Shown: in pieces, positions 1 to 64,000 of the stretch
Layout: every line of letters begins with the position of its first letter
Numbering within the stretch: position 1 is the stretch's first letter
From: Hyphomonadaceae bacterium
GTDB lineage: Bacteria > Pseudomonadota > Alphaproteobacteria > Caulobacterales > Aquidulcibacteraceae
Assembly: GCA_016791385.1 (NCBI GenBank)
Contig: JAEUMR010000038.1
Location: forward strand, 1 to 64,000
DNA length: 64,000 nucleotides
Direction of reading: 5' to 3'
Program-made: the position numbers and the translations under genes
The notes under the pieces: generated by a model
The model's database searches: none
Seen by the model: the letters and a program-made list of their open reading frames with translations, nothing else
What the model was told of the DNA's origin: nothing

Positions 1-91
1 GCACGAGTTCCTTGAGGAATCCCGCCAACACGCGTGACCATGCCAGATCGAACCTCGGTAGCGCCCAGCGAGGAGAGCGCGCTCCGCTCAT
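1..91 (-). CDS. ABC-2 type transporter permease, N-terminal fragment cut by the window edge
   Basis: Only the first 30 codons are inside the window. The ATG at 91-89 overlaps the TGA of the ATP-binding gene (ATGA), and the frame stays open to base 1, reading MSGARSPRWALPRFDLAW and on to RVLAGFLKELV. A short basic leader followed by an RVLA..KE segment is how YhhJ/YbhR-type ABC-2 permeases begin. Its place after HlyD and ATPase genes supports a membrane subunit of a drug- or metabolite-export pump. The family is inferred mainly from context because no membrane helix is yet visible. The downstream remainder would settle it. Confidence 0.6.
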   Translation of the reverse strand, partial: MSGARSPRWALPRFDLAWSRVLAGFLKELV

Positions 92-1017
92 TGGAAATTG
101 TCCATGCTGCCCGACATGAGGTAGATGAAGATTTCCTCGAACCCCGCTTCAATCGGCTCTATGCGCACGTGCGTCTGCGCCTGTTGCACCGAGCGGACGG
201 CGCGCTCCAACGCCGACGCGTCCTTGCCGCAAGCGTGAATTTCGGCGCCAAAGCGCGCGACAATGTCGACGCCCGGCGCGCGCTCCAAAAGCATCTGCGA
301 CTGCTGCAGCGGTCGCCCGGAAATGCGCCATCCGTGCAGGCCAACATGCTTAGGGATATCGGCGGTCGGCGCGTCGAGCAGTTTCTTGCCATAGGCGATG
401 TAAGCGATGGAATCGCACTGCACGGCTTCGTCCATGTAGTGCGTTGACACCAACGTTGTAACTCCCTGGGCGGCATAGCGCCTGATCTGGTCCCAGAAGT
501 CGCGGCGCGCTTTGGGGTCGACGCCGGCGGTCGGTTCGTCGAGCAGCAACAGATCCGGTTCGTGGATCATGCAGGCGGCGAGCGCGAGGCGTTGCTTCCA
601 GCCGCCCGACAACTTGCCCGCCAGTTGCGTTTGCCGCTCCGCGAGGCCGAGGTCGTGCAAGGCCTGATCGACGCGCTCGCCACGCCGGTCGAGACCGTAG
701 AGGCGCGTTATAAACTCCAGGTTTTCGCGGATCGACAAATCTTCGTAGAGCGAGAATTTCTGCGTCATGTAGCCGACGCGCTCTTTGATCTTGAGGCTGT
801 CGCGCAAGACATCGAAGCCCAGCACTTCGCCTTCGCCGCTCTCGGGCTTCAACAGGCCGCAGACCATGCGGATCGTCGTCGTCTTGCCGGAGCCATTGGG
901 GCCTAAGAAGCCATAGATGGCGCCGCGCGGCACTTTGAGGTCGAACTTGTCGACCACGGTGCGGTCGCCGAAGCGCTTAGTCAGCCCGCGCACGTCGATG
1001 ACGACGTCGCCGCTCAT
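88..1017 (-). CDS. ABC transporter ATP-binding protein (YbhF/CcmA-like export ATPase)
   Basis: This is a 309-residue cytoplasmic ATPase that would power an export pump. It has a Walker A GPNGSGKTT at residues 39-47, a Q-loop region (YMTQKFSLYEDL), a signature LSGGWKQRLALA (W replaces the usual Q, as often seen in this export subgroup), a Walker B LLLLDEP, and an H-loop STHYMDEA. The roughly 100-residue C-terminal tail is typical of the DrrA/YbhF type. The ATG at 1017-1015 overlaps the stop of the HlyD gene, and its own stop overlaps the permease ATG, so the order is HlyD-ATPase-permease with translational coupling. The substrate is unknown. Confidence 0.9.
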   Translation of the reverse strand: MSGDVVIDVRGLTKRFGDRTVVDKFDLKVPRGAIYGFLGPNGSGKTTTIRMVCGLLKPESGEGEVLGFDVLRDSLKIKERVGYMTQKFSLYEDLSIRENLEFITRLYGLDRRGERVDQALHDLGLAERQTQLAGKLSGGWKQRLALAACMIHEPDLLLLDEPTAGVDPKARRDFWDQIRRYAAQGVTTLVSTHYMDEAVQCDSIAYIAYGKKLLDAPTADIPKHVGLHGWRISGRPLQQSQMLLERAPGVDIVARFGAEIHACGKDASALERAVRSVQQAQTHVRIEPIEAGFEEIFIYLMSGSMDNFQ

Positions 1018-1841
1018 TCGCCGATCCGCACATCGACCGGCATGCCGGGCCGGATCGGGCCGGGCGCGTCGAGCCGCGCTTCAACCAGGAACACCAGCTT
1101 CTCGCGCTGATCGAGCGAGTAGATGACGGGCGGGGTGAATTGCGGTTCGCGGGCGATGAAGCTCACGCGCGCCGCGAGCGGGGTTTGACAGCCGTCGCAG
1201 GAGACGGCGACGCGCGCGCCGATCGCCAGCTGCGCCAGCATCGCTTCCGGCGCGAAGAAGCGCACCTTCATGTTCTGCGGCGGCAGCAGCGCAACAACGG
1301 GCTGGCCCGCAGTCACCACTTCGCCGGGGCGGCGGTAGATTTCTTCGATCGTGCCGGCTGCTGGCGCGACGCCATCGAGATCGCTCAGGCGCTGCTCGGC
1401 AAGATTGGTGGCGGCATAGGCCGCGCCCGCTTCACGCCGCGCTTGCGCCAGCTGCGCGTTGGCAGCGTCGAGTGCGGCGCGATCGGAATCGAGCCGCGCA
1501 CGCGGATAGAAGCCGCGCTCGAACAATTCGGCGCCGCGCGCGTAATTGCGCTGCGCCAAGGTCGCCTGCGCCTGCGCCGTGCGCACCGCCTGCGAAGCCG
1601 CCGCGCCTTGCGCGCTGGCCGATTGCGCGCTGTACGAAAGCCGGTCTGGGTCGAGCGCGAACACTTGCGCGCCAGCTTCCACGTGGTCGCCCTCGCGCAC
1701 ATTCAGCTGGCGCAGAACGCCGCTCTCCTGGCTGGCGAGATAGACATAATCCGCTTCGCCGTAGCCTTGCAGCACGCTGTCAGGCGCGCGCGCGCAGGCA
1801 AAACCCGCAAGCAAGAGCGGAAGCAACAGAAGGCGCTTCAT
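1014..1841 (-). CDS. HlyD/EmrA-family periplasmic adaptor (membrane fusion protein)
   Basis: The 275-residue product starts with a hydrophobic leader (MKRLLLLPLLLAGFACA), then a biotinyl/lipoyl-like half (SQESGVLRQLNVREGDHVEAGAQVFALDPD), a long Ala/Gln/Arg helical hairpin (about residues 75-145), and the second lipoyl half plus beta barrel (GTIEEIYRRPGEVVTAGQPVVALLPP). It would bridge the ABC pump to an outer-membrane channel or act as a tether. The lipobox is imperfect (GFAC), so lipid anchoring is uncertain. The start at 1841 was chosen because its ATG overlaps the TetR stop (ATGA) and begins a signal sequence; the frame is open upstream, but without one. Confidence 0.88.
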   Translation of the reverse strand: MKRLLLLPLLLAGFACARAPDSVLQGYGEADYVYLASQESGVLRQLNVREGDHVEAGAQVFALDPDRLSYSAQSASAQGAAASQAVRTAQAQATLAQRNYARGAELFERGFYPRARLDSDRAALDAANAQLAQARREAGAAYAATNLAEQRLSDLDGVAPAAGTIEEIYRRPGEVVTAGQPVVALLPPQNMKVRFFAPEAMLAQLAIGARVAVSCDGCQTPLAARVSFIAREPQFTPPVIYSLDQREKLVFLVEARLDAPGPIRPGMPVDVRIGE

Positions 1842-2464
1842 GAGCGCGGCTCCAATCCGTGCGTCAAGAGATCGATCTGGTTTTGAATCAGGTTTTCCGG
1901 CTGCGTGAGAGCGCTTTCGCCCCGCAGCACATGTGTCCATAGCGCTTCGAACAGCAGCGGGCCGACCAGCGCGCGAACGACGGCGTCCTTGTCGATGCGG
2001 CGGAACACGCCTTTGGCCATGCCGGCTTCGACCAGCGACTCGATCGCGCTGCGCGCCGTTTCGACCACATGTGTGCGGTAATATTCGGCAATCTCAGGGA
2101 AGCGGCCCGAGATGCCAATCACGAGACGCGGCACTGCGAACACAGCCGGATCGGCCAGGCGATGCGCGGCGGCGGTCGCCAGCACGCGCAGCGCCATCAT
2201 CGGATCGGCCTTGCCTGCCTCGGCCAGCGTCTTCGCCTGACGCGCCAGTGGCGACACCTTCGCCTCGATCAGCGCCTCAAGCAGAGCCAGCTTGGAGGTG
2301 AAGTAGAGATAGATCGCCGCTTTCGAGATCCCGGCCCGTTTGGCGATGTCTTCCATCCGGGCCGCGTCGAAGCCGCGAGCAGTGAACTCGGCCAAGGCGG
2401 CGTCCAGAATTTCTTCCGGACGCGCCTCAGCGCGGCGGCGCCACCGGGGGGAGGAGGGGACCAT
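1838..2464 (-). CDS. TetR/AcrR-family transcriptional regulator
   Basis: The product is a 208-residue repressor-type protein. The N-terminal helix-turn-helix is clear: EEILDAALAEFTARGFDAARMEDIAKRAGIS and on through KAAIYLYFTSKLAL, ending near residue 60. The rest is a helical ligand-binding and dimerisation domain. It is the first gene of the HlyD-ABC-permease operon, and its stop overlaps the HlyD start. A perfect palindrome lies only 7 bases before its ATG, which suggests autorepression and co-control of the pump. There is no convincing Shine-Dalgarno sequence between the palindrome and the ATG, so the transcript may be leaderless or nearly so. The inducer is unknown. Confidence 0.92.
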   Translation of the reverse strand: MVPSSPRWRRRAEARPEEILDAALAEFTARGFDAARMEDIAKRAGISKAAIYLYFTSKLALLEALIEAKVSPLARQAKTLAEAGKADPMMALRVLATAAAHRLADPAVFAVPRLVIGISGRFPEIAEYYRTHVVETARSAIESLVEAGMAKGVFRRIDKDAVVRALVGPLLFEALWTHVLRGESALTQPENLIQNQIDLLTHGLEPRS

Positions 2465-2471
2465 CTGTCAT

Positions 2472-2495
2472 ATATAACTGACCGGTCAGTTATAT
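2472..2495. promoter_or_regulatory. Perfect 24-bp palindromic operator for the adjacent TetR regulator
   Basis: A perfect inverted repeat is centred between 2483 and 2484, with core ACTGACCGGTCAGT flanked by AT-rich arms (TATA on each side). It lies 7 bases from the TetR ATG and about 40 bases from the first possible start of the divergent cyclase gene. The ACCGGT core with mirrored flanks is typical of TetR operators. The AT-rich arms may also hold the -10 element, so binding would block RNA polymerase. Binding by this TetR is inferred from position and symmetry. Confidence 0.75.
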
Positions 2496-2534
2496 GCAAG
2501 CGAAAGTTGGCTCGACCCTGGCGAGGGCAGGAGC

Positions 2535-4082
2535 GTGCCCGCCGTCATGGCTCGTCACCCAGTTCTGGCGCAGAGGATGGCGTTGCGTGGGCGAGACGTT
2601 ATCTTGCCGCCGGGCGCGCGTGGGGAAGTGACCGTGGCAGAGCATCCGAGCGAAGAACGTACAATTCGATTGGCCTCGATCGTGTCGATCGACATCGTCG
2701 GCTTCTCAACCATGTCGGAGCGCGATCAGCGCAACGCAGCGCGCAAGGTCGAAGGGCTGCGCGCGCGCATCCAGACCGTGGCTGCCAAGCATGGCGGGCG
2801 CCTGTTCAACACCGCCGGCGACGGCTTCATGCTGGAGTTCGCCTCGGCCGGTTCTGCGCTCGGCGCGATCCAAGACATTCTCGACAAGCGCGCGAAGGGC
2901 GAGCCGCCGATCCGCGTCGGCGCGCACGTGGGCGACGTCGTCGTCACCGCGACGGAAGATTTGCTCGGCCACGGCGTGAACGTTGCGGCGCGGCTGCAGG
3001 AATTGGCGGAGCCAGGCACGGCGCTGGTTTCGGCCGAGTTTCGTTCTATGGCGCGCTCAAGTCCGACCGCCGCCTTCCAGGCGAAGGGGCAGAAGCCGCT
3101 CGAGAACATCGACCAGCGCGTGCAGACGTTCGAGATCTTGTCGCGCCGGCAGAAATTCGCGCGCATGACGCGGCGCGTCGCGGGCATTGCCGTAGCTGTG
3201 CTTGTGCTCGGCGCCGCCGCGTATTTCGGCCCCACCATTTGGGGTTTCGCGCAGCCCTACATCAACGGCGCGACCACCGAGCAAGGGACGGGGGCCGCCA
3301 CGACGACGGCGCCGCCGAATGAAATTATCGGCGAAGAAGTTGGCCCAACGCCGGTGACCTACACGGCCGGCCACACGATGACGGATTGCGCTTCGTGTCC
3401 GGAGATGGTCGTGATGCCGGGCGGGCTCTTCACCATGGGTTCGCCCGCAACCGAGGCGGGACGCGGCCGCGATGAGGGGCCGCAACGCGAAGTTTCGATC
3501 GCCCCGTTTGCAATGGGCAAGACCGAGATCACCTTCGCGCAATGGGACGCGTGCCTCGCTGGCGGCGGTTGCAATGGCTATTCGCCGAACGATGGCGGCT
3601 GGGGCCGCGGCAACCGGCCGGTTTCCAACGTCTCGTGGAACGACGTGCAATCCTATCTTGAGTGGCTGAACGCCCAGGCGGGCGGCTTGCGCTATCGCCT
3701 CGCAACGGAAGCTGAGTGGGAATACGCCGCGCGCGCCGGCGCGACGGATGCCTATGCGTTTGGGCCGCGCGTGACGGCGACCCAAGCAACCTACCGTGCG
3801 CGCCAGACGAGTCCTGTCGCTGCGCACGACGCCAATGCGTGGGGTCTGTTCGACATGCACGGCAATGTCGGCGAGTGGGTCGAGGATTGCTATGCAGCCT
3901 CTTACGACCTCGCGCCCATCGACGGGGCAGCGGTGCAGGCGGAGACTTGCGCCCGCCGGGTTTACCGCGGCGGCGGCTTCGCCGACCAGGCGCCGGTGCT
4001 TCGTGCTGCGGCGCGCCAATCGGCGCCGCCGGACCGCCGCATCGTCGGCGTGGGCTTCCGCGTGGCGCGCGCGCTCGACTGA
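2535..4082 (+). CDS. Membrane class III adenylate/guanylate cyclase fused to a SUMF1 (FGE-sulfatase) fold domain
   Basis: This is a 515-residue fusion. Residues 45-200 form a class III cyclase catalytic domain, with metal aspartates in SIDIVGFS (D53) and NTAGDGFM (D96) and the transition-state Asn/Arg in GVNVAARL (N149, R153). One membrane helix follows (about 214-232), then a linker, then a SUMF1 domain (about 290-513: MVVMPGGLFTMGS, RLATEAEWEYAARAG, FDMHGNVGEWVEDC, YRGGGF). The active-site cysteines of true formylglycine-generating enzymes after RGG are missing, so this domain is probably a ligand-binding or structural version. Six cysteines lie on the presumed periplasmic side. The GTG at 2535 has a poor Shine-Dalgarno; GTG 2634, just after GGGGAAG and 11 codons before the domain, is a good alternative start. 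A CpdA-like phosphodiesterase follows. Confidence 0.87.
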   Translation: MPAVMARHPVLAQRMALRGRDVILPPGARGEVTVAEHPSEERTIRLASIVSIDIVGFSTMSERDQRNAARKVEGLRARIQTVAAKHGGRLFNTAGDGFMLEFASAGSALGAIQDILDKRAKGEPPIRVGAHVGDVVVTATEDLLGHGVNVAARLQELAEPGTALVSAEFRSMARSSPTAAFQAKGQKPLENIDQRVQTFEILSRRQKFARMTRRVAGIAVAVLVLGAAAYFGPTIWGFAQPYINGATTEQGTGAATTTAPPNEIIGEEVGPTPVTYTAGHTMTDCASCPEMVVMPGGLFTMGSPATEAGRGRDEGPQREVSIAPFAMGKTEITFAQWDACLAGGGCNGYSPNDGGWGRGNRPVSNVSWNDVQSYLEWLNAQAGGLRYRLATEAEWEYAARAGATDAYAFGPRVTATQATYRARQTSPVAAHDANAWGLFDMHGNVGEWVEDCYAASYDLAPIDGAAVQAETCARRVYRGGGFADQAPVLRAAARQSAPPDRRIVGVGFRVARALD

Positions 4083-4087
4083 TTTGC

Positions 4088-4103
4088 TGTGACCGCGGGC
4101 ACA
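4088..4103. promoter_or_regulatory. CRP/CAP-like binding site (TGTGA-N6-GCACA)
   Basis: TGTGACCGCGGGCACA matches the TGTGA-N6-TCACA consensus of CRP-family proteins at 9 of 10 defined positions. It lies 6 bases after the cyclase stop and about 62 bases before the phosphodiesterase ATG. The location between a cAMP-making and a cAMP-degrading gene makes feedback control of the second gene plausible. A second palindrome, CATGGCG-CA-CGCCATG at 4113-4128, follows closely. Function is inference; a single site in a GC-rich genome could be chance. Confidence 0.45.
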
Positions 4104-4165
4104 GACAATGCACATGGCGCACGCCATGCTCGCCGTTTCGGGGGAGAGCGGCAGCTGGGGTGCGC

Positions 4166-4924
4166 ATGAGCGGCAAGTTCGTCCTTGCACAGATTTCCGA
4201 CACGCATGTCCGCGCCGACGATAGCGGCGAGGCGGCGCGTAAGCTGCGCTGCGCGCTCAAGCAGGCGCGCCAGTACCAAGCCGATGTCATCTTGCTCACC
4301 GGCGATCTGGTGAACGATGAGCGGCCCGAAGAATACGCGGCGCTCAAGCATGCGCTGGCCGATCCGCCGGCGCCGCTGTTTCTGATGCCAGGCAACCATG
4401 ACGACCGCGATCTGATCCGGCGCACCTTCCCTGAGCACGATTACCTGCCGCGCGAGGGCTTCCTTTCGTATGCCATCGAGCACTTCCCGATCCGCGTTGT
4501 CGCGCTCGACCAGATCGTTCCAGGTGAGACGCACGGCCTGCTCACGCCGCCGCAGGCTGACTGGCTCGACCGCACGCTGAGCGCCGGGCCGGATCGGCCG
4601 ACGCTGCTCGCGCTGCACCATCCGCCATTCCTAACTCACGATGTTCTGTTCGATCGCATCGGTCTCTTAGACGCCGGCCTCCTGGCGCCGGTGGTAGCGA
4701 AACACCGCCAGGTAATGCGCGTGATCTGCGGGCACCATCATCGCGTCGCGATCGGGCAGATTGCGCACGCGCCAGTCATCGTCGCGCCCTCTACCTCATG
4801 GGTGTACGGCTTGGCGTTGTCCGACGAGCAGCCGATCGCGCCGGTAACGCCGGAGCAAACCGGATGGATGCTGCACGTCTGGACGGAGAGCGGCGGTTTC
4901 GCCAGCCATTTCATGGGAATTTGA
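4166..4924 (+). CDS. CpdA-like metallophosphoesterase (probable 3',5'-cyclic nucleotide phosphodiesterase)
   Basis: The 252-residue calcineurin-type phosphoesterase carries all five metal motifs: D12-x-H14 in ISDTH, GD at 46-47, GNHDD at 76-80, HH at 151-152, and GHHH at 189-192. Length and motif spacing fit class III cyclic nucleotide phosphodiesterases (CpdA/Rv0805 type) better than larger phosphatases. It would hydrolyse cAMP or cGMP in the cytoplasm. The ATG at 4166 follows a GGGG-containing site and begins a compact domain; the frame upstream is open but only antisense-like. Adjacency to the cyclase and a CRP-like box supports cyclic nucleotide turnover, though other phosphodiester substrates are possible. 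Confidence 0.85.
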   Translation: MSGKFVLAQISDTHVRADDSGEAARKLRCALKQARQYQADVILLTGDLVNDERPEEYAALKHALADPPAPLFLMPGNHDDRDLIRRTFPEHDYLPREGFLSYAIEHFPIRVVALDQIVPGETHGLLTPPQADWLDRTLSAGPDRPTLLALHHPPFLTHDVLFDRIGLLDAGLLAPVVAKHRQVMRVICGHHHRVAIGQIAHAPVIVAPSTSWVYGLALSDEQPIAPVTPEQTGWMLHVWTESGGFASHFMGI

Positions 4925-5258
4925 GCCAGGGGTGCGCGCTGCGCTGCTTCGGTTACCGCGTTAACATTTGCGGTGATGGGACGAACGCTGGCGAGCAAAT
5001 CCGACTACTGCCCGCCAGCGCCGTCAGGCCCCAGTACTCCCGTGCGCGAGAGAAACGGCGCTCGCGTCCGCGGTCAATTCACGTCGCAAGCTGTACAAGA
5101 TGATTTCAGCACTGCGCTGACTAAAACGTCACACTTTGTGAGCAACGGCATGATCGCCTCCCATGCGCGCAAAAGGCGTTTGACCTCGCCGGGAAATCCG
5201 TGTGTCTTCCGCGCCGCTCCGACTACATCTGTATGAACTTTTTCGCGAGGATAACGGG
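4925..5258. other. Intergenic region without a convincing gene
   Basis: This 334-base stretch is less GC-biased than its neighbours. An 87-codon frame (4973-5236, plus) is open but has no good ribosome binding site or domain and runs into the next gene, so I do not call it. A short palindrome, TCACA-CTT-TGTGA, sits at 5129-5141; its half sites face the wrong way and are too close for a CRP dimer. The promoter of the gene at 5259 should be here, but no clear -35/-10 pair stands out. Confidence 0.5.
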
Positions 5259-5825
5259 ATGCCCGGTATCACGAAGCGTTTCCGTTGGGGCGACAGCGTG
5301 AACGACAATTTGCATCTGTTCGCGACCGGCGAATTGAACGCCGCCAGACGCAAAAGCAAGAAACTGATCAAGGACTTCACCGATCCCGAGTTGGAGGGCG
5401 AAGGTTATCGCAGCGCGACATTCGTGTTCGATGTTTTCACTCACGTGTTTCGCCTTGCCTACCAGTACGACGCCGAAGAATGGGTGATTGAGGTCGATCT
5501 CGATGAACTGGACCCGATGAAGCGCGGCGGGAAGCGGGGCAAGAGCACAAGCGCTGCGCATTCGCCGAGGCGGCGGCGCGGCGGGCCGCCGGGCGGCGGC
5601 TCAAACGCGCGCAGGGAGGCGAGAGCAGCCGCTGCTTATCGCAGACCGTCCTCTTCGCACCTCATGGCGAGTGTGATCTCCGCGTTGGGAAACATGGCGC
5701 GGTCCACCGCGTTCTTGAACGATCCGCCCGCGGCCCCGAGCGTCAGTGCGGTCGCGAGGTTAGCGTCGGGTAACGCGACAGAGGGCGACGCGCGCGGCAC
5801 AATACGGGAGCTTTCTCTGCAGTAG
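5259..5825 (+). CDS. Hypothetical protein
   Basis: This frame encodes 188 residues with no recognised family. The first 95 or so residues look like a folded small protein (RFRWGDSVNDNLHLFATGELN, then FVFDVFTHVFRLAYQYDAEEWVIEVDLDELD), with alternating hydrophobic strands and acidic residues. After DPMKRGGKRGKS the composition changes sharply to Arg/Gly/Pro/Ser and low complexity, so the C-terminal half may be a disordered tail or the result of a frameshift or sequencing error near 5520-5600. The ATG at 5259 has GAGGA 8 bases upstream and is preferred to the first ATG of the frame at 5202. The next gene, 114 bases away on the same strand, is an antitoxin-like protein. Confidence 0.55.
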   Translation: MPGITKRFRWGDSVNDNLHLFATGELNAARRKSKKLIKDFTDPELEGEGYRSATFVFDVFTHVFRLAYQYDAEEWVIEVDLDELDPMKRGGKRGKSTSAAHSPRRRRGGPPGGGSNARREARAAAAYRRPSSSHLMASVISALGNMARSTAFLNDPPAAPSVSAVARLASGNATEGDARGTIRELSLQ

Positions 5826-5939
5826 CGTAGACGGGCCGTTAGGAATTAGCCCGGCAAAGCTCCAGGCGCATTCTGCACGCGTATTTGCGAGCCCGTGGAG
5901 CCTTGCTCGCCCTTGCGCGTTGCCGGAGCAGTCGAGCGG

Positions 5940-6293
5940 ATGAGCGAAATGGCCGGAAAAACGGGAAAACGCGGCGCGCAAGGCGCACGGTCTTTTTCCA
6001 CTTCGGAAGGGCGCGCGAACTTTGCGCTCGCGCTCGAAACGGCGGGCAGGGAAAAAACCGTGGTCGGGTTCGACCGTTACGGCCAGCCGGTTGCAGCGCT
6101 GGTGCCGATCGAGGCGGTACAGATGCTTGCAGGCCACGGCGATGTCGATCCCGCCGCGCGGGCGAAGATCGTGCGGATGGCTAAGGCGTTCCTCGGCGGC
6201 GGCGCGCCGGCTGAGCCCAAAACCAAGGCCGCTAAGAAGAAGTCCGGCAAGGCCGTGAAGAGCGCCAAGAAAACCACCCGCTCGCGCCGCTAG
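5940..6293 (+). CDS. Phd/YefM-like antitoxin-fold protein with lysine-rich C-terminal tail, no toxin partner seen
   Basis: The 117-residue protein contains a Phd/YefM-type core, about residues 18-60 ([18 protein letters not shown], then [22 protein letters not shown]), with the usual order of S-E-x-R-x-N-F helix and V-x-x-x-G-x-P-x-A-x-L-V-P strand. The last 30 residues are a basic [21 protein letters not shown]-type tail like histone H1 or HU extensions, probably for DNA binding. Type II antitoxins normally have a toxin gene directly after them; here the next gene is class III ADH 160 bases on. The ATG at 5940 is preferred over an upstream GTG (5895). The TAG stop is supplied by an intergenic repeat. 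Confidence 0.65.
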
Positions 6294-6395
6294 AGCATTT
6301 TCCGACGAAGTGGATGCCGGTTCGGCGCCAGGAAATGCGACCAAACAAGGAGCTAGAGCCCCGACCCGATGCAATCGGGTCGGAACAGGCTCTAG
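6290..6395. repeat. Intergenic repeat-like element with terminal inverted ends and a long hairpin
   Basis: The element starts CTAGAGC (6290-6296) and ends with its complement GCTCTAG (6389-6395). A direct copy of CTAGAGC occurs inside at 6353. From 6353 a strong hairpin forms: CTAGAGCC pairs with GGCTCTAG, and inside it CCGACCCGAT (6361-6370) pairs with ATCGGGTCGG (6374-6383) around a GCA loop. The left part (CATTTTCCGACGAAGTGG and on to GGAAATGCGACC) resembles intergenic repeats I recall from alphaproteobacterial genomes. The element provides the TAG stop of the antitoxin-like gene, and the hairpin may end its transcript. Confidence 0.6.
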
Positions 6396-6453
6396 GCGCC
6401 GCGACAGGAAACGCAGCGCCGTCTATAAGCCGCTCACACGGAGGAGCGGCGTT

Positions 6454-7563
6454 ATGAAGACACGTGCGGCGGTTGCGTTCGAGGCGAAGAAGCCTCTGGA
6501 GATCGTCGAAGTCGATCTGGAAGGACCTCGCGCAGGCGAGGTGCTGGTCGAGATCAAGGCGACCGGCATCTGTCACACCGACGCCTACACGCTCGACGGC
6601 CTCGACAGCGAAGGCATCTTTCCCTCGATCCTTGGCCATGAAGGCGCGGGCATTGTGCGCGAAGTCGGCGCGGGCGTGACCAGCGTCGCCCCCGGCGATC
6701 ACGTCATTCCGCTCTACACGCCCGAATGCCGCCAGTGCAAAAGCTGCCTCTCGCGCAAGACCAATCTCTGCACCGCCATCCGCGCTACCCAGGGCAAAGG
6801 CTTGATGCCGGATGGCAGCTCGCGCTTCTCCTACAAGGGCAAGCCGATCGCGCACTACATGGGTTGCTCGACATTCTCGAACTTCACCGTGTTGCCGGAG
6901 ATCGCGGTGGCGAAGATCCGCAACGACGCGCCGTTCGACAAGGCTTGCTATATCGGCTGCGGCGTGACGACGGGTGTAGGCGCGGTGGTGAACACCGCCA
7001 AGGTGGAGCCGGGCGCCAACGTCATCGTGTTCGGCTTGGGCGGCATCGGTCTCAACGTGATCCAGGGCGCCAAGCTGGTCGGCGCCAATATGATCGTCGG
7101 CGTCGACATCAATCCGGCGCGCGAGGAATGGGGCAGGCGCTTCGGCGCCACGCACTTCGTCAATCCGAACAGCGTGAAGGGCGACCTCGTCGCGCACCTG
7201 GTCGAACTTACCGGCGGCGGCGCCGACTACACCTTCGACTGCACCGGCAACACGCAAGTGATGCGCACCGCGCTGGAAGCCTGCCATCGCGGCTGGGGCG
7301 AGAGCATCATCATCGGCGTCGCCGAATCCGGCAAGGAAATCGCCACGCGCCCGTTCCAGTTGGTGACGGGCCGGGTCTGGAAGGGGACGGCGTTTGGCGG
7401 CGCACGCGGACGCACCGACGTGCCGAAGATCGTCGACTGGTACATGGACAAGAAGATCGAGATCGACCCGATGATCACGCACGTCCTGCCGCTCGAACGC
7501 ATCAACGACGCCTTCGACCTGATGCACAAGGGCGAGAGCATCCGCAGCGTGGTGGTGTATTGA
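6454..7563 (+). CDS. frmA: Class III alcohol dehydrogenase / S-(hydroxymethyl)glutathione dehydrogenase
   Basis: This 369-residue zinc enzyme oxidises S-hydroxymethylglutathione (from formaldehyde and glutathione) to S-formylglutathione with NAD, and also reduces S-nitrosoglutathione. Catalytic zinc ligands are C40, H62 and C169; structural zinc ligands are C92, C95, C98 and C106 ([16 protein letters not shown]). The Rossmann motif GLGGIG is at 194-199. R110 in [11 protein letters not shown] corresponds to the arginine that marks class III enzymes. The ATG follows GGAGGAG by 7 bases. It is first in a tight operon with a thioredoxin-fold protein (stop/start overlap TGATG) and a GFA-family protein. 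Its length is normal for the family. The symbol adhC is also used. Confidence 0.95.
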
Positions 7564-8042
7564 TGCTGCGCGCGATGAGCGCCGCCGCCCTCTTGGCGTG
7601 CGCGCCGCTCATCGCCAGCGCGCAAACCCGAGCGGACGCGCCCGCGATCTATATGAATGGCGACTACAGTCCCCGCGCGAATCCGTATCGCGACCTGGAG
7701 CGCGCGGTCGACCAAGCCTCCGCCGAGAACAAGCGTGTCCTGATCGTCGTTGGCGGCGACTGGTGCGTTTGGTGCGATATTCTCGATCGCTTTCTCCGCG
7801 ACAACGCCGATGTGCGAGAAGCGTTCACGACCTCTTTCGTGATGCTGAAAGTGAATTGGAGCCGCGAAAACGAAAACATCGCGTTTCTCAGCGGTTTCCC
7901 CGAGTCTGCCGGCTATCCGGATTTCTTCATCCTCGACAGCAATGGCGCATATCTCAGCCATCAGCCAACCGGGTTACTTGAGAGCGGACGTGACTATGAT
8001 CGCGCCCGAATGCTCGCGTTCGCACAGAGGTGGCGCCGATGA
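7563..8042 (+). CDS. Secreted thioredoxin-fold protein with CVWC motif
   Basis: The 159-residue product has a signal peptide ([20 protein letters not shown], cleavage near residue 20) and a thioredoxin_7/DUF255-like domain. C68-V-W-C71 sits in IVVGGDWCVWCDILDRFL, and the cis-proline region is AGYPDFFILD. It probably acts as a periplasmic thiol reductase or disulfide carrier. The ATG overlaps the ADH stop by one base and its stop overlaps the next start (ATGA), so it is cotranslated with formaldehyde enzymes. A link to glutathione or formaldehyde thiol chemistry in the envelope is possible but not shown. Confidence 0.82.
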   Translation: MLRAMSAAALLACAPLIASAQTRADAPAIYMNGDYSPRANPYRDLERAVDQASAENKRVLIVVGGDWCVWCDILDRFLRDNADVREAFTTSFVMLKVNWSRENENIAFLSGFPESAGYPDFFILDSNGAYLSHQPTGLLESGRDYDRARMLAFAQRWRR

Positions 8043-8506
8043 GTGACTGGAAACTCCCCTGGTCCGCATCCTGCCTCTGCGGGCGGGTGAAGATGCGCGT
8101 TACGGCGCCGCCGCTGGTGTCGATGGCGTGCCATTGCCGCGGTTGTCAGAAGCTGACGAGCGGGCCGTATTCGCTATCTCTGCTGTTGCCCGCCGCCGCG
8201 TTCGAGAAGCTGGAGGGCGAGACCGAACTTGGCGGGCTGCACCGCGAAGCGAGCACCCATCATTTCTGCGCCTACTGCAAGAATTGGCTCTACACGACCA
8301 ATATTGGCGGCGGTCAGTTCGTGAATTTCCGCCCGGCCATGCTCGAAGATGCGCGCTGGGTCGTGCCGTATGTCGAATCCTATGTCAGCGAGAAGCTGCC
8401 GCAGGTGGTCAGCGGCGCGAAGCACAGCTTCGCCGAGTTTCCGCCGGTTGAAGCCTATCCCGAGCTGATGGCCGGCTTCGCGCGCGAAGGCTGCAGGCCG
8501 GGCTAA
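8039..8506 (+). CDS. GFA family protein (glutathione-dependent formaldehyde-activating enzyme-like)
   Basis: The 155-residue protein of the Gfa/CENP-V fold has zinc cysteines C12 and C14 (ASCLCGRV), C31, C33 and C36 (MACHCRGCQK), and C77 and C80 (FCAYCKNW). Gfa proteins were described as accelerating adduct formation between formaldehyde and glutathione, but many homologues have no proven activity. Here the gene is third in an operon led by class III ADH, which gives the family role unusually good support. The ATG at 8039 overlaps the preceding TGA. It converges on the AsmA gene, the two ending within 4 bases of each other. Confidence 0.88.
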   Translation: MSDWKLPWSASCLCGRVKMRVTAPPLVSMACHCRGCQKLTSGPYSLSLLLPAAAFEKLEGETELGGLHREASTHHFCAYCKNWLYTTNIGGGQFVNFRPAMLEDARWVVPYVESYVSEKLPQVVSGAKHSFAEFPPVEAYPELMAGFAREGCRPG

Positions 8507-10590
8507 GGCGTCGGCGCGGGCTGCTCTGCTGGCGGCTCAGCCTGCTTCTGCTGGCCTTGCACCGTGCGGCGCAGAATGTCTTCGAACGGATTGCTTGGCC
8601 GCTGCTGCTCCTGCGGCTGCGCGGGCGTCTCGCTTTGCGCTTGCCCTTCCGCCGCCGCTGGCGTCTCCGCCTCCGGCGTTGTCGTCGTCGCTGCTGGCGC
8701 GGCGCCGAACAGCGCTTCACCGAGCCGCGACAGCGGGCTGCCTTGCTCCTGACGCGAGAGGATCGAGCGCAATTGGCTCTGCGCCACATCCTGCAGCGCT
8801 GGCCGGAAGGTCACGTGCGTCCATGTGCCGGAGACGCGGAACGGAATGCCGAGGCCGGCAATGCTGGCGTCGCCGCCTTGGCCTTCGGTCGAGCGCACCG
8901 CGCGCGGGGCGATGCGCATATCGATCGTCTGCGCGCCGATATTGATCAGGCCCGCGCCGTCGAGCCGCACGAACGGATTGAGCAGGCGCAGATTGTCGGT
9001 GGCGGCGATGCCGTCAGCGACTGTGAAGGTCGACGACAGCTCGGCGAAATCGGTGGCGCCGCCGCCGCTTTGCGTTTGGCCGGTCACCGCCGCCTGCACC
9101 GAGCGCGCGATCTGGGCGAGGTTCACGCCTTTCCACTGCCCGTCATTGAAGTTGAAGGACGCATTGCCGTGCAGTGCGCGCATCACCGCCGCCTGCGAGG
9201 CGCCTTGGCCGACAAGTGAAGCGCGCAGCCGGCCGCGGCCGGTGATCTTGTCGAAGCCGATCGCATCGCGCAGCAGCGGCTCGGCTTGGATGTTCTGCAC
9301 GTCGAGCTCGACGGCGATGCGCGGCGTCGCGCCCGCGCCATCGGCGATCAGCCGGGCCGAGCCGGCGCCGCCATAGAGCGAGATGCGCGACAGCCGCGCA
9401 TCCGCCGCGCCATTGGCGAGGCGAAGATTCATCACTGCATCGGAGAAGCTCATGCGCTGAAAGCGCAGTCCGCCGAGCGTCAGGTTGAGGTTGGCGTCAA
9501 GCGCCCGCAGGCCGCTGAAATCGAGCCTGTCCTGGCTCCACGCCGTCTCGACCTGCACGCCCGCGGCCTCAACGCCTTGCGCTGGCGGGGGCAGGTAGGT
9601 GTTGAGGTCGATGCTGGGCGCGCTCAGCGCGCCGGTGACGAGCAGGCGGCCATTGTCCTGGTTCGTCATCGCCAGATCGCCGCGCGCTTCGATAGCGTCG
9701 AGTCGCAGCGTCGCGTTGCTCAAGCGCGTGGTCTGTCCCTCATGCGCCATGGCGCCAGCGACGTTGAATGCGCCGAAGCCGCCGCCATCGCTCATCGGCG
9801 AGCCGATCCAGGCGAGCAGGCGGCGCAGACTTGCGCCATTCGCTTCGAGTTGTCCGGTGAGCGCGCCGTTTTCGGCGTTGAAGGCGCCATCAAGCGATGC
9901 TGTCAGCGCGTCCGAGCTGATCCTCGCGCTCAGCGGCGTCTGTCCCTTTTCGAGCAGCGCGCGCGGCAGGCCAAGATCGCTTTCGACATTCACGCGCTGA
10001 TCGCGATAGTCGAACGCCGCTTCGATCTGCGCCGGCTGGTCGAGCGATTGCAGCGCCATGTTGGCGTCGACGTCCTGCAGCACGAGCGGCGCTTCGTCGG
10101 CCGCGCCCTGGAACGAGACCATGCTGTTGACGAGGCGCACGTCGTCGAGACGAAGGTCTTCGATCGTGGTTTCGCTCTGCGAGGTGTTCTCGGTCGGGAA
10201 CGCCCAATTGGCCGCGCCGTCTTGCTTGGCTTCAAGCCGAATCTCGGCGCCTTCGAGCACCAATTGCTTCACTTCTACGTCGCCGCGCAGCAGCGGCATG
10301 ATGGCGACGGCGAAAACGATGCGGTCCGCGGCGATGAACGGCTTGTCGGTGGCGAAGCCATCAGGATTGGAAAGCGAAGCGTGCTCGGCCGAGAAGCCCA
10401 ACGCAGGCCAGAGCGAGATCTGGACCGCGCCGAGTGTGAGGTCGCGCCCGGTGGCGGCCTCGATGCGGCGTTCCGCTTCGCGTGCAGCGAGGTCCTTTGG
10501 GAAGAAAACCACGAACAAGACGATGGCGAGGACCAGCACGCCGAGCACCGCGCCCAGCCCGATCCCGATCGTCTTCCAGTTGAGCTTCAT
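8503..10590 (-). CDS. AsmA-family protein
   Basis: This 695-residue inner-membrane-anchored periplasmic protein has one N-terminal helix (about residues 9-30, GIGLGAVLGVLVLAIVLFVVFF), then the AsmA N-terminal signature (PKDLAAREAERRIEAATGRDL and LSNPDGF), long beta-rich repeats, and the conserved AsmA_2 C-terminal part (RFQRMSF through ATDNLRLLNPFVRLDGAGLINIG). It ends in about 80 residues rich in Ala, Glu, Pro and Gln. AsmA-like proteins are thought to move phospholipid between membranes and affect outer-membrane assembly. The ATG at 10590 has GAGGGG 6 bases upstream. The frame is open far upstream, but that part is antisense to the CreD-like gene. Confidence 0.87.
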   Translation of the reverse strand: MKLNWKTIGIGLGAVLGVLVLAIVLFVVFFPKDLAAREAERRIEAATGRDLTLGAVQISLWPALGFSAEHASLSNPDGFATDKPFIAADRIVFAVAIMPLLRGDVEVKQLVLEGAEIRLEAKQDGAANWAFPTENTSQSETTIEDLRLDDVRLVNSMVSFQGAADEAPLVLQDVDANMALQSLDQPAQIEAAFDYRDQRVNVESDLGLPRALLEKGQTPLSARISSDALTASLDGAFNAENGALTGQLEANGASLRRLLAWIGSPMSDGGGFGAFNVAGAMAHEGQTTRLSNATLRLDAIEARGDLAMTNQDNGRLLVTGALSAPSIDLNTYLPPPAQGVEAAGVQVETAWSQDRLDFSGLRALDANLNLTLGGLRFQRMSFSDAVMNLRLANGAADARLSRISLYGGAGSARLIADGAGATPRIAVELDVQNIQAEPLLRDAIGFDKITGRGRLRASLVGQGASQAAVMRALHGNASFNFNDGQWKGVNLAQIARSVQAAVTGQTQSGGGATDFAELSSTFTVADGIAATDNLRLLNPFVRLDGAGLINIGAQTIDMRIAPRAVRSTEGQGGDASIAGLGIPFRVSGTWTHVTFRPALQDVAQSQLRSILSRQEQGSPLSRLGEALFGAAPAATTTTPEAETPAAAEGQAQSETPAQPQEQQRPSNPFEDILRRTVQGQQKQAEPPAEQPAPTP

Positions 10591-10683
10591 AAGCGCCCCT
10601 CGCATCTGGAGCGTATTTAGGCGCCGCGCGGGACGAAAGCGAGGCGCTTTGCTCGCCCGGCCGGGTTGCGGTATCTGGCCGCA

Positions 10684-11115
10684 ATGGGTTCGTTCTTCTC
10701 CGCCATGTTCGCTGAAATAGGCGCGCGCCGGCGCCGGTTGCGCGCCAGCCTGGGCGACCGGGGGCAGGCCATTGTCGAGTTCCTGGTGCTGGGCGGACTG
10801 ATGGTCGGCTCGGTTGGCCTGTTCGTGCGGGCCTGGATGCCCGCCGCCGCGCCCTGGGGCTTCTGGCTGCCGCTGGTGTTCGTGGCGGGCTTCCTGCTGA
10901 TCGAGGCGCGCCGGCAGGCGGCCGCGGCGCGCGCCGAAGCGCCGGCGAAGCTCAGCGCCAGCTATGATTGGTACGTGTTTTTGTGGTCGTTCGCGTGTGC
11001 GCTCTCGGGCGCTGCCGCGTTCGTGATCGCTTACACCGCCCAGCCGCCCGCGCCGGAAGAGCCGCAAGGCTGGGCGCCGCCGGAAAGCGCGGTCTCGGTC
11101 GACATCTCGCCCTGA
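10684..11115 (+). CDS. Small multi-pass membrane protein of unknown function
   Basis: The 143-residue product has a basic start (GARRRRLRASLGDRG), then about three membrane segments (IVEFLVLGGLMVGSVGLFV, FWLPLVFVAGFLLIE, YVFLWSFACALSGAAAFVIAYT), and a Pro/Glu-rich tail. The stretch RGQAIVEFLVLGG resembles the start of TadE/Flp-type pilin helices, but the extra membrane helices do not fit a pilin. I do not recognise the family. It starts 93 bases from the divergent AsmA gene and is 45 bases before the CreD-like gene on the same strand, so cotranscription with creD is possible. The ATG at 10684 is preferred over an upstream TTG. Confidence 0.65.
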   Translation: MGSFFSAMFAEIGARRRRLRASLGDRGQAIVEFLVLGGLMVGSVGLFVRAWMPAAAPWGFWLPLVFVAGFLLIEARRQAAAARAEAPAKLSASYDWYVFLWSFACALSGAAAFVIAYTAQPPAPEEPQGWAPPESAVSVDISP

Positions 11116-11160
11116 TCGCGGATCATTCTCAGCCGCATCGCGCCTAGCGGGGAGAGAAGC

Positions 11161-12582
11161 TTGGCCAACAATCCGATTTCGTCCTTGATCCCGCGCGGTT
11201 CGCTTGGGCTCAAGCTGCTGCTTGTCTGCTTGCTGGTGCTGCTGATGGGCATCCCGCTGGTCATGGTCGGCGGCCTTGTCGCGCAGCGTGAGATGCGCGC
11301 CAGCAGCGTGACGACAGAAATCGGCGCCCGCTCCGGCGGCGCCCAGGTCGTCGGCGGGCCGATGTTGCTCGTGCCCTACCAGCGCGCGGTTGAGACAACG
11401 GATTCCGAAGGCCGTACCCAGCGCCGCACCGAGCGCGGCTCGTACGTGATCTTCGCCGAGACCGGCAGCGCCGATGCGACGCTGAATGTCGAGGAGCGCC
11501 ATCGCGGCATTTATCGCGCCGCCATCTATCGCGCCGCCACCGAGTTCGACGCGCGCTTCCGCCCGGCGGCGGCGCTCGAAGGCGTCGATCCGGCTTATCG
11601 CTTCGACTGGTCGGGCGCGCGCATCGTCATGTTCGTCGCTGACAGCCGCGCCATCCAGAACGCCGCGCAATTGCGCTTCGAAAACGGCCAGACCGTCACG
11701 TTCGAGCCGGTCACCGATCTGAGCGTCGCACCGCCGCCGCCGGATTACAGCAGCAGCGACATCAGCTCGCGCCCGGTTCAGCCGCCTACATTGGGCGGGT
11801 TGCAGGCCTTTGCGGCAAAGACGCCGTTCACCGGAATCCCCGCGGATTTCGCAGTCGAGACACGGCTTGAGCTTACCGGGGCGCAGCGCTTTGCACTCGC
11901 CGCCTTCGCCCAGGACACTACCGCAACGGTGCGCGGCAATCGCCAGGACGTGCGCGCGGAGGGCTATTTCCAGTCGGGAGAAGCGCTGCAGCCGTCGCAG
12001 GAGGGCTTTGCTGTTTCCTGGCGCGTGCCGTTCGTGGCGCGCGGGGTGGAGAAGGCGGCTGACCTTGGCAGCTTCAATCTTGGCCTTGCCGCCCAGCGCG
12101 ACATGGCGGTCAGCTTCGTCTCCTCGGACGATGTCTATCGCGGCGTCAGCCGCGCGGTGGCGTATGGCATCATGTTCATCGGCATCGTTTTCCTGGCGAC
12201 GCTGATTTTCGAAGTCATCAGCGGCAAGAAGGCTCACCCGGCGCAATACGTGCTCGTGGGCCTGGCGCAGTGCGTGTTCTATCTGCTGCTGCTGTCGATC
12301 ACCGAGATCATCGGCTTCACGCCAGCGTTTCTGATCGCGGCGAGCGCCACCGTGCTTCTGCTTTCGTTCTATGCCGGGGCGTCCTTCCGTTCGCAGGCGG
12401 TCGGGCTGCGCGCGCTGGCTGGCCTCGCGCTGCTTTACGCGGCGATGTACGTGCTGATGACGCTGGAAGACTTCGCCTTGCTGGCCGGCTCGATCGTCGC
12501 CTTTGCCGTCATCGCGGCCACGATGATCGCGACGCGGCGGATCGATTGGTACGGCCGCAACGCCCCTGCGAGCGCCGACTAG
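11161..12582 (+). CDS. creD: CreD family inner membrane protein
   Basis: The 473-residue protein matches the CreD pattern: an N-terminal membrane helix (LKLLLVCLLVLLMGIPLVMVGGLVAQRE), a large periplasmic beta domain including GGPMLLVPYQ and FRPAAALEGVDPAYRFDWSGARIVMFVADSRAIQ, and a C-terminal block of several helices (about 335-465, YGIMFIGIVFLATLIFEV through YVLVGLAQCVFYLLLLSITEIIGF). In enterobacteria creD belongs to the CreBC regulon and affects envelope integrity and beta-lactam tolerance; no creBC genes are nearby. The start codon is TTG at 11161, supported by GGGGAGAG 5 bases upstream and by the domain beginning at once. Confidence 0.88.
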   Translation: MANNPISSLIPRGSLGLKLLLVCLLVLLMGIPLVMVGGLVAQREMRASSVTTEIGARSGGAQVVGGPMLLVPYQRAVETTDSEGRTQRRTERGSYVIFAETGSADATLNVEERHRGIYRAAIYRAATEFDARFRPAAALEGVDPAYRFDWSGARIVMFVADSRAIQNAAQLRFENGQTVTFEPVTDLSVAPPPPDYSSSDISSRPVQPPTLGGLQAFAAKTPFTGIPADFAVETRLELTGAQRFALAAFAQDTTATVRGNRQDVRAEGYFQSGEALQPSQEGFAVSWRVPFVARGVEKAADLGSFNLGLAAQRDMAVSFVSSDDVYRGVSRAVAYGIMFIGIVFLATLIFEVISGKKAHPAQYVLVGLAQCVFYLLLLSITEIIGFTPAFLIAASATVLLLSFYAGASFRSQAVGLRALAGLALLYAAMYVLMTLEDFALLAGSIVAFAVIAATMIATRRIDWYGRNAPASAD

Positions 12583-12738
12583 CTGCCGTTCCCCGGGCGC
12601 CGGCGAGGGGCTTGAGGCCGCCGCCGCGGCCGGGAAGGCCCGATTTCGGGGGCCAGATCGCGCCGGGCGTTAGGCTAGCGCCTGATCGGGATAGATTGTC
12701 GTCTTGACGGGCCGCCCGGCGCTCGTAATCACCGTGGC

Positions 12739-13521
12739 ATGGTCGAACTCACGCTGCCGAAGAATTCCCAGATCAGGAAGGGCCGGCGCTACAAGGCGCG
12801 CAAGGGCGCCAAGCGCGTGCGCACCTTCCGCGTCTACCGCTACGATCCCGAGAGCGGCGAGAACCCGCGCTGGGACACCTACGATGTCGATCTGTCCACC
12901 TGCGGGCCGATGGTTCTCGATGCGCTGATCGCCATCAAGAACGACATGGACTCGACGCTGACGTTCCGCCGCTCTTGCCGCGAAGGCGTCTGCGGCTCCT
13001 GCGCGATGAACATTTCCGGTCGCAACACGCTGGCCTGCACCAAGGGCATGGATGAGCTGCCCGCCGGTCCGATCACGATCGCGCCGCTGCCGCATCAGCC
13101 GGTGCTGAAGGATCTGGTGCCCGACCTCAACAATTTCATGGCGCAGTACGCGGCGATCCAGCCGTACCTGCAGACCGTCACGCCCGAGCCGGACGCCGAA
13201 TGGCGCCAGAGCCCGGAAGAGCGCGCCAAGCTCGACGGTCTCTATGAGTGCATCCTCTGCGCCTGCTGCTCGACTTCGTGCCCGTCCTATTGGTGGAACT
13301 CGGACCGCTATTTCGGCCCGGCGGCGCTGTTGCAGGCGTATCGCTGGATCGCCGACAGCCGCGACGAGAACCAGGGCGAGCGGCTCGATGCGCTGGAAGA
13401 TCCGTTCAAGCTCTATCGCTGCCACACCATCATGAATTGCGCGCAGGTCTGCCCGAAGGGGTTGAACCCGGCCAAAGCTATCGCCGAGATCAAGAAGGCG
13501 ATGGTCGAGCGCAAATTGTGA
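12739..13521 (+). CDS. sdhB: Succinate dehydrogenase iron-sulfur subunit
   Basis: This 260-residue subunit carries electrons from the flavoprotein to quinone in complex II. The [2Fe-2S] ligands are C80, C85, C88 and C100 ([12 protein letters not shown]). The ferredoxin half holds C171, C174, C177 and C181 ([12 protein letters not shown]) and C228, C234 and C238 ([12 protein letters not shown]), which bind the [4Fe-4S] and [3Fe-4S] clusters. Length and motifs are fully normal. sdhC, sdhD and sdhA are not adjacent, so the operon is split in this organism or the genes lie elsewhere. The stop overlaps the start of a GH1 glycosidase gene, an unexpected partner. Confidence 0.96.
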
Positions 13522-14816
13522 GCTTCCCGGCCGGCTTCGTCTGGGGCGCGGCGACAGCCGCGCATCAGCTCGAGGGCGGCAATTGGAACAGCGATTGCTG
13601 GGCGCTTGAGCATGCCAAGCCCAGCTTCTTTGCAGAACCCTCCGCTGACGCCTGCGATCACGCCGCGCGCTATGGCGATGACATCGCCGTGCTCGCCGCG
13701 CTCGGCCTCAACGCGTACCGCTTTTCGATCGAATGGGCGCGCGTGGAGCCTGAGGAGGGCGCGTTTTCGCAGCCCGCGCTCGATCACTACAAACGCGTGA
13801 TCGACGCCTGCTGGTCGCGCAACGTGCAGCCGGTCGCGACCTTCCATCATTTCACCAATCCGCGCTGGGTGACGCGCGATGGCGGCTGGAACGACGATCG
13901 CTTTCCGGATCGCTTCGCGCGCTATTGCGACGTGGCGGCGGGAGAATTGGCGGGCGAACTCGCCAGCGCCTGCACGATCAACGAGATCAATCTGCCGGAT
14001 TCGCTCGGCGAGCTGATGCTGCGCGTAAAGGCCAAGCACCCCGACCGCGTCGCTGCCGCGGAACAAGCGCTGGGTGCGCCGGTGGAGTCGTTCTTCCTGT
14101 TTGCGGGGAGCGAGACCTATGCCCGCCGTGCCTCGCGGGCGCATGTTCTGGCGCGCGACGCGATCAAGGCTGCGGCGCCGCATGTGCCTGTCGGCATGAC
14201 CATGTCGATCCAGGAATGCGAAGCGGAACCTGTTGAGACTGCGCAGGCGGCCATGCGCGCTTACAAGCAACGCGTCTACGCGCCGTACTACGAACTCGCA
14301 AAGCAGGACGATTTCCTCGGCGTGCAAACCTACACGCGCACGCTGTTCGGCGCCGATGGCCGCGCCTCGCGCCGTCCGCCCTCCGGCGCCGAGGTCACGC
14401 AGATGGGTTACGAGTATCGTCCGCAGGCGCTCGGCGCCGCTTGCCGCGACGCCTGGGCTGCAACGCGGACGCCGATCCTGGTCACCGAAAGCGGCATCGC
14501 CACCAAGGACGACGCCCGCCGCCGCGCCTTCATCCGCGAGGCGCTGGGCAGCGTCGCCGCGGCGATCGCCGATGGCGTAGATATCCGCGGCTATGTGTAT
14601 TGGACGCTGCTCGACAATTTCGAATGGATGAGCGGTTACGCGCCGCTCTTCGGCCTGGTCGGCGTTGACCGGCGCACGCAGGCGCGCGCGATCAAGCCCT
14701 CGGCGGTCATGCTGGGCCAGATCGCCCGGGCAAACAGCCTCGATGCTGGCGCAAGCGAGGCCGATTTTGCGCTGTCCACGAGCGGCGCTGCTGTCGGCCT
14801 TGGCGTCAACGGCTAG
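13518..14816 (+). CDS. Glycoside hydrolase family 1 protein (beta-glucosidase-like)
   Basis: The 432-residue (beta/alpha)8-barrel hydrolase starts in the classic GH1 way ([26 protein letters not shown]). The acid/base glutamate is E156 in ACTINEIN (usual TFNEP) and the nucleophile is E324 in LVTESGIAT (usual TENG). The C-terminal [25 protein letters not shown] is the standard aglycone-site strand. It is likely cytoplasmic and active on beta-glucosides or related sugars; the changed residues around both glutamates suggest altered specificity. The start is a GTG at 13518 overlapping the sdhB TGA (GTGA), the only start that gives a normal N terminus. Its coupling to sdhB is unusual. Confidence 0.9.
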
Positions 14817-16048
14817 GCGCCGGCGACGGGCGCCCGTTCAAGCCCGGGCGTCCAATCGTACAGCGGGCGTGTGCTGCCATCGTCGAAGCGCACGCCGTTC
14901 GGCGCAGTGATCAGGCCCGGGCGGGTGGTTTCCCCGCGCACGGAAAGCGCTTCGATGCCATGCACGTTGACAGGAATGACCTCGCCCGGGTCGCTAACGC
15001 CATTGCCGTTCTCGTCGCGCCACAGCGACAGGCCGTCCAATTCGGCGCCGGTGAGTTCGCCGTCGCGATTGTCGTCCAGCGCGCGCAGCGCCTCGAAGCC
15101 ATCGTTCCAGAACACCGCCCAAGTGCGCTGGCCGATCATGTCGAAGCCAGAGCGCACGGCGCCGCGCCACTCCGGATCCCACACCAGCCACGCTGCATTG
15201 TCGTTCAGCCAGCCGCGCGCGCGGGTATCGCCGGTGCCGGCAAAATCGAACGCAACCGGCGCGGCATCGTCAACCAGGCGTGTGAAGGGCGCATCGGTGA
15301 AGGGCACCACAATCGGCGTCACGAAGATCATCGGCTGGCTCGCCTGCAGCCGGTCGCGCAGCTGACGCAGCTTGGAGCGGTCGCGCGCAGAGGCGGCGAG
15401 GTGCGCCAGATGCGCGGCCGCTTCGGTGAGCACGGCGTGGTCTTCCCATTCCGAGTGCTCGCCAGCCAGACGCGGCAAGCCCATGCGCAAGATGGTGCGC
15501 AGCTCGTTGCGTGCGCCGCGTACATCGCTCAGACGGTCGAGCACATAGGCGTAGCCCAGCCGCGCACGCAGATTGGCGCCGTCGAGCTGCAGCGCGTGCC
15601 GATAATGATCGCGCGCCGCTTCAAGACGCGCGCGGGCGCTGGCGCTCATGTTCGCGGGCGGCGGATTGGCCGGCAATTCCAGCTGCGGACCCAGATCGAA
15701 AGTCCAGCGCGCGCAACGCTCTCCGGGCTCGAATTTCGGCTGCGGCTGATCCGGCGGGATCATGTGCGGCGCCTCGTTGCACGGCACGCTGCCGGCTTCG
15801 TTCAGCGCGCCGTTCTCGCGCAGATAGACGAAGGCGGCGTCGTTGCGCGCATAGGCGAGCAGGTTGAGCCGGCCGAGCAGGCGCTCGCGCTGCGCCGCTT
15901 CGACGCCGTCCATCGCGTTGACGTTAGCGAGAGCCCGGTCGATCGGTGCTTCGTACACCGGTTGCGGCGGCGGAATGTATGGCATGGCCTGTGCGGTTGC
16001 GCTCAACGCAGCGAACACAGCACTTATCAGAGCAGCACGGGCGCGCAT
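14813..16048 (-). CDS. Secreted TPR-like protein with EF-hand calcium-binding loops
   Basis: The 411-residue product has a signal peptide (MRARAALISAVFAALSATAQA). A helical part at about residues 140-240 resembles one or two TPR units (AARDHYRHALQLDGANLRARLGYAYVLDRL). Near the C terminus it has two calcium loops, DDNRDGELTGAE and DENGNGVSDPGE, on either side of the sequence LDGLSLWR. This C-terminal layout (DxNxDG.L...E.....LWxDxNxDGxxdpgE) is common in secreted alphaproteobacterial proteins that bind calcium. The family name is unknown to me. The ATG at 16048 begins the signal peptide. It ends 4 bases into the convergent GH1 gene. Confidence 0.72.
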   Translation of the reverse strand: MRARAALISAVFAALSATAQAMPYIPPPQPVYEAPIDRALANVNAMDGVEAAQRERLLGRLNLLAYARNDAAFVYLRENGALNEAGSVPCNEAPHMIPPDQPQPKFEPGERCARWTFDLGPQLELPANPPPANMSASARARLEAARDHYRHALQLDGANLRARLGYAYVLDRLSDVRGARNELRTILRMGLPRLAGEHSEWEDHAVLTEAAAHLAHLAASARDRSKLRQLRDRLQASQPMIFVTPIVVPFTDAPFTRLVDDAAPVAFDFAGTGDTRARGWLNDNAAWLVWDPEWRGAVRSGFDMIGQRTWAVFWNDGFEALRALDDNRDGELTGAELDGLSLWRDENGNGVSDPGEVIPVNVHGIEALSVRGETTRPGLITAPNGVRFDDGSTRPLYDWTPGLERAPVAGA

Positions 16049-16113
16049 GGCTTCTACTCCACACCGTACCCGCCCCATCGCACGAATAACCTGCGCCGCG
16101 TTGTGACCTAAGT

Positions 16114-17046
16114 CTATGGGGATTTTGGCGACTCAGGTTTCGGCGGATCGCGCCACGGACATTCCGGACCGGTCGGATCGAACGCCGCGTCGCGATCGTG
16201 CGGCAATACGCGCTCGACATAATGTTTGAGTTTTCTGGTGATGGAGAGCGCTTCGCCGCTCGCGTGCTCAGGTGGAATGAGCGGTCCAAACGTTAACGCG
16301 TAGGTCTTGCCCTGCTTGTTCAAAAGCTCGTGAAACAAGGTGATGTCGCGCAACTCGGCGGAAAACTTCGAGAAGGTGTGAAACCAGAACGCGTAGGGGC
16401 CGGCCACATGCACCGGTAGAATCGGCAGCTCATATTTGCGCGCGAGGCTCGCCGCGGTCGGCATCCATTCCGGATCGGTCAGCAGACCGTCGCGCACGCG
16501 GGCGAGACGTCCAGCAGGAAAGATCGCAAGCGGCCGGTTCTCCGCGAACGCCTGGTCCGTCATCTTCAATGTCAGCCGCGTGCGCTCGCGTGTGCGCTTG
16601 GCCAGCACCCATTCGACAGGGATCAGCGCTTCGTCGAAGCGCGGGCACACGCGCACCGCATCGGAATTGGCGTAGAACAGCGTATCCGGCCGCACCTGCT
16701 TGAGGGCGTCATAGAGCGCGATGCCGTCGGTAATGCCGGTCGGGTGGTTGGCGAGCACTAGGAACGACCCGCGCGCAGGAATGCGCTCGGCGCCGGCGAC
16801 ATCGAGCTTCACCGACAGCAGCTCGGCAACAAAGTCGAGCGCCTCGCGCCCGCCCATCGGCGCGATCTGGTCAGCCATCGAGATGGCGCGGTCATAATTG
16901 AGCACGCCGTAGAGAAGAGGACGCAGCACAGGCCAAAGTGGCCCGCTTGAGAGCTTAGGCGCGCGTTCTTCGATCAGCACATCGACGATATGCTTGGAGG
17001 GCGCTGCTTGCGCGGCGGTGGCGGCGACGGCGTCCAGGGGCGTCAT
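16114..17046 (-). CDS. Lysophospholipid acyltransferase (PlsC-like) family protein
   Basis: The 310-residue protein has a PlsC-type domain at about residues 80-240: the histidine motif region LVLANHPTGITDG, the second block IPVEWVLAKRTRERTRLTL, the phosphate-binding block LAIFPAGR, and ILPVHVAGP near the end. The catalytic motif is HPTGITD, with five residues between His and Asp instead of the usual four; a related subgroup of predicted acyltransferases has HPTG..DG. It probably transfers acyl chains to a lysolipid or ornithine-lipid precursor at the inner membrane. It is transcribed divergently from zapE (about 110 bases between starts). Confidence 0.8.
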   Translation of the reverse strand: MTPLDAVAATAAQAAPSKHIVDVLIEERAPKLSSGPLWPVLRPLLYGVLNYDRAISMADQIAPMGGREALDFVAELLSVKLDVAGAERIPARGSFLVLANHPTGITDGIALYDALKQVRPDTLFYANSDAVRVCPRFDEALIPVEWVLAKRTRERTRLTLKMTDQAFAENRPLAIFPAGRLARVRDGLLTDPEWMPTAASLARKYELPILPVHVAGPYAFWFHTFSKFSAELRDITLFHELLNKQGKTYALTFGPLIPPEHASGEALSITRKLKHYVERVLPHDRDAAFDPTGPECPWRDPPKPESPKSP

Positions 17047-17155
17047 CAGGTGTCTCGTGAGTCGTCAGCTAGGGAAGCACGCCCGCCGGTTCCAGCCTAG
17101 TGCTTGCGTTCGGGGCCGGATCGGGCTTTGTGCGCCTCGCCGAAACGAGAGACCC

Positions 17156-18262
17156 ATGACATCGCCCCTGGCGGCCTACAATAAGCGCCTCGCGCGCGGC
17201 GAGCTGACCGCCGACCCAAACCAGGCCCATGCCGCCGAGCGGCTGGATGCGCTGGCCGAGGCGCTGAAGCGTTGGCGGCCCGGCGGCTGGTTCAACAAGA
17301 GCGCGCCGCCGAAGGGGCTCTACCTTTGGGGCCCGGTTGGCCGTGGCAAGTCCATGCTGATGGACCTCTTTTTCGAAGCCGCGCCGGTGCAGCAGAAGCG
17401 GCGGGTCCACTTCCACGAATTCATGCTGTCGCAGCACGCCTTCCTGCGCGAGGCGCGCGCCAAAGCGGCAGGGCAAGACCAGCTGATCGCGCAAGCGGCG
17501 GAGAAGATTGCGGCCTCGACGCGGCTGCTTTGCTTCGACGAAGTGCAGGTGACGGACATCGCCGACGCCATGATCCTTGGCCGCTTGTTCGAGCGCTTGT
17601 TCGCAGCCGATGTCGTGATCGTGGCGACCTCCAACCGCCCGCCCGACGAACTCTACAAGAACGGCCTCAATCGCCAGCTCTTCCTGCCGTTCATTGCGCT
17701 GATCAAAGACAAGCTTGAGATGATCGAGTTGGCCGGGCCGCGCGATTACCGGCTTGAGCGGCTGATGGCCGCGCCGGTCTATTACGCGCCGCTCGGGCCC
17801 GCTGCGGACGAAGCGATGCAGAATGCGTGGGAGCGCATCACCTCAGGCGCGCATCCGCATCCGATCACGCTCGACGTTGGCGGGCGCGCGCTCAAGGCTG
17901 AGCGCACCGCCGGCGGCGTTGCGCGCTTCACCTTTGAGGAATTGTGCGCGCGCCCGCTTGGGCCGGCCGATTACATCGAGATTGCGGAGGTCTTTCACAC
18001 CGTTCTGCTCGATCACATCCCGAAGCTCACGCCTTCGATGCGCGAGGAAGCAGCGCGCTTCCGCACGCTGATCGATGCGCTCTACGAGGCCAAAGTGAAA
18101 CTGATCGCATCCGCCGATGCGCAGCCGGAGACGCTCTATCCGGCGGGCGACCAGAGTTTCGAGTTCGAGCGCACCGCCTCGCGCCTGATGGAAATGCGCA
18201 GCGAAACCTACCTCGCCCTGCCGCGCCGCGATGCGGAGTGGCGCCAGGGCTTGGTGGATTAG
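17156..18262 (+). CDS. zapE: AFG1/ZapE family ATPase (cell division protein ZapE)
   Basis: This 368-residue P-loop ATPase of the AFG1-like family has Walker A GPVGRGKS at 59-66, Walker B LLCFDEVQVTD near 123-133, a sensor/arginine-type region VIVATSNRPPDELYKNGLNRQLFLPFI, and the conserved FTFEELCARPLGPADYIEIA. ZapE is associated with the Z ring late in division in E. coli, and in mitochondria the homologue handles unfolded proteins. It is often next to TCA-cycle genes in alphaproteobacteria; sdhB lies about 3.6 kb upstream here. The ATG at 17156 gives the normal N terminus (TSPLAAYNKRLARGEL). It converges on the pirin gene with a 4-base overlap. Confidence 0.93.
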   Translation: MTSPLAAYNKRLARGELTADPNQAHAAERLDALAEALKRWRPGGWFNKSAPPKGLYLWGPVGRGKSMLMDLFFEAAPVQQKRRVHFHEFMLSQHAFLREARAKAAGQDQLIAQAAEKIAASTRLLCFDEVQVTDIADAMILGRLFERLFAADVVIVATSNRPPDELYKNGLNRQLFLPFIALIKDKLEMIELAGPRDYRLERLMAAPVYYAPLGPAADEAMQNAWERITSGAHPHPITLDVGGRALKAERTAGGVARFTFEELCARPLGPADYIEIAEVFHTVLLDHIPKLTPSMREEAARFRTLIDALYEAKVKLIASADAQPETLYPAGDQSFEFERTASRLMEMRSETYLALPRRDAEWRQGLVD

Positions 18263-19125
18263 TCTCCAGGAAGCGGAATGAATTCCTGATTGTCGGCGTC
18301 GGGCAGTTTCATGCGGCCCGCGCGCCAATCGGCTTTCGCTTGCTCGATCCGCTCCTTTGACGAGGACACGAAATTCCACTCGATGAAGCGCGGGCCAAGA
18401 GGTTCGCCGCCGAGCAGCATGAGCGTGGCCGGCGTTCGCGCGCGGACCGGCGAGGGCGCGCCGTCTGCAAACACGAGCATTTGCCCAGCGCGATAGACCG
18501 CGCCGTCGCATTCGACTTCGCCTTCGGCGACATAGGCGGCGCTCTCGGTGTATTGCTGCGGCGCCTCCACTGTCGCGCCCGCGGCGAGTTCGCAATGCAG
18601 ATAGAACATCGGCGAAAATGTCGTCACCGCGGCGCGCGCGCCGAAGGCTTCGCCGGCGATAAGGCGCCATTTCAGGCCCGCTCCATCGCCGCTGGGCAGA
18701 TCGGCGCCTTCATGGTGCGCGAACGCGGGATCGGTTTCCTCGAACGCCTCCGGCAAGGCGATCCAGGATTGGATGCCGTCGAGCTTGCCGCCTTCCTGGC
18801 GCAGACGCTCGAAGCGTTCGGAGTGGGTGATGCCGCGTCCCGCGGTCATCCAGTTCACTTCGACCGGCCGGATCGCCTGGGTGACGCCGAGGCTGTCGCG
18901 GTGGGTGATCTCGCCATTGAACAGGTAGGTGATTGTGGCGAGGCCAATGTGCGGATGCGGGCGCACATCGGCGTTCTTCGCAAAATTCGGGGCGAACGTG
19001 GCGGGGCCCATGTGGTCGAAGAACACGAACGGACCGATCATCCGCCGCTGCGCGAAGGGCAGCATGCGCCCGACCTCGAAGCCGCCGAGATCCTTGCGCC
19101 GTTGGTCGATGACAAGCGAGAGCAT
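18259..19125 (-). CDS. Pirin family protein
   Basis: The 288-residue bicupin of the pirin family has N-terminal cupin metal ligands at H57, H59 (RPHPHIGL), H101 and E103 (GITHSERF), the same positions as in human pirin. The C-terminal cupin domain is FYLHCELAAGATVEAPQQ through LGGEPLGPRFIEWNFVSSSKERI. Bacterial pirins include quercetin 2,3-dioxygenase activity and redox or regulatory roles; which applies here cannot be told. The gene converges on zapE with a 4-base overlap and is followed upstream by the HerA-like gene on the same strand. Confidence 0.93.
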   Translation of the reverse strand: MLSLVIDQRRKDLGGFEVGRMLPFAQRRMIGPFVFFDHMGPATFAPNFAKNADVRPHPHIGLATITYLFNGEITHRDSLGVTQAIRPVEVNWMTAGRGITHSERFERLRQEGGKLDGIQSWIALPEAFEETDPAFAHHEGADLPSGDGAGLKWRLIAGEAFGARAAVTTFSPMFYLHCELAAGATVEAPQQYTESAAYVAEGEVECDGAVYRAGQMLVFADGAPSPVRARTPATLMLLGGEPLGPRFIEWNFVSSSKERIEQAKADWRAGRMKLPDADNQEFIPLPGD

Positions 19126-19179
19126 CGGCGCAAGATAATGTAGACTTGACGTGGCGGCCAGAAGGGAAGGCCGCTGCGC

Positions 19180-20730
19180 CTAGCGCCGCCGTCCGCGTGA
19201 GGGCGTGCCGAGAATACCGCGCATCAGCTCGCGCACGATGGTGTTCATCACCCCGCTGGCGACGCGTCCGCCCTGGCGCTCGATTGCGGTGGTGCGTGAG
19301 CCGCCGCCGCTGCTGCTGCGGCGTGTGCCGTTCGAACGCGGACCGTTGGAGCGGGCGCCAGAGCGGGAGGCGCGCGCCTCTTCCTTCTCGCGCGCTTCGC
19401 GTTCCTCTTCGCGCGCCTGGGTCTCGGCCAATTGCGCTGCGCGGCGGCCGAGAATTTCGTGCGCGCTTTCGCGGTCGATGGCCTTCTCATACACACGACC
19501 AGCCGTGTTGGCGCGCATCAGCGCTTGGCGCTCGGCCGGCAGGATCGGGCCGACATGGGAATTGGGCGCGCGGATCTTGGTGCGCGCGACCGGCGTCGGC
19601 GCGCCTTTTTCATCGAGCGTCGACACCAGCGCTTCGCCGACATTCAGCTCCTGAATCTCCTTGGCGACATCGACATTCTCGTTGGCGCGGAAGCTCTGCG
19701 CGGCGGCGCGCACGGCTTTCTGATCGGTCGGCGTGTAAGCCCGTAGCGCGTGCTGGAAGCGGTTGCCGAGTTGGCTCAGCACCATTTCCGGCACGTCGGT
19801 CGGCGACTGGGTGACGAAATAGATGCCCACGCCCTTGGAGCGGATCAGGCGGACGACCTGCTCGACCTTGTTGATCAGCTCCTTCGGCGCATCGCGGAAC
19901 AGCAGGTGGGCTTCGTCGAAGAAGAACACCAGCTTCGGCTTATCGAGATCGCCGACTTCCGGCAGCTCCTCCCAAAGCTCGCTCATCAGCCAGAGCAGGA
20001 AGGCCGAATAGAGCCGGGGGCTTTGCACTAGCCGCTCGGAGGCGAGCACGTTGATCGTGCCTTTGCCGTCGGGCCGCGTGCGGGTGAGCTCTTCCAGCTT
20101 GAACGCCGGCTCGCCGAAGAAGCGGTCGGCGCCGTCCATTTCGAGCTGCAGCAATTTGCGCTGCAGGGCGGCGATCGATTGCGGCGTGACTAGGCCGTAT
20201 TGCTTGCCGATGTCTTCGGCATTGTCGGAGATGTAGCTCAGCAGCGCCCGCAGATCGTTGAGATCGAGTAGCAGGCCTTCGTTCTTGCCTTGTTTGATCC
20301 AGTCGTCGGCGAGGCGGAAGGCGATGGTCAGCGCCCCGGCCTGGGCGTCGGTGGCTTCCAGCACGCGGCCCATCAGCACCGGGCCCATCTCGGTGACGGT
20401 GGTGCGCACCGGGTGGCCAAGGTCGCCATAGACGTCCCAGAACACCACGGACTGCGCTTCCGGATTGATCGGGATGTTGATCTCGGCGGCGCGCGCGGCG
20501 GCCCAGGCCGGCGGGGTTGCATCCACCGAGGCGCAGCCCGAGAGGTCGCCCTTGATGTCGGCGGCGAAGACATTGACGCCCTCGCGCGCGAACGCCTCGG
20601 CCAGGACTTGCAGCGTCACCGTCTTGCCGGTGCCGGTGGCGCCGGCGATCAGGCCATGCCTGTTGGCGCGCTTCAGAGCCATGCTCTGGACCCCTTCTGG
20701 GGATGCGCCGATCTCGATGTTCGCCGCCAT
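19180..20730 (-). CDS. HerA-like / DUF853 P-loop ATPase
   Basis: The 516-residue protein matches the DUF853 family of HerA/FtsK-superfamily ATPases. It has Walker A GATGTGKT at 30-37, a DIKGDLSG motif near 58-65, Walker B KLVFFFDEAHLLF, and the motif VGIYFVTQSPTDVPEMVLSQLGNRFQHALRAYTP. The tail (about 430-516) is charged and then Arg/Ser/Gly-rich, probably disordered. Family members are annotated as DNA double-strand-break helicases, but function is largely untested; no nurA-like nuclease gene is adjacent. It reads towards the pirin gene, 54 bases apart, and is divergent from the AI-2E permease gene. Confidence 0.88.
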   Translation of the reverse strand: MAANIEIGASPEGVQSMALKRANRHGLIAGATGTGKTVTLQVLAEAFAREGVNVFAADIKGDLSGCASVDATPPAWAAARAAEINIPINPEAQSVVFWDVYGDLGHPVRTTVTEMGPVLMGRVLEATDAQAGALTIAFRLADDWIKQGKNEGLLLDLNDLRALLSYISDNAEDIGKQYGLVTPQSIAALQRKLLQLEMDGADRFFGEPAFKLEELTRTRPDGKGTINVLASERLVQSPRLYSAFLLWLMSELWEELPEVGDLDKPKLVFFFDEAHLLFRDAPKELINKVEQVVRLIRSKGVGIYFVTQSPTDVPEMVLSQLGNRFQHALRAYTPTDQKAVRAAAQSFRANENVDVAKEIQELNVGEALVSTLDEKGAPTPVARTKIRAPNSHVGPILPAERQALMRANTAGRVYEKAIDRESAHEILGRRAAQLAETQAREEEREAREKEEARASRSGARSNGPRSNGTRRSSSGGGSRTTAIERQGGRVASGVMNTIVRELMRGILGTPSRGRRR

Positions 20731-20800
20731 TCGCCGGCCTCCTTGCTTCGCGCAACAGCTTGGCGCATCGGGTGTTTCCGGCGCAAGACAGGGATGAGCA

Positions 20801-21865
20801 ATGGAATTGTCGCAACGCGGGGCGCTGTGGATAATTGCGGCGGGGGTGATCGCCGCTGCCCTCTACTTCCTGCGCGAGCCGCTCTCGCAGTTCGCCCTGG
20901 CGCTGCTGCTCTGGCTGATCATTCACAGCCTGACCGAGGGGCTGGAGAAGCATCTGCGCACGCGTTGGCTGGCGCTGCCGATCGCGATCGTGTTCGTGCT
21001 GGGGCTGACCGCGCTGGTCGGGTACGTGGTGGTCGACAATATCGGCGCCATCCTGGGCGATTTCGGCCGCTATGAGCTGCGTCTCAATCAGGTGCTGGCA
21101 GAGGCGCACCAGGCAGTCGGCGCGCCTGGCCAGCCGCCCGTGGTGCGCGACCTGATCGCCCATCTCGATCCCACGCGCATCGCCACCGAGATCGGCCAGA
21201 GCCTGCAAAACCTGTTCTCGTCGGCGATTTTCACCCTGATTTTCCTTGGCTTCCTGTTTTCAGCCGCGGCGGTGATGCCGGCCAAGCTCGACCTTATTTT
21301 CAGCGACCCTGAACGCCGCGCGCTTGCACGCGATGTCGGCGAGCGCATCCGTGTCTCGATGGAGCGTTATCTGTGGGTGCAGACGCTGATGAGCCTCATC
21401 ATCACCACGCTCACCTTTATCACGCTGGCGCTGATTGGGCTCGAGAACGCGCTGTTCTGGTCGTTCCTGATCTTCTTCCTCAACTTCATCCCCACCATCG
21501 GCTCGCTTGTCGCGGTGGTGCTGACGACAGCGGTGGCGCTGGTGCAATTCCCGACGCTGGGGCCCGTGCTCGCGGTGTTCGGCGGCGTCAGCGTTTGGCA
21601 ATTTGTCATCGGCAACTTCCTGCAGCCGCGCATGACAGGAGATTCATTGAATCTCTCCGCTGTGGTCGTGCTGCTGGCTTTGTCCATCTGGGGCGCGATG
21701 TGGGGCATTGTCGGCGCGTTTCTGTCGGCGCCGCTGACGGTGATGCTGATGATTGTATTGGCGCAATTTCGCTCGACGCGATGGATCGCAATTTTGTTGT
21801 CGGAAGACGGCAAACCAACGCCGCATGCGGAGCCGGTACAAAAGTCCGAGTCCGGAACGATTTGA
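20801..21865 (+). CDS. AI-2E family (PerM/TqsA) permease
   Basis: The 354-residue polytopic inner-membrane protein shows the family layout: two N-terminal helices (LWIIAAGVIAAALYFL and FALALLLWLIIHSLTEGLE), a helix after a short loop, a soluble segment with the amphipathic DNIGAILGDFG region, then four or five C-terminal helices containing LNFIPTIGSLVAVVL and GNFLQPRMTGDSLNLSAVVVLLAL, the most conserved family motif. Members include quorum-signal exporters and sodium/proton antiporters, so the substrate is open. It stands alone on the plus strand, divergent from the HerA-like gene. Confidence 0.9.
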   Translation: MELSQRGALWIIAAGVIAAALYFLREPLSQFALALLLWLIIHSLTEGLEKHLRTRWLALPIAIVFVLGLTALVGYVVVDNIGAILGDFGRYELRLNQVLAEAHQAVGAPGQPPVVRDLIAHLDPTRIATEIGQSLQNLFSSAIFTLIFLGFLFSAAAVMPAKLDLIFSDPERRALARDVGERIRVSMERYLWVQTLMSLIITTLTFITLALIGLENALFWSFLIFFLNFIPTIGSLVAVVLTTAVALVQFPTLGPVLAVFGGVSVWQFVIGNFLQPRMTGDSLNLSAVVVLLALSIWGAMWGIVGAFLSAPLTVMLMIVLAQFRSTRWIAILLSEDGKPTPHAEPVQKSESGTI

Positions 21866-22312
21866 GTATTGCGAATCGATCCGTCTCATGTATCGCTTTT
21901 GTGAAGAACGTCGCCGGGGCTTGGGGCGTTTTCGGCAACGCAACCGCACCTGACTCGGCGCGCGCTCGAACGAAAGTTTCGGCGTAGCATTCGCATGCTT
22001 GGGCTCAATGGGGGGCTTCATGAGCGGATGGTGCGTCTCAAGCGACCAGGCCTCCGCGTGCGTCCCCCACCCAGCCTGCTGAGAGGCCTGCAGGCGCCGC
22101 CGGGCAGCTTGTCCCCGCTCGGCGGCGCCGACAATTTTTGATCCCCAACCATCGGAATCGAGCAGATCGGCGCCGCAATATTCCGGCGCCATGCAATGCC
22201 GCAGGGCTCCAGCGGCGTCGGCGGGGCAGTTTCGTCCGCCGCAACGGTTGCGCCTGCCGCCGGGGAGGCTAGGTTCGCGGCCAATTAGGAAACGCCCCAA
22301 GGACTGTCTTTC
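21866..22312. other. Intergenic region before the NAD-glutamate dehydrogenase gene
   Basis: This 447-base stretch has no convincing gene. Short frames on both strands (for example 22018-22284 minus) have composition typical of noise in GC-rich DNA and no ribosome binding site. Bases just before 22313 contain AAGGA about 10 bases from the glutamate dehydrogenase ATG. A long leader could carry regulation of that gene, but I see no recognised riboswitch or strong hairpin. Confidence 0.5.
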
Positions 22313-25300
22313 ATGGACGCCGCTGCGCGTGCGGAAGCGATTTCCGCCGACCAATTCGTTGCAACCGCCGCCAAGGGCCCATGGCCCGCCTTCCGATCCA
22401 ATGGCGTGATCGACGCCGCCGCCGAAGCGTTCTTGCGCGGCATGTTCGACGATGCGTCCGAGGAGGAGATGGTCGATCTCTCGACCGCCGACCTCACCGC
22501 GCTCGCGCATGAGTTCTGGGTCTGGCGCGGCGAGCGCAAGGGCGATGAGCAGATCGTGCGTATCCGCCAAGGCGCCGGCGTCGATGGGCGCGCACTTGAG
22601 CGCGACATCCTCGAAGTCGCTGGGCCGGACATGCCGTTCCTGGTCGACTCGGTGATGGGCGAAGTCGCCGACCAGGGCATTGCTTCGCTGGCGATGTTCC
22701 ACCCGCTGGCGCCGTCGGTGTCCGGCCAAGGCCGCGACTCGCTGATTCAGATTCATCTGCCGCGGCTTTCGGCGCAGCGCGCCAAGGCGCTGCTCGACGG
22801 CGTGCGCGGCAGTCTGCGCGATGTGCGTGCTTCAGTCGCCGACTTCCACGCCATGCGCACGCGCATGCTCGACGCCGCCGCCGAGCTCGAAACGGCAAAG
22901 ACGAACGCGCCGCCCGAGGAAGTCGCCGAAGCTGTCGCGCTGCTGCGCTGGCTCGCCGCCGACAAGTTCACCTTCCTCGGCGCGCGTGACTACGAATATG
23001 TGCGCAACCCGGACGGGGGCTATAAAGCCGACGAGCCGGAAATCCTGCCGGACACCTGCCTTGGCGTGCTGCGCGATCTCGATCTCTACGTGCTGCGCTC
23101 AACAGCCGAACCAATGATGCTGACGCCGGAACTGAAGCGGCTGATGCAGGAGCCGGCGCCGCTCATCGTCGCCAAATCGACCATCCGCGCCCGCGTGCAT
23201 CGCCGCACCACCGCCGATTATATCAGCGTCAAGCGCTACAATGACCGCGGCGAGGCGATCGGGGAAATCCGCTTTGTCGGCCTGTTCACCAGCGAAAGCT
23301 TCACCGAACCGACGCGCAATATCCCGGTGCTGCGCCGCAGAGCCGATTGGGTGATGAGCGAAGCGGGCTTCGCCGCCGGCGGCCACAGCGCCAAGACGCT
23401 GCGCAAGATCATCGAATATTATCCGCGCGAAGAGCTGTGGCAGATGTCGCGCGAGGAATTGCTGTCGATCGCGCGGGGCATCCTGCACCTGCTCGACAGG
23501 CCGCGCGCGCGTGTGTTCATCCGTCGCGACCGCTTCAACCGCTTCGTCACCGCGCTCGTCTACATTCCGAAGGATCGCTACGACACGAGCGCGCGTGAGC
23601 GCGCCGGCCGGGTGATCGCCGAGGCTTATGGCGGGCACGTCGAAAGCTTCACGCCGCAACTCGGCGAAGGCCAGCTCGCCCGCGTGCTGTTCGTCATCGG
23701 CGATATCGACAAGACCCGCGCAGATCCCGATCAGCGCGCGCTCGATCACGCCATCGCCGAGATCGCGCACACCTGGGAAGATAGCTGCCGCGAAGCGATC
23801 ATGAGCTCCGCGCTGTTCGACACGGGTTCGCGTGAAGTGGCGATGAACCGCTTCGACGGCGCCTTTACCGCCGCTTACCGTGAAAACAACAGCGTCGATG
23901 AGGCGCTGGTCGACATTGCGGAGATTCTCAGCGGCCGCGACGACGAAATCATCCGCGCGCGCGCTTACCGGCTGCCCGGTGACGCCGAGAACATCATGCG
24001 CTGCAAATTCTATGCGCGCGGCGATGTCCTGGCGCTGTCCGCAACGGTGCCGATCCTTGAGAACATGGGCCTGTTCGTCGATTCCGAGGTGAATTACGAA
24101 CTCAACGTCAAAGCTGCGCAGGTGCAGCCGGCGCAACGCATCTTCATTCACGACATCGAAACCCGCTCGGCCGACGGCAAGCCGATCAATCTCGAGAGCG
24201 CGGGCCGCAAGTTCGAGGAAGCGTTCGCCGCGATCTGGACCGGCAAGGCCGAAAGCGATGGCTTCAACCGTCTTATCCTCACGCTGCCTTGCACGTGGCG
24301 CGAAGCGGCGCTGATCCGCGCGCTCGCGCGCTATCGTCAGCAAACCGGGCTCGATCCGGTGCAATCGCTGCAGGAGCAGGCGCTCGCCAACAACCCCAAG
24401 CTCGCCGAATTGATCTTGGCGCTGTTCAAGGCGCGGTTCGATCCGAGCCTACCCGAGCAGATGGAGACGCGCCGCAATCGCTCCTCCAAGCTCGAATTCA
24501 TGATCGAGGCGGCGCTCAGCCAGGTTGTTAGCCTCGACGAAGACCGCGCGCTGCGCCGCATCGCCGATCTCGTCAAAGCGATCCGCCGCACCAATTATTA
24601 TCAGCCCGGCGCCGATGGCGCGCCCAAGCCCTATATGTCGTTCAAGATCGACAGCCATGCAGTGGCCGATCTGCCTGCGCCCAAGCCCTATCGCGAGATT
24701 TGGGTCGCCGGCCCGCAAGTCGAAGGCGTGCATCTGCGCTTCGGCCCGGTCGCGCGCGGCGGCCTACGCTGGTCCGATCGCCGTGACGACTTCCGCACCG
24801 AGGTGCTTGATCTCGTCAAAGCGCAGCAGGTGAAGAACGCGATCATCGTGCCGGTCGGGGCCAAGGGCGGCTTCTTCCCCAAACGGCTGCCGCCGCGCGG
24901 CGCGCCCGGTTTCCAGGAAGCAGGAATCGAAGCGTACAAGACGTTCCTGCGCGGTCTGCTCGACATCACCGACAATATCGTCAACGACGCCATCAAGCCG
25001 CCGCGCGACGTCGTCCGCTGGGACAATGACGATCCCTATCTCGTGGTCGCCGCCGACAAGGGCACGGCGACGTTTTCCGATATCGCCAATGGCATCTCGG
25101 CCGAATACGGCCACTGGCTCGGCGATGCGTTCGCGTCCGGTGGGTCGGTCGGTTACGACCACAAGGCCATGGGCATTACTGCGCGCGGCGCGTGGGAAGC
25201 GGTGAAGCGTCACTTCCGCGAAATCGGCAAGAACATTCAGGAGCAGGAATTCACCGTCATCGGCGTCGGCGACATGTCGGGCGATGTGTTCGGCAATGGC

Positions 25301-27184
25301 ATGCTGCTGTCGCGCAAGATCAGGCTGCTCGCCGCGTTCGATCACCGCGACATCTTCATCGATCCCGCGCCGAAGGACGTCGAAGCCTCCTGGAAGGAAC
25401 GCAAGCGGCTGTTCGATACGCCGCGCACCAGTTGGCAGGATTACGACAAAAAGCTGATCTCGCAGGGCGGGGGCGTCTTCTCGCGTTCGCTGAAGACGAT
25501 CCCGGTCAGCGCCGAATTGGCGGCGATCACCGGCCTTGAGAAGGCCGAGGTGACGCCCACCGAGTTGATGAACGCGCTGCTGAGGGCGCCATGCGAATTG
25601 CTCTGGTTTGGCGGCATCGGCACCTACATCAAGGCGCGCGCGGAGGCCAACGCCGATGTTGGCGACAAAGCCAATGACGCGCTGCGCATCGACGCGGAAG
25701 ATCTGCGCGCGCAGGTGATCGGAGAAGGCGCCAATCTGGGCGTGACGCAGAAGGGACGCATCGCCGCCGCCCGCAGCGGCGTGCGGCTCAACACCGATGC
25801 GATTGACAATTCCGCCGGCGTCGACACTTCCGACCACGAGGTCAACATCAAGATTTTGCTCGGCGATGCGATCCGCGCCGGCGCGCTCAAGGCCGGCGAT
25901 CGCGACAAGCTGCTCGCCGAGATGACCGACGATGTCGCCCATCTCGTTCTGCAGAACAATTACGACCAGACGCTCGCGCTCTCCGTCACCCAGGCAAGCG
26001 CGGCGGCTGATCTCGACAGCCACGAGCGGTTCATGCAGCGGCTTGAAGCGGCCGGAAAGTTGTCGCGCCGAGTCGAAGGCTTGCCGCTGACGGGCGAGAT
26101 TGCGGCGCTGCGCGCGGCAGGGCAGGGCATGACGCGCCCAGAACTCGCCAAGCTGCTCGCCTACGCCAAGATCGACTTGTTCGATGCGCTGACGGCCAGC
26201 GATGCGCCGGACGATGCCGCGTTCGAGGAGGCGCTGAAGCAATACTTCCCGCGCGCGGCCTGGACGTTCGAGCCGCAGATGGGCGTTCACCGCCTGCGCC
26301 GCGAGATCATCGCCACGTGCCTCGCCGATGATCTCGTCAACCGCTGCGGCCCGTCCTTCGTCGATCGCGTGCGCGAAGTCTCGCGCGCCGAGCCGGTGAC
26401 GATCGCGCTTTCCTTTGACGCCGCGCGCCGCATCTTCGATCTCGACGCGCTGGCCGACGCGGTCAATTCGCTCGACAACAAGGCGCCGGCGGCGGCGCAG
26501 ATCGCAATGCACCAGATGGTCGCCTCGGCCATGCGCCGCTTGGCGACGTATCTGTCGCGGCACGCCGGCTTCGACAGCACGCCGCGCCCGTCCGTGCTGG
26601 ATGTGGTGAACATCTATTCGCAACCCGTGCTCGAACAGCGTGCGCGGATTTGGGAAGAGATGAGCGAAGCGGAGCGCGCGCGCGCGAGCGCGCGGGAGAC
26701 GGCGCTGATCGAGCTTGGCGCGCCGAAAGACATGGCGCGTGAAGTGGCGGTGCTGCGGCCGCTGACGACGGCGCTCGACGTGGCGGATCTTGCCCGGCGC
26801 GGTAATTGGCCGGTGAACGCGGCGGCGGCGCTGCATTGGGTAATCGGGGCCGAGTTCGGCATCGACGTGGTGCGCGAAGCCGGCGCTTCGCTGACATTGC
26901 AGCAGCACTGGGATCGCTTGGTCGTGCGGCGCGCCTCGGAGGACTTCGCCGAGATGCAGCTGCGCCTCTCCGAAGCCGCCGCTGCGGCGATCGGCGCGCC
27001 GAAGGCTGGCGCGAGCAACGCGGACATCGCGGCGTCCGCGCGCGCCTGGGTCGGTTCGCTCGGCGCTCCGGCGCAGCGGGCGCGCAGCGCGTTCGATGAA
27101 CTCAACGCACAAGGGCCGTGGACCTTCGCCAAGCTGATGCTGATCTCGGCCGAGCTCAACGCGCTGGTTTCGACGCTGCGCTAG
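22313..27184 (+). CDS. gdhB: NAD-specific glutamate dehydrogenase, large (180-kDa class) type
   Basis: This 1623-residue enzyme of the GDH-180 (L-GDH) class oxidatively deaminates glutamate to 2-oxoglutarate with NAD. The long N-terminal region (1 to about 700) holds the ACT-like regulatory part ([23 protein letters not shown]). The catalytic core follows (about 720-1210): [35 protein letters not shown], substrate-binding lysine in GAKGGFFPK (K851), nucleotide-binding [13 protein letters not shown] (near 985-997), and [12 protein letters not shown]. The C-terminal about 400 residues complete the class. Length is normal. It is the catabolic counterpart of the gltBD genes at 52 kb. It converges with the DLH-family gene, sharing the palindromic CTAG as both stop codons. 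Confidence 0.96.
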
Positions 27185-27924
27185 AGCGCTTCGATCATCT
27201 CGGCGATCATGGCGTGCTCGCGCGCGGTGGCGAGGGGATTGAAGCGCACGCGCAGGTCTTCGGCGTGTTCGTCTTCGAACGCATGCGTCGTATTTTCGAA
27301 GGTGACCAGCTTCATGCCGCAGCGGCCAGCTTGGCGTTCCAGCGCGGCGCGTGTCGGCCCGACAATGTAATCCTGGTCGGCGATGATCGCAGTCGCGTGC
27401 GGATTGAAACGCCAATCGCGGCGGCCGCAGAAGCTGCCGAAGCTCGCGTAGGGATAAACCAACAGCGCCGCCTTCAAACCTTCCAGCGGCTCATGCGGCA
27501 GCGCCGAGAGCTTGGTCAGGCGCTCCATCTCTGCGCCGCTGCGCAGCGCCAGCGCGTCCATGATGGTCCAGCTGCCATGGCTCCAGCCGATGGCGGCGAC
27601 GCGGTCATGCGCCGCCCAGCTCTGCTGACGGAGCCAGTGCATGGTGGCGAACAGATCGCCCGCGCGTTCAGGGCCGCGCAGCCGCGCGCCGGTGCACACG
27701 CTGGCGAGCGCGGCGACACGCGAGATGCGGCGCGGCGCGTAGGAATCGACCGCCACCGCCGCGGCGCCGGCCTTTACCGCGACGTCGGCGATCGCGCGTT
27801 GAAATGCGCGCATGCCGCCGCAGCCGTGCAGCATGACCAGCACCGGGAAGCGGCCAGGGCCGTCCGGCAGCGTCACGTCGAAATGCGGCGCGAGCCGCTC
27901 GGCGTGATGCTGCAGCGTGCTCAT
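27181..27924 (-). CDS. Dienelactone hydrolase-family alpha/beta hydrolase
   Basis: The 247-residue alpha/beta hydrolase has an oxyanion region [10 protein letters not shown], nucleophile elbow GWSHG (S115), likely acid Asp in [11 protein letters not shown], and histidine in NTTHAFED. Order and length match dienelactone hydrolase-like enzymes, although the DLH family usually has Cys as nucleophile and here it is Ser, as in secreted or broad-specificity members. The substrate is unknown. The stop shares CTAG with the glutamate dehydrogenase gene, and the gene lies only 2 bases after purH on the same strand, so it is probably cotranscribed with purH. Confidence 0.85.
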
Positions 27925-27926
27925 GC

Positions 27927-29513
27927 TCAGTGCCGGAAGTGCCGCATGCCGGTGAACACCATGGCGATGCCGGCTTCGTCGGCGGCCTTGATCACTTCAT
28001 CGTCGCGGATCGAACCGCCCGGTTGGATCACCGAGGTCGCGCCGGCTTCGACCGCTTGCAGCAAGCCATCGGGGAAGGGGAAGAACGCGTCGGACGCGCA
28101 GGCCGAACCCTGCGCCAGCGGCGTCGCCAGCTTGGCGCCTTCGGAGGCTTCCTTGGCGCGGATGGCGGCGATGCGCGCGGAATCGCGGCGGTTCATTTGG
28201 CCTGCGCCGATGCCGGCGGTCTGGCCGTTCTTGGCGTAGACGATCGCGTTTGACTTCACGTGCTTGCAGACGGTGAAGGCGAACAGCAAGTCTTTGATCT
28301 GCTGTTCGCTTGGCGCCAGCTTGGTCACCACTTTCAAATCTTCTCGCCGCACATGGCCGGTGTCGCGATCCTGCACCAGGAAGCCGCCGGCGAGCGTCTT
28401 GTAGGTGAGACCGCGCTGGGTCGGATCGGGCAGGCCGCCCGCCACCAGCAGGCGCAGGTTCTTCTTCTTCGCGAACACAGCGATGGCGTCTTCATCGGCG
28501 CTGGGCGCGATCACCACTTCGGTGAATATCTCGACGATCCGTTCCGCCGCCGCTTTGTCGAGCTTGCGGTTGACCGCGACGATGCCGCCGAACGCCGACA
28601 CCGGATCGCATTCGAGCGCGCGCGCGTAGGCCTCCGAAAGATCGGCGCCGAGCGCCACCCCGCACGGATTGGCGTGCTTGATGATGGCGACGGCGGCGCT
28701 GTCCTTGGGATCGAACTCGGCCACCAATTCGTATGCGGCGTCGGTGTCGTTCAGATTATTGTAGCTGAGCTCTTTGCCTTGCAGCTGCTTGGCGGTGGAA
28801 ACGCCGGGGCGCTTCTCGCCATTGACGTAGAACGCCGCGCTTTGGTGCGCGTTTTCGCCGTAGCGCAGCGTCTGGCGCAGCTTGCCGCCGAGCGCGCGCC
28901 AAGTCGGCGCCTGCTCGCCGAGTTGCTCAGCGTACCAAGACGAAATCGCCGCGTCATAGGCGCCGGTGCGCGCGAACGCTTTGGCGGCGAGCTTCTTGCG
29001 CAGCGCCAGCGTGGTGCCGCCATGCGCCTTCGCGTCTTCCAGGATCGCCGCCATGTCGTCGGCGTCGGTGGCGACGGCGATGAAGCCATAATTCTTCGCC
29101 GCAGCGCGGATCATGGCCGGGCCGCCGATATCGATGTTCTCGATGCAGGTGTCGAAATCGGCGCCGCGCGCCACCGTCGCCTCGAACGGATAGAGATTGA
29201 CGTAAAGCACATCGAACGCGCCGATGCCGTGTTCGTGCATCGCCTTCACGTGCTCGGCGTTGTCGCGCAGCGCGAGCAAGCCGCCATGCACTTTCGGGTG
29301 CAGCGTCTTCACGCGCCCGTCCATCATTTCCGGAAAGCCGGTGAGGCTGGAGACGTCCTCGACCTTGAGCCCCGCCTCGGCGATGGCCTTGTGCGTGCCG
29401 CCGGTGGAGACGAGCTTGGCCCCGAGCGCGGCGAGCGCCTTGGCGTGATCGATCAGGCCGGTCTTGTCGGAAACCGAAATGAGCGCCTGCTTGATGGGAA
29501 GAATGTCGGTCAT
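27927..29513 (-). CDS. purH: Bifunctional AICAR formyltransferase / IMP cyclohydrolase
   Basis: The 528-residue enzyme performs the last two steps of IMP synthesis. The N-terminal MGS-like cyclohydrolase domain (1 to about 200) is seen in [37 protein letters not shown] and [17 protein letters not shown]. The transformylase domain follows: [52 protein letters not shown], and the end [11 protein letters not shown] through [13 protein letters not shown]. The ATG at 29513 gives [16 protein letters not shown], the standard start. It lies downstream of rsmB, rpe and heparinase genes on the same strand, an order common in Caulobacterales, but separated from them by the 6S-like region and an orphan gene. 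Confidence 0.97.
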
Positions 29514-29586
29514 GGCTTCTGTTCGCGGAATCAACGGAATTTTCCGGGTTTATGGACCGGTGAGCGGGGGCCGGCCAGTGTGTCTC

Positions 29587-29628
29587 TTCACCCCGCCCCC
29601 GTGCGGGGCGGGGCAGGGGGCGGGGGTG
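29587..29628 (-). repeat. GC-rich repeat, copy A (inverted relative to copy B)
   Basis: Read on the minus strand, this begins CACCCCCGCCCCCTGCCCC, then a short spacer, then GGGGGCGGGGTG. It is a close match, in opposite orientation, to the plus-strand sequence at 29660-29700. Each copy can also fold on itself because its ends are complementary. Together the two copies form a large inverted repeat just upstream of purH, 32 bases apart. Confidence 0.6.
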
Positions 29629-29659
29629 TAAGCGCCACGTCTTGAAGCTGCGCCGCCGT

Positions 29660-29700
29660 CACCCCTCCCCCTGCCCCCGCCCGCAAGGGGCGGGGATGAG
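29660..29700 (+). repeat. GC-rich repeat, copy B
   Basis: This copy reads CACCCCTCCCCCTGCCCCC, then GCCCGCAAGGGGCGGGGATGAG. It is the partner of the inverted copy at 29587-29628. Short G/C palindromes of this kind occur between genes in many alphaproteobacteria and may act as transcription attenuators or be remnants of mobile palindromes. Confidence 0.6.
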
Positions 29701-29854
29701 GCGCGCGCCATCGCTTTGCGCCTCCGAACCTGAGACGCCGGCGAAAGGGAGCCGGGGCGCGTGGGATGCGCCGAGTTAGAATCGAGTGCCGTTCTTGCGA
29801 GCGGCCGCGCGTCACACGCGCCCCGTTGCGATCGTTGCTGCGCCGGCGCCGTCG

Positions 29855-30044
29855 CGGGAGGTTTTTCACTCCTGGAGGCGGCTAAGCCGGCGGCGTGCAT
29901 GGCGCTGCCTGTGCGCCTGGTCCCCGAAGCTTTCTCACCGCTCCGGCAATGAAGCGCCGCCCGTCTTCGCAGACTTGCCGCTCTTCCACGCTCGACCGCG
30001 TCTCTCACGTTCAACAAGGCTCGGCATGCTTCGAGAACCTCCCG
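29855..30044 (+). ncRNA. ssrS: Candidate 6S RNA
   Basis: A 190-base non-coding stretch is closed by a perfect 9-bp stem, CGGGAGGTT (29855-29863) with AACCTCCCG (30036-30044). Inside are features that read like 6S RNA: a 5' strand GTGCGCCTGGTCCCCGAAGC resembling the GCGGGCCAGTCCCCTGAGC part of E. coli 6S, a 3' strand GTTCAACAAGGCTCGGCATGC resembling GGTTCAAGG through GCCTGCGGCGGCAT, and an apical hairpin CGGCAA/TTGCCG enclosing GTCT-TCGC-AGAC. 6S RNA holds sigma-70 RNA polymerase in stationary phase. The length is right. Identification is by eye from memory of the family, and the strand and exact ends are uncertain. Confidence 0.5.
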
Positions 30045-30235
30045 TGTGAGAGATGCAGCGATGATACGCCCGCGCGCGCGGTGTCGGATTGATTTCGGCG
30101 CGGGCATTGGCGCGGAAGGGGAATGTGTGCGCGGGGGTGGGGATAGGGCGAGCTGGCTGGCTGGAGGGCCTGCTCAAGAGGCGTTTGGGGAGTCGGCTTC
30201 TGGCCCAAGACGGACAACGATTGAACACGGGTGTT

Positions 30236-30292
30236 CCCTCTCCCGGTTAGGGAGAGGGCGCCGGTGAGCGAAGCGAACGGCGGGTGAGGTTT
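30236..30292 (+). repeat. Palindromic intergenic repeat, copy C
   Basis: This begins with a perfect hairpin, CCCTCTCCC-GGTTA-GGGAGAGGG without a gap, followed by CGCCGGTGAGCGAAGCG and GGGTGAGGTTT. A diverged second copy in opposite orientation lies at 30335-30386. The pattern (CTCTCC hairpin, then GCGAAGCG, then GGTGAGG) is a frequent intergenic repeat type in alphaproteobacteria as I know it. Confidence 0.65.
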
Positions 30293-30334
30293 GCGGGCGC
30301 ATGAAGGTTAGCGCCACATTCTTGCACCGCCGGT

Positions 30335-30386
30335 AAACCTCATCCGGCCGCTTCGCGGCCACCTTCTCCTTAACCAGGAGAAGGAA
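30335..30386 (-). repeat. Palindromic intergenic repeat, copy D (inverted partner of copy C)
   Basis: Read on the minus strand this is CGTTCCTTCTCCTGGTTA, AGGAGAAGG, TGGCCGCGAAGCGGCCGG and ATGAGGTTT, clearly homologous to copy C over its whole length but diverged. The two copies face each other across 42 bases, so the transcript of the region could form a very large stem. They lie between the candidate 6S RNA and the lipoprotein gene at 30447. Confidence 0.65.
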
Positions 30387-30446
30387 CGCGGAGCCCGCTC
30401 TTGGCCCTTTGCGGACGCTGTTGACGAACGCTAGCTTTCGCAAGGT

Positions 30447-31160
30447 ATGCGCCCGCTCATCATTCTCCCTTGGCTCGTGGTTTTGTCGGCCTGCTTGCCG
30501 TCTGGACCAGATTACCCCACGCGCGAGGGGGCTGCCGGAGCCATCGCTCGCGCTGGCTACTTCGGCGAGATCAGTGAACACTACGACGAGCAAATCCTTG
30601 CAGCGCATCCAGAAATTCGCGGTTTTGTTCGCGCAGTACTGTGTAGCGAAAGTGGCGCCGCCGCCGCGTGCGTTGTCACCTTCAGCAACGGACGATCCCA
30701 CGAATTAGGTTTCTGTCGGTGTGGCGGCGGAGGCGTACATGAGTGGTCCACTTATAGTGATATCGATGATCCAGACATTCCCAAAATCAAGGGAATGGCG
30801 CTGAGCGAAGATGACGTGCGACGTCAATTGCGCGAAGCTCGCCAGGATGCAGTTGAAAGACGCAATATCGTCAACGACGCCATCAAAGGATACTATCGGC
30901 GACTCGGAAGACGGGAACGCCAATTCGCGGACCGTGAGCTTTCCAGCTGGATACTTCAGTCGGACGATCCTCTGATGCGGGAGCAAGCTCTCAGGATGGT
31001 CGACGAGCTGCACATCGTTGCTGCGTTACCAGCCGTTGACGCTCTGATCGCGCGATCTACTGAAGCTGATTTGACCTACGGTTACACTGGAATAGGGCTT
31101 GTGACTCCGCTAACCGACGTGCGGGCGCATTTGGCCGACCCCCACCGTCGCAGTTTTTGA
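30447..31160 (+). CDS. Putative lipoprotein, unknown, AT-richer than its neighbours
   Basis: The 237-residue product has a lipoprotein leader (MRPLIILPWLVVLSAC, lipobox LSAC with C16). The mature part holds a Cys pair (VLCSESGAAAACVV) and FCRCGGGG, then an acidic/basic helical region ([38 protein letters not shown]), and a C-terminal repeat-like helical part (LRMVDELHIVAALPAVDALIARSTEADL) recalling HEAT-type units. I recognise no family. Codon use is visibly less GC-biased than the surrounding genes, it lies alone on the plus strand between minus-strand operons, and it is bordered by repeats, all of which suggest recent acquisition. Confidence 0.65.
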   Translation: MRPLIILPWLVVLSACLPSGPDYPTREGAAGAIARAGYFGEISEHYDEQILAAHPEIRGFVRAVLCSESGAAAACVVTFSNGRSHELGFCRCGGGGVHEWSTYSDIDDPDIPKIKGMALSEDDVRRQLREARQDAVERRNIVNDAIKGYYRRLGRRERQFADRELSSWILQSDDPLMREQALRMVDELHIVAALPAVDALIARSTEADLTYGYTGIGLVTPLTDVRAHLADPHRRSF

Positions 31161-31204
31161 GTAATGCGCCGATGTCCGCTCCCGGCGAATAGCGGCCTTC
31201 ACCT

Positions 31205-32872
31205 TTACGCGCGCGCGAGGGCCCAGCGGATGCGGTTGGGCGGGGCGAGGCCGTGGCCCATGGGATCCGCCATGCCGGAGAGCGTGATCTGCAGGCTTTC
31301 GCGCGGCGCCTTGCCGCCCCAATAGATCGACGGCTCCACCGCGATGTTGGGCGCATCGGTGCGCAGGCGCCAGCGCTGACCGCCGGCCGTCTCTAGCAGC
31401 GCCATCTGATGTTCGATCAGCTTGGCGCTGACATTGGGATGCAGGTGAAAACGCACGACGTAGGGCGCTTCGCTTTTGCGCGGTGCGCCCTTCATCTTGG
31501 TGGGGCGGGCGAGTTCATCGATGCCGCGCAGATTCTTGCCGTCATTGTCGATGAACAGATAGCGCCGGTGCAGCAGCCCGTAGGTGGCGCGGTAACCGTC
31601 ATGGCGGCCTTGCACGGTGACGCCGCTTTCGTCGGCGGCGCGGCGCACTTCATCGAGCGCGGGGCCGATCAGGCGGCCCGCGCCCTTGCCGCGGCGCGGG
31701 TCCTCCAGCGTGGCCGAGAGCGCATCGTCCAGCACCAGCGTCGAGTGCGCGTTGGTGGCGCGCGCCGCTTGCCGCGCCTCCGGTTCGAGATCGCGCGCCG
31801 CGCCGATATTGACGATCAAACGCTCGGGGCCGTCGGAGAGTTCGAACGCCAGCGCGCTCGCATGCGCGCGCTCGGCATAGGATGGGGGCGGGGCGCCGCC
31901 GACATCGAACAGCACGCGCATGGCCCCGGATTCGAGCCGCTGGAACGCGGTGTGGTTGGCGAACTGGAACGCGCGCACCGGTCCCTCGACGCGCGCGAGG
32001 ATCGCGTCGATCGCCGCCGGATTCGCTTCCGAGCCGCCATGAAAGCAACCGAGTCCGCCATCGCCGAGCCGCAGCATGCGCAGCATGTTGCCGAGCTTCG
32101 GCATGGTGTCGCGGATCAGCTGCGGCGGCTCTTCCATCGCGTCGAGCGCGGTGACGAGATCGGCCAGCGCATCGGCCAGCGCTTCTGGTGAACGCGAGAG
32201 ATGACCGCCGTCGGAATGGAATTGCTTGGCGCAGGCTTCGAGCAACATCTCCTCGCCTTGCTCGGCAAGCCGGCGCGCTTCGGGAAAGCCGGCGGCGCCG
32301 GCAAGCACCAAAGCTGCGCCAGCTTTGATCGAAGCGAGGTGGCGGTCGTTGAGATCGTTCTGCGCCAGCAGCAGCAAACGCGCGTGCCGCGCGGCCGAAC
32401 GCAGCAAGGCGATGCGCTTGTCAGGCGCGCCGACTTCAAACGCAGAGCGGCCCCAGGTGAGCCACGCGAACAGACGCTCAGCGGCGAGTTCGACGTCCCA
32501 GGCCAGCTCATCCCATTCGCCGAATTCTTCCACCCAGCCGTCGGTCAGCTGCGCCATGCGCGCGTGCGCGTGCGCGGCGGCGAGATCGGCCAGCCATGCG
32601 AACGAATGCAGGCGCACGGTGAAGTGGCGCGAGGGATGCTGCGCGCGCCAGGGGCTGGGCGCGGACAGGCGCTCGGCGCCGAAGCGCCAGATGCCGCGTT
32701 CGATTTCGCGTCCGCGCTCGGCGTCGCCTGCACGCGGGTCATTGCCATAGAATTCGACGCGGTCGGGCGCGGCGTCGCCCAGGCGCATGCGGTGAAACGG
32801 ATTGGCGCGCCAGTGATCGCTCACCGGCGTCGAGCGCGGCGGCCGGCGCGTGGGAGAGGCCGGCGCGTTCAC
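31205..32872 (-). CDS. Heparinase II/III family protein
   Basis: The 555-residue protein has an N-terminal alpha-toroid part (RHFTVRLHSFAWLADLAAAHAHARMAQLTDGWVEEF through HLSRSPEALADALADLVTALDAM) and a C-terminal beta-sandwich heparinase II/III-like domain (LGCFHGGSE, HASALAFELSDGPERLIVNIG, TNAHSTLVLDD, GRHDGYRATYGLLHRRYLFID, VVRFHLHPNVSA). Such proteins are predicted polysaccharide lyases, but the alphaproteobacterial cluster next to rsmB and rpe has no defined substrate. No signal peptide is evident. The GTG start at 32872 lies 4 bases after the rpe stop, so it is translationally linked to rpe. Confidence 0.85.
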   Translation of the reverse strand: MNAPASPTRRPPRSTPVSDHWRANPFHRMRLGDAAPDRVEFYGNDPRAGDAERGREIERGIWRFGAERLSAPSPWRAQHPSRHFTVRLHSFAWLADLAAAHAHARMAQLTDGWVEEFGEWDELAWDVELAAERLFAWLTWGRSAFEVGAPDKRIALLRSAARHARLLLLAQNDLNDRHLASIKAGAALVLAGAAGFPEARRLAEQGEEMLLEACAKQFHSDGGHLSRSPEALADALADLVTALDAMEEPPQLIRDTMPKLGNMLRMLRLGDGGLGCFHGGSEANPAAIDAILARVEGPVRAFQFANHTAFQRLESGAMRVLFDVGGAPPPSYAERAHASALAFELSDGPERLIVNIGAARDLEPEARQAARATNAHSTLVLDDALSATLEDPRRGKGAGRLIGPALDEVRRAADESGVTVQGRHDGYRATYGLLHRRYLFIDNDGKNLRGIDELARPTKMKGAPRKSEAPYVVRFHLHPNVSAKLIEHQMALLETAGGQRWRLRTDAPNIAVEPSIYWGGKAPRESLQITLSGMADPMGHGLAPPNRIRWALARA

Positions 32873-32876
32873 GGGA

Positions 32877-33539
32877 TCAGTCGGGCTTTCTCAAGCGGGC
32901 GATGTTGGCGGCGTAGGCATCGGCGTCGCCCCCATACACGGCCGTGCCCGCCACCAGCGCTGTTGCGCCCGCCGCAATCACGCGCGGCGCCGTCTTGGCG
33001 TTCACGCCGCCATCGACTTCAAGGATGATGTCGCGGCCGGCAGCGTCGATCTTCTTGCGGATCTTTTCGATCTTCGGCAGCGCGGTTTCGATGAAACTCT
33101 GGCCGCCGAAGCCGGGATTGACGCTCATCACCAACACAAGGTCGGCGAGATCGAGGATCGTATCGAGCACCTCGGCGGAGGTGCCGGGATTGAGCGAAAC
33201 GCCGGCCTTGGCGCCGGTCGCCTTGATCGCTTGCAGCGTGCGATGCACGTGCGGGCCCGCTTCGGGATGCACGGTGATGATGTCGGCGCCGGCGTCGCGG
33301 AAGGCTTGGATGTACGGATCGACCGGCGCGATCATCAGGTGCACGTCGAACGGCAATTTGCAGTGCGGCCGGATCGATTTGATAACGGCGGGGCCGATCG
33401 AAATGTTCGGCACGAAATGGCCGTCCATCACGTCGACGTGGATCATGTCGGCGCCGGCGGCCTCGACCGCGCGCACTTCCTCGCCGAGCTTGGAAAAATC
33501 AGCGGCCAGGATCGAGGGGGCAATGAGCGTCCGCGCCAT
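32877..33539 (-). CDS. rpe: Ribulose-phosphate 3-epimerase
   Basis: The 220-residue TIM-barrel enzyme interconverts ribulose-5-phosphate and xylulose-5-phosphate. Signatures: [17 protein letters not shown] at the start, the metal-site [43 protein letters not shown] and ILEVDGGVN. The ATG at 33539 ([11 protein letters not shown]) gives the normal start. It sits between rsmB upstream (54 bases) and heparinase downstream (4 bases) in one minus-strand operon. Length is standard. Confidence 0.97.
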
Positions 33540-33592
33540 GATCGTTGGTAACCTGCCGGGCGCTGCGGGCGCAAGCGAAGCTGCTGCGGCGC

Positions 33593-34858
33593 CTAAACGC
33601 GCTGCAATCTGGCGGCGTAGAAGCCGTCCAAACCGCCGATCTCCGGCCATTGGCCGGGGTGGGTGCGCAGGTCGCCGTCGCCGGTGATGAAGTGTTCGGC
33701 GCCCGGAATGTCGCCTGCGCGCAGCGGTGCGCGCCGCCAGCCCTGGCGCAGCGCTTCGCTGACGATGGCGGGGCCTTCCTCCGGCTCCAGCGAGCAGACG
33801 GCGTAAACCAAGATCCCGCCCGGCTTCAGCAGCTCCGCCGCGGCGGCGACGAGCCGTTGCTGCAACTCCGACAGCGCGCGGATGTCAGAAGGCCGGCGCA
33901 GCCAGGCGACGTCCGGGTGGCGGCGCAGCGTGCCGGTGGAGGTGCAGGGCGCGTCCAGCAGCACGGCGTCGAACGGTGCGGCGCGGAACTCAAGCGCATC
34001 GGCGCAGATCACTTCGGCGCTGAGCTTGGTGCGCTCCAAATTTTCGCGCAGGCGCTTCAGCCGCGCTTGCGACTTATCAACCGCGGTGACGTGCGCGCCC
34101 GCGGCGGCGAGCTGCAGCGTCTTGCCGCCCGGCGCGGCGCAGAGATCCAGCACGCGCTTGCCGCGCACTTCGCCCAGCAAGCGCGCGGGCAGGGCGGCGG
34201 CGGCGTCCTGCACCCACCAGGCGCCGTCCGCGAAACCGGGCAGTTCATCGATCGGCGCTGCTTGGGTGAGGCGCACGCTCCCTGTCGGCGTGAGCACGCC
34301 GAGCAGCTTGGCCGCCCAGTCTTCGGCGTTGCTCTTTACGCTGAGGTCGAGCGGGGGTTCGTGCAGCAGCGCGGCGGCGATGCGCTCAGCGTCCGCGCCA
34401 TAGGCAGCGCGCCAGCGCGTGTAGAGCCAAGCCGGCAAATCCGCGCCCGGCGGCAGCGCCGCCATGATGTCAGCGCCCTCACGCGCAACGCGGCGCAGCA
34501 CCGCGTTCATCAGATTGGCGAAGCCACGCGTCTCGCGCCATTGCTTGGCCGCCTCCACCGTCTCGCCCACAGCCGCGTGCGCGGGCGTGCCGAGCACCAG
34601 CAGCTGCGCTGCGCCGATGTGCAGCAAGGCGCGTCCGAGCGCGGCGGTTTCGGGCAGCGGCTTTTGCAGAAAGCGCGATAGCACTGCGTTGATGCCGCCG
34701 AGGCGGCGCAGCGCGGCGGTGACGAGCGCGCGGGCGAAGGCGCGGTCACGCCCTTCGAGCGCGTTGAAGCTTCGCGTTTCGCTCAGCGCTTCATCCAGCG
34801 AGCGGCCCTTTTCCATCACCGCAACCAGCAGCTCGGCGGCGGCGAGACGGGCGTTCAT
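33593..34858 (-). CDS. rsmB: 16S rRNA (cytosine-C5) methyltransferase, RsmB/Fmu type
   Basis: The 421-residue protein has an N-terminal NusB-like RNA-binding domain (1 to about 140: [24 protein letters not shown] through [17 protein letters not shown]) and a C-terminal SAM methyltransferase domain: [17 protein letters not shown] (motif I), [15 protein letters not shown], and two catalytic cysteines in [17 protein letters not shown] and [12 protein letters not shown]. It methylates C967 of 16S rRNA in E. coli. The ATG at 34858 overlaps the stop of the DUF3108 gene (ATGA). Confidence 0.94.
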
Positions 34859-35652
34859 GGGCTTGGCGCGGAGGTCAGTTGCACCTCCACGCGCACACGG
34901 CGGAAACTGGCCAGCCGGATCACCGCCCCGCCTGCGGAGAGCGGCGTTGCAATGCGCACCGGCGGCGCGAACGTGGTGTCGGGCATCAACGCGAACCAAA
35001 CCTCGCCATGTGGGATGCGCCGCCTGCCGGCGTCGCGCTGTTCGAAGCCCGACACGGCGATATAGCCGAGCGAGCACTTGAGAATTTCGCCGTCATAGCC
35101 GGCGTCGCGGAAGCGGTCGATCTCGCCGCCGGCGAGTTCGAGCAGATAGTGAAAGCGGCCGTCGAAGGTGGGGTAGAAGCCAGAGCAGCGGCGCGTCTGG
35201 CCGACATCGACCGCCATCGCCACCAGCGAGGAAAGCGGATCGCGCGAACGGCGGCGCTGTTCTTCGCTGGCGGGCGGATCGCCCCAGAGCCGGTAGTTCG
35301 GCTCGATGGTCGTTGCCGGTGCGCCGGCGGCATCCATGGCCATGCTGATGACGCGGCGCTTGTGGCTGTAGCGGTGATCGAGATCGTAGCGCTGCCACAG
35401 CACGGCGCCGTTCTGGATCAGCCCGGACGAGCGCGCGTCGATATTGGTGCGCTCGAACAAGTTGAGCAGGCCGCCGGAATGGAGCCGCGCGCTGATCTCG
35501 TAGCTGTCGTCCGCAACATCGGCGTCCACGCTCACGCCGCCCAGCGGCACGATGCCAAGACCCATTCCGTCATACGTGAGCGAGAAGCGGTCAGCCGCCG
35601 CGGGTGCGGCGCTGGCGAACATCGCCGCAAGAGCTATCAGGAGCGCGCGCAT
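34855..35652 (-). CDS. DUF3108 domain-containing secreted protein
   Basis: The 265-residue protein starts with a signal peptide (MRALLIALAAMFASAAPAAA) followed by a DUF3108 domain: FSLTYDGMGLGIVPLGGVSVDADVADDSYEISARLHSGGLLNLFERTNI, then a central YNRLWG-like region and a C-terminal VWFALMPDTTFAPPVRIATPLSAGGAVIRL. DUF3108 proteins are periplasmic and of unknown function, often near envelope or rRNA-modification genes. It opens the coupled chain DUF3108-rsmB-rpe-heparinase and begins 59 bases after a strong terminator of the preceding gene. Confidence 0.85.
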   Translation of the reverse strand: MRALLIALAAMFASAAPAAADRFSLTYDGMGLGIVPLGGVSVDADVADDSYEISARLHSGGLLNLFERTNIDARSSGLIQNGAVLWQRYDLDHRYSHKRRVISMAMDAAGAPATTIEPNYRLWGDPPASEEQRRRSRDPLSSLVAMAVDVGQTRRCSGFYPTFDGRFHYLLELAGGEIDRFRDAGYDGEILKCSLGYIAVSGFEQRDAGRRRIPHGEVWFALMPDTTFAPPVRIATPLSAGGAVIRLASFRRVRVEVQLTSAPSP

Positions 35653-35710
35653 GGGTGGCGATCTTAGTGCGGGAGGGCTTCAAGTCCACCGCGGCCGGCG
35701 CCCGCAAACG

Positions 35711-35739
35711 AAAAGGGAGCCCGCCGAGGGCTCCCTTTT
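35711..35739 (-). terminator. Strong Rho-independent terminator
   Basis: AAAAGGGAGCCC (35711-35722) pairs perfectly with GGGCTCCCTTTT (35728-35739) around a GCCGA loop. In the minus direction the stem ends in four T residues. It stands between the end of the metallo-beta-lactamase-fold gene (35760) and the start of the DUF3108 gene (35652), both minus strand, so it separates the two transcription units. Confidence 0.85.
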
Positions 35740-35759
35740 GAACGATCGGTGACGTCAGC

Positions 35760-36719
35760 TTAGAGCGGCCGCACGTTGATTTCGCTGTTGGCCAGCGGCA
35801 GCTCGACCAGCATGCCGATGCGGCCGGCGACGACATCGTCAAAACCAGCGGCGCGGGCTTCGGCCACTTGCATCTGCGCTGCCATCTCGTTCTCGGCGCC
35901 GGTGAGCACGACCATGCCGGCATTCGCCGAGCGCGCTTGTGCAGCCACGTCCGCCGCGCTGGCGCTGCCGTTCAGGTGCAATTGCGCCATCGATTGCGTT
36001 TGCGCGCCCTGCAGCACCACGTCGGCATCGCGCGCCGCCGAGGCGCTGACTACGCGCCCGTCGCCGCCGACGACGATCGAGCGGCCGCGATAATCGAAGC
36101 GATAGCCGACGCGGCCGGCGAATGCGTCTTCCTGCGTCGTGAAGGCGGAGACGACGAGACCGTCAGCTTCGAACACGATCACCGAGCGGCCGGGTTCCGG
36201 CGAGGGGCCCCAGGCTTGCAGCCCGCGCCCCGCGCCATCCATGCCGGCGGCTTGGTTGAGGCCGTCGACCAGGCGCTGAGTGTCGGCCGGGCCGTACACC
36301 GGCAACAACGCACCATCGCGGCCGCGCGTGCTTTCGTTGAACAGGGCGCTGAGATCGGCCGTTTGCGTCAGCCCGGCATTGGTGAGCAGCACCGCGTTGA
36401 GGCGATCGAGCGGGATGCTGTGGCGCGTCAGCGAAGAGGCCGCGCCGGTGCCGGCGTCGACGATGAACAGACGGCCCGCAGCCACCACCGCAAGGCAGGG
36501 CTGTTGTTCGGTAAACTCGCCGCTGCCGCAGACGATGGCGCGCAGCGCGGTTGAATCGAAAAGGTTCTCGTTGGCCGCCGCCTGTTGCTCGGTATAGGCG
36601 GCGTAGGCGCGCGCGAGCGCTTCCTGGCCTTCGGGTGTTTGCGAGCCGACAACCCAGCCGCCCCAGAACAAACCCGATAGCGTCACGAAGACGACGGATG
36701 ATTTGCCGATGGCGTTCAT
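35760..36719 (-). CDS. Degenerate metallo-beta-lactamase-fold membrane-anchored protein
   Basis: The 319-residue product has an N-terminal signal anchor (SSVVFVTLSGLFWGGWVVGS). The rest follows the metallo-beta-lactamase/RNase Z layout: VCGSGEF and PCLAVVAAGRLFIVDAGTG (residues 65-92), the strand LNAVLLTNAGLTQTADL (108-123), VYGPADTQRLVDGLNQAAG, FDYRGRSIVVGGDGR and VVLTGAEN. The HxHxDH metal motif expected after the second strand is replaced by TNAGLTQTADL, and later His ligands are also missing, so it should not bind the dinuclear metal. It may be a dead scaffold or binding protein in the periplasm. The ATG at 36719 starts the anchor. Confidence 0.65.
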   Translation of the reverse strand: MNAIGKSSVVFVTLSGLFWGGWVVGSQTPEGQEALARAYAAYTEQQAAANENLFDSTALRAIVCGSGEFTEQQPCLAVVAAGRLFIVDAGTGAASSLTRHSIPLDRLNAVLLTNAGLTQTADLSALFNESTRGRDGALLPVYGPADTQRLVDGLNQAAGMDGAGRGLQAWGPSPEPGRSVIVFEADGLVVSAFTTQEDAFAGRVGYRFDYRGRSIVVGGDGRVVSASAARDADVVLQGAQTQSMAQLHLNGSASAADVAAQARSANAGMVVLTGAENEMAAQMQVAEARAAGFDDVVAGRIGMLVELPLANSEINVRPL

Positions 36720-36929
36720 AATTCCGACCCCGATCAAGTCCGCGCTCCACGGCGCGTTGACGTTAACCCCACCCCTCGTGACTAACCGAGCGTATGATTC
36801 TCGCAAACTCGGTTAAGGACTGGTTTCCACAACTATCTGCTGCGTGTGTTCGCGCGGGCTGGCAATGACCAAAAGCGAACGGAAATCAGCAATTTGGTTA
36901 ATGACTGACAGGTGCGCTAGGCTGCCCAA

Positions 36930-37772
36930 ATGGTTAACGCGATGACGCGCGTGCTGGTGTTCGATTCCGGTGTCGGCGGGCTTTCCGTGCTCGACGCAAT
37001 CGCGGCCTCCGGACACGCGCTGAGCCTCGATTACGCCGCCGACAATGCGTGGCTGCCGTATGGGCTGAAGTCCGACGCGGATTTGCGCGCGCGTGTGCCG
37101 GCGCTGCTCCGGAGCCTGACCGAGCAATGGGCGCCGCAAGCGATCGTCGTCGCCTGCAACACGGCTTCGACCATTGCGCTCGACGCGGTGCGCGCTGCGG
37201 TGAGTATTCCGGTTGTCGGCGTGGTGCCGCCGATCAAGCCGGCGGCGGCGCTGACCAAGACTGGCGTGATCGGGCTGCTAGCCACGCCGGCCACCGTGCG
37301 GCGCGCCTACACCGATGATTTGATTGCACAGTTTGCCGCCGGCAAGCGGGTGGTGCGGTTCGGTTCGGCGGCGCTGGTGGAAGCGGCGGAGCGCAAGCTG
37401 CGCGGCGAGGCCGATGATGGCGCGGCGGTACGCGAGGCGATCACGGGCCTGTTCGGCGCGCCGGGCGGGGCCGAAATCGACGTCGTCGCGCTCGCGTGCA
37501 CGCATTTTCCGCTGCTAGCGCAGGAACTCGCGGCAGCGGCGCCGCATCCGGTGCAATGGCTCGATTCCGGGGCCGCGATCGCGCGGCGGTTGGCTCAGGT
37601 TACCGGCGCCGCAACGGGGCAGGCGCGGCTGCGGCGCGCGGGTTTCACCGACGCTGACGCTGCGCGCGCGCTTTTTCCCGCATTTGCGGTACGCGGCTTC
37701 AGCACGTTTGCGCGCATCGGCGCCAGCGCCCCGTTCGAAGCCGAGCCTGTCATCGGCGAAGCGTCGGCCTAA
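36930..37772 (+). CDS. murI: Glutamate racemase
   Basis: The 280-residue enzyme makes D-glutamate for peptidoglycan. It has the start VLVFDSGVGGLSVL, the first catalytic cysteine C76 in VACNTAST, YAADNAWLPYG, the second cysteine C190 in ALACTHFPLL, and the substrate region GVIGLLATPATV. Both catalytic cysteines are present and the length is normal. The chosen start (MVNAMTRVL) has a second ATG four codons later that would also serve. It is transcribed divergently from the metallo-beta-lactamase-fold gene across about 210 bases. Confidence 0.95.
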   Translation: MVNAMTRVLVFDSGVGGLSVLDAIAASGHALSLDYAADNAWLPYGLKSDADLRARVPALLRSLTEQWAPQAIVVACNTASTIALDAVRAAVSIPVVGVVPPIKPAAALTKTGVIGLLATPATVRRAYTDDLIAQFAAGKRVVRFGSAALVEAAERKLRGEADDGAAVREAITGLFGAPGGAEIDVVALACTHFPLLAQELAAAAPHPVQWLDSGAAIARRLAQVTGAATGQARLRRAGFTDADAARALFPAFAVRGFSTFARIGASAPFEAEPVIGEASA

Positions 37773-37891
37773 TCCGTGTCGTTTCGGAAACGCTGGGCAA
37801 GCGCTGGCGCGGACAGCCGCCGTGCGCGGTTGCACGATCATGTCGGCGCGCTAACGATCTTTCCAAATAGACAGACAGGTTGGAGGCATCG

Positions 37892-39565
37892 ATGGCGGGG
37901 GCGTTTGGCGACACGCCGCTTGGGCTGAGCTCACAGATCCTCAATCTTGGCGGCGTGCTGACGCGCAAGGCGGCGCTGAAGGTGCCCCGTTACCAGCGCC
38001 CGTACACCTGGGCCGATCGCGAAGTGCGCCAGCTGATCCAGGATTTGTGGCGCGCCTATAAGCGGCGGGCGACCTTCTATTTCATCGGCCAGATCGTGCT
38101 GGTGAAGAACCACGGCAAGCTGGAAATCTCCGACGGCCAGCAGCGTCTGGCGACGCTGACCATGATCCTCGCCTACGTGCGCGACCGCTTGCCGGGCCGG
38201 AGCAAGCAATACCAGTCGCTGCTGATGGAGAGCGATCAGCCTCGCCTCATCCTGCGCGAGGAGGACGCCAACTTCTATCGCGGCTATGTGCAAGAGCCGG
38301 GCAAGATGGCCGAGATGGCGCAGCTGCCTGAGATGGGCGTCGATTCCAAGGATCTCTTGTGCGCCGCCGCGCGCTGCATCGCCGCCGAACTCGGCGCCAT
38401 CGACGACCGCGAGCTCGATGCGTTCATGTCCTACGTGGTGCGCTGCTGCACGCTCAACGTGGTCGACGCGGACGAGCGCGGCTGCGCGCAGACCGTGTTC
38501 GCGACGCTGAACAAGCGCGGCTCGCCGCTCTCGGGCGCCGACATCATCAAGAGCGACCTGATCGAAAACTCGAACCTGCCCAACACCGAAGCGGACGCCG
38601 CGGCGCGCAAATGGGAGCAGATCGAGGACATGTTCGAGCGCGAGAACTTCGCCAGGCTGCTCAACATGATGCCGTTCCTGCTCACCGGCGAGCAATTGTT
38701 GTCGCCGGGCGATCTCGCCGCCTTCCGCGCCGCCGTCGACAAGGCGGGGGGCGTGCGCACGTTCCTGTTCGACAAGCTGCCGCGCTACGCGCACGCGCTG
38801 CGGGCGATCTTCGCCGGCAATGTCGATGTCGGTCCGGCCAGCGCGGACGTGAACCGGCGCATCAAGATGATGAAGCAGGTCGAGGAATGGGATTGGGCGC
38901 CCGCCGCGATCGCCTTCTTGGCCGAGCATTCGCATGAGCACGAACGCGCGCGCCGCTTCTTCCAGGCGCTCGATCGCTTCGCCTTCGCTTGCGAATTGGC
39001 GGTGATCGACAATCGCCTGCAGGAAGGGCGCTATGCGCGCGCGGTGAAGCATTGCGGCGACGACAAGCTGCTGTACGGGCCGAAAGGCGCGCTCGAACTC
39101 ACCGAGGCCGAGCTGATGAAGTTCATCGCTACGCTGAACCGCTCGCGCAAGCGCGACCGTCAGCGCCGCCTGCTGCTGATCCGGCTCGAAGCGGCGATGC
39201 CAGGCGGCTTCCATCTGGAGATGACGGACGACGTCACCGTCGAGCATCTGTTGCCGCGCGCGGGCGGGGTGTGGTGGAACGAGCGCTTCCCGGACGCGGC
39301 GCTGCGCAACGATGCGGCCAACCTGTTGGGCAACCTCATCCTCATCACCTACGCGCAGAACTCAGCCGCCGACACCAAGCCCTATCCGGACAAGCGCAAG
39401 GTCTTCTTCAACACGCCCGGCGCGCCGATCTTCGCGCTGACGCGCGACATCGCCGCCGTCGAAGAATGGACGCTGCAGGCGATCGAAGAGCGCCACGAGC
39501 GCCTGGTGCGCATCCTCTGCGAAGACTGGGGTCTCATCCGCGGCAACGAAAGCGCTGCGGCGTAG
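37892..39565 (+). CDS. DUF262/DUF1524 (GmrSD-like) protein
   Basis: The 557-residue protein carries a DUF262 domain with VPRYQRPYTW (31-40) and ISDGQQRLATLT (79-90), the DGQQR motif associated with nucleotide hydrolysis in GmrS/DndB-like proteins. The C-terminal DUF1524 HNH-type nuclease region has VEHLLPR (E451, H452) followed by W and LLGNLILIT. Single-chain proteins of this plan are related to the type IV restriction enzyme GmrSD, which cuts modified phage DNA, though some members may have other roles. No methylase or other defence genes are adjacent. The ATG at 37892 has GGAGG 5 bases upstream. Base composition is like the host. Confidence 0.82.
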   Translation: MAGAFGDTPLGLSSQILNLGGVLTRKAALKVPRYQRPYTWADREVRQLIQDLWRAYKRRATFYFIGQIVLVKNHGKLEISDGQQRLATLTMILAYVRDRLPGRSKQYQSLLMESDQPRLILREEDANFYRGYVQEPGKMAEMAQLPEMGVDSKDLLCAAARCIAAELGAIDDRELDAFMSYVVRCCTLNVVDADERGCAQTVFATLNKRGSPLSGADIIKSDLIENSNLPNTEADAAARKWEQIEDMFERENFARLLNMMPFLLTGEQLLSPGDLAAFRAAVDKAGGVRTFLFDKLPRYAHALRAIFAGNVDVGPASADVNRRIKMMKQVEEWDWAPAAIAFLAEHSHEHERARRFFQALDRFAFACELAVIDNRLQEGRYARAVKHCGDDKLLYGPKGALELTEAELMKFIATLNRSRKRDRQRRLLLIRLEAAMPGGFHLEMTDDVTVEHLLPRAGGVWWNERFPDAALRNDAANLLGNLILITYAQNSAADTKPYPDKRKVFFNTPGAPIFALTRDIAAVEEWTLQAIEERHERLVRILCEDWGLIRGNESAAA

Positions 39566-39621
39566 GGGGCGATGCTGGCCTAAGCGGACATGCGCCCTCG
39601 CATCAAGTCCAGCTTAACGCT

Positions 39622-40095
39622 ATGAGTTCTAGAATGAAGAAGTGTCACATCTTCTCGGTTCTCGCGGTCATCGTAGGCGCGACAGTGGCGTCAGCGCTTC
39701 TAACCACCCCCCGGGCGTCGGCCCAGGACAGCCCTCGTGCATCGAAGCCTGGAGAAGGCGTCATCTGCGCTTGGGCGCTCTACACAGTCGCCTCGGAGGT
39801 CGGCAGACGCTGTCATCCGGGAGAAGATGTTGAGCTACAAGAAGAGCTGGAACGAGCGGTTTCCCAAATCGACGCCTATGTAGTCGCCAACACCAACCCC
39901 CACGTCACACAACAGCAACTTCATGAGTTCAAGCGCCAGCAAGGGCATGTTGGGGATTCGGAAGAATTTCTGTGCCACGGCGATGCCCACGACCTGTATC
40001 GCTCATCCGTAGAGCAGGGCGCTTCGGCAATCCGGGCGCACGTCGAAAACATGATATCGCGGCCCGGCGAACCGACCTGGGGCACTTGCTTGTAG
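39622..40095 (+). CDS. Secreted small protein of unknown function, AT-richer
   Basis: The 157-residue product has a signal peptide (KKCHIFSVLAVIVGATVASALLTTPRASA, cleavage near residue 35). The mature part has four cysteines (GVICAWALYTVASEVGRRCHPGED, EEFLCHGDAHDLY, WGTCL), enough for two disulfides, with helical segments between. I recognise no family. It follows the DUF262 gene by 56 bases on the same strand but has clearly less GC-biased codons. The ATG at 39634 (MKKCHIF) is an alternative start. Confidence 0.6.
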   Translation: MSSRMKKCHIFSVLAVIVGATVASALLTTPRASAQDSPRASKPGEGVICAWALYTVASEVGRRCHPGEDVELQEELERAVSQIDAYVVANTNPHVTQQQLHEFKRQQGHVGDSEEFLCHGDAHDLYRSSVEQGASAIRAHVENMISRPGEPTWGTCL

Positions 40096-40192
40096 GCTAA
40101 CGTCCGTTCCCGGTGAGAGGCGGCCGCTCGGCGGCCCCGTCGCACGCAGCGCTGATCGTTTCGCAGGCGGCGCTGTTCCGCGGCGCGTGGCT

Positions 40193-40239
40193 TTAACGTC
40201 TCGCTAACGGATTCGCCCCAGGGATTAACGACCTCTTTA
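40193..40239 (+). promoter_or_regulatory. Two CtrA-like boxes and a GANTC site
   Basis: TTAA-N7-CTAA (40193-40207) and TTAA-N7-TTTA (40225-40239) each differ by one base from the CtrA consensus TTAA-N7-TTAA. A GATTC (GANTC, CcrM methylation site) lies between them at 40210-40214. All sit within 62 bases of the ATG at 40255. In Caulobacterales such combinations mark cell-cycle promoters. The motif is short and degenerate, so this is a suggestion. Confidence 0.35.
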
Positions 40240-40254
40240 TCGTTGGGGCGAGGG

Positions 40255-41931
40255 ATGTCGCTTCTTTACGCGGTCGTGTTCGCGAGCCGTTGCCGGTCCA
40301 CCCATCACCGCCTCGCGGTCGATGCGCTGCGGCATCTCAAATGCGCGGATGCTGAAACTTGGCGCGACTTCTTCCTCGCCAATCACGTCGAATATCTGCG
40401 CGGCGCCAAGGCGCCCGACGATGAGTTCAAGGATTTCAAGAACCACGTCCTGCATGTGCGCGACAAGGATTGGGGCGGCGCCATCGAGGCGTGCGAGGAA
40501 TGGTATCGCCGCACCGTGCGCGCGCTGGTGGCGAAAGACTGGAAGCTGGCGGCGTGGTCGGCCGGGGTGATGAGCCACTATTTCGTCGATCCGCAGCAGC
40601 CGTTCCACACCCACCAGACCGAAGAAGAGAACGTGATCCACCGCGCTGTCGAGTGGAGCTTCTGCAAGTCGTACAAGGATTTTCAGGCGATCCTGGAGAA
40701 CGATCTCGGCGGCTATCCCGAGATCGCCGCACCCAGCGGCGACAGATGGCTCGCCGACATGATCAAGTCGGCCGCCAAGGCTTCGACCGCGCATTACGAG
40801 CTGATCGTCGATCACTACGATTTCGCCGCCGGCGTGAAGAACCCGCCGGCCGGGCTCGATCAGGAGCTGAAGGACGCGATCGCCAAACTAGTCGGCACGG
40901 CTGCGGTCGGCTTTGCCCGCGTGCTGGAGCGTGCGATCGAAGAGGCTGCGGTGGAAGCGCCGAAGAGCGCGAGCGATCTGCAGGCGTTCTTCCTGGCGCT
41001 CGATGCGCCGATCCAGAGCGTGCTCAAGCTGTTGGACGATTCCGCCTCACGCAAAGAAGTCGAGGCGCAGTACGAGGAATTCCGCCGCACCGGCAAGGTG
41101 CGCGCCACGCTCGGCGATGACGACAAAGCCGTGCGCGAACTCTACGCCGTGGAAGTGCTGAAGAAGCCGCTCTCTTCGCTCGATGCGAAATGGCCGCGCG
41201 AGATCGGCGCCGCACACGGCGAAGGGGCGCCGGCGCGCGTGACCTCGAAGAAGGGCGTTGGCTCGGCCAAGAAGAAGGCCAAGACGATCGAGTTGAAACC
41301 TGCTGCGCCGCAGCCCGCGCCAAAGCCGCAGCCTGCGCCGAAACCAGCGGCCAAGGTGGAAGAGGAAACGCCTGTCGTCGAAGCGGCTGCGCCCGAGCCC
41401 AAGCCAGTGAAGGAAAAGCCGCTGCCGCGGGAACTGCCAATCGGCGCGCCGACAGCCAAACGCGAGAAGACGCTGCCGCGCTTCACGCTGAAGCAGAACG
41501 CGCCGGTGGTGCAGGCGCCGTCGATCGGGCCGAAGACGGCCAAGCGGCTCGAACAAGCCGGCGTGCGCACCATCGCCGATCTGCTCAACCTGGAGCCAAG
41601 CCAAGCCGAGACGGCGATCGATACCCGTCACATCTCGGCGCAGGTGATCCGCGATTGGCAGGCGCAGGCCTTGCTCGCCTGCACCGTGCCGGGGCTCAAA
41701 TCACGCGAAGCGCAAGCCCTGGTCGCGTGCGGCGTGCGCGATGCGCAAGCGTTGATCGACAGCGATCCAGTGGCGCTGTGCGACGCGGTCGCGCATTGGG
41801 GCTTGAGCGATGAAGGTCAGCGTGCTTGGGGTTCTGCGCCGGCGCCGAACGAAGACGATGTCGCGACCTGGATCGAACGCGCGCGGCGGGCGATGAGCGA
41901 AGGCGGCGTCAGCGAAAGCGAAGCGGCTTAG
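40255..41931 (+). CDS. Zinc-dependent phospholipase C-like domain fused to a C-terminal DUF4332 domain
   Basis: The 558-residue protein has an N-terminal helical domain (about 1-230) like zinc-dependent phospholipase C / S1-P1 nucleases: HHRLAVDALRHL near the start, then GVMSHYFVDPQQPFHTHQTEEENVIHRAVEWSF with candidate ligands H108, D112, H118, H129 and E133. There is no signal peptide, unlike secreted phospholipases. A Pro/Ala/Lys/Glu-rich linker follows (about 335-415). The C-terminal DUF4332 part carries helix-hairpin-helix-like motifs (APSIGPKTAKRLEQAGVRTIADLLNLEP and LACTVPGLKSREAQALVACGV). The combination suggests an intracellular phosphodiesterase acting on nucleic acid or lipid. The ATG at 40255 follows GGGGCGAGG. 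Confidence 0.75.
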   Translation: MSLLYAVVFASRCRSTHHRLAVDALRHLKCADAETWRDFFLANHVEYLRGAKAPDDEFKDFKNHVLHVRDKDWGGAIEACEEWYRRTVRALVAKDWKLAAWSAGVMSHYFVDPQQPFHTHQTEEENVIHRAVEWSFCKSYKDFQAILENDLGGYPEIAAPSGDRWLADMIKSAAKASTAHYELIVDHYDFAAGVKNPPAGLDQELKDAIAKLVGTAAVGFARVLERAIEEAAVEAPKSASDLQAFFLALDAPIQSVLKLLDDSASRKEVEAQYEEFRRTGKVRATLGDDDKAVRELYAVEVLKKPLSSLDAKWPREIGAAHGEGAPARVTSKKGVGSAKKKAKTIELKPAAPQPAPKPQPAPKPAAKVEEETPVVEAAAPEPKPVKEKPLPRELPIGAPTAKREKTLPRFTLKQNAPVVQAPSIGPKTAKRLEQAGVRTIADLLNLEPSQAETAIDTRHISAQVIRDWQAQALLACTVPGLKSREAQALVACGVRDAQALIDSDPVALCDAVAHWGLSDEGQRAWGSAPAPNEDDVATWIERARRAMSEGGVSESEAA

Positions 41932-42335
41932 ACCCGCATCATCGTCAGCACGATCGCGGCAATCAGCACCGGTATGATGAAAGCGGTGAGGCCGGAGGCG
42001 ACGATGCGCGCGGTCTTGACCACGCGGTGGCCTTTGATCGGCTTGTCTTCGCGCGGCGCCAGCGCAAAGCGGCACAGGAAGGCGAACACGCCGCCAACCG
42101 CTGCAACAGCCGCTCCGGCGTAGGCGCCCGCCACCAGCGAGGCGACGGCCGACAGAAGTGCGATCAGGCCGAGGATGCCGTGCCCGGCGTTCATCACGTG
42201 CTTGACCAGACGCTCGGCGCGGCCGGCGTCGAATTGTTTGAACGCGACTGGCGAGAGCACGAATGAAAACAGCATGATCCAGCCGAGCGAGACGCCGGCG
42301 AGGACGATGGCGGTGGCCTGTGCAACAGCTTGCAT
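41928..42335 (-). CDS. Four-helix integral membrane protein (DUF4149-like)
   Basis: The 135-residue product has about four membrane segments: AIVLAGVSLGWIMLFSFVLSPVAF, ILGLIALLSAVASLVAGAYAG, AAVAAVGGVFAFLCRFAL and ASGLTAFIIPVLIAAIVLTMM. The first (SFVLSPVAFKQFDAGRAERLVKHVM) resembles DUF4149 proteins, where a conserved proline-rich turn is followed by a G-x-A..V segment. The function is unknown. Its end overlaps the end of the PLC-DUF4332 gene, in convergent orientation. Confidence 0.7.
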   Translation of the reverse strand: MQAVAQATAIVLAGVSLGWIMLFSFVLSPVAFKQFDAGRAERLVKHVMNAGHGILGLIALLSAVASLVAGAYAGAAVAAVGGVFAFLCRFALAPREDKPIKGHRVVKTARIVASGLTAFIIPVLIAAIVLTMMRV

Positions 42336-42472
42336 GCGCCGCGCTTAGCATGAGTCGCGGCCCGCGCTTGCGGTTCGCAGCCGGAACGGATGCGGGCCGC
42401 ACAACCGGATCAGGCGTGACTTGGGCGCTCGGGTTGGCTAGCCAGGAGGGGCCGAAACAAGGGGAGAGAACG

Positions 42473-43057
42473 ATGATGCGCATGGCTCTGGCCGCGATGG
42501 CGGCGTTTGCGCTTTGCGGTTGCGATCAGCTCAGCCAGCTGACTGGCGGCGGCAGCGGACCGCCGCTTCCTCCGGTGCGCCAAGGCGCCCAGGCGCCGAT
42601 GACGCAAACGCGCCCAACCGGCCAAGTGCAGCAGGCGAACGTGACCGCCGAAGTGCGCCAGCAGCTGATCGCCAATATCGGCCAGCAGCTCGATTCGATC
42701 GGCCAACAATTCGCGGCCGGCATGGCGCCGCCGCAAGGCTTCACCGATCAGGTCCAGCCGATGCAGCCGGGCACGGATCACCGCTTCCAGATCGATCTCA
42801 CCGCTGGCACGCCATACGTGTTCATCGGCGCCTGCGACGGCGATTGCACCAATGTCGATATCGAGCTGATCGATGTGTCGACCGGCGGCGTCGTCGCCAG
42901 CGACGTGCTGCCGGACGATTATCCGGTGGTGCAATACCAGCCGCAGGCCAATGGCCGCTACATCGTGCGTCTGCTGATGCAAACCTGCACCGTGGCGCCG
43001 TGCTTCGCCGGCGCGCGCGCGCTGATGCAGAGCCCGAACGCGGGCGGGGGCAAGTAA
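42473..43057 (+). CDS. Putative lipoprotein with PPC-like beta-sandwich domain
   Basis: The 194-residue product has a lipoprotein-type leader (MMRMALAAMAAFALCGC, C17). After a Pro/Gln-rich spacer, residues about 95-180 look like a bacterial pre-peptidase C-terminal domain: DHRFQIDLTAGTPYVFIGACDGDCTNVDIELIDVSTGGVVASD, then YQPQANGRYIVRLLMQTC. Four cysteines probably form disulfides. There is no peptidase attached. GGGGAGAG lies just before the start. Confidence 0.7.
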   Translation: MMRMALAAMAAFALCGCDQLSQLTGGGSGPPLPPVRQGAQAPMTQTRPTGQVQQANVTAEVRQQLIANIGQQLDSIGQQFAAGMAPPQGFTDQVQPMQPGTDHRFQIDLTAGTPYVFIGACDGDCTNVDIELIDVSTGGVVASDVLPDDYPVVQYQPQANGRYIVRLLMQTCTVAPCFAGARALMQSPNAGGGK

Positions 43058-43480
43058 TCAGGCGTAGGGGTAGCACTCGTTGCGCGGCAGGCCGTAGCCG
43101 ATGTGCTGGCCGAGCGCCTCGATCGCTTTGGCGTGGGCCAGGTACGGATCGCTGTTGTCGGGCCCGACAATGATGATGCGGAAGCCGGCCTGATTGCGTC
43201 CTTGCGGCGGCAGCATCGCTGTCGCAAGGCCCGCGCCGTCATCGGCGCGGAGCGTCAGGAACAGCGGCATGGTGTTGGCGATGTGGTCCTTGAGGCCGAT
43301 CGCCTGCTCGAAGCGGGCCGCGTTGGCCGGCGGCGTGAAACTTTCGCGCGCCGCTTCTGCGAAGCGTTTGAAATATTTGTCGACCGCGTGGCGCATCAGC
43401 GCCGCCTCGGCTTCCGCCTCGTGTTCGGTCTCGATTCTGAACCAAGTCGCGCCGCCCGGCGCTTCGCACACGTACCGCAT
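43058..43480 (-). CDS. Hypothetical protein
   Basis: The 140-residue soluble protein has no family I recognise. It starts MRYVCEAPGGATWFRIETEHEAEAEAALMRHAVDKYFKRFAEAA, which reads as a strand followed by a long acidic/basic helix, and ends in strands (FRIIIVGPDNSDPYLAHAKAIEALGQHIGYGLP). There is no signal peptide. It abuts the stop of the preceding plus-strand gene (no gap) in convergent orientation. Conserved hypothetical proteins with this opening occur in alphaproteobacteria, as far as I can judge. Confidence 0.65.
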   Translation of the reverse strand: MRYVCEAPGGATWFRIETEHEAEAEAALMRHAVDKYFKRFAEAARESFTPPANAARFEQAIGLKDHIANTMPLFLTLRADDGAGLATAMLPPQGRNQAGFRIIIVGPDNSDPYLAHAKAIEALGQHIGYGLPRNECYPYA

Positions 43481-43532
43481 GCGCTTAAGATAGCGCAGGC
43501 GGCGCGCGATTTAATATGCAGCGCTGCTCAAC

Positions 43533-43970
43533 TCAGCAGGGCACGTCGACCCAGAGTTCGCGCTGTGCGTAGCGGTCCCATTGACGCTCGCGGCGCGTGC
43601 ATTGCGGCGCGGGGTCGTCGTAGCGTCCGTCATAATAGGGGTCGTAGCCCTTATCGTCGTAGCCGCCTTCGTCATAATAGCGCGGCGGCGGGGCGCAGCG
43701 CTGGTAATCGTCGGAGCAAGAATAACGTGGCGGTTCATTGCTTTGGCTCGCCAGCGAGCCGAGCGCGAGGCCGAGCACCAGGCCGACAGCGCCAGCGGCC
43801 AGCGCGTCGTTGTCGTCGTGATCGCGTCGGCGGTCGCGGCGATCATAATGGCGGTCGTAGCGGTGGTCGTAATAGCCGTCGCGGCGGTCGTGCGCCGCGG
43901 CCGGGACCGGCGCCAGCGTCGTTGCTGCGAATGCGAACGCGGCTGCCGCGCTCATCAGTTTGCGGATCAT
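43533..43970 (-). CDS. Secreted Asp/Tyr/Arg-rich protein with a glycine-zipper segment
   Basis: The 145-residue product has a signal peptide (MIRKLMSAAAAFAFAATTLAPVPAAA) followed by a low-complexity, strongly polar stretch (HDRRDGYYDHRYDRHYDRRDRRRDHDDND). A glycine-zipper helix comes next (ALAAGAVGLVLGLALGSLAS), then a Pro/Tyr/Asp part with CSDDYQRC and QCTRRERQWDRYAQRELWVDVPC. Four cysteines may form disulfides. Similar glycine-zipper proteins sit in the outer membrane or periplasm. Function unknown. The gene ends within 55 bases of the neighbouring minus-strand start. Confidence 0.7.
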   Translation of the reverse strand: MIRKLMSAAAAFAFAATTLAPVPAAAHDRRDGYYDHRYDRHYDRRDRRRDHDDNDALAAGAVGLVLGLALGSLASQSNEPPRYSCSDDYQRCAPPPRYYDEGGYDDKGYDPYYDGRYDDPAPQCTRRERQWDRYAQRELWVDVPC

Positions 43971-44090
43971 GGTTCAAGGCTCCCATGATTACGCTGCGCC
44001 GCCCGGGCTGAACCCAGCCTGAATCCCGCCTGAACGGTAGCGGCTGGCCTCCGCTGGGCCTATGTAGCCCCGAACAGCGGAGGGGACTCC

Positions 44091-45035
44091 ATGAGCGATA
44101 AGAAGATCATCACCGTATTCGGCGCCACCGGCGCGCAGGGCGGGGGCCTTGTGCGGGCGATCCACGCCGATCCGGACAGCCCGTTCCGCGCCCGCGCGGT
44201 GACGCGCAATCCCAGTTCCGAGGCGGCGCAGCAACTGGCCGCGCTTGGCGCTGAGGTGGTGCAAGCCGATCTCGACAATTCCGAAAGCGTTGAGCGCGCG
44301 CTCGCCGGCGCCTACGGCGCCTATTGCGTCACCTTCTTCTGGGCGCACATGTCGCCGGACAAGGAACTGGCCGAAGCGCGCACGCTGGCCGAAGCGGTGA
44401 AGGACCAGAACGTCCAGCACGTGATCTGGTCGACGCTGGAAGACACCCGCAACTGGGTCCCGCTCGAAGATGACCGCATGCCGACGCTGCTCGGCGAGTA
44501 CAAAGTCCCGCACTTCGACGTGAAGGGCGAGGCCAACAACTTCTTCAAAGGCACGCCGACGACGTTCCTGCTGACCTCGTTCTATTGGGACAATCTCATC
44601 CATTTCGGCATGAACCCGAAACCGGATGGGGAGGGCGGCTATCTGTTCACGCTGCCGATGGACGGCGCCAAGATGCCGGGCATCGCCGCCGAGGATATCG
44701 GCAAGTGCGCCTATGGCATCTTCAAGGGCGGCCCCGACATGATCGGCAAGACCGTCGGCGTGTCCGGCGAGCACCTGAACGGCGCGGAAATGGCGGCGGT
44801 GCTGAGCGAAGTGCTCGGCGTTTCAGTCAAGCACAACGCAGTGTCGCCCGCCGACTATCGCGGCTTCGGCTTTCCCGGCGCCGATGACCTCGGCAACATG
44901 TTCCAATTCTATCGCGACTTCGAAGCCGATTTCCGCCGCGTGCGCGATCCGGCCGTGGCGCGCGCGCTCAATCCGGACCTGCAGGATTTCCGCGCCTTCG
45001 TGACCCGCAACAAGGACCGCATCCCGCTGACCTGA
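44091..45035 (+). CDS. NmrA-family NAD(P)-binding protein
   Basis: The 314-residue atypical short-chain dehydrogenase has the nucleotide-binding motif VFGATGAQGGGLV (9-21), AVTRNPSS, DLDNSESVERALAGAYGAYCVT, and the later substrate-domain segment FFKGTPTTFLLTSFYWDN and AEDIGKCAYGIFKGGPDMIGKT. NmrA-like proteins often lack the catalytic YxxxK and act as redox sensors or NADPH-dependent reductases; no clear YxxxK is visible here. It is followed by a DUF1428 gene 76 bases on. A GGAGGGGA ribosome binding site precedes the ATG. Confidence 0.9.
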   Translation: MSDKKIITVFGATGAQGGGLVRAIHADPDSPFRARAVTRNPSSEAAQQLAALGAEVVQADLDNSESVERALAGAYGAYCVTFFWAHMSPDKELAEARTLAEAVKDQNVQHVIWSTLEDTRNWVPLEDDRMPTLLGEYKVPHFDVKGEANNFFKGTPTTFLLTSFYWDNLIHFGMNPKPDGEGGYLFTLPMDGAKMPGIAAEDIGKCAYGIFKGGPDMIGKTVGVSGEHLNGAEMAAVLSEVLGVSVKHNAVSPADYRGFGFPGADDLGNMFQFYRDFEADFRRVRDPAVARALNPDLQDFRAFVTRNKDRIPLT

Positions 45036-45111
45036 GGCGGCCTATTTCAGCCGGCCGGATGTCGGCGCGGCCCGGCGTCATTCGTCTTCCTTTTGGAAAT
45101 GGAGGCGTCTT

Positions 45112-45465
45112 ATGTCCTATGTTGACGGGTTCGTTCTGGCCGTGCCGAAGGCCAATCTTGAGCGCTACAAGGCGATGGCGAAGCTCGCTGGCTCGGTGTG
45201 GATGGAGCACGGCGCGCGCGCCTACGTAGAAGCGGCGGCTGACGACGTACCGATGGGCGAGCTGACGTCGTTTCCGCGCGCGGTACAGGCCAAAGACGAC
45301 GAGCTCGTCGTCTTCTCGTACGTCGTTTATGAATCACGCGCCCACCGCGACGAGGTGATGACGAAAGTGATGGCCGACCCGCGCCTGAAGTGCGACGTGG
45401 AAGGCATGCCGTTCGACGGCAAGCGCATGTTCTTGGGCGGCTTTCAGCCGTTCCTCGAACTCTGA
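45112..45465 (+). CDS. DUF1428 family protein
   Basis: The 117-residue protein matches DUF1428 almost end to end: MSYVDGFVLAVPKANLERYKAMAKLAGSVWMEHGA, the middle AVQAKDDELVVFSYVVYESRAHRDEVMTKVMADPR, and the end MPFDGKRMFLGGFQPFLEL. These proteins have a ferredoxin-like dimeric alpha/beta-barrel fold and no assigned reaction. ATGGAGGCG precedes the start by 6 bases. Probably cotranscribed with the NmrA gene. Confidence 0.92.
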   Translation: MSYVDGFVLAVPKANLERYKAMAKLAGSVWMEHGARAYVEAAADDVPMGELTSFPRAVQAKDDELVVFSYVVYESRAHRDEVMTKVMADPRLKCDVEGMPFDGKRMFLGGFQPFLEL

Positions 45466-45492
45466 CGTCATCTCTGCCGCGCTGAAAAGGAA

Positions 45493-45518
45493 CGGCGCGC
45501 ACCTTGCGATGCGCGCCG
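45493..45518. terminator. Possible bidirectional hairpin between convergent genes
   Basis: CGGCGCGC (45493-45500) pairs with GCGCGCCG (45511-45518) around a 10-base loop. It lies between the DUF1428 stop and the M3 peptidase stop. No T run follows on either side, so it would be a weak terminator or only an RNA end-stabilising hairpin. Confidence 0.4.
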
Positions 45519-45534
45519 CCTCGGGGGTTGCGGT

Positions 45535-47748
45535 TTAGTGGCCGCTCTCGCTGCTCTCGCCGGTTGGGAAGCCGCGCACGCGCAGCAGCGCGTTCACGTC
45601 CGGATCGCGGCCGCGGAAGCGGCGATAGGCTTCGGCGCGATCGCTGTTGTTGGCCTCGCCGAGAATGATGTTGCGCATGCCGGCGGCGACGGTCGGATCG
45701 AACACGTTGCCGCTGGCCTGGAACATCTCCCAAGTGTCGGCGTCCATCACTTCCGACCAGAGGTAGGAATAGTAGCCGGCCGAATAGGCGTCGCTTGAGA
45801 ACAAGTGCCCGAACTGGGGCAGGCGGTGACGCATGGCCAGTTCGCGCGGCATGCCGAGCGAGGCTAGCGTCTCGCGCTCGAACGCGTCGACATCGGTGAC
45901 CGGCTCGGTGCGGTTGTGCAGCGCCATGTCGACCAGAGCCGAGGAGAGATACTCAACCGTCGCGTAGCCTTGGTTGAAGGTCGCGGCGCTGTTCACGCGA
46001 TCGACCAGCGCCTGCGGCATTGGTTGGCCAGTCTGATAATGGCGCGCGAAGCGATCGAGGATCGGGCGCGTCAGCACCCAGTGCTCGTGCACCTGGCTCG
46101 GGTATTCGACGTAATCGCGCTGGATGCCGCCGAGACCGGGATAGGCCGGACGCGCCAGCAGGCCGTGGATAGCGTGGCCGAACTCGTGGAACAGCGTCTG
46201 CGCATCGTCGAGCGAGATAAGGATCGGCTGGCCTTCGCCGCCGCGGACGAAGTTGTTGTTGTTGGAGGTGATCGGCGTCACCGTGCGGCCGGTGAAGTTT
46301 TCCCAGCCCTGATAGCCTTGCGCCCACGCGCCCGAGCGCTTGCCGGAGCGGGCGAAGTAATCGCCGTAGAAGAGGCCGACATACGAACCGTCGCGGTCGG
46401 TCACTTCCCACACGCGCACGCTCGGCTCGAACACCGGCACCGCGCCGGTGATTTCGCGGAAGCTGAGGCCATAGAGCTGGTTGGCCATGAATTGCGAGGC
46501 GGCGATCATGTTGCTGAGCTCGAAGTACGGGCGCAGCTCGTTCTGATCGAGGTTGAAGCGGTCGCGGCGCACCTGCTCGGCGTAGTAATTGTAGTCCCAC
46601 GGCTCGATGGTGATGTGGGCACCTTGGCGGTCGGCGATGGCCTGCATGTCGCGCACCTCTTCGTGCACGCGCGCGACCGCGGCCGGCCATACCCGCATCA
46701 TCAACGCCTGCGCACGCTCGGGCGTCTGCGCCATGGTGTCGGCCATGCGCAGATTGGCGTGAGTCGGGTAGCCGAGGATGTGCGCGCGCTCTGACCGCAG
46801 GCGCAGGATGTCGGCGATCACCGCGTTGGTGTCGTTGGCGTCGCCATTGTCGCCGCGGTTCTTGAACGCGGTCCAGACGCGCTGACGCAGCTCGCGGTTC
46901 TGCGCGAAGGTCAGGAACGGATCGACGCTCGAGCGCGTGTTCACCACCGCCCATTGGCCCGGATGGCCGCGTTCGGCGGCGGCGGCGGCGAGCGCGTCGA
47001 CGATATTCGGCGGCAGGCCGCGCAGATCGCGCCGGTTGGTGATGAAGATCGCGGTATTCTCATCCGCCAGCAGGCGGCGGCCGAAATCGGCGAACTTGCT
47101 AGAGAGCTCTTCGTTGATGGCGCCGAGGCGCGCCTGCTGCTCCGGCGTCGCCGCAGCGCCGGCGCGCACGAATTGGTCGTGCGTGCGCTCGAGCAGGCGG
47201 GTCTGCTCGGCGTTTAGGCCGAGAGTCGCGCGGCTCTGATACAGAGTATCGATGCGCTGATAGAGCGCGTGATTGAAGCTGATGCGGTTGTACGCGGCCG
47301 TCAGGCGCGGCGACCATTCAGCTTCGAGCCCTTGGATCGCTTCGTTGCTGATATTGTCCGTCATCACGCCGAAAATGGTTTGGGCGCGGTCGAGGTGACG
47401 GCCGGCGTTCTGCATGGCGCCGATGGTGTTGTCGAAAGTCGGCGCCGCCGGATTGGACGCGATCGCCTGCATCTCGGCTTCCTGCAGGTTGATGCCGAGT
47501 TCGAGCGCGGCGGGGATCAGTTCAGGGCGCGCCTGGTCCCAGGGCGGCACGCCGCCATGTGGTCCGGTCCAAGGCTTCAGCAGCGGATCCTGATCGGCCT
47601 GCGCCGTCAGACGGGCGACATCGGCCTGGGCGGCCTGATGGGCGGCGGCGTCGCCGAAGCGGGCGGCGCTTTCGGTGGCGGTGGTGGCGCAGGCGGCTAG
47701 CATCGGCACGCTCGTGGCAAGACACAGAGCAAGGATTTGCTTTCTCAT
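45535..47748 (-). CDS. dcp: M3-family metallopeptidase (Dcp-like peptidyl-dipeptidase), lipoprotein
   Basis: The 737-residue zinc peptidase has a lipoprotein signal (MRKQILALCLATSVPMLAAC, lipobox LAAC, C20). The active site is LFHEFGHAIHGLL with H521, E522 and H525, and the third ligand E548 lies in DYVEYPSQ, as in M3A oligopeptidase F / Dcp enzymes. Upstream helical parts (LAAYNRISFNHALYQRI, FLTFAQNRELRQRVWTAFKNRG, MAQTPERAQALMMRVW) match the family. It would trim oligopeptides in the periplasm or outer membrane. The symbol is by similarity of type. GGGGGTC precedes the ATG. Confidence 0.92.
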   Translation of the reverse strand: MRKQILALCLATSVPMLAACATTATESAARFGDAAAHQAAQADVARLTAQADQDPLLKPWTGPHGGVPPWDQARPELIPAALELGINLQEAEMQAIASNPAAPTFDNTIGAMQNAGRHLDRAQTIFGVMTDNISNEAIQGLEAEWSPRLTAAYNRISFNHALYQRIDTLYQSRATLGLNAEQTRLLERTHDQFVRAGAAATPEQQARLGAINEELSSKFADFGRRLLADENTAIFITNRRDLRGLPPNIVDALAAAAAERGHPGQWAVVNTRSSVDPFLTFAQNRELRQRVWTAFKNRGDNGDANDTNAVIADILRLRSERAHILGYPTHANLRMADTMAQTPERAQALMMRVWPAAVARVHEEVRDMQAIADRQGAHITIEPWDYNYYAEQVRRDRFNLDQNELRPYFELSNMIAASQFMANQLYGLSFREITGAVPVFEPSVRVWEVTDRDGSYVGLFYGDYFARSGKRSGAWAQGYQGWENFTGRTVTPITSNNNNFVRGGEGQPILISLDDAQTLFHEFGHAIHGLLARPAYPGLGGIQRDYVEYPSQVHEHWVLTRPILDRFARHYQTGQPMPQALVDRVNSAATFNQGYATVEYLSSALVDMALHNRTEPVTDVDAFERETLASLGMPRELAMRHRLPQFGHLFSSDAYSAGYYSYLWSEVMDADTWEMFQASGNVFDPTVAAGMRNIILGEANNSDRAEAYRRFRGRDPDVNALLRVRGFPTGESSESGH

Positions 47749-47952
47749 AAGACCCCCAAAACAAGGCCGGCCCCGGGCTCTTCAGCCGCGGCCAGCATTT
47801 CGGCTTGGCGTCCTTTTGGACGTCCCACGAGGCCCGGAGCAAGCGGGCGGGACGGCCACGAACAGTCTGTGCGGCCGTTTGCGACGAGCGCCGGGGTTTC
47901 AGCGACCGTTAGCGCCTGCTAGGCAGGGCCCAGTTCCATAGGGAGAACCGAC

Positions 47953-48618
47953 ATGCGCAAAGTCGCCTTGGCCTTGATCGCCGGATGTGCGTTGGCCGCC
48001 TGCAACCCCAGCGCGCCGAGCGGCGGCGGCTCGTCCGCCGACAGCGCCAGCAGCGGCGGCGGGCTGTTCCCCGATCTCAGCCACGCTGCCTACCGCGCCG
48101 AGGCCAATATCAGCGGCCCGAACGGCCAGACCATGCCGATCGTCATGATCCGCGACAGCGGCAAGATGCGCATGGAGATGTCCACCGGCGAGGGTAGCTC
48201 GGTGATCATCAGCAACGCCCAGACCGGTGAGAGCGTCATCATCACCAGCGCCATGGGCCGCACCGTCGCCATGCGCACCAGCGCCGATCAATTCACCGAT
48301 CCAGCGAAGGATTGGCAGGCCGAAGTGGCCACCACCGCGACTCGCACCGGCTCATGCTCTGTAGCTGGGGAAAACGGCTCGGAATGGTCGCACCAGTCCG
48401 GCGAGCACGCCAACACCGCCTGCGTGACCTCCGATGGCATCATTCTGCGCGCCACCCAGGACGGCCGCACCACCTGGGAAACCACGCGCGTGACGCGCGG
48501 GCCGCAGGATGCAGCGCTGTTCGAAGTGCCAGCCGGGGTCCAGGTCATGGACCTGAACAATCTCGGCGCCGCCATGAGCCAGGCGATGGAACGCGCCAAG
48601 GGCGGCGGCGGCAACTGA
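47953..48618 (+). CDS. DUF4412-like lipoprotein
   Basis: The 221-residue product has a lipoprotein signal (MRKVALALIAGCALAAC, LAAC, C17). A Ser/Gly-rich spacer is followed by a beta-rich domain: YRAEANISGPNGQTMPIVMIRDSGKMRMEMSTGEGSSVIISNAQTGESVIITSAMGRTVAM, then CSVAGENGSEW and ACVTSDGIILRATQDGRTTWETTRVTRGPQDAALFEVPAGVQVMDL. This matches DUF4412-type outer-membrane lipoproteins, a LolA-like fold. It is divergent from the M3 peptidase gene, about 200 bases apart, with GGGAGAACC before the start. Confidence 0.75.
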   Translation: MRKVALALIAGCALAACNPSAPSGGGSSADSASSGGGLFPDLSHAAYRAEANISGPNGQTMPIVMIRDSGKMRMEMSTGEGSSVIISNAQTGESVIITSAMGRTVAMRTSADQFTDPAKDWQAEVATTATRTGSCSVAGENGSEWSHQSGEHANTACVTSDGIILRATQDGRTTWETTRVTRGPQDAALFEVPAGVQVMDLNNLGAAMSQAMERAKGGGGN

Positions 48619-48723
48619 TTGTCCACAGCGGCGCCGCGCACAAGCGTGGCGCCGCAGGCCGTTGTGCGGGCGCGATCCGCAGGCTAGACGTGGTCGGCTC
48701 GGGCAGGGACTACGGACCGCTAA

Positions 48724-49839
48724 ATGGTTAATATTGCAGCAGCATCGGCGTTTGCGCCGGAGATGGCGTCCCGTCTGATGCGTTTGCTGCCGCGCGAGTT
48801 CCAGGACGCGTTCGTGCAATCGCCGAACGTGTTCATGTTCTTCATGTCGATGGCGCTGGCCGCGGTTCTGGTCGCGGCATTCTGGATGCTGACCGGCATG
48901 GGCAAGGCCAGCCGCGCCGCCCGCATCGCGCTGCGTGCGCAAGCGCTGAAGCGCTCGAAGGATCACCGCGCGCTGGTGCTGATCGCCGAGATCGAAGGCG
49001 GGGGACACGAACTCCGTCAGGAGATGAAGGAAGCGATCGAAGACAATTTCGGCATGTTCTCGTTCGAGAACAACGTCCAAGTCGATCTCTTCCCGATCAG
49101 GCTGAAAACCGTTCCCGCCAAAGCGCATCCGGAAACGCGCCGGCGCATCGCTGTCGAAGCCGCCGATGCGCTTGAGCGCTCCGCGGCGGACGTGATCGTG
49201 TGGGGCAAGCGCTCGATCACCGGCAAACTCGATCTGCGCATCACCACGCTGCCCGGCTATGGCCGCACGCACGAAGTGCAGGATTTCCACCTCGGCTGGC
49301 GCGTTGGCCGTCCCGACGAAGCGGTGCAGCGCGCGCTTGCGTTCGCGCTGGCGCGCAAGGCGCGCCCCGTGCTGCACCGTCCGCAGGATTACAAGCCCGA
49401 TCGTCTGCAGCCGATCGTGGAAGCGCTCGACAAGATGGTCGAAGCGCGGCCCGCCGAGATCAGCGAAAACCTGCAGCTCGACATTCTCTCCGATTTCGCC
49501 TCCGGCGCGTTGAGCCTCGGCGAGCGCGGCGGCCACATCAAATGGCTGAGCAAGGCGCTCGATGCGCGTCAGCGCTATCTCGACCGCGTCGACCGCACCA
49601 CCGATCCGGGCGCCTGGGGCGCTGCGCAGCAGGAAATCGGCCGCGCGCTCACCGCGCTGGGCGAACGCGAAGGCGCACGCGACAAGCTGGAAGAGGGCGC
49701 TGCGCGCCTGAGGCTGGCGATGGATGCGCTGCGGGCGACAGATTCGCTGCAGCAGGCGGAAGTGGCGCTGCGCGCGCTGCAACGCGCCGAACAGACGTTG
49801 CAACAGCGCCGCCGCGTCGGCCTGCGCTGGCCCGGCTAA
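48724..49839 (+). CDS. Single-pass membrane protein with helical repeat C terminus, unknown
   Basis: The 371-residue product has one membrane helix (about residues 36-57, VFMFFMSMALAAVLVAAFWML) after a short hydrophobic start. The following cytoplasmic part (GKASRAARIALRAQALKRSKDHRALVLIAEIEG through DVIVWGKRSITGKLDLRITTLPGYGRTHEVQDFHLGWRVGRP) is mixed alpha/beta. The C terminus (about 245-360) is helical and TPR-like (WGAAQQEIGRALTALGEREGARDKLEEGAARLRLAMDALRATDSLQQAEVAL). I recognise no named family. It converges with the response regulator, ending with a 4-base overlap. Confidence 0.7.
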   Translation: MVNIAAASAFAPEMASRLMRLLPREFQDAFVQSPNVFMFFMSMALAAVLVAAFWMLTGMGKASRAARIALRAQALKRSKDHRALVLIAEIEGGGHELRQEMKEAIEDNFGMFSFENNVQVDLFPIRLKTVPAKAHPETRRRIAVEAADALERSAADVIVWGKRSITGKLDLRITTLPGYGRTHEVQDFHLGWRVGRPDEAVQRALAFALARKARPVLHRPQDYKPDRLQPIVEALDKMVEARPAEISENLQLDILSDFASGALSLGERGGHIKWLSKALDARQRYLDRVDRTTDPGAWGAAQQEIGRALTALGEREGARDKLEEGAARLRLAMDALRATDSLQQAEVALRALQRAEQTLQQRRRVGLRWPG

Positions 49840-50228
49840 GCGGCGCGGGCGCGCAAGACGCGCTCGATCAATTCGGCAAGCTGTCGCGTGCGGAAAGGTT
49901 TGAGCAGCGCTGCGTCCGCGCCTTGTGTCCGCGCCAGTTCGTCGAGGGTCTGCACGCCGCGCGCGCTCGAACCAGAAATGGCGATAATCGCAAGGTCCGG
50001 CCAACGCGCGCGCGCCTGTGCAATCAGCTGAGCGCCGCCCGTGCCAGGCATGTTGAGGTCGGTGATCAGGACATCGATCGGCGTGCGCGCGACGATGTCG
50101 TATCCGGCCGCCGCACCGGGCGCGGCATGCACCTCGTAGCCTGCGTCGCGCAAGCCGATCGACAGCGCATCGCGGACCAGGATGTCGTCGTCCACGAGGC
50201 ATAGGCGTCGAGGCAGGTTCGCGTCCAC
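49836..50228 (-). CDS. Response regulator, receiver domain only
   Basis: The 130-residue receiver domain carries the acid pocket in CLVDDDILVRDALSIGL, the phospho-acceptor Asp (about residue 57) in VLITDLNMPGTGG, the Ser switch in IAISGSS, and the Lys in LLKPFRTRQL. There is no output domain, as in CheY/DivK-like single-domain regulators. No histidine kinase is nearby. The start is uncertain: GTG at 50228 gives a compact domain but has no clear ribosome binding site, and the frame is open upstream to 50369. Confidence 0.82.
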   Translation of the reverse strand: MDANLPRRLCLVDDDILVRDALSIGLRDAGYEVHAAPGAAAGYDIVARTPIDVLITDLNMPGTGGAQLIAQARARWPDLAIIAISGSSARGVQTLDELARTQGADAALLKPFRTRQLAELIERVLRARAA

Positions 50229-50413
50229 GTTGAATTCGGTAACACGCAAATCTGCGCGGCGTCTTGCCAAAAAGACCCGGCGCGTCTTTCGTTTGCGTGC
50301 GCGCGGACGAAGGCCCCAAACCCCAAGACGTTCATGGGAATTCTGCTTTGCGCGAACGCAACATCGCATTACCGCTACGTGCCAGGGTTGAGCGGATGAA
50401 ACAGGAGCAGATC

Positions 50414-50833
50414 ATGCGCAAGGTGCTGATGGGCGCGGGTTTAGCGCTCGCTTTGGCGGCGTGCTCGCAGCCGGCGAACGAACTGACTGGCCGCTGGCAG
50501 GTGCAGGAGATCGCCGGCGCTTCGCTCGGCGAAGGTGTCGACGTCTGGATCGCCTTCGATCAGAGCGGCGAGCAGGTGAGCGGGTTCACTGGCTGCAACA
50601 ACTTCACCACCACGGCTGAGCAATTTGGAACGGGTGTGAGCTTCGCCCCGGTCACGGAAGAAGCCGGTGAGTGCGCCAGCCAAGCGGCGGCGACCGATGA
50701 GGCGCGTTTTCTTGGCGTGCTGCCCTCGGTGCAGCGCTATATTCGCCATGGCCGGTCGCTGGAATTGCTGCCGGCGCAGAACGGCAGCGAGGCGCTGTTG
50801 CGCCTGCGTCTCGCGGACGAGCAGGGCGGCTGA
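50414..50833 (+). CDS. META (HslJ-like) domain lipoprotein
   Basis: The 139-residue product has a lipoprotein signal (MRKVLMGAGLALALAAC, LAAC, C17). It is followed by a META domain: LTGRWQVQEIAGASLGEGVDVWIAFDQSGEQVSGFTGCNNFTTTAEQFGTGVSFAPVTEEAGEC, with the GCN core typical of HslJ/META proteins. These are outer-membrane heat-shock or stress proteins. The ATG at 50414 has AGGAG 6 bases upstream; another ATG at 50396 is in frame. A UspA gene follows 21 bases on. Confidence 0.85.
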   Translation: MRKVLMGAGLALALAACSQPANELTGRWQVQEIAGASLGEGVDVWIAFDQSGEQVSGFTGCNNFTTTAEQFGTGVSFAPVTEEAGECASQAAATDEARFLGVLPSVQRYIRHGRSLELLPAQNGSEALLRLRLADEQGG

Positions 50834-50854
50834 TTTGCGATTGGAGCAGGCCTC

Positions 50855-51676
50855 ATGAAGCCCACCGACATTCTCGCCATCGTTTCGAGCGCCTCGCAGG
50901 AAAGCGTGTTCGCGGCAGCGGAGCGCCTGGCTCAGCTCTGGGGCGCGCGCATCGTTGTGTTGCAACTGGCGCAACAGCCCGAGCCCTTGGCGACGGATCC
51001 GGTTTACGCGGCCACGCTCTGGGCCGAGGTGTTGAAGGAGGCGCACGAGCGGTTCGTGGCCGAGCACGATCTGATCAAGCAGCGCGTGGCCAAGCTGCAG
51101 GCGAAAACCGATCTGCATAAGGAAGAGGTGCTGCTCGGCACGGTCGAAGACGTGATGACCCATTACGCCATGCAGGCGGACATCGTGCTGATGGGCACGC
51201 CGCAATCGGAGAGCGCCGACATCGCTTTTGAAGGCGCGCTATTCCGCTCGGGTCGCCCGGTGCTTCTCGTGCCGGCGGAGATGACGTCTGCCAGCATCGG
51301 CCAACGCGTGCTGATCGGCTGGAAGCCGAAGCGCGAAGCGGCGCGCGCGATTGCCGATGCGATGCCGTTTCTGGAAAGCGCCGAGAAGGCGGTGGTGGTC
51401 ACCGTCAACGCGCAGCGCGACAGCATCGACCCGGCCTCCGGCCCCGCCATCACCGCGCTGTTGCAGCACAAAGGCGTGAAAGCGGAGCTGCGCGCGCTCG
51501 ACGCTGGCAAGAATGAGACCGCGGAGATGAAGCTGCTGCAGGAAGCAGCCGCGATGGGCGCCGATCTCATCGTCATGGGCGGCTATGGCCATTCGCGTTT
51601 GCGCGAATTCGTGTTTGGCGGCGTCACCCGCTCGCTTTCGCGCGGCTGTCCGATCCCGGTGCTGATGTCGCACTGA
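50855..51676 (+). CDS. Universal stress protein, two tandem UspA domains
   Basis: The 273-residue protein is made of two UspA folds. The first runs from TDILAIVSSASQESVFAAAERLAQLWGARIVVLQL to GTPQSESADIAFEGALFRSGRPVLLVP. The second is RVLIGWKPKREAARAIADAMPFLESAEKAVVVTVNAQ through LIVMGGYGHSRLREFVFGGVTRSLSRGCPIPVLMSH, where GGYGHSRLREFVFGG keeps the ATP-binding glycine pattern; the first lacks part of it. Tandem proteins often bind ATP through one half. It follows a META lipoprotein gene and precedes a convergent NUDIX gene, suggesting a stress cluster. Confidence 0.93.
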   Translation: MKPTDILAIVSSASQESVFAAAERLAQLWGARIVVLQLAQQPEPLATDPVYAATLWAEVLKEAHERFVAEHDLIKQRVAKLQAKTDLHKEEVLLGTVEDVMTHYAMQADIVLMGTPQSESADIAFEGALFRSGRPVLLVPAEMTSASIGQRVLIGWKPKREAARAIADAMPFLESAEKAVVVTVNAQRDSIDPASGPAITALLQHKGVKAELRALDAGKNETAEMKLLQEAAAMGADLIVMGGYGHSRLREFVFGGVTRSLSRGCPIPVLMSH

Positions 51677-51678
51677 AC

Positions 51679-52134
51679 TCAGCGCAGCTTCTGTTCCAGT
51701 TCGTCCAGCAACGGCGCCTGCGCTGGAAGAATGCGGCGCCGCGCTTCGTCGAGCGCAAACAATTGCGCCCGATCCGCCTCGGGGAATGTTCCAAAGCGGC
51801 CAGAGTGCGGCGGCCATTCCACCTCGTAGGTGTTGCTGGCGAAGCCGCTGAGGTCATCGCCGCCCTCGAAGGCCCAGCAATGCACCCGCTTGCCGCTCCG
51901 CATGCGCACGGCGGTCAGCGGCAGGAAGGGCGGGCGGATGGGAAGGTTGGTTTCCTCCCGGAACTCGCGCTGGGCCGCCGCCAGCAGGTCCTCGCCGGGA
52001 CCCACCAACCCCTTCGGAACGGTCCAGGCGGCGAGGTCTTTGCCGCGCCAATAGGGGCCGCCCGGGTGGACCAGCAGCACCCGCAGCCCGGCGGGCCCGG
52101 GCACGTACATCAGGAGACCGCAACTCACTTGCAC
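51679..52134 (-). CDS. NUDIX hydrolase
   Basis: The 151-residue hydrolase has a Nudix box GLVGPGEDLLAAAQREFREET (45-65) that keeps G-x5-E-x7-RE-x2-EE but has Asn where the final Gly usually lies. The N terminus (CGLLMYVPGPAGLRVLLVHPGG) is standard. It resembles small NUDIX enzymes of the dinucleoside polyphosphate or nucleotide-housecleaning type; the substrate cannot be assigned. It is divergent from gltD by about 160 bases and converges on the UspA gene. Confidence 0.9.
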   Translation of the reverse strand: MQVSCGLLMYVPGPAGLRVLLVHPGGPYWRGKDLAAWTVPKGLVGPGEDLLAAAQREFREETNLPIRPPFLPLTAVRMRSGKRVHCWAFEGGDDLSGFASNTYEVEWPPHSGRFGTFPEADRAQLFALDEARRRILPAQAPLLDELEQKLR

Positions 52135-52296
52135 GCCCCCAGCTTAGCAGAGGCGGCCCGGGAGTGCGTTCGCAGGTGCAAAACTGCGACAAATCGGAAC
52201 GAATTGTCCGCCGAGCTGCACTCTTGGGGAAATTGTTCTTGAACCCTGGGGAAAAGCGCCCGAAGCAGGTAGGGTATTCCTCCCCGGGCTACCAAA

Positions 52297-53721
52297 ATGC
52301 TGAAGTTTACAGAGATCGGGGCTGGGCCCCCGCGCAAGCGCGCGGCTGCGGCACGGTCCAAGGACGGCCGAGAAATCTACCAGGCGTTCGCGCCGGCGGA
52401 GGCGGGCACGCAGGCCTCGCGCTGCGCCCAATGCGGCGTGCCGTTCTGTCAGGACGCCTGCCCGCTACAGAACAACATCCCCGATTGGTTGAAACTCGCG
52501 GCTGAGAACCGGCTGGAAGAGGCTTACGCGCTGAGCGCGTCGACTAATCCGATGCCGGAAGTGTGCGGCCGCATCTGCCCGCAGGACCGGCTGTGCGAGC
52601 AGGCCTGCGTGCTCGAACAGTCCGAGCATTCGGCGGTAACCATCGGCGCGGTCGAGAAATTTCTCACCGACACCGCCTGGGAGCGCGGTTGGGTCGCGCC
52701 GATCAAGCCGGGGCCGGATCGCGGCCAATCGATCGGCATTATCGGCGCGGGGCCCGCAGGGCTTGCCGCAGCTGAGCGCATGCGCGCGCTCGGCTACGCC
52801 GTCACGGTTTATGATCGTCATGACCGCATCGGCGGGCTGATGATCTACGGCATCCCGAGCTTCAAGCTCGACAAGTCGATCATGGAGCGCCGCGCCGCGC
52901 GCCTGATCGAAGGCGGCATCAGTTTCAAGCTCAATTGCAATGTCGGCGACGACATCAGCTTCGACACGCTGCGCCAGCAGCACGATGCGGTGCTGATCGC
53001 CACCGGCGTCTATCGCCCCCGTCCGCTCGGCGTCGACGGCCAGCAAGTTGCGATTCCGGCGCTCGATTATCTCACCGCCTCGAACAAACTCGGCCTTGGC
53101 GATGCGGTCGAAGCCGCTGCGCCCGGCGGTCAGCTGAACGCGGGCGGCAAGCGCGTCGTCGTTATCGGCGGTGGCGATACGGCGATGGATTGCGTGCGCA
53201 CCGCCATTCGCCAGAACGCCGAAAGCGTGATCTGTCTCTATCGCCGCGACCGCGCCAACATGCCGGGCTCGCTGCGCGAAGTGGCGTGCGCGGAAGAAGA
53301 GGGCGTCACCTTCGAGTGGCTGGCGCAGCCGATGAAACTGGTCAGCGGCAAGGCGACCGCGGTTGAAGCTGTGCGCATGCGCCTGGGCCCCGCCGACGCA
53401 TCGGGCCGGCAATCGCCGGTGCCGGTGCCGGGCAGCGAATTCGTGCGCAGCGCCGACATGGTCATCGCCGCGCTCGGTTTCGACCCGGAAGACCTGCCCA
53501 CGCTGTGGCGCGCGCCGCAGCTTGAGCGGCGCTCCAACGGCGCCTTGCGCGTCGGCGCGACCACACTCGCCACTTCGCTGCCTGGCGTGTTTGCGGCGGG
53601 CGATGTCGTGCGCGGCGCTTCACTCGTCGTTTGGGCTCTGCGTGACGGCCTCGATGCGGCGAACTCGATGCATGCCTGGCTCAGCGAACGTCTGAGCGCG
53701 GCCTCTGTTGCGGCGGAATGA
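52297..53721 (+). CDS. gltD: Glutamate synthase (NADPH), small subunit
   Basis: The 474-residue flavoprotein supplies electrons from NADPH to the large subunit. N-terminal [4Fe-4S] ligands are C43, C46, C51 and C55 (RCAQCGVPFCQDAC) and C90, C94, C100 and C104 (EVCGRICPQDRLCEQAC). The FAD motif is IGIIGAGPAGLAAAERM (near 146-162), with VTVYDRHDRIGGLMIYGIP; the NADPH site is VVVIGGGDTAMDCVRTA. Length is normal. It precedes gltB, with its TGA overlapping the gltB ATG (ATGA), so the two are made in fixed proportion. Confidence 0.95.
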   Translation: MLKFTEIGAGPPRKRAAAARSKDGREIYQAFAPAEAGTQASRCAQCGVPFCQDACPLQNNIPDWLKLAAENRLEEAYALSASTNPMPEVCGRICPQDRLCEQACVLEQSEHSAVTIGAVEKFLTDTAWERGWVAPIKPGPDRGQSIGIIGAGPAGLAAAERMRALGYAVTVYDRHDRIGGLMIYGIPSFKLDKSIMERRAARLIEGGISFKLNCNVGDDISFDTLRQQHDAVLIATGVYRPRPLGVDGQQVAIPALDYLTASNKLGLGDAVEAAAPGGQLNAGGKRVVVIGGGDTAMDCVRTAIRQNAESVICLYRRDRANMPGSLREVACAEEEGVTFEWLAQPMKLVSGKATAVEAVRMRLGPADASGRQSPVPVPGSEFVRSADMVIAALGFDPEDLPTLWRAPQLERRSNGALRVGATTLATSLPGVFAAGDVVRGASLVVWALRDGLDAANSMHAWLSERLSAASVAAE

Positions 53722-56700
53722 TCATGGACGAAGTTGAGCGTTATCAGCGCGAACGCGCGCGGCTCGAAGCCGAAGGCCTGTACCGGGCCGAACAGGAACG
53801 CGACGCCTGCGGCGTCGGCATGGTCGTCGCCATTGACGGCAAACCGCGCCGTGATGTCGTCACGCTCGCCATCGCCGCGCTCAAGTCGGTTTGGCACCGC
53901 GGCGCTGTCGACGCCGACGGCAAGACCGGCGACGGCGCCGGGATTCTGATCGAAGCGCCGCAGGCGTTCTTCCGCGAAGCAGTGGAACGCGCCGGCCACA
54001 ACCCGGGCGACCGTAAGATTTTCGTCGGCCAGATTTTCCTGCCGCGTATCGATCTCGGCGCGCAGGAGCGCGCGCGCACGATCGTTGAAAGCGAGCTGAT
54101 CCGTTCGGGTTTCTCGCTGCTCGGCTGGCGCCAGACGCCGATCGACATCAGCGTGCTGGGCGACAAGGCCAACGCCACGCGGCCGGAAATCGAGCAAGTG
54201 CTGTTCTGCGATGGCCGCAATCGCAACGCCGAAGATGTCGACCGCGATCTCTTCATCTGCCGCCGGCGTATGGAAAAGCGCGCGCTCGCCGACAACATCA
54301 CCGAACTTTACATCTGTTCGCTGTCGGCGCGCCGGCTTGTCTACAAGGGCATGTTCCTCGCCGAGCACATCGACGAGTTCTACCCGGACCTGCGCGATGA
54401 GCGTTTCGTCTCGGCGGTCGCGATCTATCACCAGCGCTATTCGACCAACACGTTCCCGACCTGGCGTCTGGCTCAGCCGTTGCGCATGCTCGCGCACAAT
54501 GGCGAGATCAACACGCTGAAGGGCAACGTCAATTGGATGAAGAGCCACGAGATCCGCATGACCTCCGACGCCTTTGGCGCGGCGAATGCGGACGTGCGGC
54601 CGATCATTCAGCCCGGCGGCTCTGACTCAGCCGCCCTGGACAACGTGTTCGAGGTGATGGTGCGCGCCGGTCGCTCTGCGCCGATGGCCAAGAGCCTGTT
54701 GGTTCCCGAAGCGTGGGCCAAGTCGCAAACAATGCGGCCCGCGCATAAGGCGCTCTACGCCTATTGCAGCGCGGTGATGGAGCCATGGGACGGCCCGGCT
54801 GCGCTGGCCATGTATGACGGCCGCTGGGCGGTCGCGGGGATGGACCGCAACGGCCTGCGTCCGCTGCGCTATGCGCTGACCGAAGACGGCTTGCTCGCGG
54901 TCGGTTCGGAAGCCGGCATGTGTCCGCTCGAAGGGCGCGTCGTGCATGAGCGCGGCCGGCTCGGCGCGGGCCAGATGCTCGCCGTCGATTGCGACGAGGG
55001 TCGGCTCTATCGTCACGACGAACTCGTCAACGTGCTCGCCGCCCAGCACCCATACGAACGTTGGCTGTCCAACATCAAGGACATGGACCAGATGCTGGTC
55101 GGCGATGAGCCCGTCGCGCCGTGGAGCGAGGATGATCTTCGCCGCCGCCAAAGCGCGGCCGGCTATTCGCTGGAAGAACTCGAACTGATCCTCGCGCCGA
55201 TGATGGACGAGGGGAAAGAAGCGATCGGCTCGATGGGCGATGACGCGCCGCTTGCGGTGCTGTCAGATCGCGCGCGCCCGCTGTCGCACTATTTCCGCCA
55301 GAACTTCAGCCAGGTCACCAATCCGCCGATCGATCCGCTGCGCGAAGGCCGGGTGATGAGCCTGGCCACGCGCTTCAAGAACCTCGGCAACATCCTGGCG
55401 CAGGACGAAACGCAGACCAACGTCTACGTGCTCTCCAGCCCGATCCTCACCAATGGCATGTATGAGCGCATGGTGCGCGAACTGGGCGCCGATGTGCAGC
55501 GCATCGATTGCACGTTCGAGCGTCCAGCGCCGGGACAAGAGGCGGGCGCGACGCTGCGCGCCGCGATGGACCGCATCCGCGCCGAAGCGGAAGCGGCTGT
55601 GAAGAGCGGCTGTTCGCACATCGTCCTGTCGGACGAGAACGAGAGCGCCGGGCGCGTCGCGTGCCCGATGATCCTGGTCACCGGCGGTGTGCACACGCAC
55701 CTCGTCGCCAAGGGCCTGCGCACGTTCTGCTCGCTCACCATCCGCAGCGCCGAGTGCCTGGATACGCACTACGCCGCGGTGCTGATCGGCGCCGGCGCGA
55801 CGACCGTCAATCCGTATCTCGCCTTCGCCAGCATCGCCAATCGCTGCGCGCATAATCTGACGGCGGTAACGCCCGAGAAGGCGGCCGCGAACTATCGCGC
55901 TGCGCTCGAAGCGGGCCTGCTCAAGATCATGTCCAAGATGGGCATCTCGGTGATCTCGTCTTATCGCGGCGCGCTCAATTTCGAGGCCATCGGCCTTTCG
56001 CGCGCGCTGGTGGACGAGTTCTTCCCGGGCCTGACCAGCCGCATCTCCGGCATTGGCCTTGGCGGCATCGAGATCGAAGCGACCGAGCGTCACGATGCGG
56101 CTTATGACGACGGCGCGCCCGCGCTTTCGGTTGGCGGCGCCTATCGCGTGCGTAAGGGCGGCGAACGCCATGCGCTTGACGCGGGCCTGATCCACCGCTT
56201 GCAGAAGGCGTGCACCGACGGCGACTACGCCGAGTATCGGCGCTATTCTGACAAGGTGCGTGAACGGCGTCTGCGCGAGCCGATCCAGCTGCGCGATCTG
56301 CTCGAAATGCGCGACGACATCGCCCCGATCGCGCTCGCCGAAGTCGAGAGCGTGAACGAGATCCGCAAGCGCTTCGTCACCCCCGGCATGAGCATGGGCG
56401 CGCTGTCGCCTGAAGCGCATGAGACGCTGAACATCGCTATGAACCGCATCGGCGGCCGTTCGGTGTCCGGCGAAGGCGGCGAGGACCCCGAGCGCTACAC
56501 CCCGCGCGCCAACGGCGATGACGCCAACTCGGCGATCAAGCAGGTCGCCTCGGGCCGCTTCGGCGTCACCGCCGAGTATCTGAACAAGTGCCGCGAGATC
56601 GAGATCAAGATCGCGCAGGGGGCCAAGCCCGGCGAGGGCGGTCAATTGCCTGGCTTCAAGGTTACCGAATTCATCGCCCGCATGCGTCACTCGACGCCGG

Positions 56701-58265
56701 GCGTGACGCTGATCTCGCCGCCGCCGCACCACGACATCTACTCGATCGAAGACCTGGCGCAGCTGATCTACGACCTGAAGCAGATCAGCCCCGACGCGCA
56801 TGTCTGCGTGAAGCTGGTGGCGCAGTCCGGCATCGGCGCGGTCGCCGCCGGCGTCGCCAAGGGCGGCGCCGACGCGATCCTGGTGTCGGGCCATGTCGGC
56901 GGCACCGGCGCCAGCCCGCAAACCTCGATCAAATACGCCGGCATCCCGTGGGAAATGGGCCTCGCCGAAGCGCACCAAGTGCTGATGCTCAACAATCTGC
57001 GCCATCGCGTGCGGCTGCGCACCGATGGCGGCATCCGTACGGGCCGCGACATCGTCGTCGCCGCTATCCTCGGCGCCGAGGAGTTCGGCATCGGCACCGC
57101 TTCGCTGGTCGCGGTCGGCTGCCTGATGGTGCGCCAGTGCCATACCAACACCTGCCCCGTCGGCGTCTGCACGCAGGACGAAAAGCTGCGCGCGCGCTTC
57201 ACCGGCACGCCAGAGAAGGTCATCAATCTGATGAACTTCATGGCCGAAGAAGTGCGCGAGCTGCTAGCTGAGCTTGGCTTCAAATCGCTGCGCGACATCA
57301 TTGGCCGCACTGATCTGATCGCCCAGATCAATCGCGGCGCGTCGCACCTCGACGATCTCGACCTCAACCCGTTGCTGGTGCGGGTCGACAGCCCGTATCC
57401 GCCCTACTCGACGCAAACCACGCGGGTCGAACCACCGCCTTCGCTCGACGAGCAGATCATCGCCAACGCGCCGGAATTCTTCGAACGTGGCGAGAAGCGC
57501 CAGCTCGATTTCACCGTGCGCAACACGCAGCGGGCGATCGGCGCGCGCTCTTCGGCTCTGGTCGTGCGCAAGCACGGCATGACCGGCATGCCGGCGGAGC
57601 GCTTGAACGTGCGCTTGTCCGGTTCGTGCGGACAAAGCCTCGGCGCCTTCCTGGTGCAAGGGATCGCGATCGAAGTTGTCGGCGACGCCAACGATTATGT
57701 CGGCAAGGGCCTTTCAGGCGGCGCGATCACGCTGAAGCCGCGCGCCGACCATGTGCGGGACGCGCGCTTCAACGCCATCATCGGCAACACCTGCCTCTAT
57801 GGCGCCACCAGCGGCAAGCTGTTCGCGGCGGGCCAAGCGGGCGAGCGCTTTGCGGTGCGTAATTCCGGCGCGACCGCAGTGATCGAAGGCTGCGGCGCCA
57901 ATGGCTGCGAGTACATGACCGGCGGCCGCGTCGCCATTCTCGGCGCCGTCGGCGAAAACTTCGGCGCGGGCATGACCGGCGGCGAAGCCTTCGTGTTCGA
58001 TCCGGAAGGGCGCTTGCCGCTGCTGGCCAATGCCGAGACCATCGGCTGGACGCGCGCCGACGAAGCCGGCGCCGAGGCGGTGGCCACGCTCAAGGCGTTG
58101 ATCGAAGAGCACGTACAGCGCACGGGCTCCGTGTTCGGCCGCGAAGTGCTGTCCGATTGGGACGCGCAGCAGCGCCACTTCTGGTACGTGCGGCCGAAGG
58201 CGACGACGCCGGCCGACAGCAAGCGCAAGAAGCCGGCCGGCGCGCGCAAGCTCGCGACGGCGTAA
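53718..58265 (+). CDS. gltB: Glutamate synthase (NADPH), large subunit
   Basis: The 1515-residue GOGAT large subunit transfers the amide of glutamine to 2-oxoglutarate. The N-terminal glutamine amidotransferase has its catalytic cysteine exposed after a propeptide (ERDA-CGVG, C31), then a central domain, an FMN-binding synthase barrel (PPPHHDIYSIEDLAQLIYDLK, VKLVAQSGIGAVAAGVAKGGADAI, SGHVGGTGASP), the [3Fe-4S] cysteines C1141, C1146 and C1151 (CHTNTCPVGVC), and a C-terminal GXGXG beta-helix domain (RLSGSCGQSLGAF, GNTCLYGATSGK, GCGANGCEYMTGG). It is normal in size and overlaps gltD by 4 bases. Confidence 0.96.
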   Translation: MIMDEVERYQRERARLEAEGLYRAEQERDACGVGMVVAIDGKPRRDVVTLAIAALKSVWHRGAVDADGKTGDGAGILIEAPQAFFREAVERAGHNPGDRKIFVGQIFLPRIDLGAQERARTIVESELIRSGFSLLGWRQTPIDISVLGDKANATRPEIEQVLFCDGRNRNAEDVDRDLFICRRRMEKRALADNITELYICSLSARRLVYKGMFLAEHIDEFYPDLRDERFVSAVAIYHQRYSTNTFPTWRLAQPLRMLAHNGEINTLKGNVNWMKSHEIRMTSDAFGAANADVRPIIQPGGSDSAALDNVFEVMVRAGRSAPMAKSLLVPEAWAKSQTMRPAHKALYAYCSAVMEPWDGPAALAMYDGRWAVAGMDRNGLRPLRYALTEDGLLAVGSEAGMCPLEGRVVHERGRLGAGQMLAVDCDEGRLYRHDELVNVLAAQHPYERWLSNIKDMDQMLVGDEPVAPWSEDDLRRRQSAAGYSLEELELILAPMMDEGKEAIGSMGDDAPLAVLSDRARPLSHYFRQNFSQVTNPPIDPLREGRVMSLATRFKNLGNILAQDETQTNVYVLSSPILTNGMYERMVRELGADVQRIDCTFERPAPGQEAGATLRAAMDRIRAEAEAAVKSGCSHIVLSDENESAGRVACPMILVTGGVHTHLVAKGLRTFCSLTIRSAECLDTHYAAVLIGAGATTVNPYLAFASIANRCAHNLTAVTPEKAAANYRAALEAGLLKIMSKMGISVISSYRGALNFEAIGLSRALVDEFFPGLTSRISGIGLGGIEIEATERHDAAYDDGAPALSVGGAYRVRKGGERHALDAGLIHRLQKACTDGDYAEYRRYSDKVRERRLREPIQLRDLLEMRDDIAPIALAEVESVNEIRKRFVTPGMSMGALSPEAHETLNIAMNRIGGRSVSGEGGEDPERYTPRANGDDANSAIKQVASGRFGVTAEYLNKCREIEIKIAQGAKPGEGGQLPGFKVTEFIARMRHSTPGVTLISPPPHHDIYSIEDLAQLIYDLKQISPDAHVCVKLVAQSGIGAVAAGVAKGGADAILVSGHVGGTGASPQTSIKYAGIPWEMGLAEAHQVLMLNNLRHRVRLRTDGGIRTGRDIVVAAILGAEEFGIGTASLVAVGCLMVRQCHTNTCPVGVCTQDEKLRARFTGTPEKVINLMNFMAEEVRELLAELGFKSLRDIIGRTDLIAQINRGASHLDDLDLNPLLVRVDSPYPPYSTQTTRVEPPPSLDEQIIANAPEFFERGEKRQLDFTVRNTQRAIGARSSALVVRKHGMTGMPAERLNVRLSGSCGQSLGAFLVQGIAIEVVGDANDYVGKGLSGGAITLKPRADHVRDARFNAIIGNTCLYGATSGKLFAAGQAGERFAVRNSGATAVIEGCGANGCEYMTGGRVAILGAVGENFGAGMTGGEAFVFDPEGRLPLLANAETIGWTRADEAGAEAVATLKALIEEHVQRTGSVFGREVLSDWDAQQRHFWYVRPKATTPADSKRKKPAGARKLATA

Positions 58266-58394
58266 GCGCGCCGGCTAGAGGGCAGAGGCGCGGAGCGAAA
58301 GCTCACGCGCCCCCTTCGTTGTTGTAGTTGCGGCTTGCGCAAATCGCTGCTCGGGGCCAGCGTTGAGCCTCCGACGAACGAGGATCAGCGCTGC

Positions 58395-58838
58395 ATGTAC
58401 CGTCGCATTCTGCTCGCCTACGATGGATCGCGAGAGGGGCGGGCCGCGCTGCGCGAGGGCGCGTTGCTGGTCAAGCGTCTCGGCGCTGAGGCCTTTTTGC
58501 TGGCCGTTGTCCCGGCCTTGTCTTCGACAGACCCGATGTCCGCACCCATGGTCTCCGACGATGAGCGCGAGACGATCCTGCGCGAGGGCATCGCCAAGGC
58601 CGCGGAAATCGGGATCACGGTTTCAGGCCGGCTGGTGCGCGGCGAGCCGGTCGACGAGATCAAGCGCTTCGCCGACGAGATGCAGGCGGATTTGGTCATC
58701 GTCGGCCATCGCAAACGCTCGCTGCTGGAGCGTTGGTGGTCAGGCCCCAGCCACGCCGTTCTGATCGACCACCTCTCGTGCAGCCTGCTGATGTGCCAAA
58801 ACGCGGCTGACGACGAGACATCCCCGCCTGCGTCCTAG
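58395..58838 (+). CDS. Universal stress protein, single UspA domain
   Basis: The 147-residue protein is a single UspA fold: YRRILLAYDGSREGRAALREGALLVKRLGAEAFLLAVVPAL, the middle SDDERETILREGIAKAAEIGITVSGRLVRGEPVDEIKRFADEM, and the end DLVIVGHRKRSLLERWWSGPSHAVLIDHLSCSLLMC. The glycine-rich ATP-loop is replaced by GHRKRSLLERWW, so nucleotide binding may be lost. The ATG at 58395 fits the family start; the frame is open further upstream. It follows gltB by 129 bases, and a second UspA gene lies upstream of gltD. Confidence 0.88.
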   Translation: MYRRILLAYDGSREGRAALREGALLVKRLGAEAFLLAVVPALSSTDPMSAPMVSDDERETILREGIAKAAEIGITVSGRLVRGEPVDEIKRFADEMQADLVIVGHRKRSLLERWWSGPSHAVLIDHLSCSLLMCQNAADDETSPPAS

Positions 58839-58858
58839 GCGCCGCCGCAGCGAAAAGA

Positions 58859-58892
58859 AAACGCCGCGCCGCCAGGAAGCGGCACGGCGTTT
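58859..58892 (-). terminator. Terminator for the TonB receptor gene (minus strand)
   Basis: AAACGCCG (58859-58866) pairs with CGGCGTTT (58885-58892), and inside CCGC pairs with GCGG. Read on the minus strand, the stem is followed by TTTTCTTTT, a good Rho-independent terminator tail. It lies after the end of the receptor gene at 58940. Confidence 0.75.
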
Positions 58893-58903
58893 CGCATGAA
58901 AAG

Positions 58904-58938
58904 CGCGGAGCGGACGCAGAGCCCGCTCCGCGTTTTTT
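58904..58938 (+). terminator. Terminator for the UspA/gltDB side (plus strand)
   Basis: CGCGGAGCGG (58904-58913) pairs with CCGCTCCGCG (58923-58932), followed directly by six T residues (58933-58938). It is a strong Rho-independent terminator for plus-strand transcripts ending after the UspA gene. Confidence 0.85.
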
Positions 58939-58939
58939 G

Positions 58940-61324
58940 TCACCAGGCCAGGCTGACCCGCGCATAGAGGTAGCGGCCGTTGAAGCCGAACGGCGAGTAG
59001 AACGGGAAGGCGACAACGCCCGAAGTGTTGAGCGCCGCCGGCACCGCGTTCGGGTATTCGTCGAGCAGGTTGTCGGCGCCGAGCGCGAGGGTGACGCCGC
59101 TGTCGAACTCATAGCGGCCTTCGAGGTCGAACACCGTGTGTTCGCCCGTGGTGAAGTCCGCCGCTGGCGAGCCGCCAGGCTGCAGCACGTCGGCGTAATA
59201 GCTCGCGCGCGCAGTTGCGCCCCAGCCGCCATTGCTCCAGTTGGCGCTGAGCACGGCCTTTTCGCCCGGCGTGCCGGCTTCGATCGTCAGGATGCGGTTG
59301 CGGCCGAGCAGGGTCGGCGTCGGGCTGAGCGCCGAGAGCGAGGTCGGCACGCGCGTGACGTCGATGTCGTTGAAGTTCAGCGCGGCGATGAAGTCGAAAT
59401 CGCCGACCGCGCCGCCGTCGAGACGATAACGTCCGACGATGTCCACGCCCCGCGTTTCGGTGTCGACGCCGTTGATGAAGAAGCGCGCGGCGCTGATGCC
59501 GAGCGGATCGAGCAGCGAAGCCACCTGCGCGCTGAAGGTGCGCGAGATGTTTTCCGAAAGCACGATCTGGTCGCTGATCTCGATCTGATAGGCATCGACC
59601 GTGAGGTCGAAATCGCCGTACTGGAAGACGAAGCCGAGCGAGTAATTGACCGCTTCTTCAGGCTGCAGCGGCTGGGCGCCGAGCGTGGAGGCAACGAGGC
59701 TGGTGGCCGGGAAGGTGCCCGTTTCCACTACGTTTGGCGCCACGAACACCGAGGCGGTGGAGGTGAAGAACGATTGCTGCAGCGAGGGGGCGCGGAAGCC
59801 GCTCGACACTGCGCCGCGGATGGCGAAATTATCGTTGAAGTCGTAGCGCGCCGTGATCTTGCCGTTCAGCGTGTCGCCGAAATCGGAATAATTTTCGTAG
59901 CGCACCGCGCCGCCGATCAGCAGCCGCTCTGTCGGTTGCACTTCGACATCGACATAAGCCGCCGCCGCGGTGCGGTCTTCGTCCACGACATTGCTCGGCT
60001 GGAAGCCGATGAAGCCCTGTGCGCCCGACGCCAGTGAAGGCGTCGCCGCCGGACCGCGATTGTACGAAGCCGGTTCGCCCGCTTCGATCTCGTAGGTCTC
60101 TTGCCGCGCTTCGAAACCCCAGGCGAAGTTGATCGGCGCTGCGAGCCCTGCATCGATGCCGCGCGAGAAATCGACCCCGAGCACGGTTTGGTCATAGGTG
60201 AGCGCGCCGTCGTAGAAGCTCGTCTGCGACGCTGCGCCATAGGTGGAGTTCAGCGAGTTTTCGGTGCGGAACTCGAGTGCGTTGCGGCCATAGACGAGGC
60301 TGACGTCGGTATCCCAACCCGCGAATTCGCCGCGCACGCCGCCCGCAGCGGTGAGGTCTTCCGAGGCGACATTGATCAGGGGCAGGAAGCCGTTCGGATA
60401 GATGGCCGGAACGTTGTTGGCGTTGTTGAAGCGGCGTGGGAACGCGGCGCTGGTGCTGTCGCGATCCTGGTAGCCGAGCCAGCCATAGGCCTCCCAGCCG
60501 CCGCCGATCGGCGTACCGGCATTGGCGTAGACGCTCCATTGCTCGACTTCCGGGTCGCCGAAGCGCGAATTCACCACTTCTGCGGGCAGCAAAGCGGGAT
60601 CGATATCGCCGCGGCTGGTCGGGTCGCGCTGCAGATATTCCGCCGACACGGTGAGGAAGCCGTCCGCGCCGAGGCCGAAGCCCTGCCAGCCGGAGGCGGT
60701 CACGGTCTGGCCGTCGCTCGCATCGCGCGAGGAGCGCGCCGGATCGACCGAGGTGTCGTACTGGCCGTAGGTGACGCTGGCGCCGCCGCCTTCGCGCGCT
60801 TCGCGCAGGCGCACATTGACCACGCCGGCGATGGCGTCCGAGCCGTATTGCGCGGCAGCGCCGTCCCGCAGCACTTCGATGCGGTCGAGTGCGGCTACCG
60901 GAATGGCGTTGAGGTCGACCGCCGCCGAGCCGCGGCCGACAGAACCGTTGACGTTGACGAGCGCCGAAGCGTGCCGGCGCGTGCCGTTGACGAGCACGAG
61001 CGTTTGGTCAGGGCCAAGGCCGCGCAGCGTCAGCGGGCGGACCGAGTCGGTGCCGTCAACGACGGCGGGGCGCGGAAAGTCGACCGACGGCGCCACCGAC
61101 GAGAGCGACTCGGCGAGTTCCGTGGTGCCTTGTTCGCGCAGCGCTTCGCCGGTGAGCACGTCGACGGGCGAGGGCGTTGAAAGCTGCGAGCGGCCGGCGC
61201 TGCGCGTGCCGGTGACGACGACAACGTCCTCCTCGCTCGCGTCCTGGGCGAAAGCGGCGCTCGGCAAGGCGATGGCAAGCAGCGATGCAGTCGCAAATAG
61301 ACTGCGCGGAAGTTTAGTTTGCAT
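58940..61324 (-). CDS. TonB-dependent outer membrane receptor
   Basis: The 794-residue receptor has a signal peptide (QTKLPRSLFATASLLAIALPSAAFA), a plug domain (about 40-170: VVVTGTRSAGRSQLSTPSPVDVLTGEALREQGTTELAESL, RGLGPDQTLVLVNGTRRH, IPVAALDRIEVLRDGAAAQYGSDAIAGVVNV) and a 22-strand-type beta barrel ending NGRYLYARVSLAW, with aromatic final residue. A TonB box is likely near residue 30 (EEDVVVVTG). The ligand is unknown; no transport or siderophore genes are adjacent. AAGGGGA lies 7 bases before the ATG at 61324. Two opposed terminators follow its end. Confidence 0.93.
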   Translation of the reverse strand: MQTKLPRSLFATASLLAIALPSAAFAQDASEEDVVVVTGTRSAGRSQLSTPSPVDVLTGEALREQGTTELAESLSSVAPSVDFPRPAVVDGTDSVRPLTLRGLGPDQTLVLVNGTRRHASALVNVNGSVGRGSAAVDLNAIPVAALDRIEVLRDGAAAQYGSDAIAGVVNVRLREAREGGGASVTYGQYDTSVDPARSSRDASDGQTVTASGWQGFGLGADGFLTVSAEYLQRDPTSRGDIDPALLPAEVVNSRFGDPEVEQWSVYANAGTPIGGGWEAYGWLGYQDRDSTSAAFPRRFNNANNVPAIYPNGFLPLINVASEDLTAAGGVRGEFAGWDTDVSLVYGRNALEFRTENSLNSTYGAASQTSFYDGALTYDQTVLGVDFSRGIDAGLAAPINFAWGFEARQETYEIEAGEPASYNRGPAATPSLASGAQGFIGFQPSNVVDEDRTAAAAYVDVEVQPTERLLIGGAVRYENYSDFGDTLNGKITARYDFNDNFAIRGAVSSGFRAPSLQQSFFTSTASVFVAPNVVETGTFPATSLVASTLGAQPLQPEEAVNYSLGFVFQYGDFDLTVDAYQIEISDQIVLSENISRTFSAQVASLLDPLGISAARFFINGVDTETRGVDIVGRYRLDGGAVGDFDFIAALNFNDIDVTRVPTSLSALSPTPTLLGRNRILTIEAGTPGEKAVLSANWSNGGWGATARASYYADVLQPGGSPAADFTTGEHTVFDLEGRYEFDSGVTLALGADNLLDEYPNAVPAALNTSGVVAFPFYSPFGFNGRYLYARVSLAW

Positions 61325-61642
61325 AACGAATCCCCTTGGCCCGCCGCATCCCAAGCAGCGCCACAGTCAACAGCTAAGCGGCGCACGAATGTCCGCCAAG
61401 GCCAACAGACTCATCCGTGCCGTTAGTCGCGCTGAACTGTCGTTGCGGGAAGTGTTGGTCGGGAAGTCTTGGGAGGGCGCTGGGGCTGACGGCGAGGGCG
61501 AAGGGCCCAGGGCCGCGTCGAGGGGGCTCAAAAGCAAGGGGTTACGCGCTGGGACGGGGCGGGCGCCGGGGCGCGTCATCGCCGATGCGATGAGGTTTCG
61601 GGGCAGGTGGCGCGGGGCTGCGCTGCGAACGATGATCGGCTC
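61325..61642. other. Intergenic region between divergent TonB receptor and aldo/keto reductase genes
   Basis: This 318-base region must hold both promoters. Frames on either strand here have low-complexity Arg/Pro/Ser composition and no ribosome binding site, so I call no gene. The half next to the receptor is less GC-biased. No clear operator palindrome or riboswitch was seen. Confidence 0.5.
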
Positions 61643-62680
61643 ATGCAATACGCAAAACTGGGCGACACCGGCCTCATCGTGTCGCGGCTCTGCCTCGGCG
61701 TGATGACGTTCGGCGTCAACACCCTCAACGCAGCGCTTGGCAAGGTCGACCAGGACGGCGCGTCGAAGATGGTGGGCGAAGCGCTCGACGCGGGCGTCAA
61801 TTTCTTTGACACCGCCAACATCTATTCAGGCGGCCAATCCGAGGAAATGCTGGGTAAGGCGCTTGGCGCTCGGCGCAAGGATGTCGTCATCGCCACCAAG
61901 CTCGGCTTTCGCGCGGGCGCCGCCATCACGGACGCCGGTCTGTCACGTGGCCACATCATTGCCGCGTGCGAGGCCAGCTTGAAGCGGCTCGGCACGGACT
62001 ACATCGACCTCTACCAGGCGCACAAGGAAGACACGTTCACCCCGCTTGATGAAACGCTGGAAGCATTCGATCGGCTCGTGCAGGCGGGCAAGGTTCGCTA
62101 CCTAGGCTTTTCCAATTGGGCGTCGTGGCGCGCGGCGACTGCATTGCAGATGCAGAAGGAACGGGGTTGGGCGAAGTTCGCATCCGGGCAACTGCACTAT
62201 TCTCTGCTCAACAGAGAGGTCGAGCACGACCTTGCTCCGTTCCTGCGGCATGGCGGCCTCGGCATGCTGGTGTGGAGCCCGCTCGGCGGCGGCTTTCTGA
62301 GCGGGAAGTACACGCGCGACAACATCTCCAAAGAAGGGCGTCACGCCGCCTTCGACATCGTGCCGTTCGATCGCGAAAAGGGCTTTGCGCTGGTCGAGGC
62401 GATGCGGCCGATGGCGGAGCGGCTGGGCTGCACCATGGCGCAGCTGGCGCTGGCTTGGCTTCTGTCCAAGCGCGTGGTGACGAGCGTGCTGATCGGCTCG
62501 GCCAAGCTCAGCCAGTTGCAGGACAATCTGGGCGCCGCCAGCGTGCGGCTCGATGCCGAGGCGCTGGCCGAACTCGATCGCTTGACGGCGCCGGCGCCGA
62601 TTTACCCGCATTGGTTCAACGCGCGCCTGACCGACGCCAAGGTCGGCGACGGCCTTGCAGCTTCGACGGCGCAGCCATGA
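61643..62680 (+). CDS. Aldo/keto reductase
   Basis: The 345-residue TIM-barrel NADPH oxidoreductase has the family markers MQYAKLGDTGLIVSRLCLGVMTFG, the catalytic Asp/Tyr in NFFDTANIYSGGQSEEMLGKAL, the Lys in VIATKLGF, the His in DLYQAHKEDTFTPLDETLEAF, and the cofactor region SVLIGSAKLSQLQDNLGA. It belongs to the AKR11/YajO-like branch. The ATG at 61643 gives the canonical start. Its TGA overlaps the P450 ATG (ATGA), so the two are coupled. The substrate is probably linked to the P450 product. Confidence 0.93.
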   Translation: MQYAKLGDTGLIVSRLCLGVMTFGVNTLNAALGKVDQDGASKMVGEALDAGVNFFDTANIYSGGQSEEMLGKALGARRKDVVIATKLGFRAGAAITDAGLSRGHIIAACEASLKRLGTDYIDLYQAHKEDTFTPLDETLEAFDRLVQAGKVRYLGFSNWASWRAATALQMQKERGWAKFASGQLHYSLLNREVEHDLAPFLRHGGLGMLVWSPLGGGFLSGKYTRDNISKEGRHAAFDIVPFDREKGFALVEAMRPMAERLGCTMAQLALAWLLSKRVVTSVLIGSAKLSQLQDNLGAASVRLDAEALAELDRLTAPAPIYPHWFNARLTDAKVGDGLAASTAQP

Positions 62681-63897
62681 AGTTCGATCCGATGTCGGCG
62701 GAGACGCTGGAGAACCCGGGGACGGCGTATTCGCAGTTGCGCGCGCAATGTCCATTCCACGTCTATGACGGCCCTGACTTCAAGTTCGCGATCACCAGCG
62801 ATTACCGCGAGATCAAAGAGGAAATCCTCCAGGACAGCCCGATCTGGAGCTTCCGCTTCGGCAACGCGGCGAAGGACGGCATCAGCGATGTCGGCTTCAA
62901 GACCGACCCGCCGTTTCACATGGCCTTCCGCGCCGCTCTTTCTCCTGGGTTCACGCCGAAGCAGCTGAAGAAGTACGAGGCGGACATCGAGCGCATCAGC
63001 GACGAACTGGTTGCGGCGATGCGCGCGACGCCGGGCGCGCGCGGGGATTTCCACGACCTGTTCGCGTTGCCGCTGCCAGCGCGCATGATGTGCGTGATGC
63101 TTGGCGCGCCGGAATCGGATTATCCGTCCTATAAGCGCTGGGCCGATCACCTGCAGGAGATGATCTTCCACGATCCGACCCCTGCGTCGTTCGAGCCAAT
63201 TCTGAAAGAGATTTATCCGCATTTCATCGGCCACCTGGACCAGCGGCGCGAACTGCTGAAGCAGGCCGGCATCGATAATCCGGATGTCTCGGTGCTAGGC
63301 GCGGTGCTGCCGGATGATTTCATGTCGCGCACCTTGGTGACGCGCGTTGAAGGGCGGCCGCTGACGCAGGAGGAGGCGCTCAATGTCTGCCTCGCCTTCC
63401 TCACCGGCGGTCAGGAAACCACTACGGCGCTGTTCGGCAATCTGGTCTGGCGGCTGCTGCAGACGCCCGGACTATGGCAGCGCCTGCGGCAGCAGCCGGA
63501 CTTGGTCGAGAGTGCAATCGAAGAGAGCCTGCGGTTCGATCCTCCGGTGCTGGCGCATTTCCGCACCAGTCTGTGTCCGACGGAAATGCACGGCGTGAAT
63601 CTGCCGGAGCGCAGCAAGCTGATGTTCTCGATTGCCGGCGCCAATCGCGACCCGAGCGTGTTCGAAGCGCCGGAAGAGTTTCGCATCGACCGGCCGCTCA
63701 CGGAGGCGCGCAAGCATTTGTCTTTCGGCGCCGGCGTGCACTTCTGCATGGGAGCGCCGGTGGCGCGGCTTGAGGTTCGGACGGCGTTGCCAAAGCTGCT
63801 TGCGGCGTTCCCGGCGCTTCGGCTCGATGGACCGTCGGAACGGATCGGATCGTGGATGCATTGGGGCCGGGTCAAGTTGCCCGTAGCGTGGGGCTGA
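62677..63897 (+). CDS. Cytochrome P450
   Basis: The 406-residue soluble bacterial P450 has the heme-ligand loop FGAGVHFCMGAPVARLE (C357), the I-helix oxygen site CLAFLTGGQETTTALFGN (G-G-x-E-T-T), the K-helix ExxR in EESLRFDP, and TDPPFHMAFRAALSPGFTPK for substrate entry. The class is close to the camphor/terpene/steroid-type soluble P450s. It is cotranslated with an aldo/keto reductase upstream and followed after 1 base by a MaoC-type hydratase gene. No ferredoxin or reductase gene is visible before the window ends. Confidence 0.94.
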   Translation: MKFDPMSAETLENPGTAYSQLRAQCPFHVYDGPDFKFAITSDYREIKEEILQDSPIWSFRFGNAAKDGISDVGFKTDPPFHMAFRAALSPGFTPKQLKKYEADIERISDELVAAMRATPGARGDFHDLFALPLPARMMCVMLGAPESDYPSYKRWADHLQEMIFHDPTPASFEPILKEIYPHFIGHLDQRRELLKQAGIDNPDVSVLGAVLPDDFMSRTLVTRVEGRPLTQEEALNVCLAFLTGGQETTTALFGNLVWRLLQTPGLWQRLRQQPDLVESAIEESLRFDPPVLAHFRTSLCPTEMHGVNLPERSKLMFSIAGANRDPSVFEAPEEFRIDRPLTEARKHLSFGAGVHFCMGAPVARLEVRTALPKLLAAFPALRLDGPSERIGSWMHWGRVKLPVAWG

Positions 63898-63898
63898 G

Positions 63899-64000
63899 AT
63901 GCTCGACAAGTCGAAAATTGGCGCTGAGACGGAAGAGCGGCAGATCGTCGTCGAAGCCGGTATGCTTCGACTGTTCTGTCAGGCTATTGGCGAGACCAAT
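63899..64000 (+). CDS. MaoC-like dehydratase N-terminal domain protein, cut by the window edge
   Basis: The frame starting with ATG at 63899, 1 base after the P450 stop, reads MLDKSKIGAETEERQIVVEA, then GMLRLFCQAIGETN to the last base. This is the typical beginning of the MaoC dehydratase N-terminal (FAS1_DH-like) domain, where LDKSxIGxExxPxxxxVExGxIRxFAxAIGExN is conserved. It would hydrate an enoyl-CoA, fitting a degradation pathway downstream of the P450 and reductase. Only 34 residues are seen. Confidence 0.75.
   Translation, partial: MLDKSKIGAETEERQIVVEAGMLRLFCQAIGETN

Follow-up and report, generated by a model that had tools for sequence, protein, structure and literature searches.

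A conserved CRP-type palindrome upstream of a phosphodiesterase gene in Hyphomonadaceae: a probable activator site of a promoter class that also precedes 30-residue peptide genes

Introduction

In Pseudomonas aeruginosa, the CRP-family protein Vfr directly activates cpdA (PMC13001225, citing Fuchs 2010; this paper and the others named here are cited from excerpts), and activation of a cAMP phosphodiesterase gene by a CRP-family protein constitutes negative feedback. In Sinorhizobium meliloti, alphaproteobacterial class III cyclases, the regulator Clr and a class III phosphodiesterase are clustered (cyaD1-clr-spdA); according to the excerpt of PMC4222275, spdA expression needed neither clr nor cAMP, and rhizobial SpdA cleaved 2',3'-cyclic nucleotides and acted hardly or not at all on the 3',5' forms. 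In Escherichia coli, class II CRP promoters usually have their site centred at -41.5, where it overlaps the -35 element (excerpt of PMC2859248).

The locus analysed here lies in a 64-kb stretch of DNA (the window) from a Hyphomonadaceae bacterium and combines traits of these systems. Its proposed logic is, by analogy, that of Vfr and cpdA; unlike cpdA, the window gene has a receptor-like cyclase gene as its neighbour, the host is an alphaproteobacterium and the class of site is common to a family of peptide genes. The gene content resembles that of the S. meliloti cluster, from which it would differ if the phosphodiesterase gene is CRP-dependent and its product acts on another nucleotide than SpdA does. 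The window site fits the S. meliloti Clr core GTNNCNNNNGNNAC and differs at two positions from the S. meliloti sequence HGTYHCNNNNGRWACA (excerpt of PMC10127613). CRP-driven phosphodiesterase feedback is thus of a known kind, and the peptide regulon is the more novel part.

Results and discussion

The palindrome and its position in the window

The features of the locus are as follows:

2634..4082, + strand: class III nucleotide cyclase with a membrane span and a C-terminal PvdO/FGE-like domain
4088..4103, + strand: CRP-type palindrome TGTGACCGCGGGCACA, from sequence and conservation across 21 loci
4104..4111, + strand: conserved downstream extension GACAA..C of phosphodiesterase promoters, from the 21-locus comparison
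4125..4130, + strand: -10-like hexamer CATGCT, 22–27 nt after the site end, with xAxxxT at the same offset in relatives
4166..4924, + strand: calcineurin-like (class III) phosphodiesterase of 252 residues, the putatively regulated gene

The palindrome starts 6 nt after the cyclase stop (ORF end 4082), ends 62 nt before the phosphodiesterase ATG (4166) and is the sole copy of TGTGACCGCGGGCACA in the window. It agrees with TGTGA-N6-TCACA at 9 of 10 positions, which confirms the original prediction of such a match, a weak one by itself: a search of the 64 kb with up to one mismatch returned 1 match against 0.57 expected, with at least one match in 45 of 100 shuffles, and with up to two mismatches 11 matches against 11.7 expected. 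The window alone therefore gives the palindrome no significance, which speaks for a chance palindrome devoid of function; its significance derives from conservation among relatives.

Conservation and attachment to the phosphodiesterase gene

The comparison set consisted of 60 genomes of the family, 30 of them in the host's genus, the host assembly being 83% complete. Conservation was counted over the 21 of 30 genus genomes (the window's included) with an adjacent cyclase-phosphodiesterase pair and a readable gap. The nine left out were seven genomes giving no phosphodiesterase match at an E of 1e-20, several of them incomplete (G036, G038, G041, G044, G049, G057 and G059), one with the phosphodiesterase gene at a contig end, where the 21 nt upstream cannot be judged (G048), and one with the gene about 2.3 kb from the cyclase (G055). 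Each of the 20 relatives in the genus that have the adjacent pair carries a site with at most two mismatches to TGTGACCNNGGGCACA, an exact one in 15 cases: the expectation that relatives keeping the gene pair would also keep the site is thereby borne out. The chance of such a site is about 0.001 per relative in mononucleotide shuffles, a figure that is not a strict probability since the relatives are not independent, some pairs being close. Across the 21 loci 12 of the 16 columns of the site are invariant, and 12-mers of the gap that start 3' of it (from 4104 on) recur in just 1–4 of the 21. Chance alone was accordingly rejected: given the 20 of 20 relatives, the tethered distance described next and the genus-wide pattern with zero control matches described below, a palindrome without function has next to no probability.

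The distance from the site to the phosphodiesterase start is 55–96 nt (sd 7.6), and that from the cyclase stop to the site 6–222 nt (sd 57.5; 21 loci each), with about 0.2 kb of additional sequence separating cyclase and site in L025 and L027. Seven cyclase-orthologue loci without an adjacent phosphodiesterase gene (L030, L032–L035, L037 and L038) have no site within about 1.4–1.5 kb downstream. In G055, the genome with the separated genes, 64 nt separate a degenerate copy, CGTGACTTTGGGCACA, from the phosphodiesterase match downstream, and the hexamer at +22 is CAGTTT. Across 79 of 80 loci of phosphodiesterase relatives, a site with at most two mismatches was found only in nine (L202–L206 and L208–L211), all on genus contigs; its absence from relatives outside the genus is a rough test, as the assumed match position is wrong for several distant loci. 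The steady distance to the phosphodiesterase gene, the variable distance to the cyclase gene and the absence of the site where no phosphodiesterase gene is adjacent identify it as an element of the phosphodiesterase promoter. Thus the original placement between the two genes is correct in that the site lies in the gap, and less apt in that it follows the phosphodiesterase gene rather than the gap.

A CRP site was also sought 5' of the cyclase gene: among the 20 of 21 loci readable there, no generally conserved site was found, and as only three (L022, L023 and L025, which may form a subgroup) have one with at most two mismatches, this candidate was rejected. Separately, L030 has one similar palindrome, TGTGACGCAGGTCACG, upstream and beyond crp.

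Promoter geometry

Directly after the site, G at +1 and C at +3 are invariant in 21/21 loci and C at +8 is found in 19. An xAxxxT hexamer occupies +22 to +27 from the site end in 13 of the 21 loci, compared with 0–5 of 21 at other offsets up to +37; it is missing at +22 in the other eight, and the window's own version, CATGCT, is weak. The corresponding transcript start is predicted at about 4137, which would place the site centre at -41.5. Palindrome, -10 at fixed spacing and centre are those of the E. coli class II promoters, from which the window differs in that its start is predicted, not mapped. This spacing favours activation and thereby argues against a repressor site, the second form of an alternative taken up with the regulator below. 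We regard the palindrome as, very probably, a genuine activator site of the CRP type that serves the phosphodiesterase gene.

A genus-wide promoter class preceding 30-residue peptide genes

The pattern TGTGNCCNNGGNCACA occurs at 45 sites in 23 of the 30 genus genomes, compared with 2 for the reversed pattern, and 21 of the 45 are the phosphodiesterase sites. Site, spacing and YANNTT together give 41 matches in 18/30 genus genomes and none in reverse; the CATGCT of the window keeps its site out of this set. Four of the 41 were not fetched and one repeats another's sequence, and the 36 distinct promoters examined precede 29 genes for 30-residue peptides, two phosphodiesterase genes, two copies of a 44-residue frame, one 153-residue frame and, in two cases, nothing recognisable. 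In the 30 family genomes of other genera, the looser YANNNT is matched 21 times, over 13 genomes, and the control once: seven of the 21 are in G023, with peptide genes following in five of these seven loci, and g2 and g8, genera that lack the peptides, have other matches.

The peptides resemble MTKFYALIAACAVFAPMAFATLNQAAQIVA and are often encoded in tandem, with conserved QAA.IVA ends on host contigs G000:C45 (L062) and G000:C76 (L063) and in the relatives L119–L121, L126, L127 and L144–L171. Of the 60 family genomes, 35 are positive with a peptide profile; they comprise 29 of the 30 genus genomes, all four of g3 and, with weak matches (E 4.1e-4 and 3.2e-5), a single genome in g9 and another in g11. 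The host genome has 11 copies, none of them in the window, where just weak chance matches were obtained. The unbiased count rests on 30 loci returned by the profile and not chosen by site: 28 of 32 first-in-array peptide genes have a site with at most two mismatches at the exact spacing, and on a 25-gene set (23 loci) both shuffled and reversed upstream sequences gave 0 sites. Over all 129 peptide genes, many of them chosen by the presence of the site, 107 have it (at most two mismatches, within 300 nt), 106 of these with the spacing. Variability at codon positions 1, 2 and 3 (97 distinct frames) is 0.172, 0.100 and 0.339, and a most variable third position is the behaviour of coding sequence.

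Pfam and NCBIfam searches with four of the peptides returned nothing at E 0.1, and a literature search with four peptide sequences and with small-protein, Caulobacter and CRP topics produced no relevant paper, some papers being represented by their titles and abstract openings. The 30-residue family thus appears to be undescribed, and the peptide regulon looks new. If the family holds as undescribed, it would give a CRP regulon a defined output of small proteins, and its promoters would form a simple set for tests of ligand and binding.

Two observations on the transcripts and frames behind these promoters may be added. L066 and L125 have the 44-residue frame, which is hydrophobic (MTAAMTEMAHDARN...) and unlike the 30-residue family. 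Rfam models gave nothing at the gathering threshold on the leaders of 16 loci, and over 33 leaders (31 not belonging to phosphodiesterase genes, two belonging to them) the mean hairpin z was about -1.0. Since hairpins are clear in many leaders and absent from several, a conserved RNA structure is not claimed; L120, L121, L153, L164 and others have a short hairpin directly after the predicted start of the peptide leader.

The candidate regulator

Seven cyclic-nucleotide-binding matches were found in the host genome. The candidate CRP is encoded at G000:C62:10492-11181: its cyclic-nucleotide-binding domain has the pocket residues GE and RS, and its helix-turn-helix domain has the recognition helix SREKVNR, of the RE...R type that reads TGTGA. 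These are the hallmarks of a CRP/Clr protein, and both domains score over their cut-offs (PF00027, 65.6 bits; PF13545, 50.8 bits); the older Pfam Crp helix model PF00325 gives 13.4 bits, below its cut-off of 21. Among 37 homologues the pocket G is found in 37, E in 35, and R and S in 37, and RE...R in 35. The roles of these residues are in part those given in an excerpt of PMC10127613. Mycobacterial CRP is the best match of solved structure, and those ranking after it include S. meliloti Clr (7pza) and E. coli CRP.

In 27 of the 30 genus genomes, including all 23 in which the phosphodiesterase was found, an orthologue is present, in G053 divided between two frames; G038, G044 and G049 have neither the orthologue nor a phosphodiesterase match. 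Outside the genus, homologues of at least 59% identity occur in g3 (3 of 4), g9 and g11, the genera that also have the peptides; homologues of 50–52% in g10 and g14 (2/3) have no peptide match alongside. A site-bearing peptide gene is found in the flank of 8 of the 27 genus crp loci. In G023, crp and the cyclase-FGE gene are immediate neighbours and share a strand, crp coming first; of 37 crp loci, no other has this cyclase domain in its flank.

A second CRP-family protein of the host, on G000:C81 (L003, L010), also has an RE...R helix and is encoded near a weak cyclase match; it is perhaps part of another cyclic-nucleotide module. That this or another CRP/FNR-family regulator binds the window site, or that the site is a repressor site, is an improbable alternative. 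It draws on the helix QREAVTR of L010 and on its distance of about 0.4 kb from the cyclase match; it is opposed by the shared distribution of the C62 homologues and the peptides over g3, g9 and g11, by the peptide genes flanking crp and, for repression, by the -41.5 spacing. We lean towards the C62 protein as the regulator of both the peptide genes and the phosphodiesterase gene.

The enzymes and the identity of the nucleotide

The open frame of the cyclase starts at 2535, and its start codon is placed near 2634 from where relatives align. The cyclase domain covers approximately residues 12–170, followed by one predicted membrane span (182–200), and PF00211 scores 28.8 bits against a cut-off of 21.9. 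D20, D63, N116 and R120, the two metal-binding aspartates and the transition-state Asn and Arg, are present in 30/30 orthologous loci. The same 30 loci have Asn and His (N59 and H113) at the two usual specificity positions, those of the adenine-specifying Lys/Asp pair of class III adenylate cyclases: the metal and transition-state residues of a class III cyclase are thus found, and the Lys/Asp pair is not. The C-terminal region is an FGE-sulfatase domain (PF03781, 174 bits) closest to PvdO, with 171.2 bits for the PvdO equivalog NF051459, below the cut-off of 500. In L037–L040 (G057, G059, G055 and G051, respectively) the cyclase-orthologue match stops at about residue 210–230, so that cyclase and membrane span are kept and the FGE-like domain seems to be lost.

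A further point concerns the regulator: 32 of the 37 CRP homologues have Ala in the C-helix where mycobacterial CRP has Thr, a cAMP-contacting residue. This replacement suggests that cAMP may not be the ligand of the CRP.

The phosphodiesterase scores 58.9 bits with PF00149 and contains the class III metallophosphoesterase motifs as given in the excerpt of PMC4222275, with D12, H14, D47, N77, H78, H152, H190 and H192 invariant in 15 sequences. For CpdA (PRK11148), which the original prediction likened it to, the score is 97.6 bits, below the cut-off of 225. The protein is likewise below the cut-off for SpdA (NF050112, 2',3'-cyclic nucleotide phosphodiesterase; 90.6 against 400 bits), and its best solved relative is 2zo9, named "Phosphohydrolase".

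These properties bear on a second reading, in which a CRP-family activator does act at the site, and the ligand or the enzymes are not those of 3',5'-cAMP (e.g. cGMP, or a 2',3'-cyclic nucleotide phosphodiesterase), the phosphodiesterase gene being a member of the regulon with no closed cAMP loop. The cyclase Asn/His pair in 30/30 loci, the scores below both the CpdA and SpdA cut-offs, the 2zo9 relative and the SpdA precedent are all consistent with it, as is the ability of S. meliloti Clr to use either cAMP or cGMP (excerpt of PMC10127613). The pairing of cyclase and phosphodiesterase genes and the adjacency of crp and cyclase in G023 suggest, on the other hand, one common nucleotide, and we regard this second reading as rather unlikely.

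The proposed circuit

Our preferred reading comprises a class II CRP promoter of the phosphodiesterase gene, delayed negative feedback and control of the peptide genes by the same CRP; we put its probability as a whole at about 0.66. In this circuit the cyclase would raise the level of its cyclic nucleotide, whereupon a CRP-family protein, most probably the one encoded at G000:C62:10492-11181, would bind the site at -41.5 and recruit RNA polymerase to the phosphodiesterase gene by class II activation. The phosphodiesterase then made would remove the cyclic nucleotide, which would amount to delayed negative feedback, and the same CRP would turn on many 30-residue peptide genes through similar promoters. 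Of the self-limiting cAMP circuit first proposed, control of the phosphodiesterase and negative feedback are well supported by conservation, class II spacing, the CRP orthologue and the genus-wide promoters; cAMP itself, as the nucleotide made and hydrolysed, is called into question by the Asn/His pair, the score below the CpdA cut-off and the SpdA precedent. Weighing against the preferred reading are also the weak -10 of the window and its mismatch with the YANNTT pattern, the eight loci that lack the hexamer, the low PF00325 score, the divided CRP of G053, the C-helix Ala, the second CRP-family protein and the clr-independent expression of S. meliloti spdA. The conserved promoter element points to feedback on a cyclic-nucleotide signal that can be put to the test, in an environmental group that has been little studied.

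A larger loop can be imagined for Terricaulis-like Hyphomonadaceae, linking the receptor cyclase with its predicted periplasmic PvdO/FGE-like domain, the CRP, the phosphodiesterase and, as the main output, the peptides, in which a released decapeptide would be sensed by the outer domain of the cyclase. In many of the peptides, a conserved decapeptide (TLNQAAQIVA-like) comes after an A-x-A like that of signal-peptidase sites. In G023 most peptides carry Pro where cleavage would occur, and this speaks against release in that genome. We consider this closed loop improbable, and in its full pheromone-like form it is a guess.

Neighbouring TetR region

On the other side of the cyclase gene, a TetR-family gene (1838–2464, minus strand) faces it and precedes secretion-protein-like and ABC-transporter genes. 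Directly upstream of this gene, at 2472–2495, lies the perfect palindrome ATATAACTGACCGGTCAGTTATAT, which is nearly identical in L026 and is probably a TetR operator.
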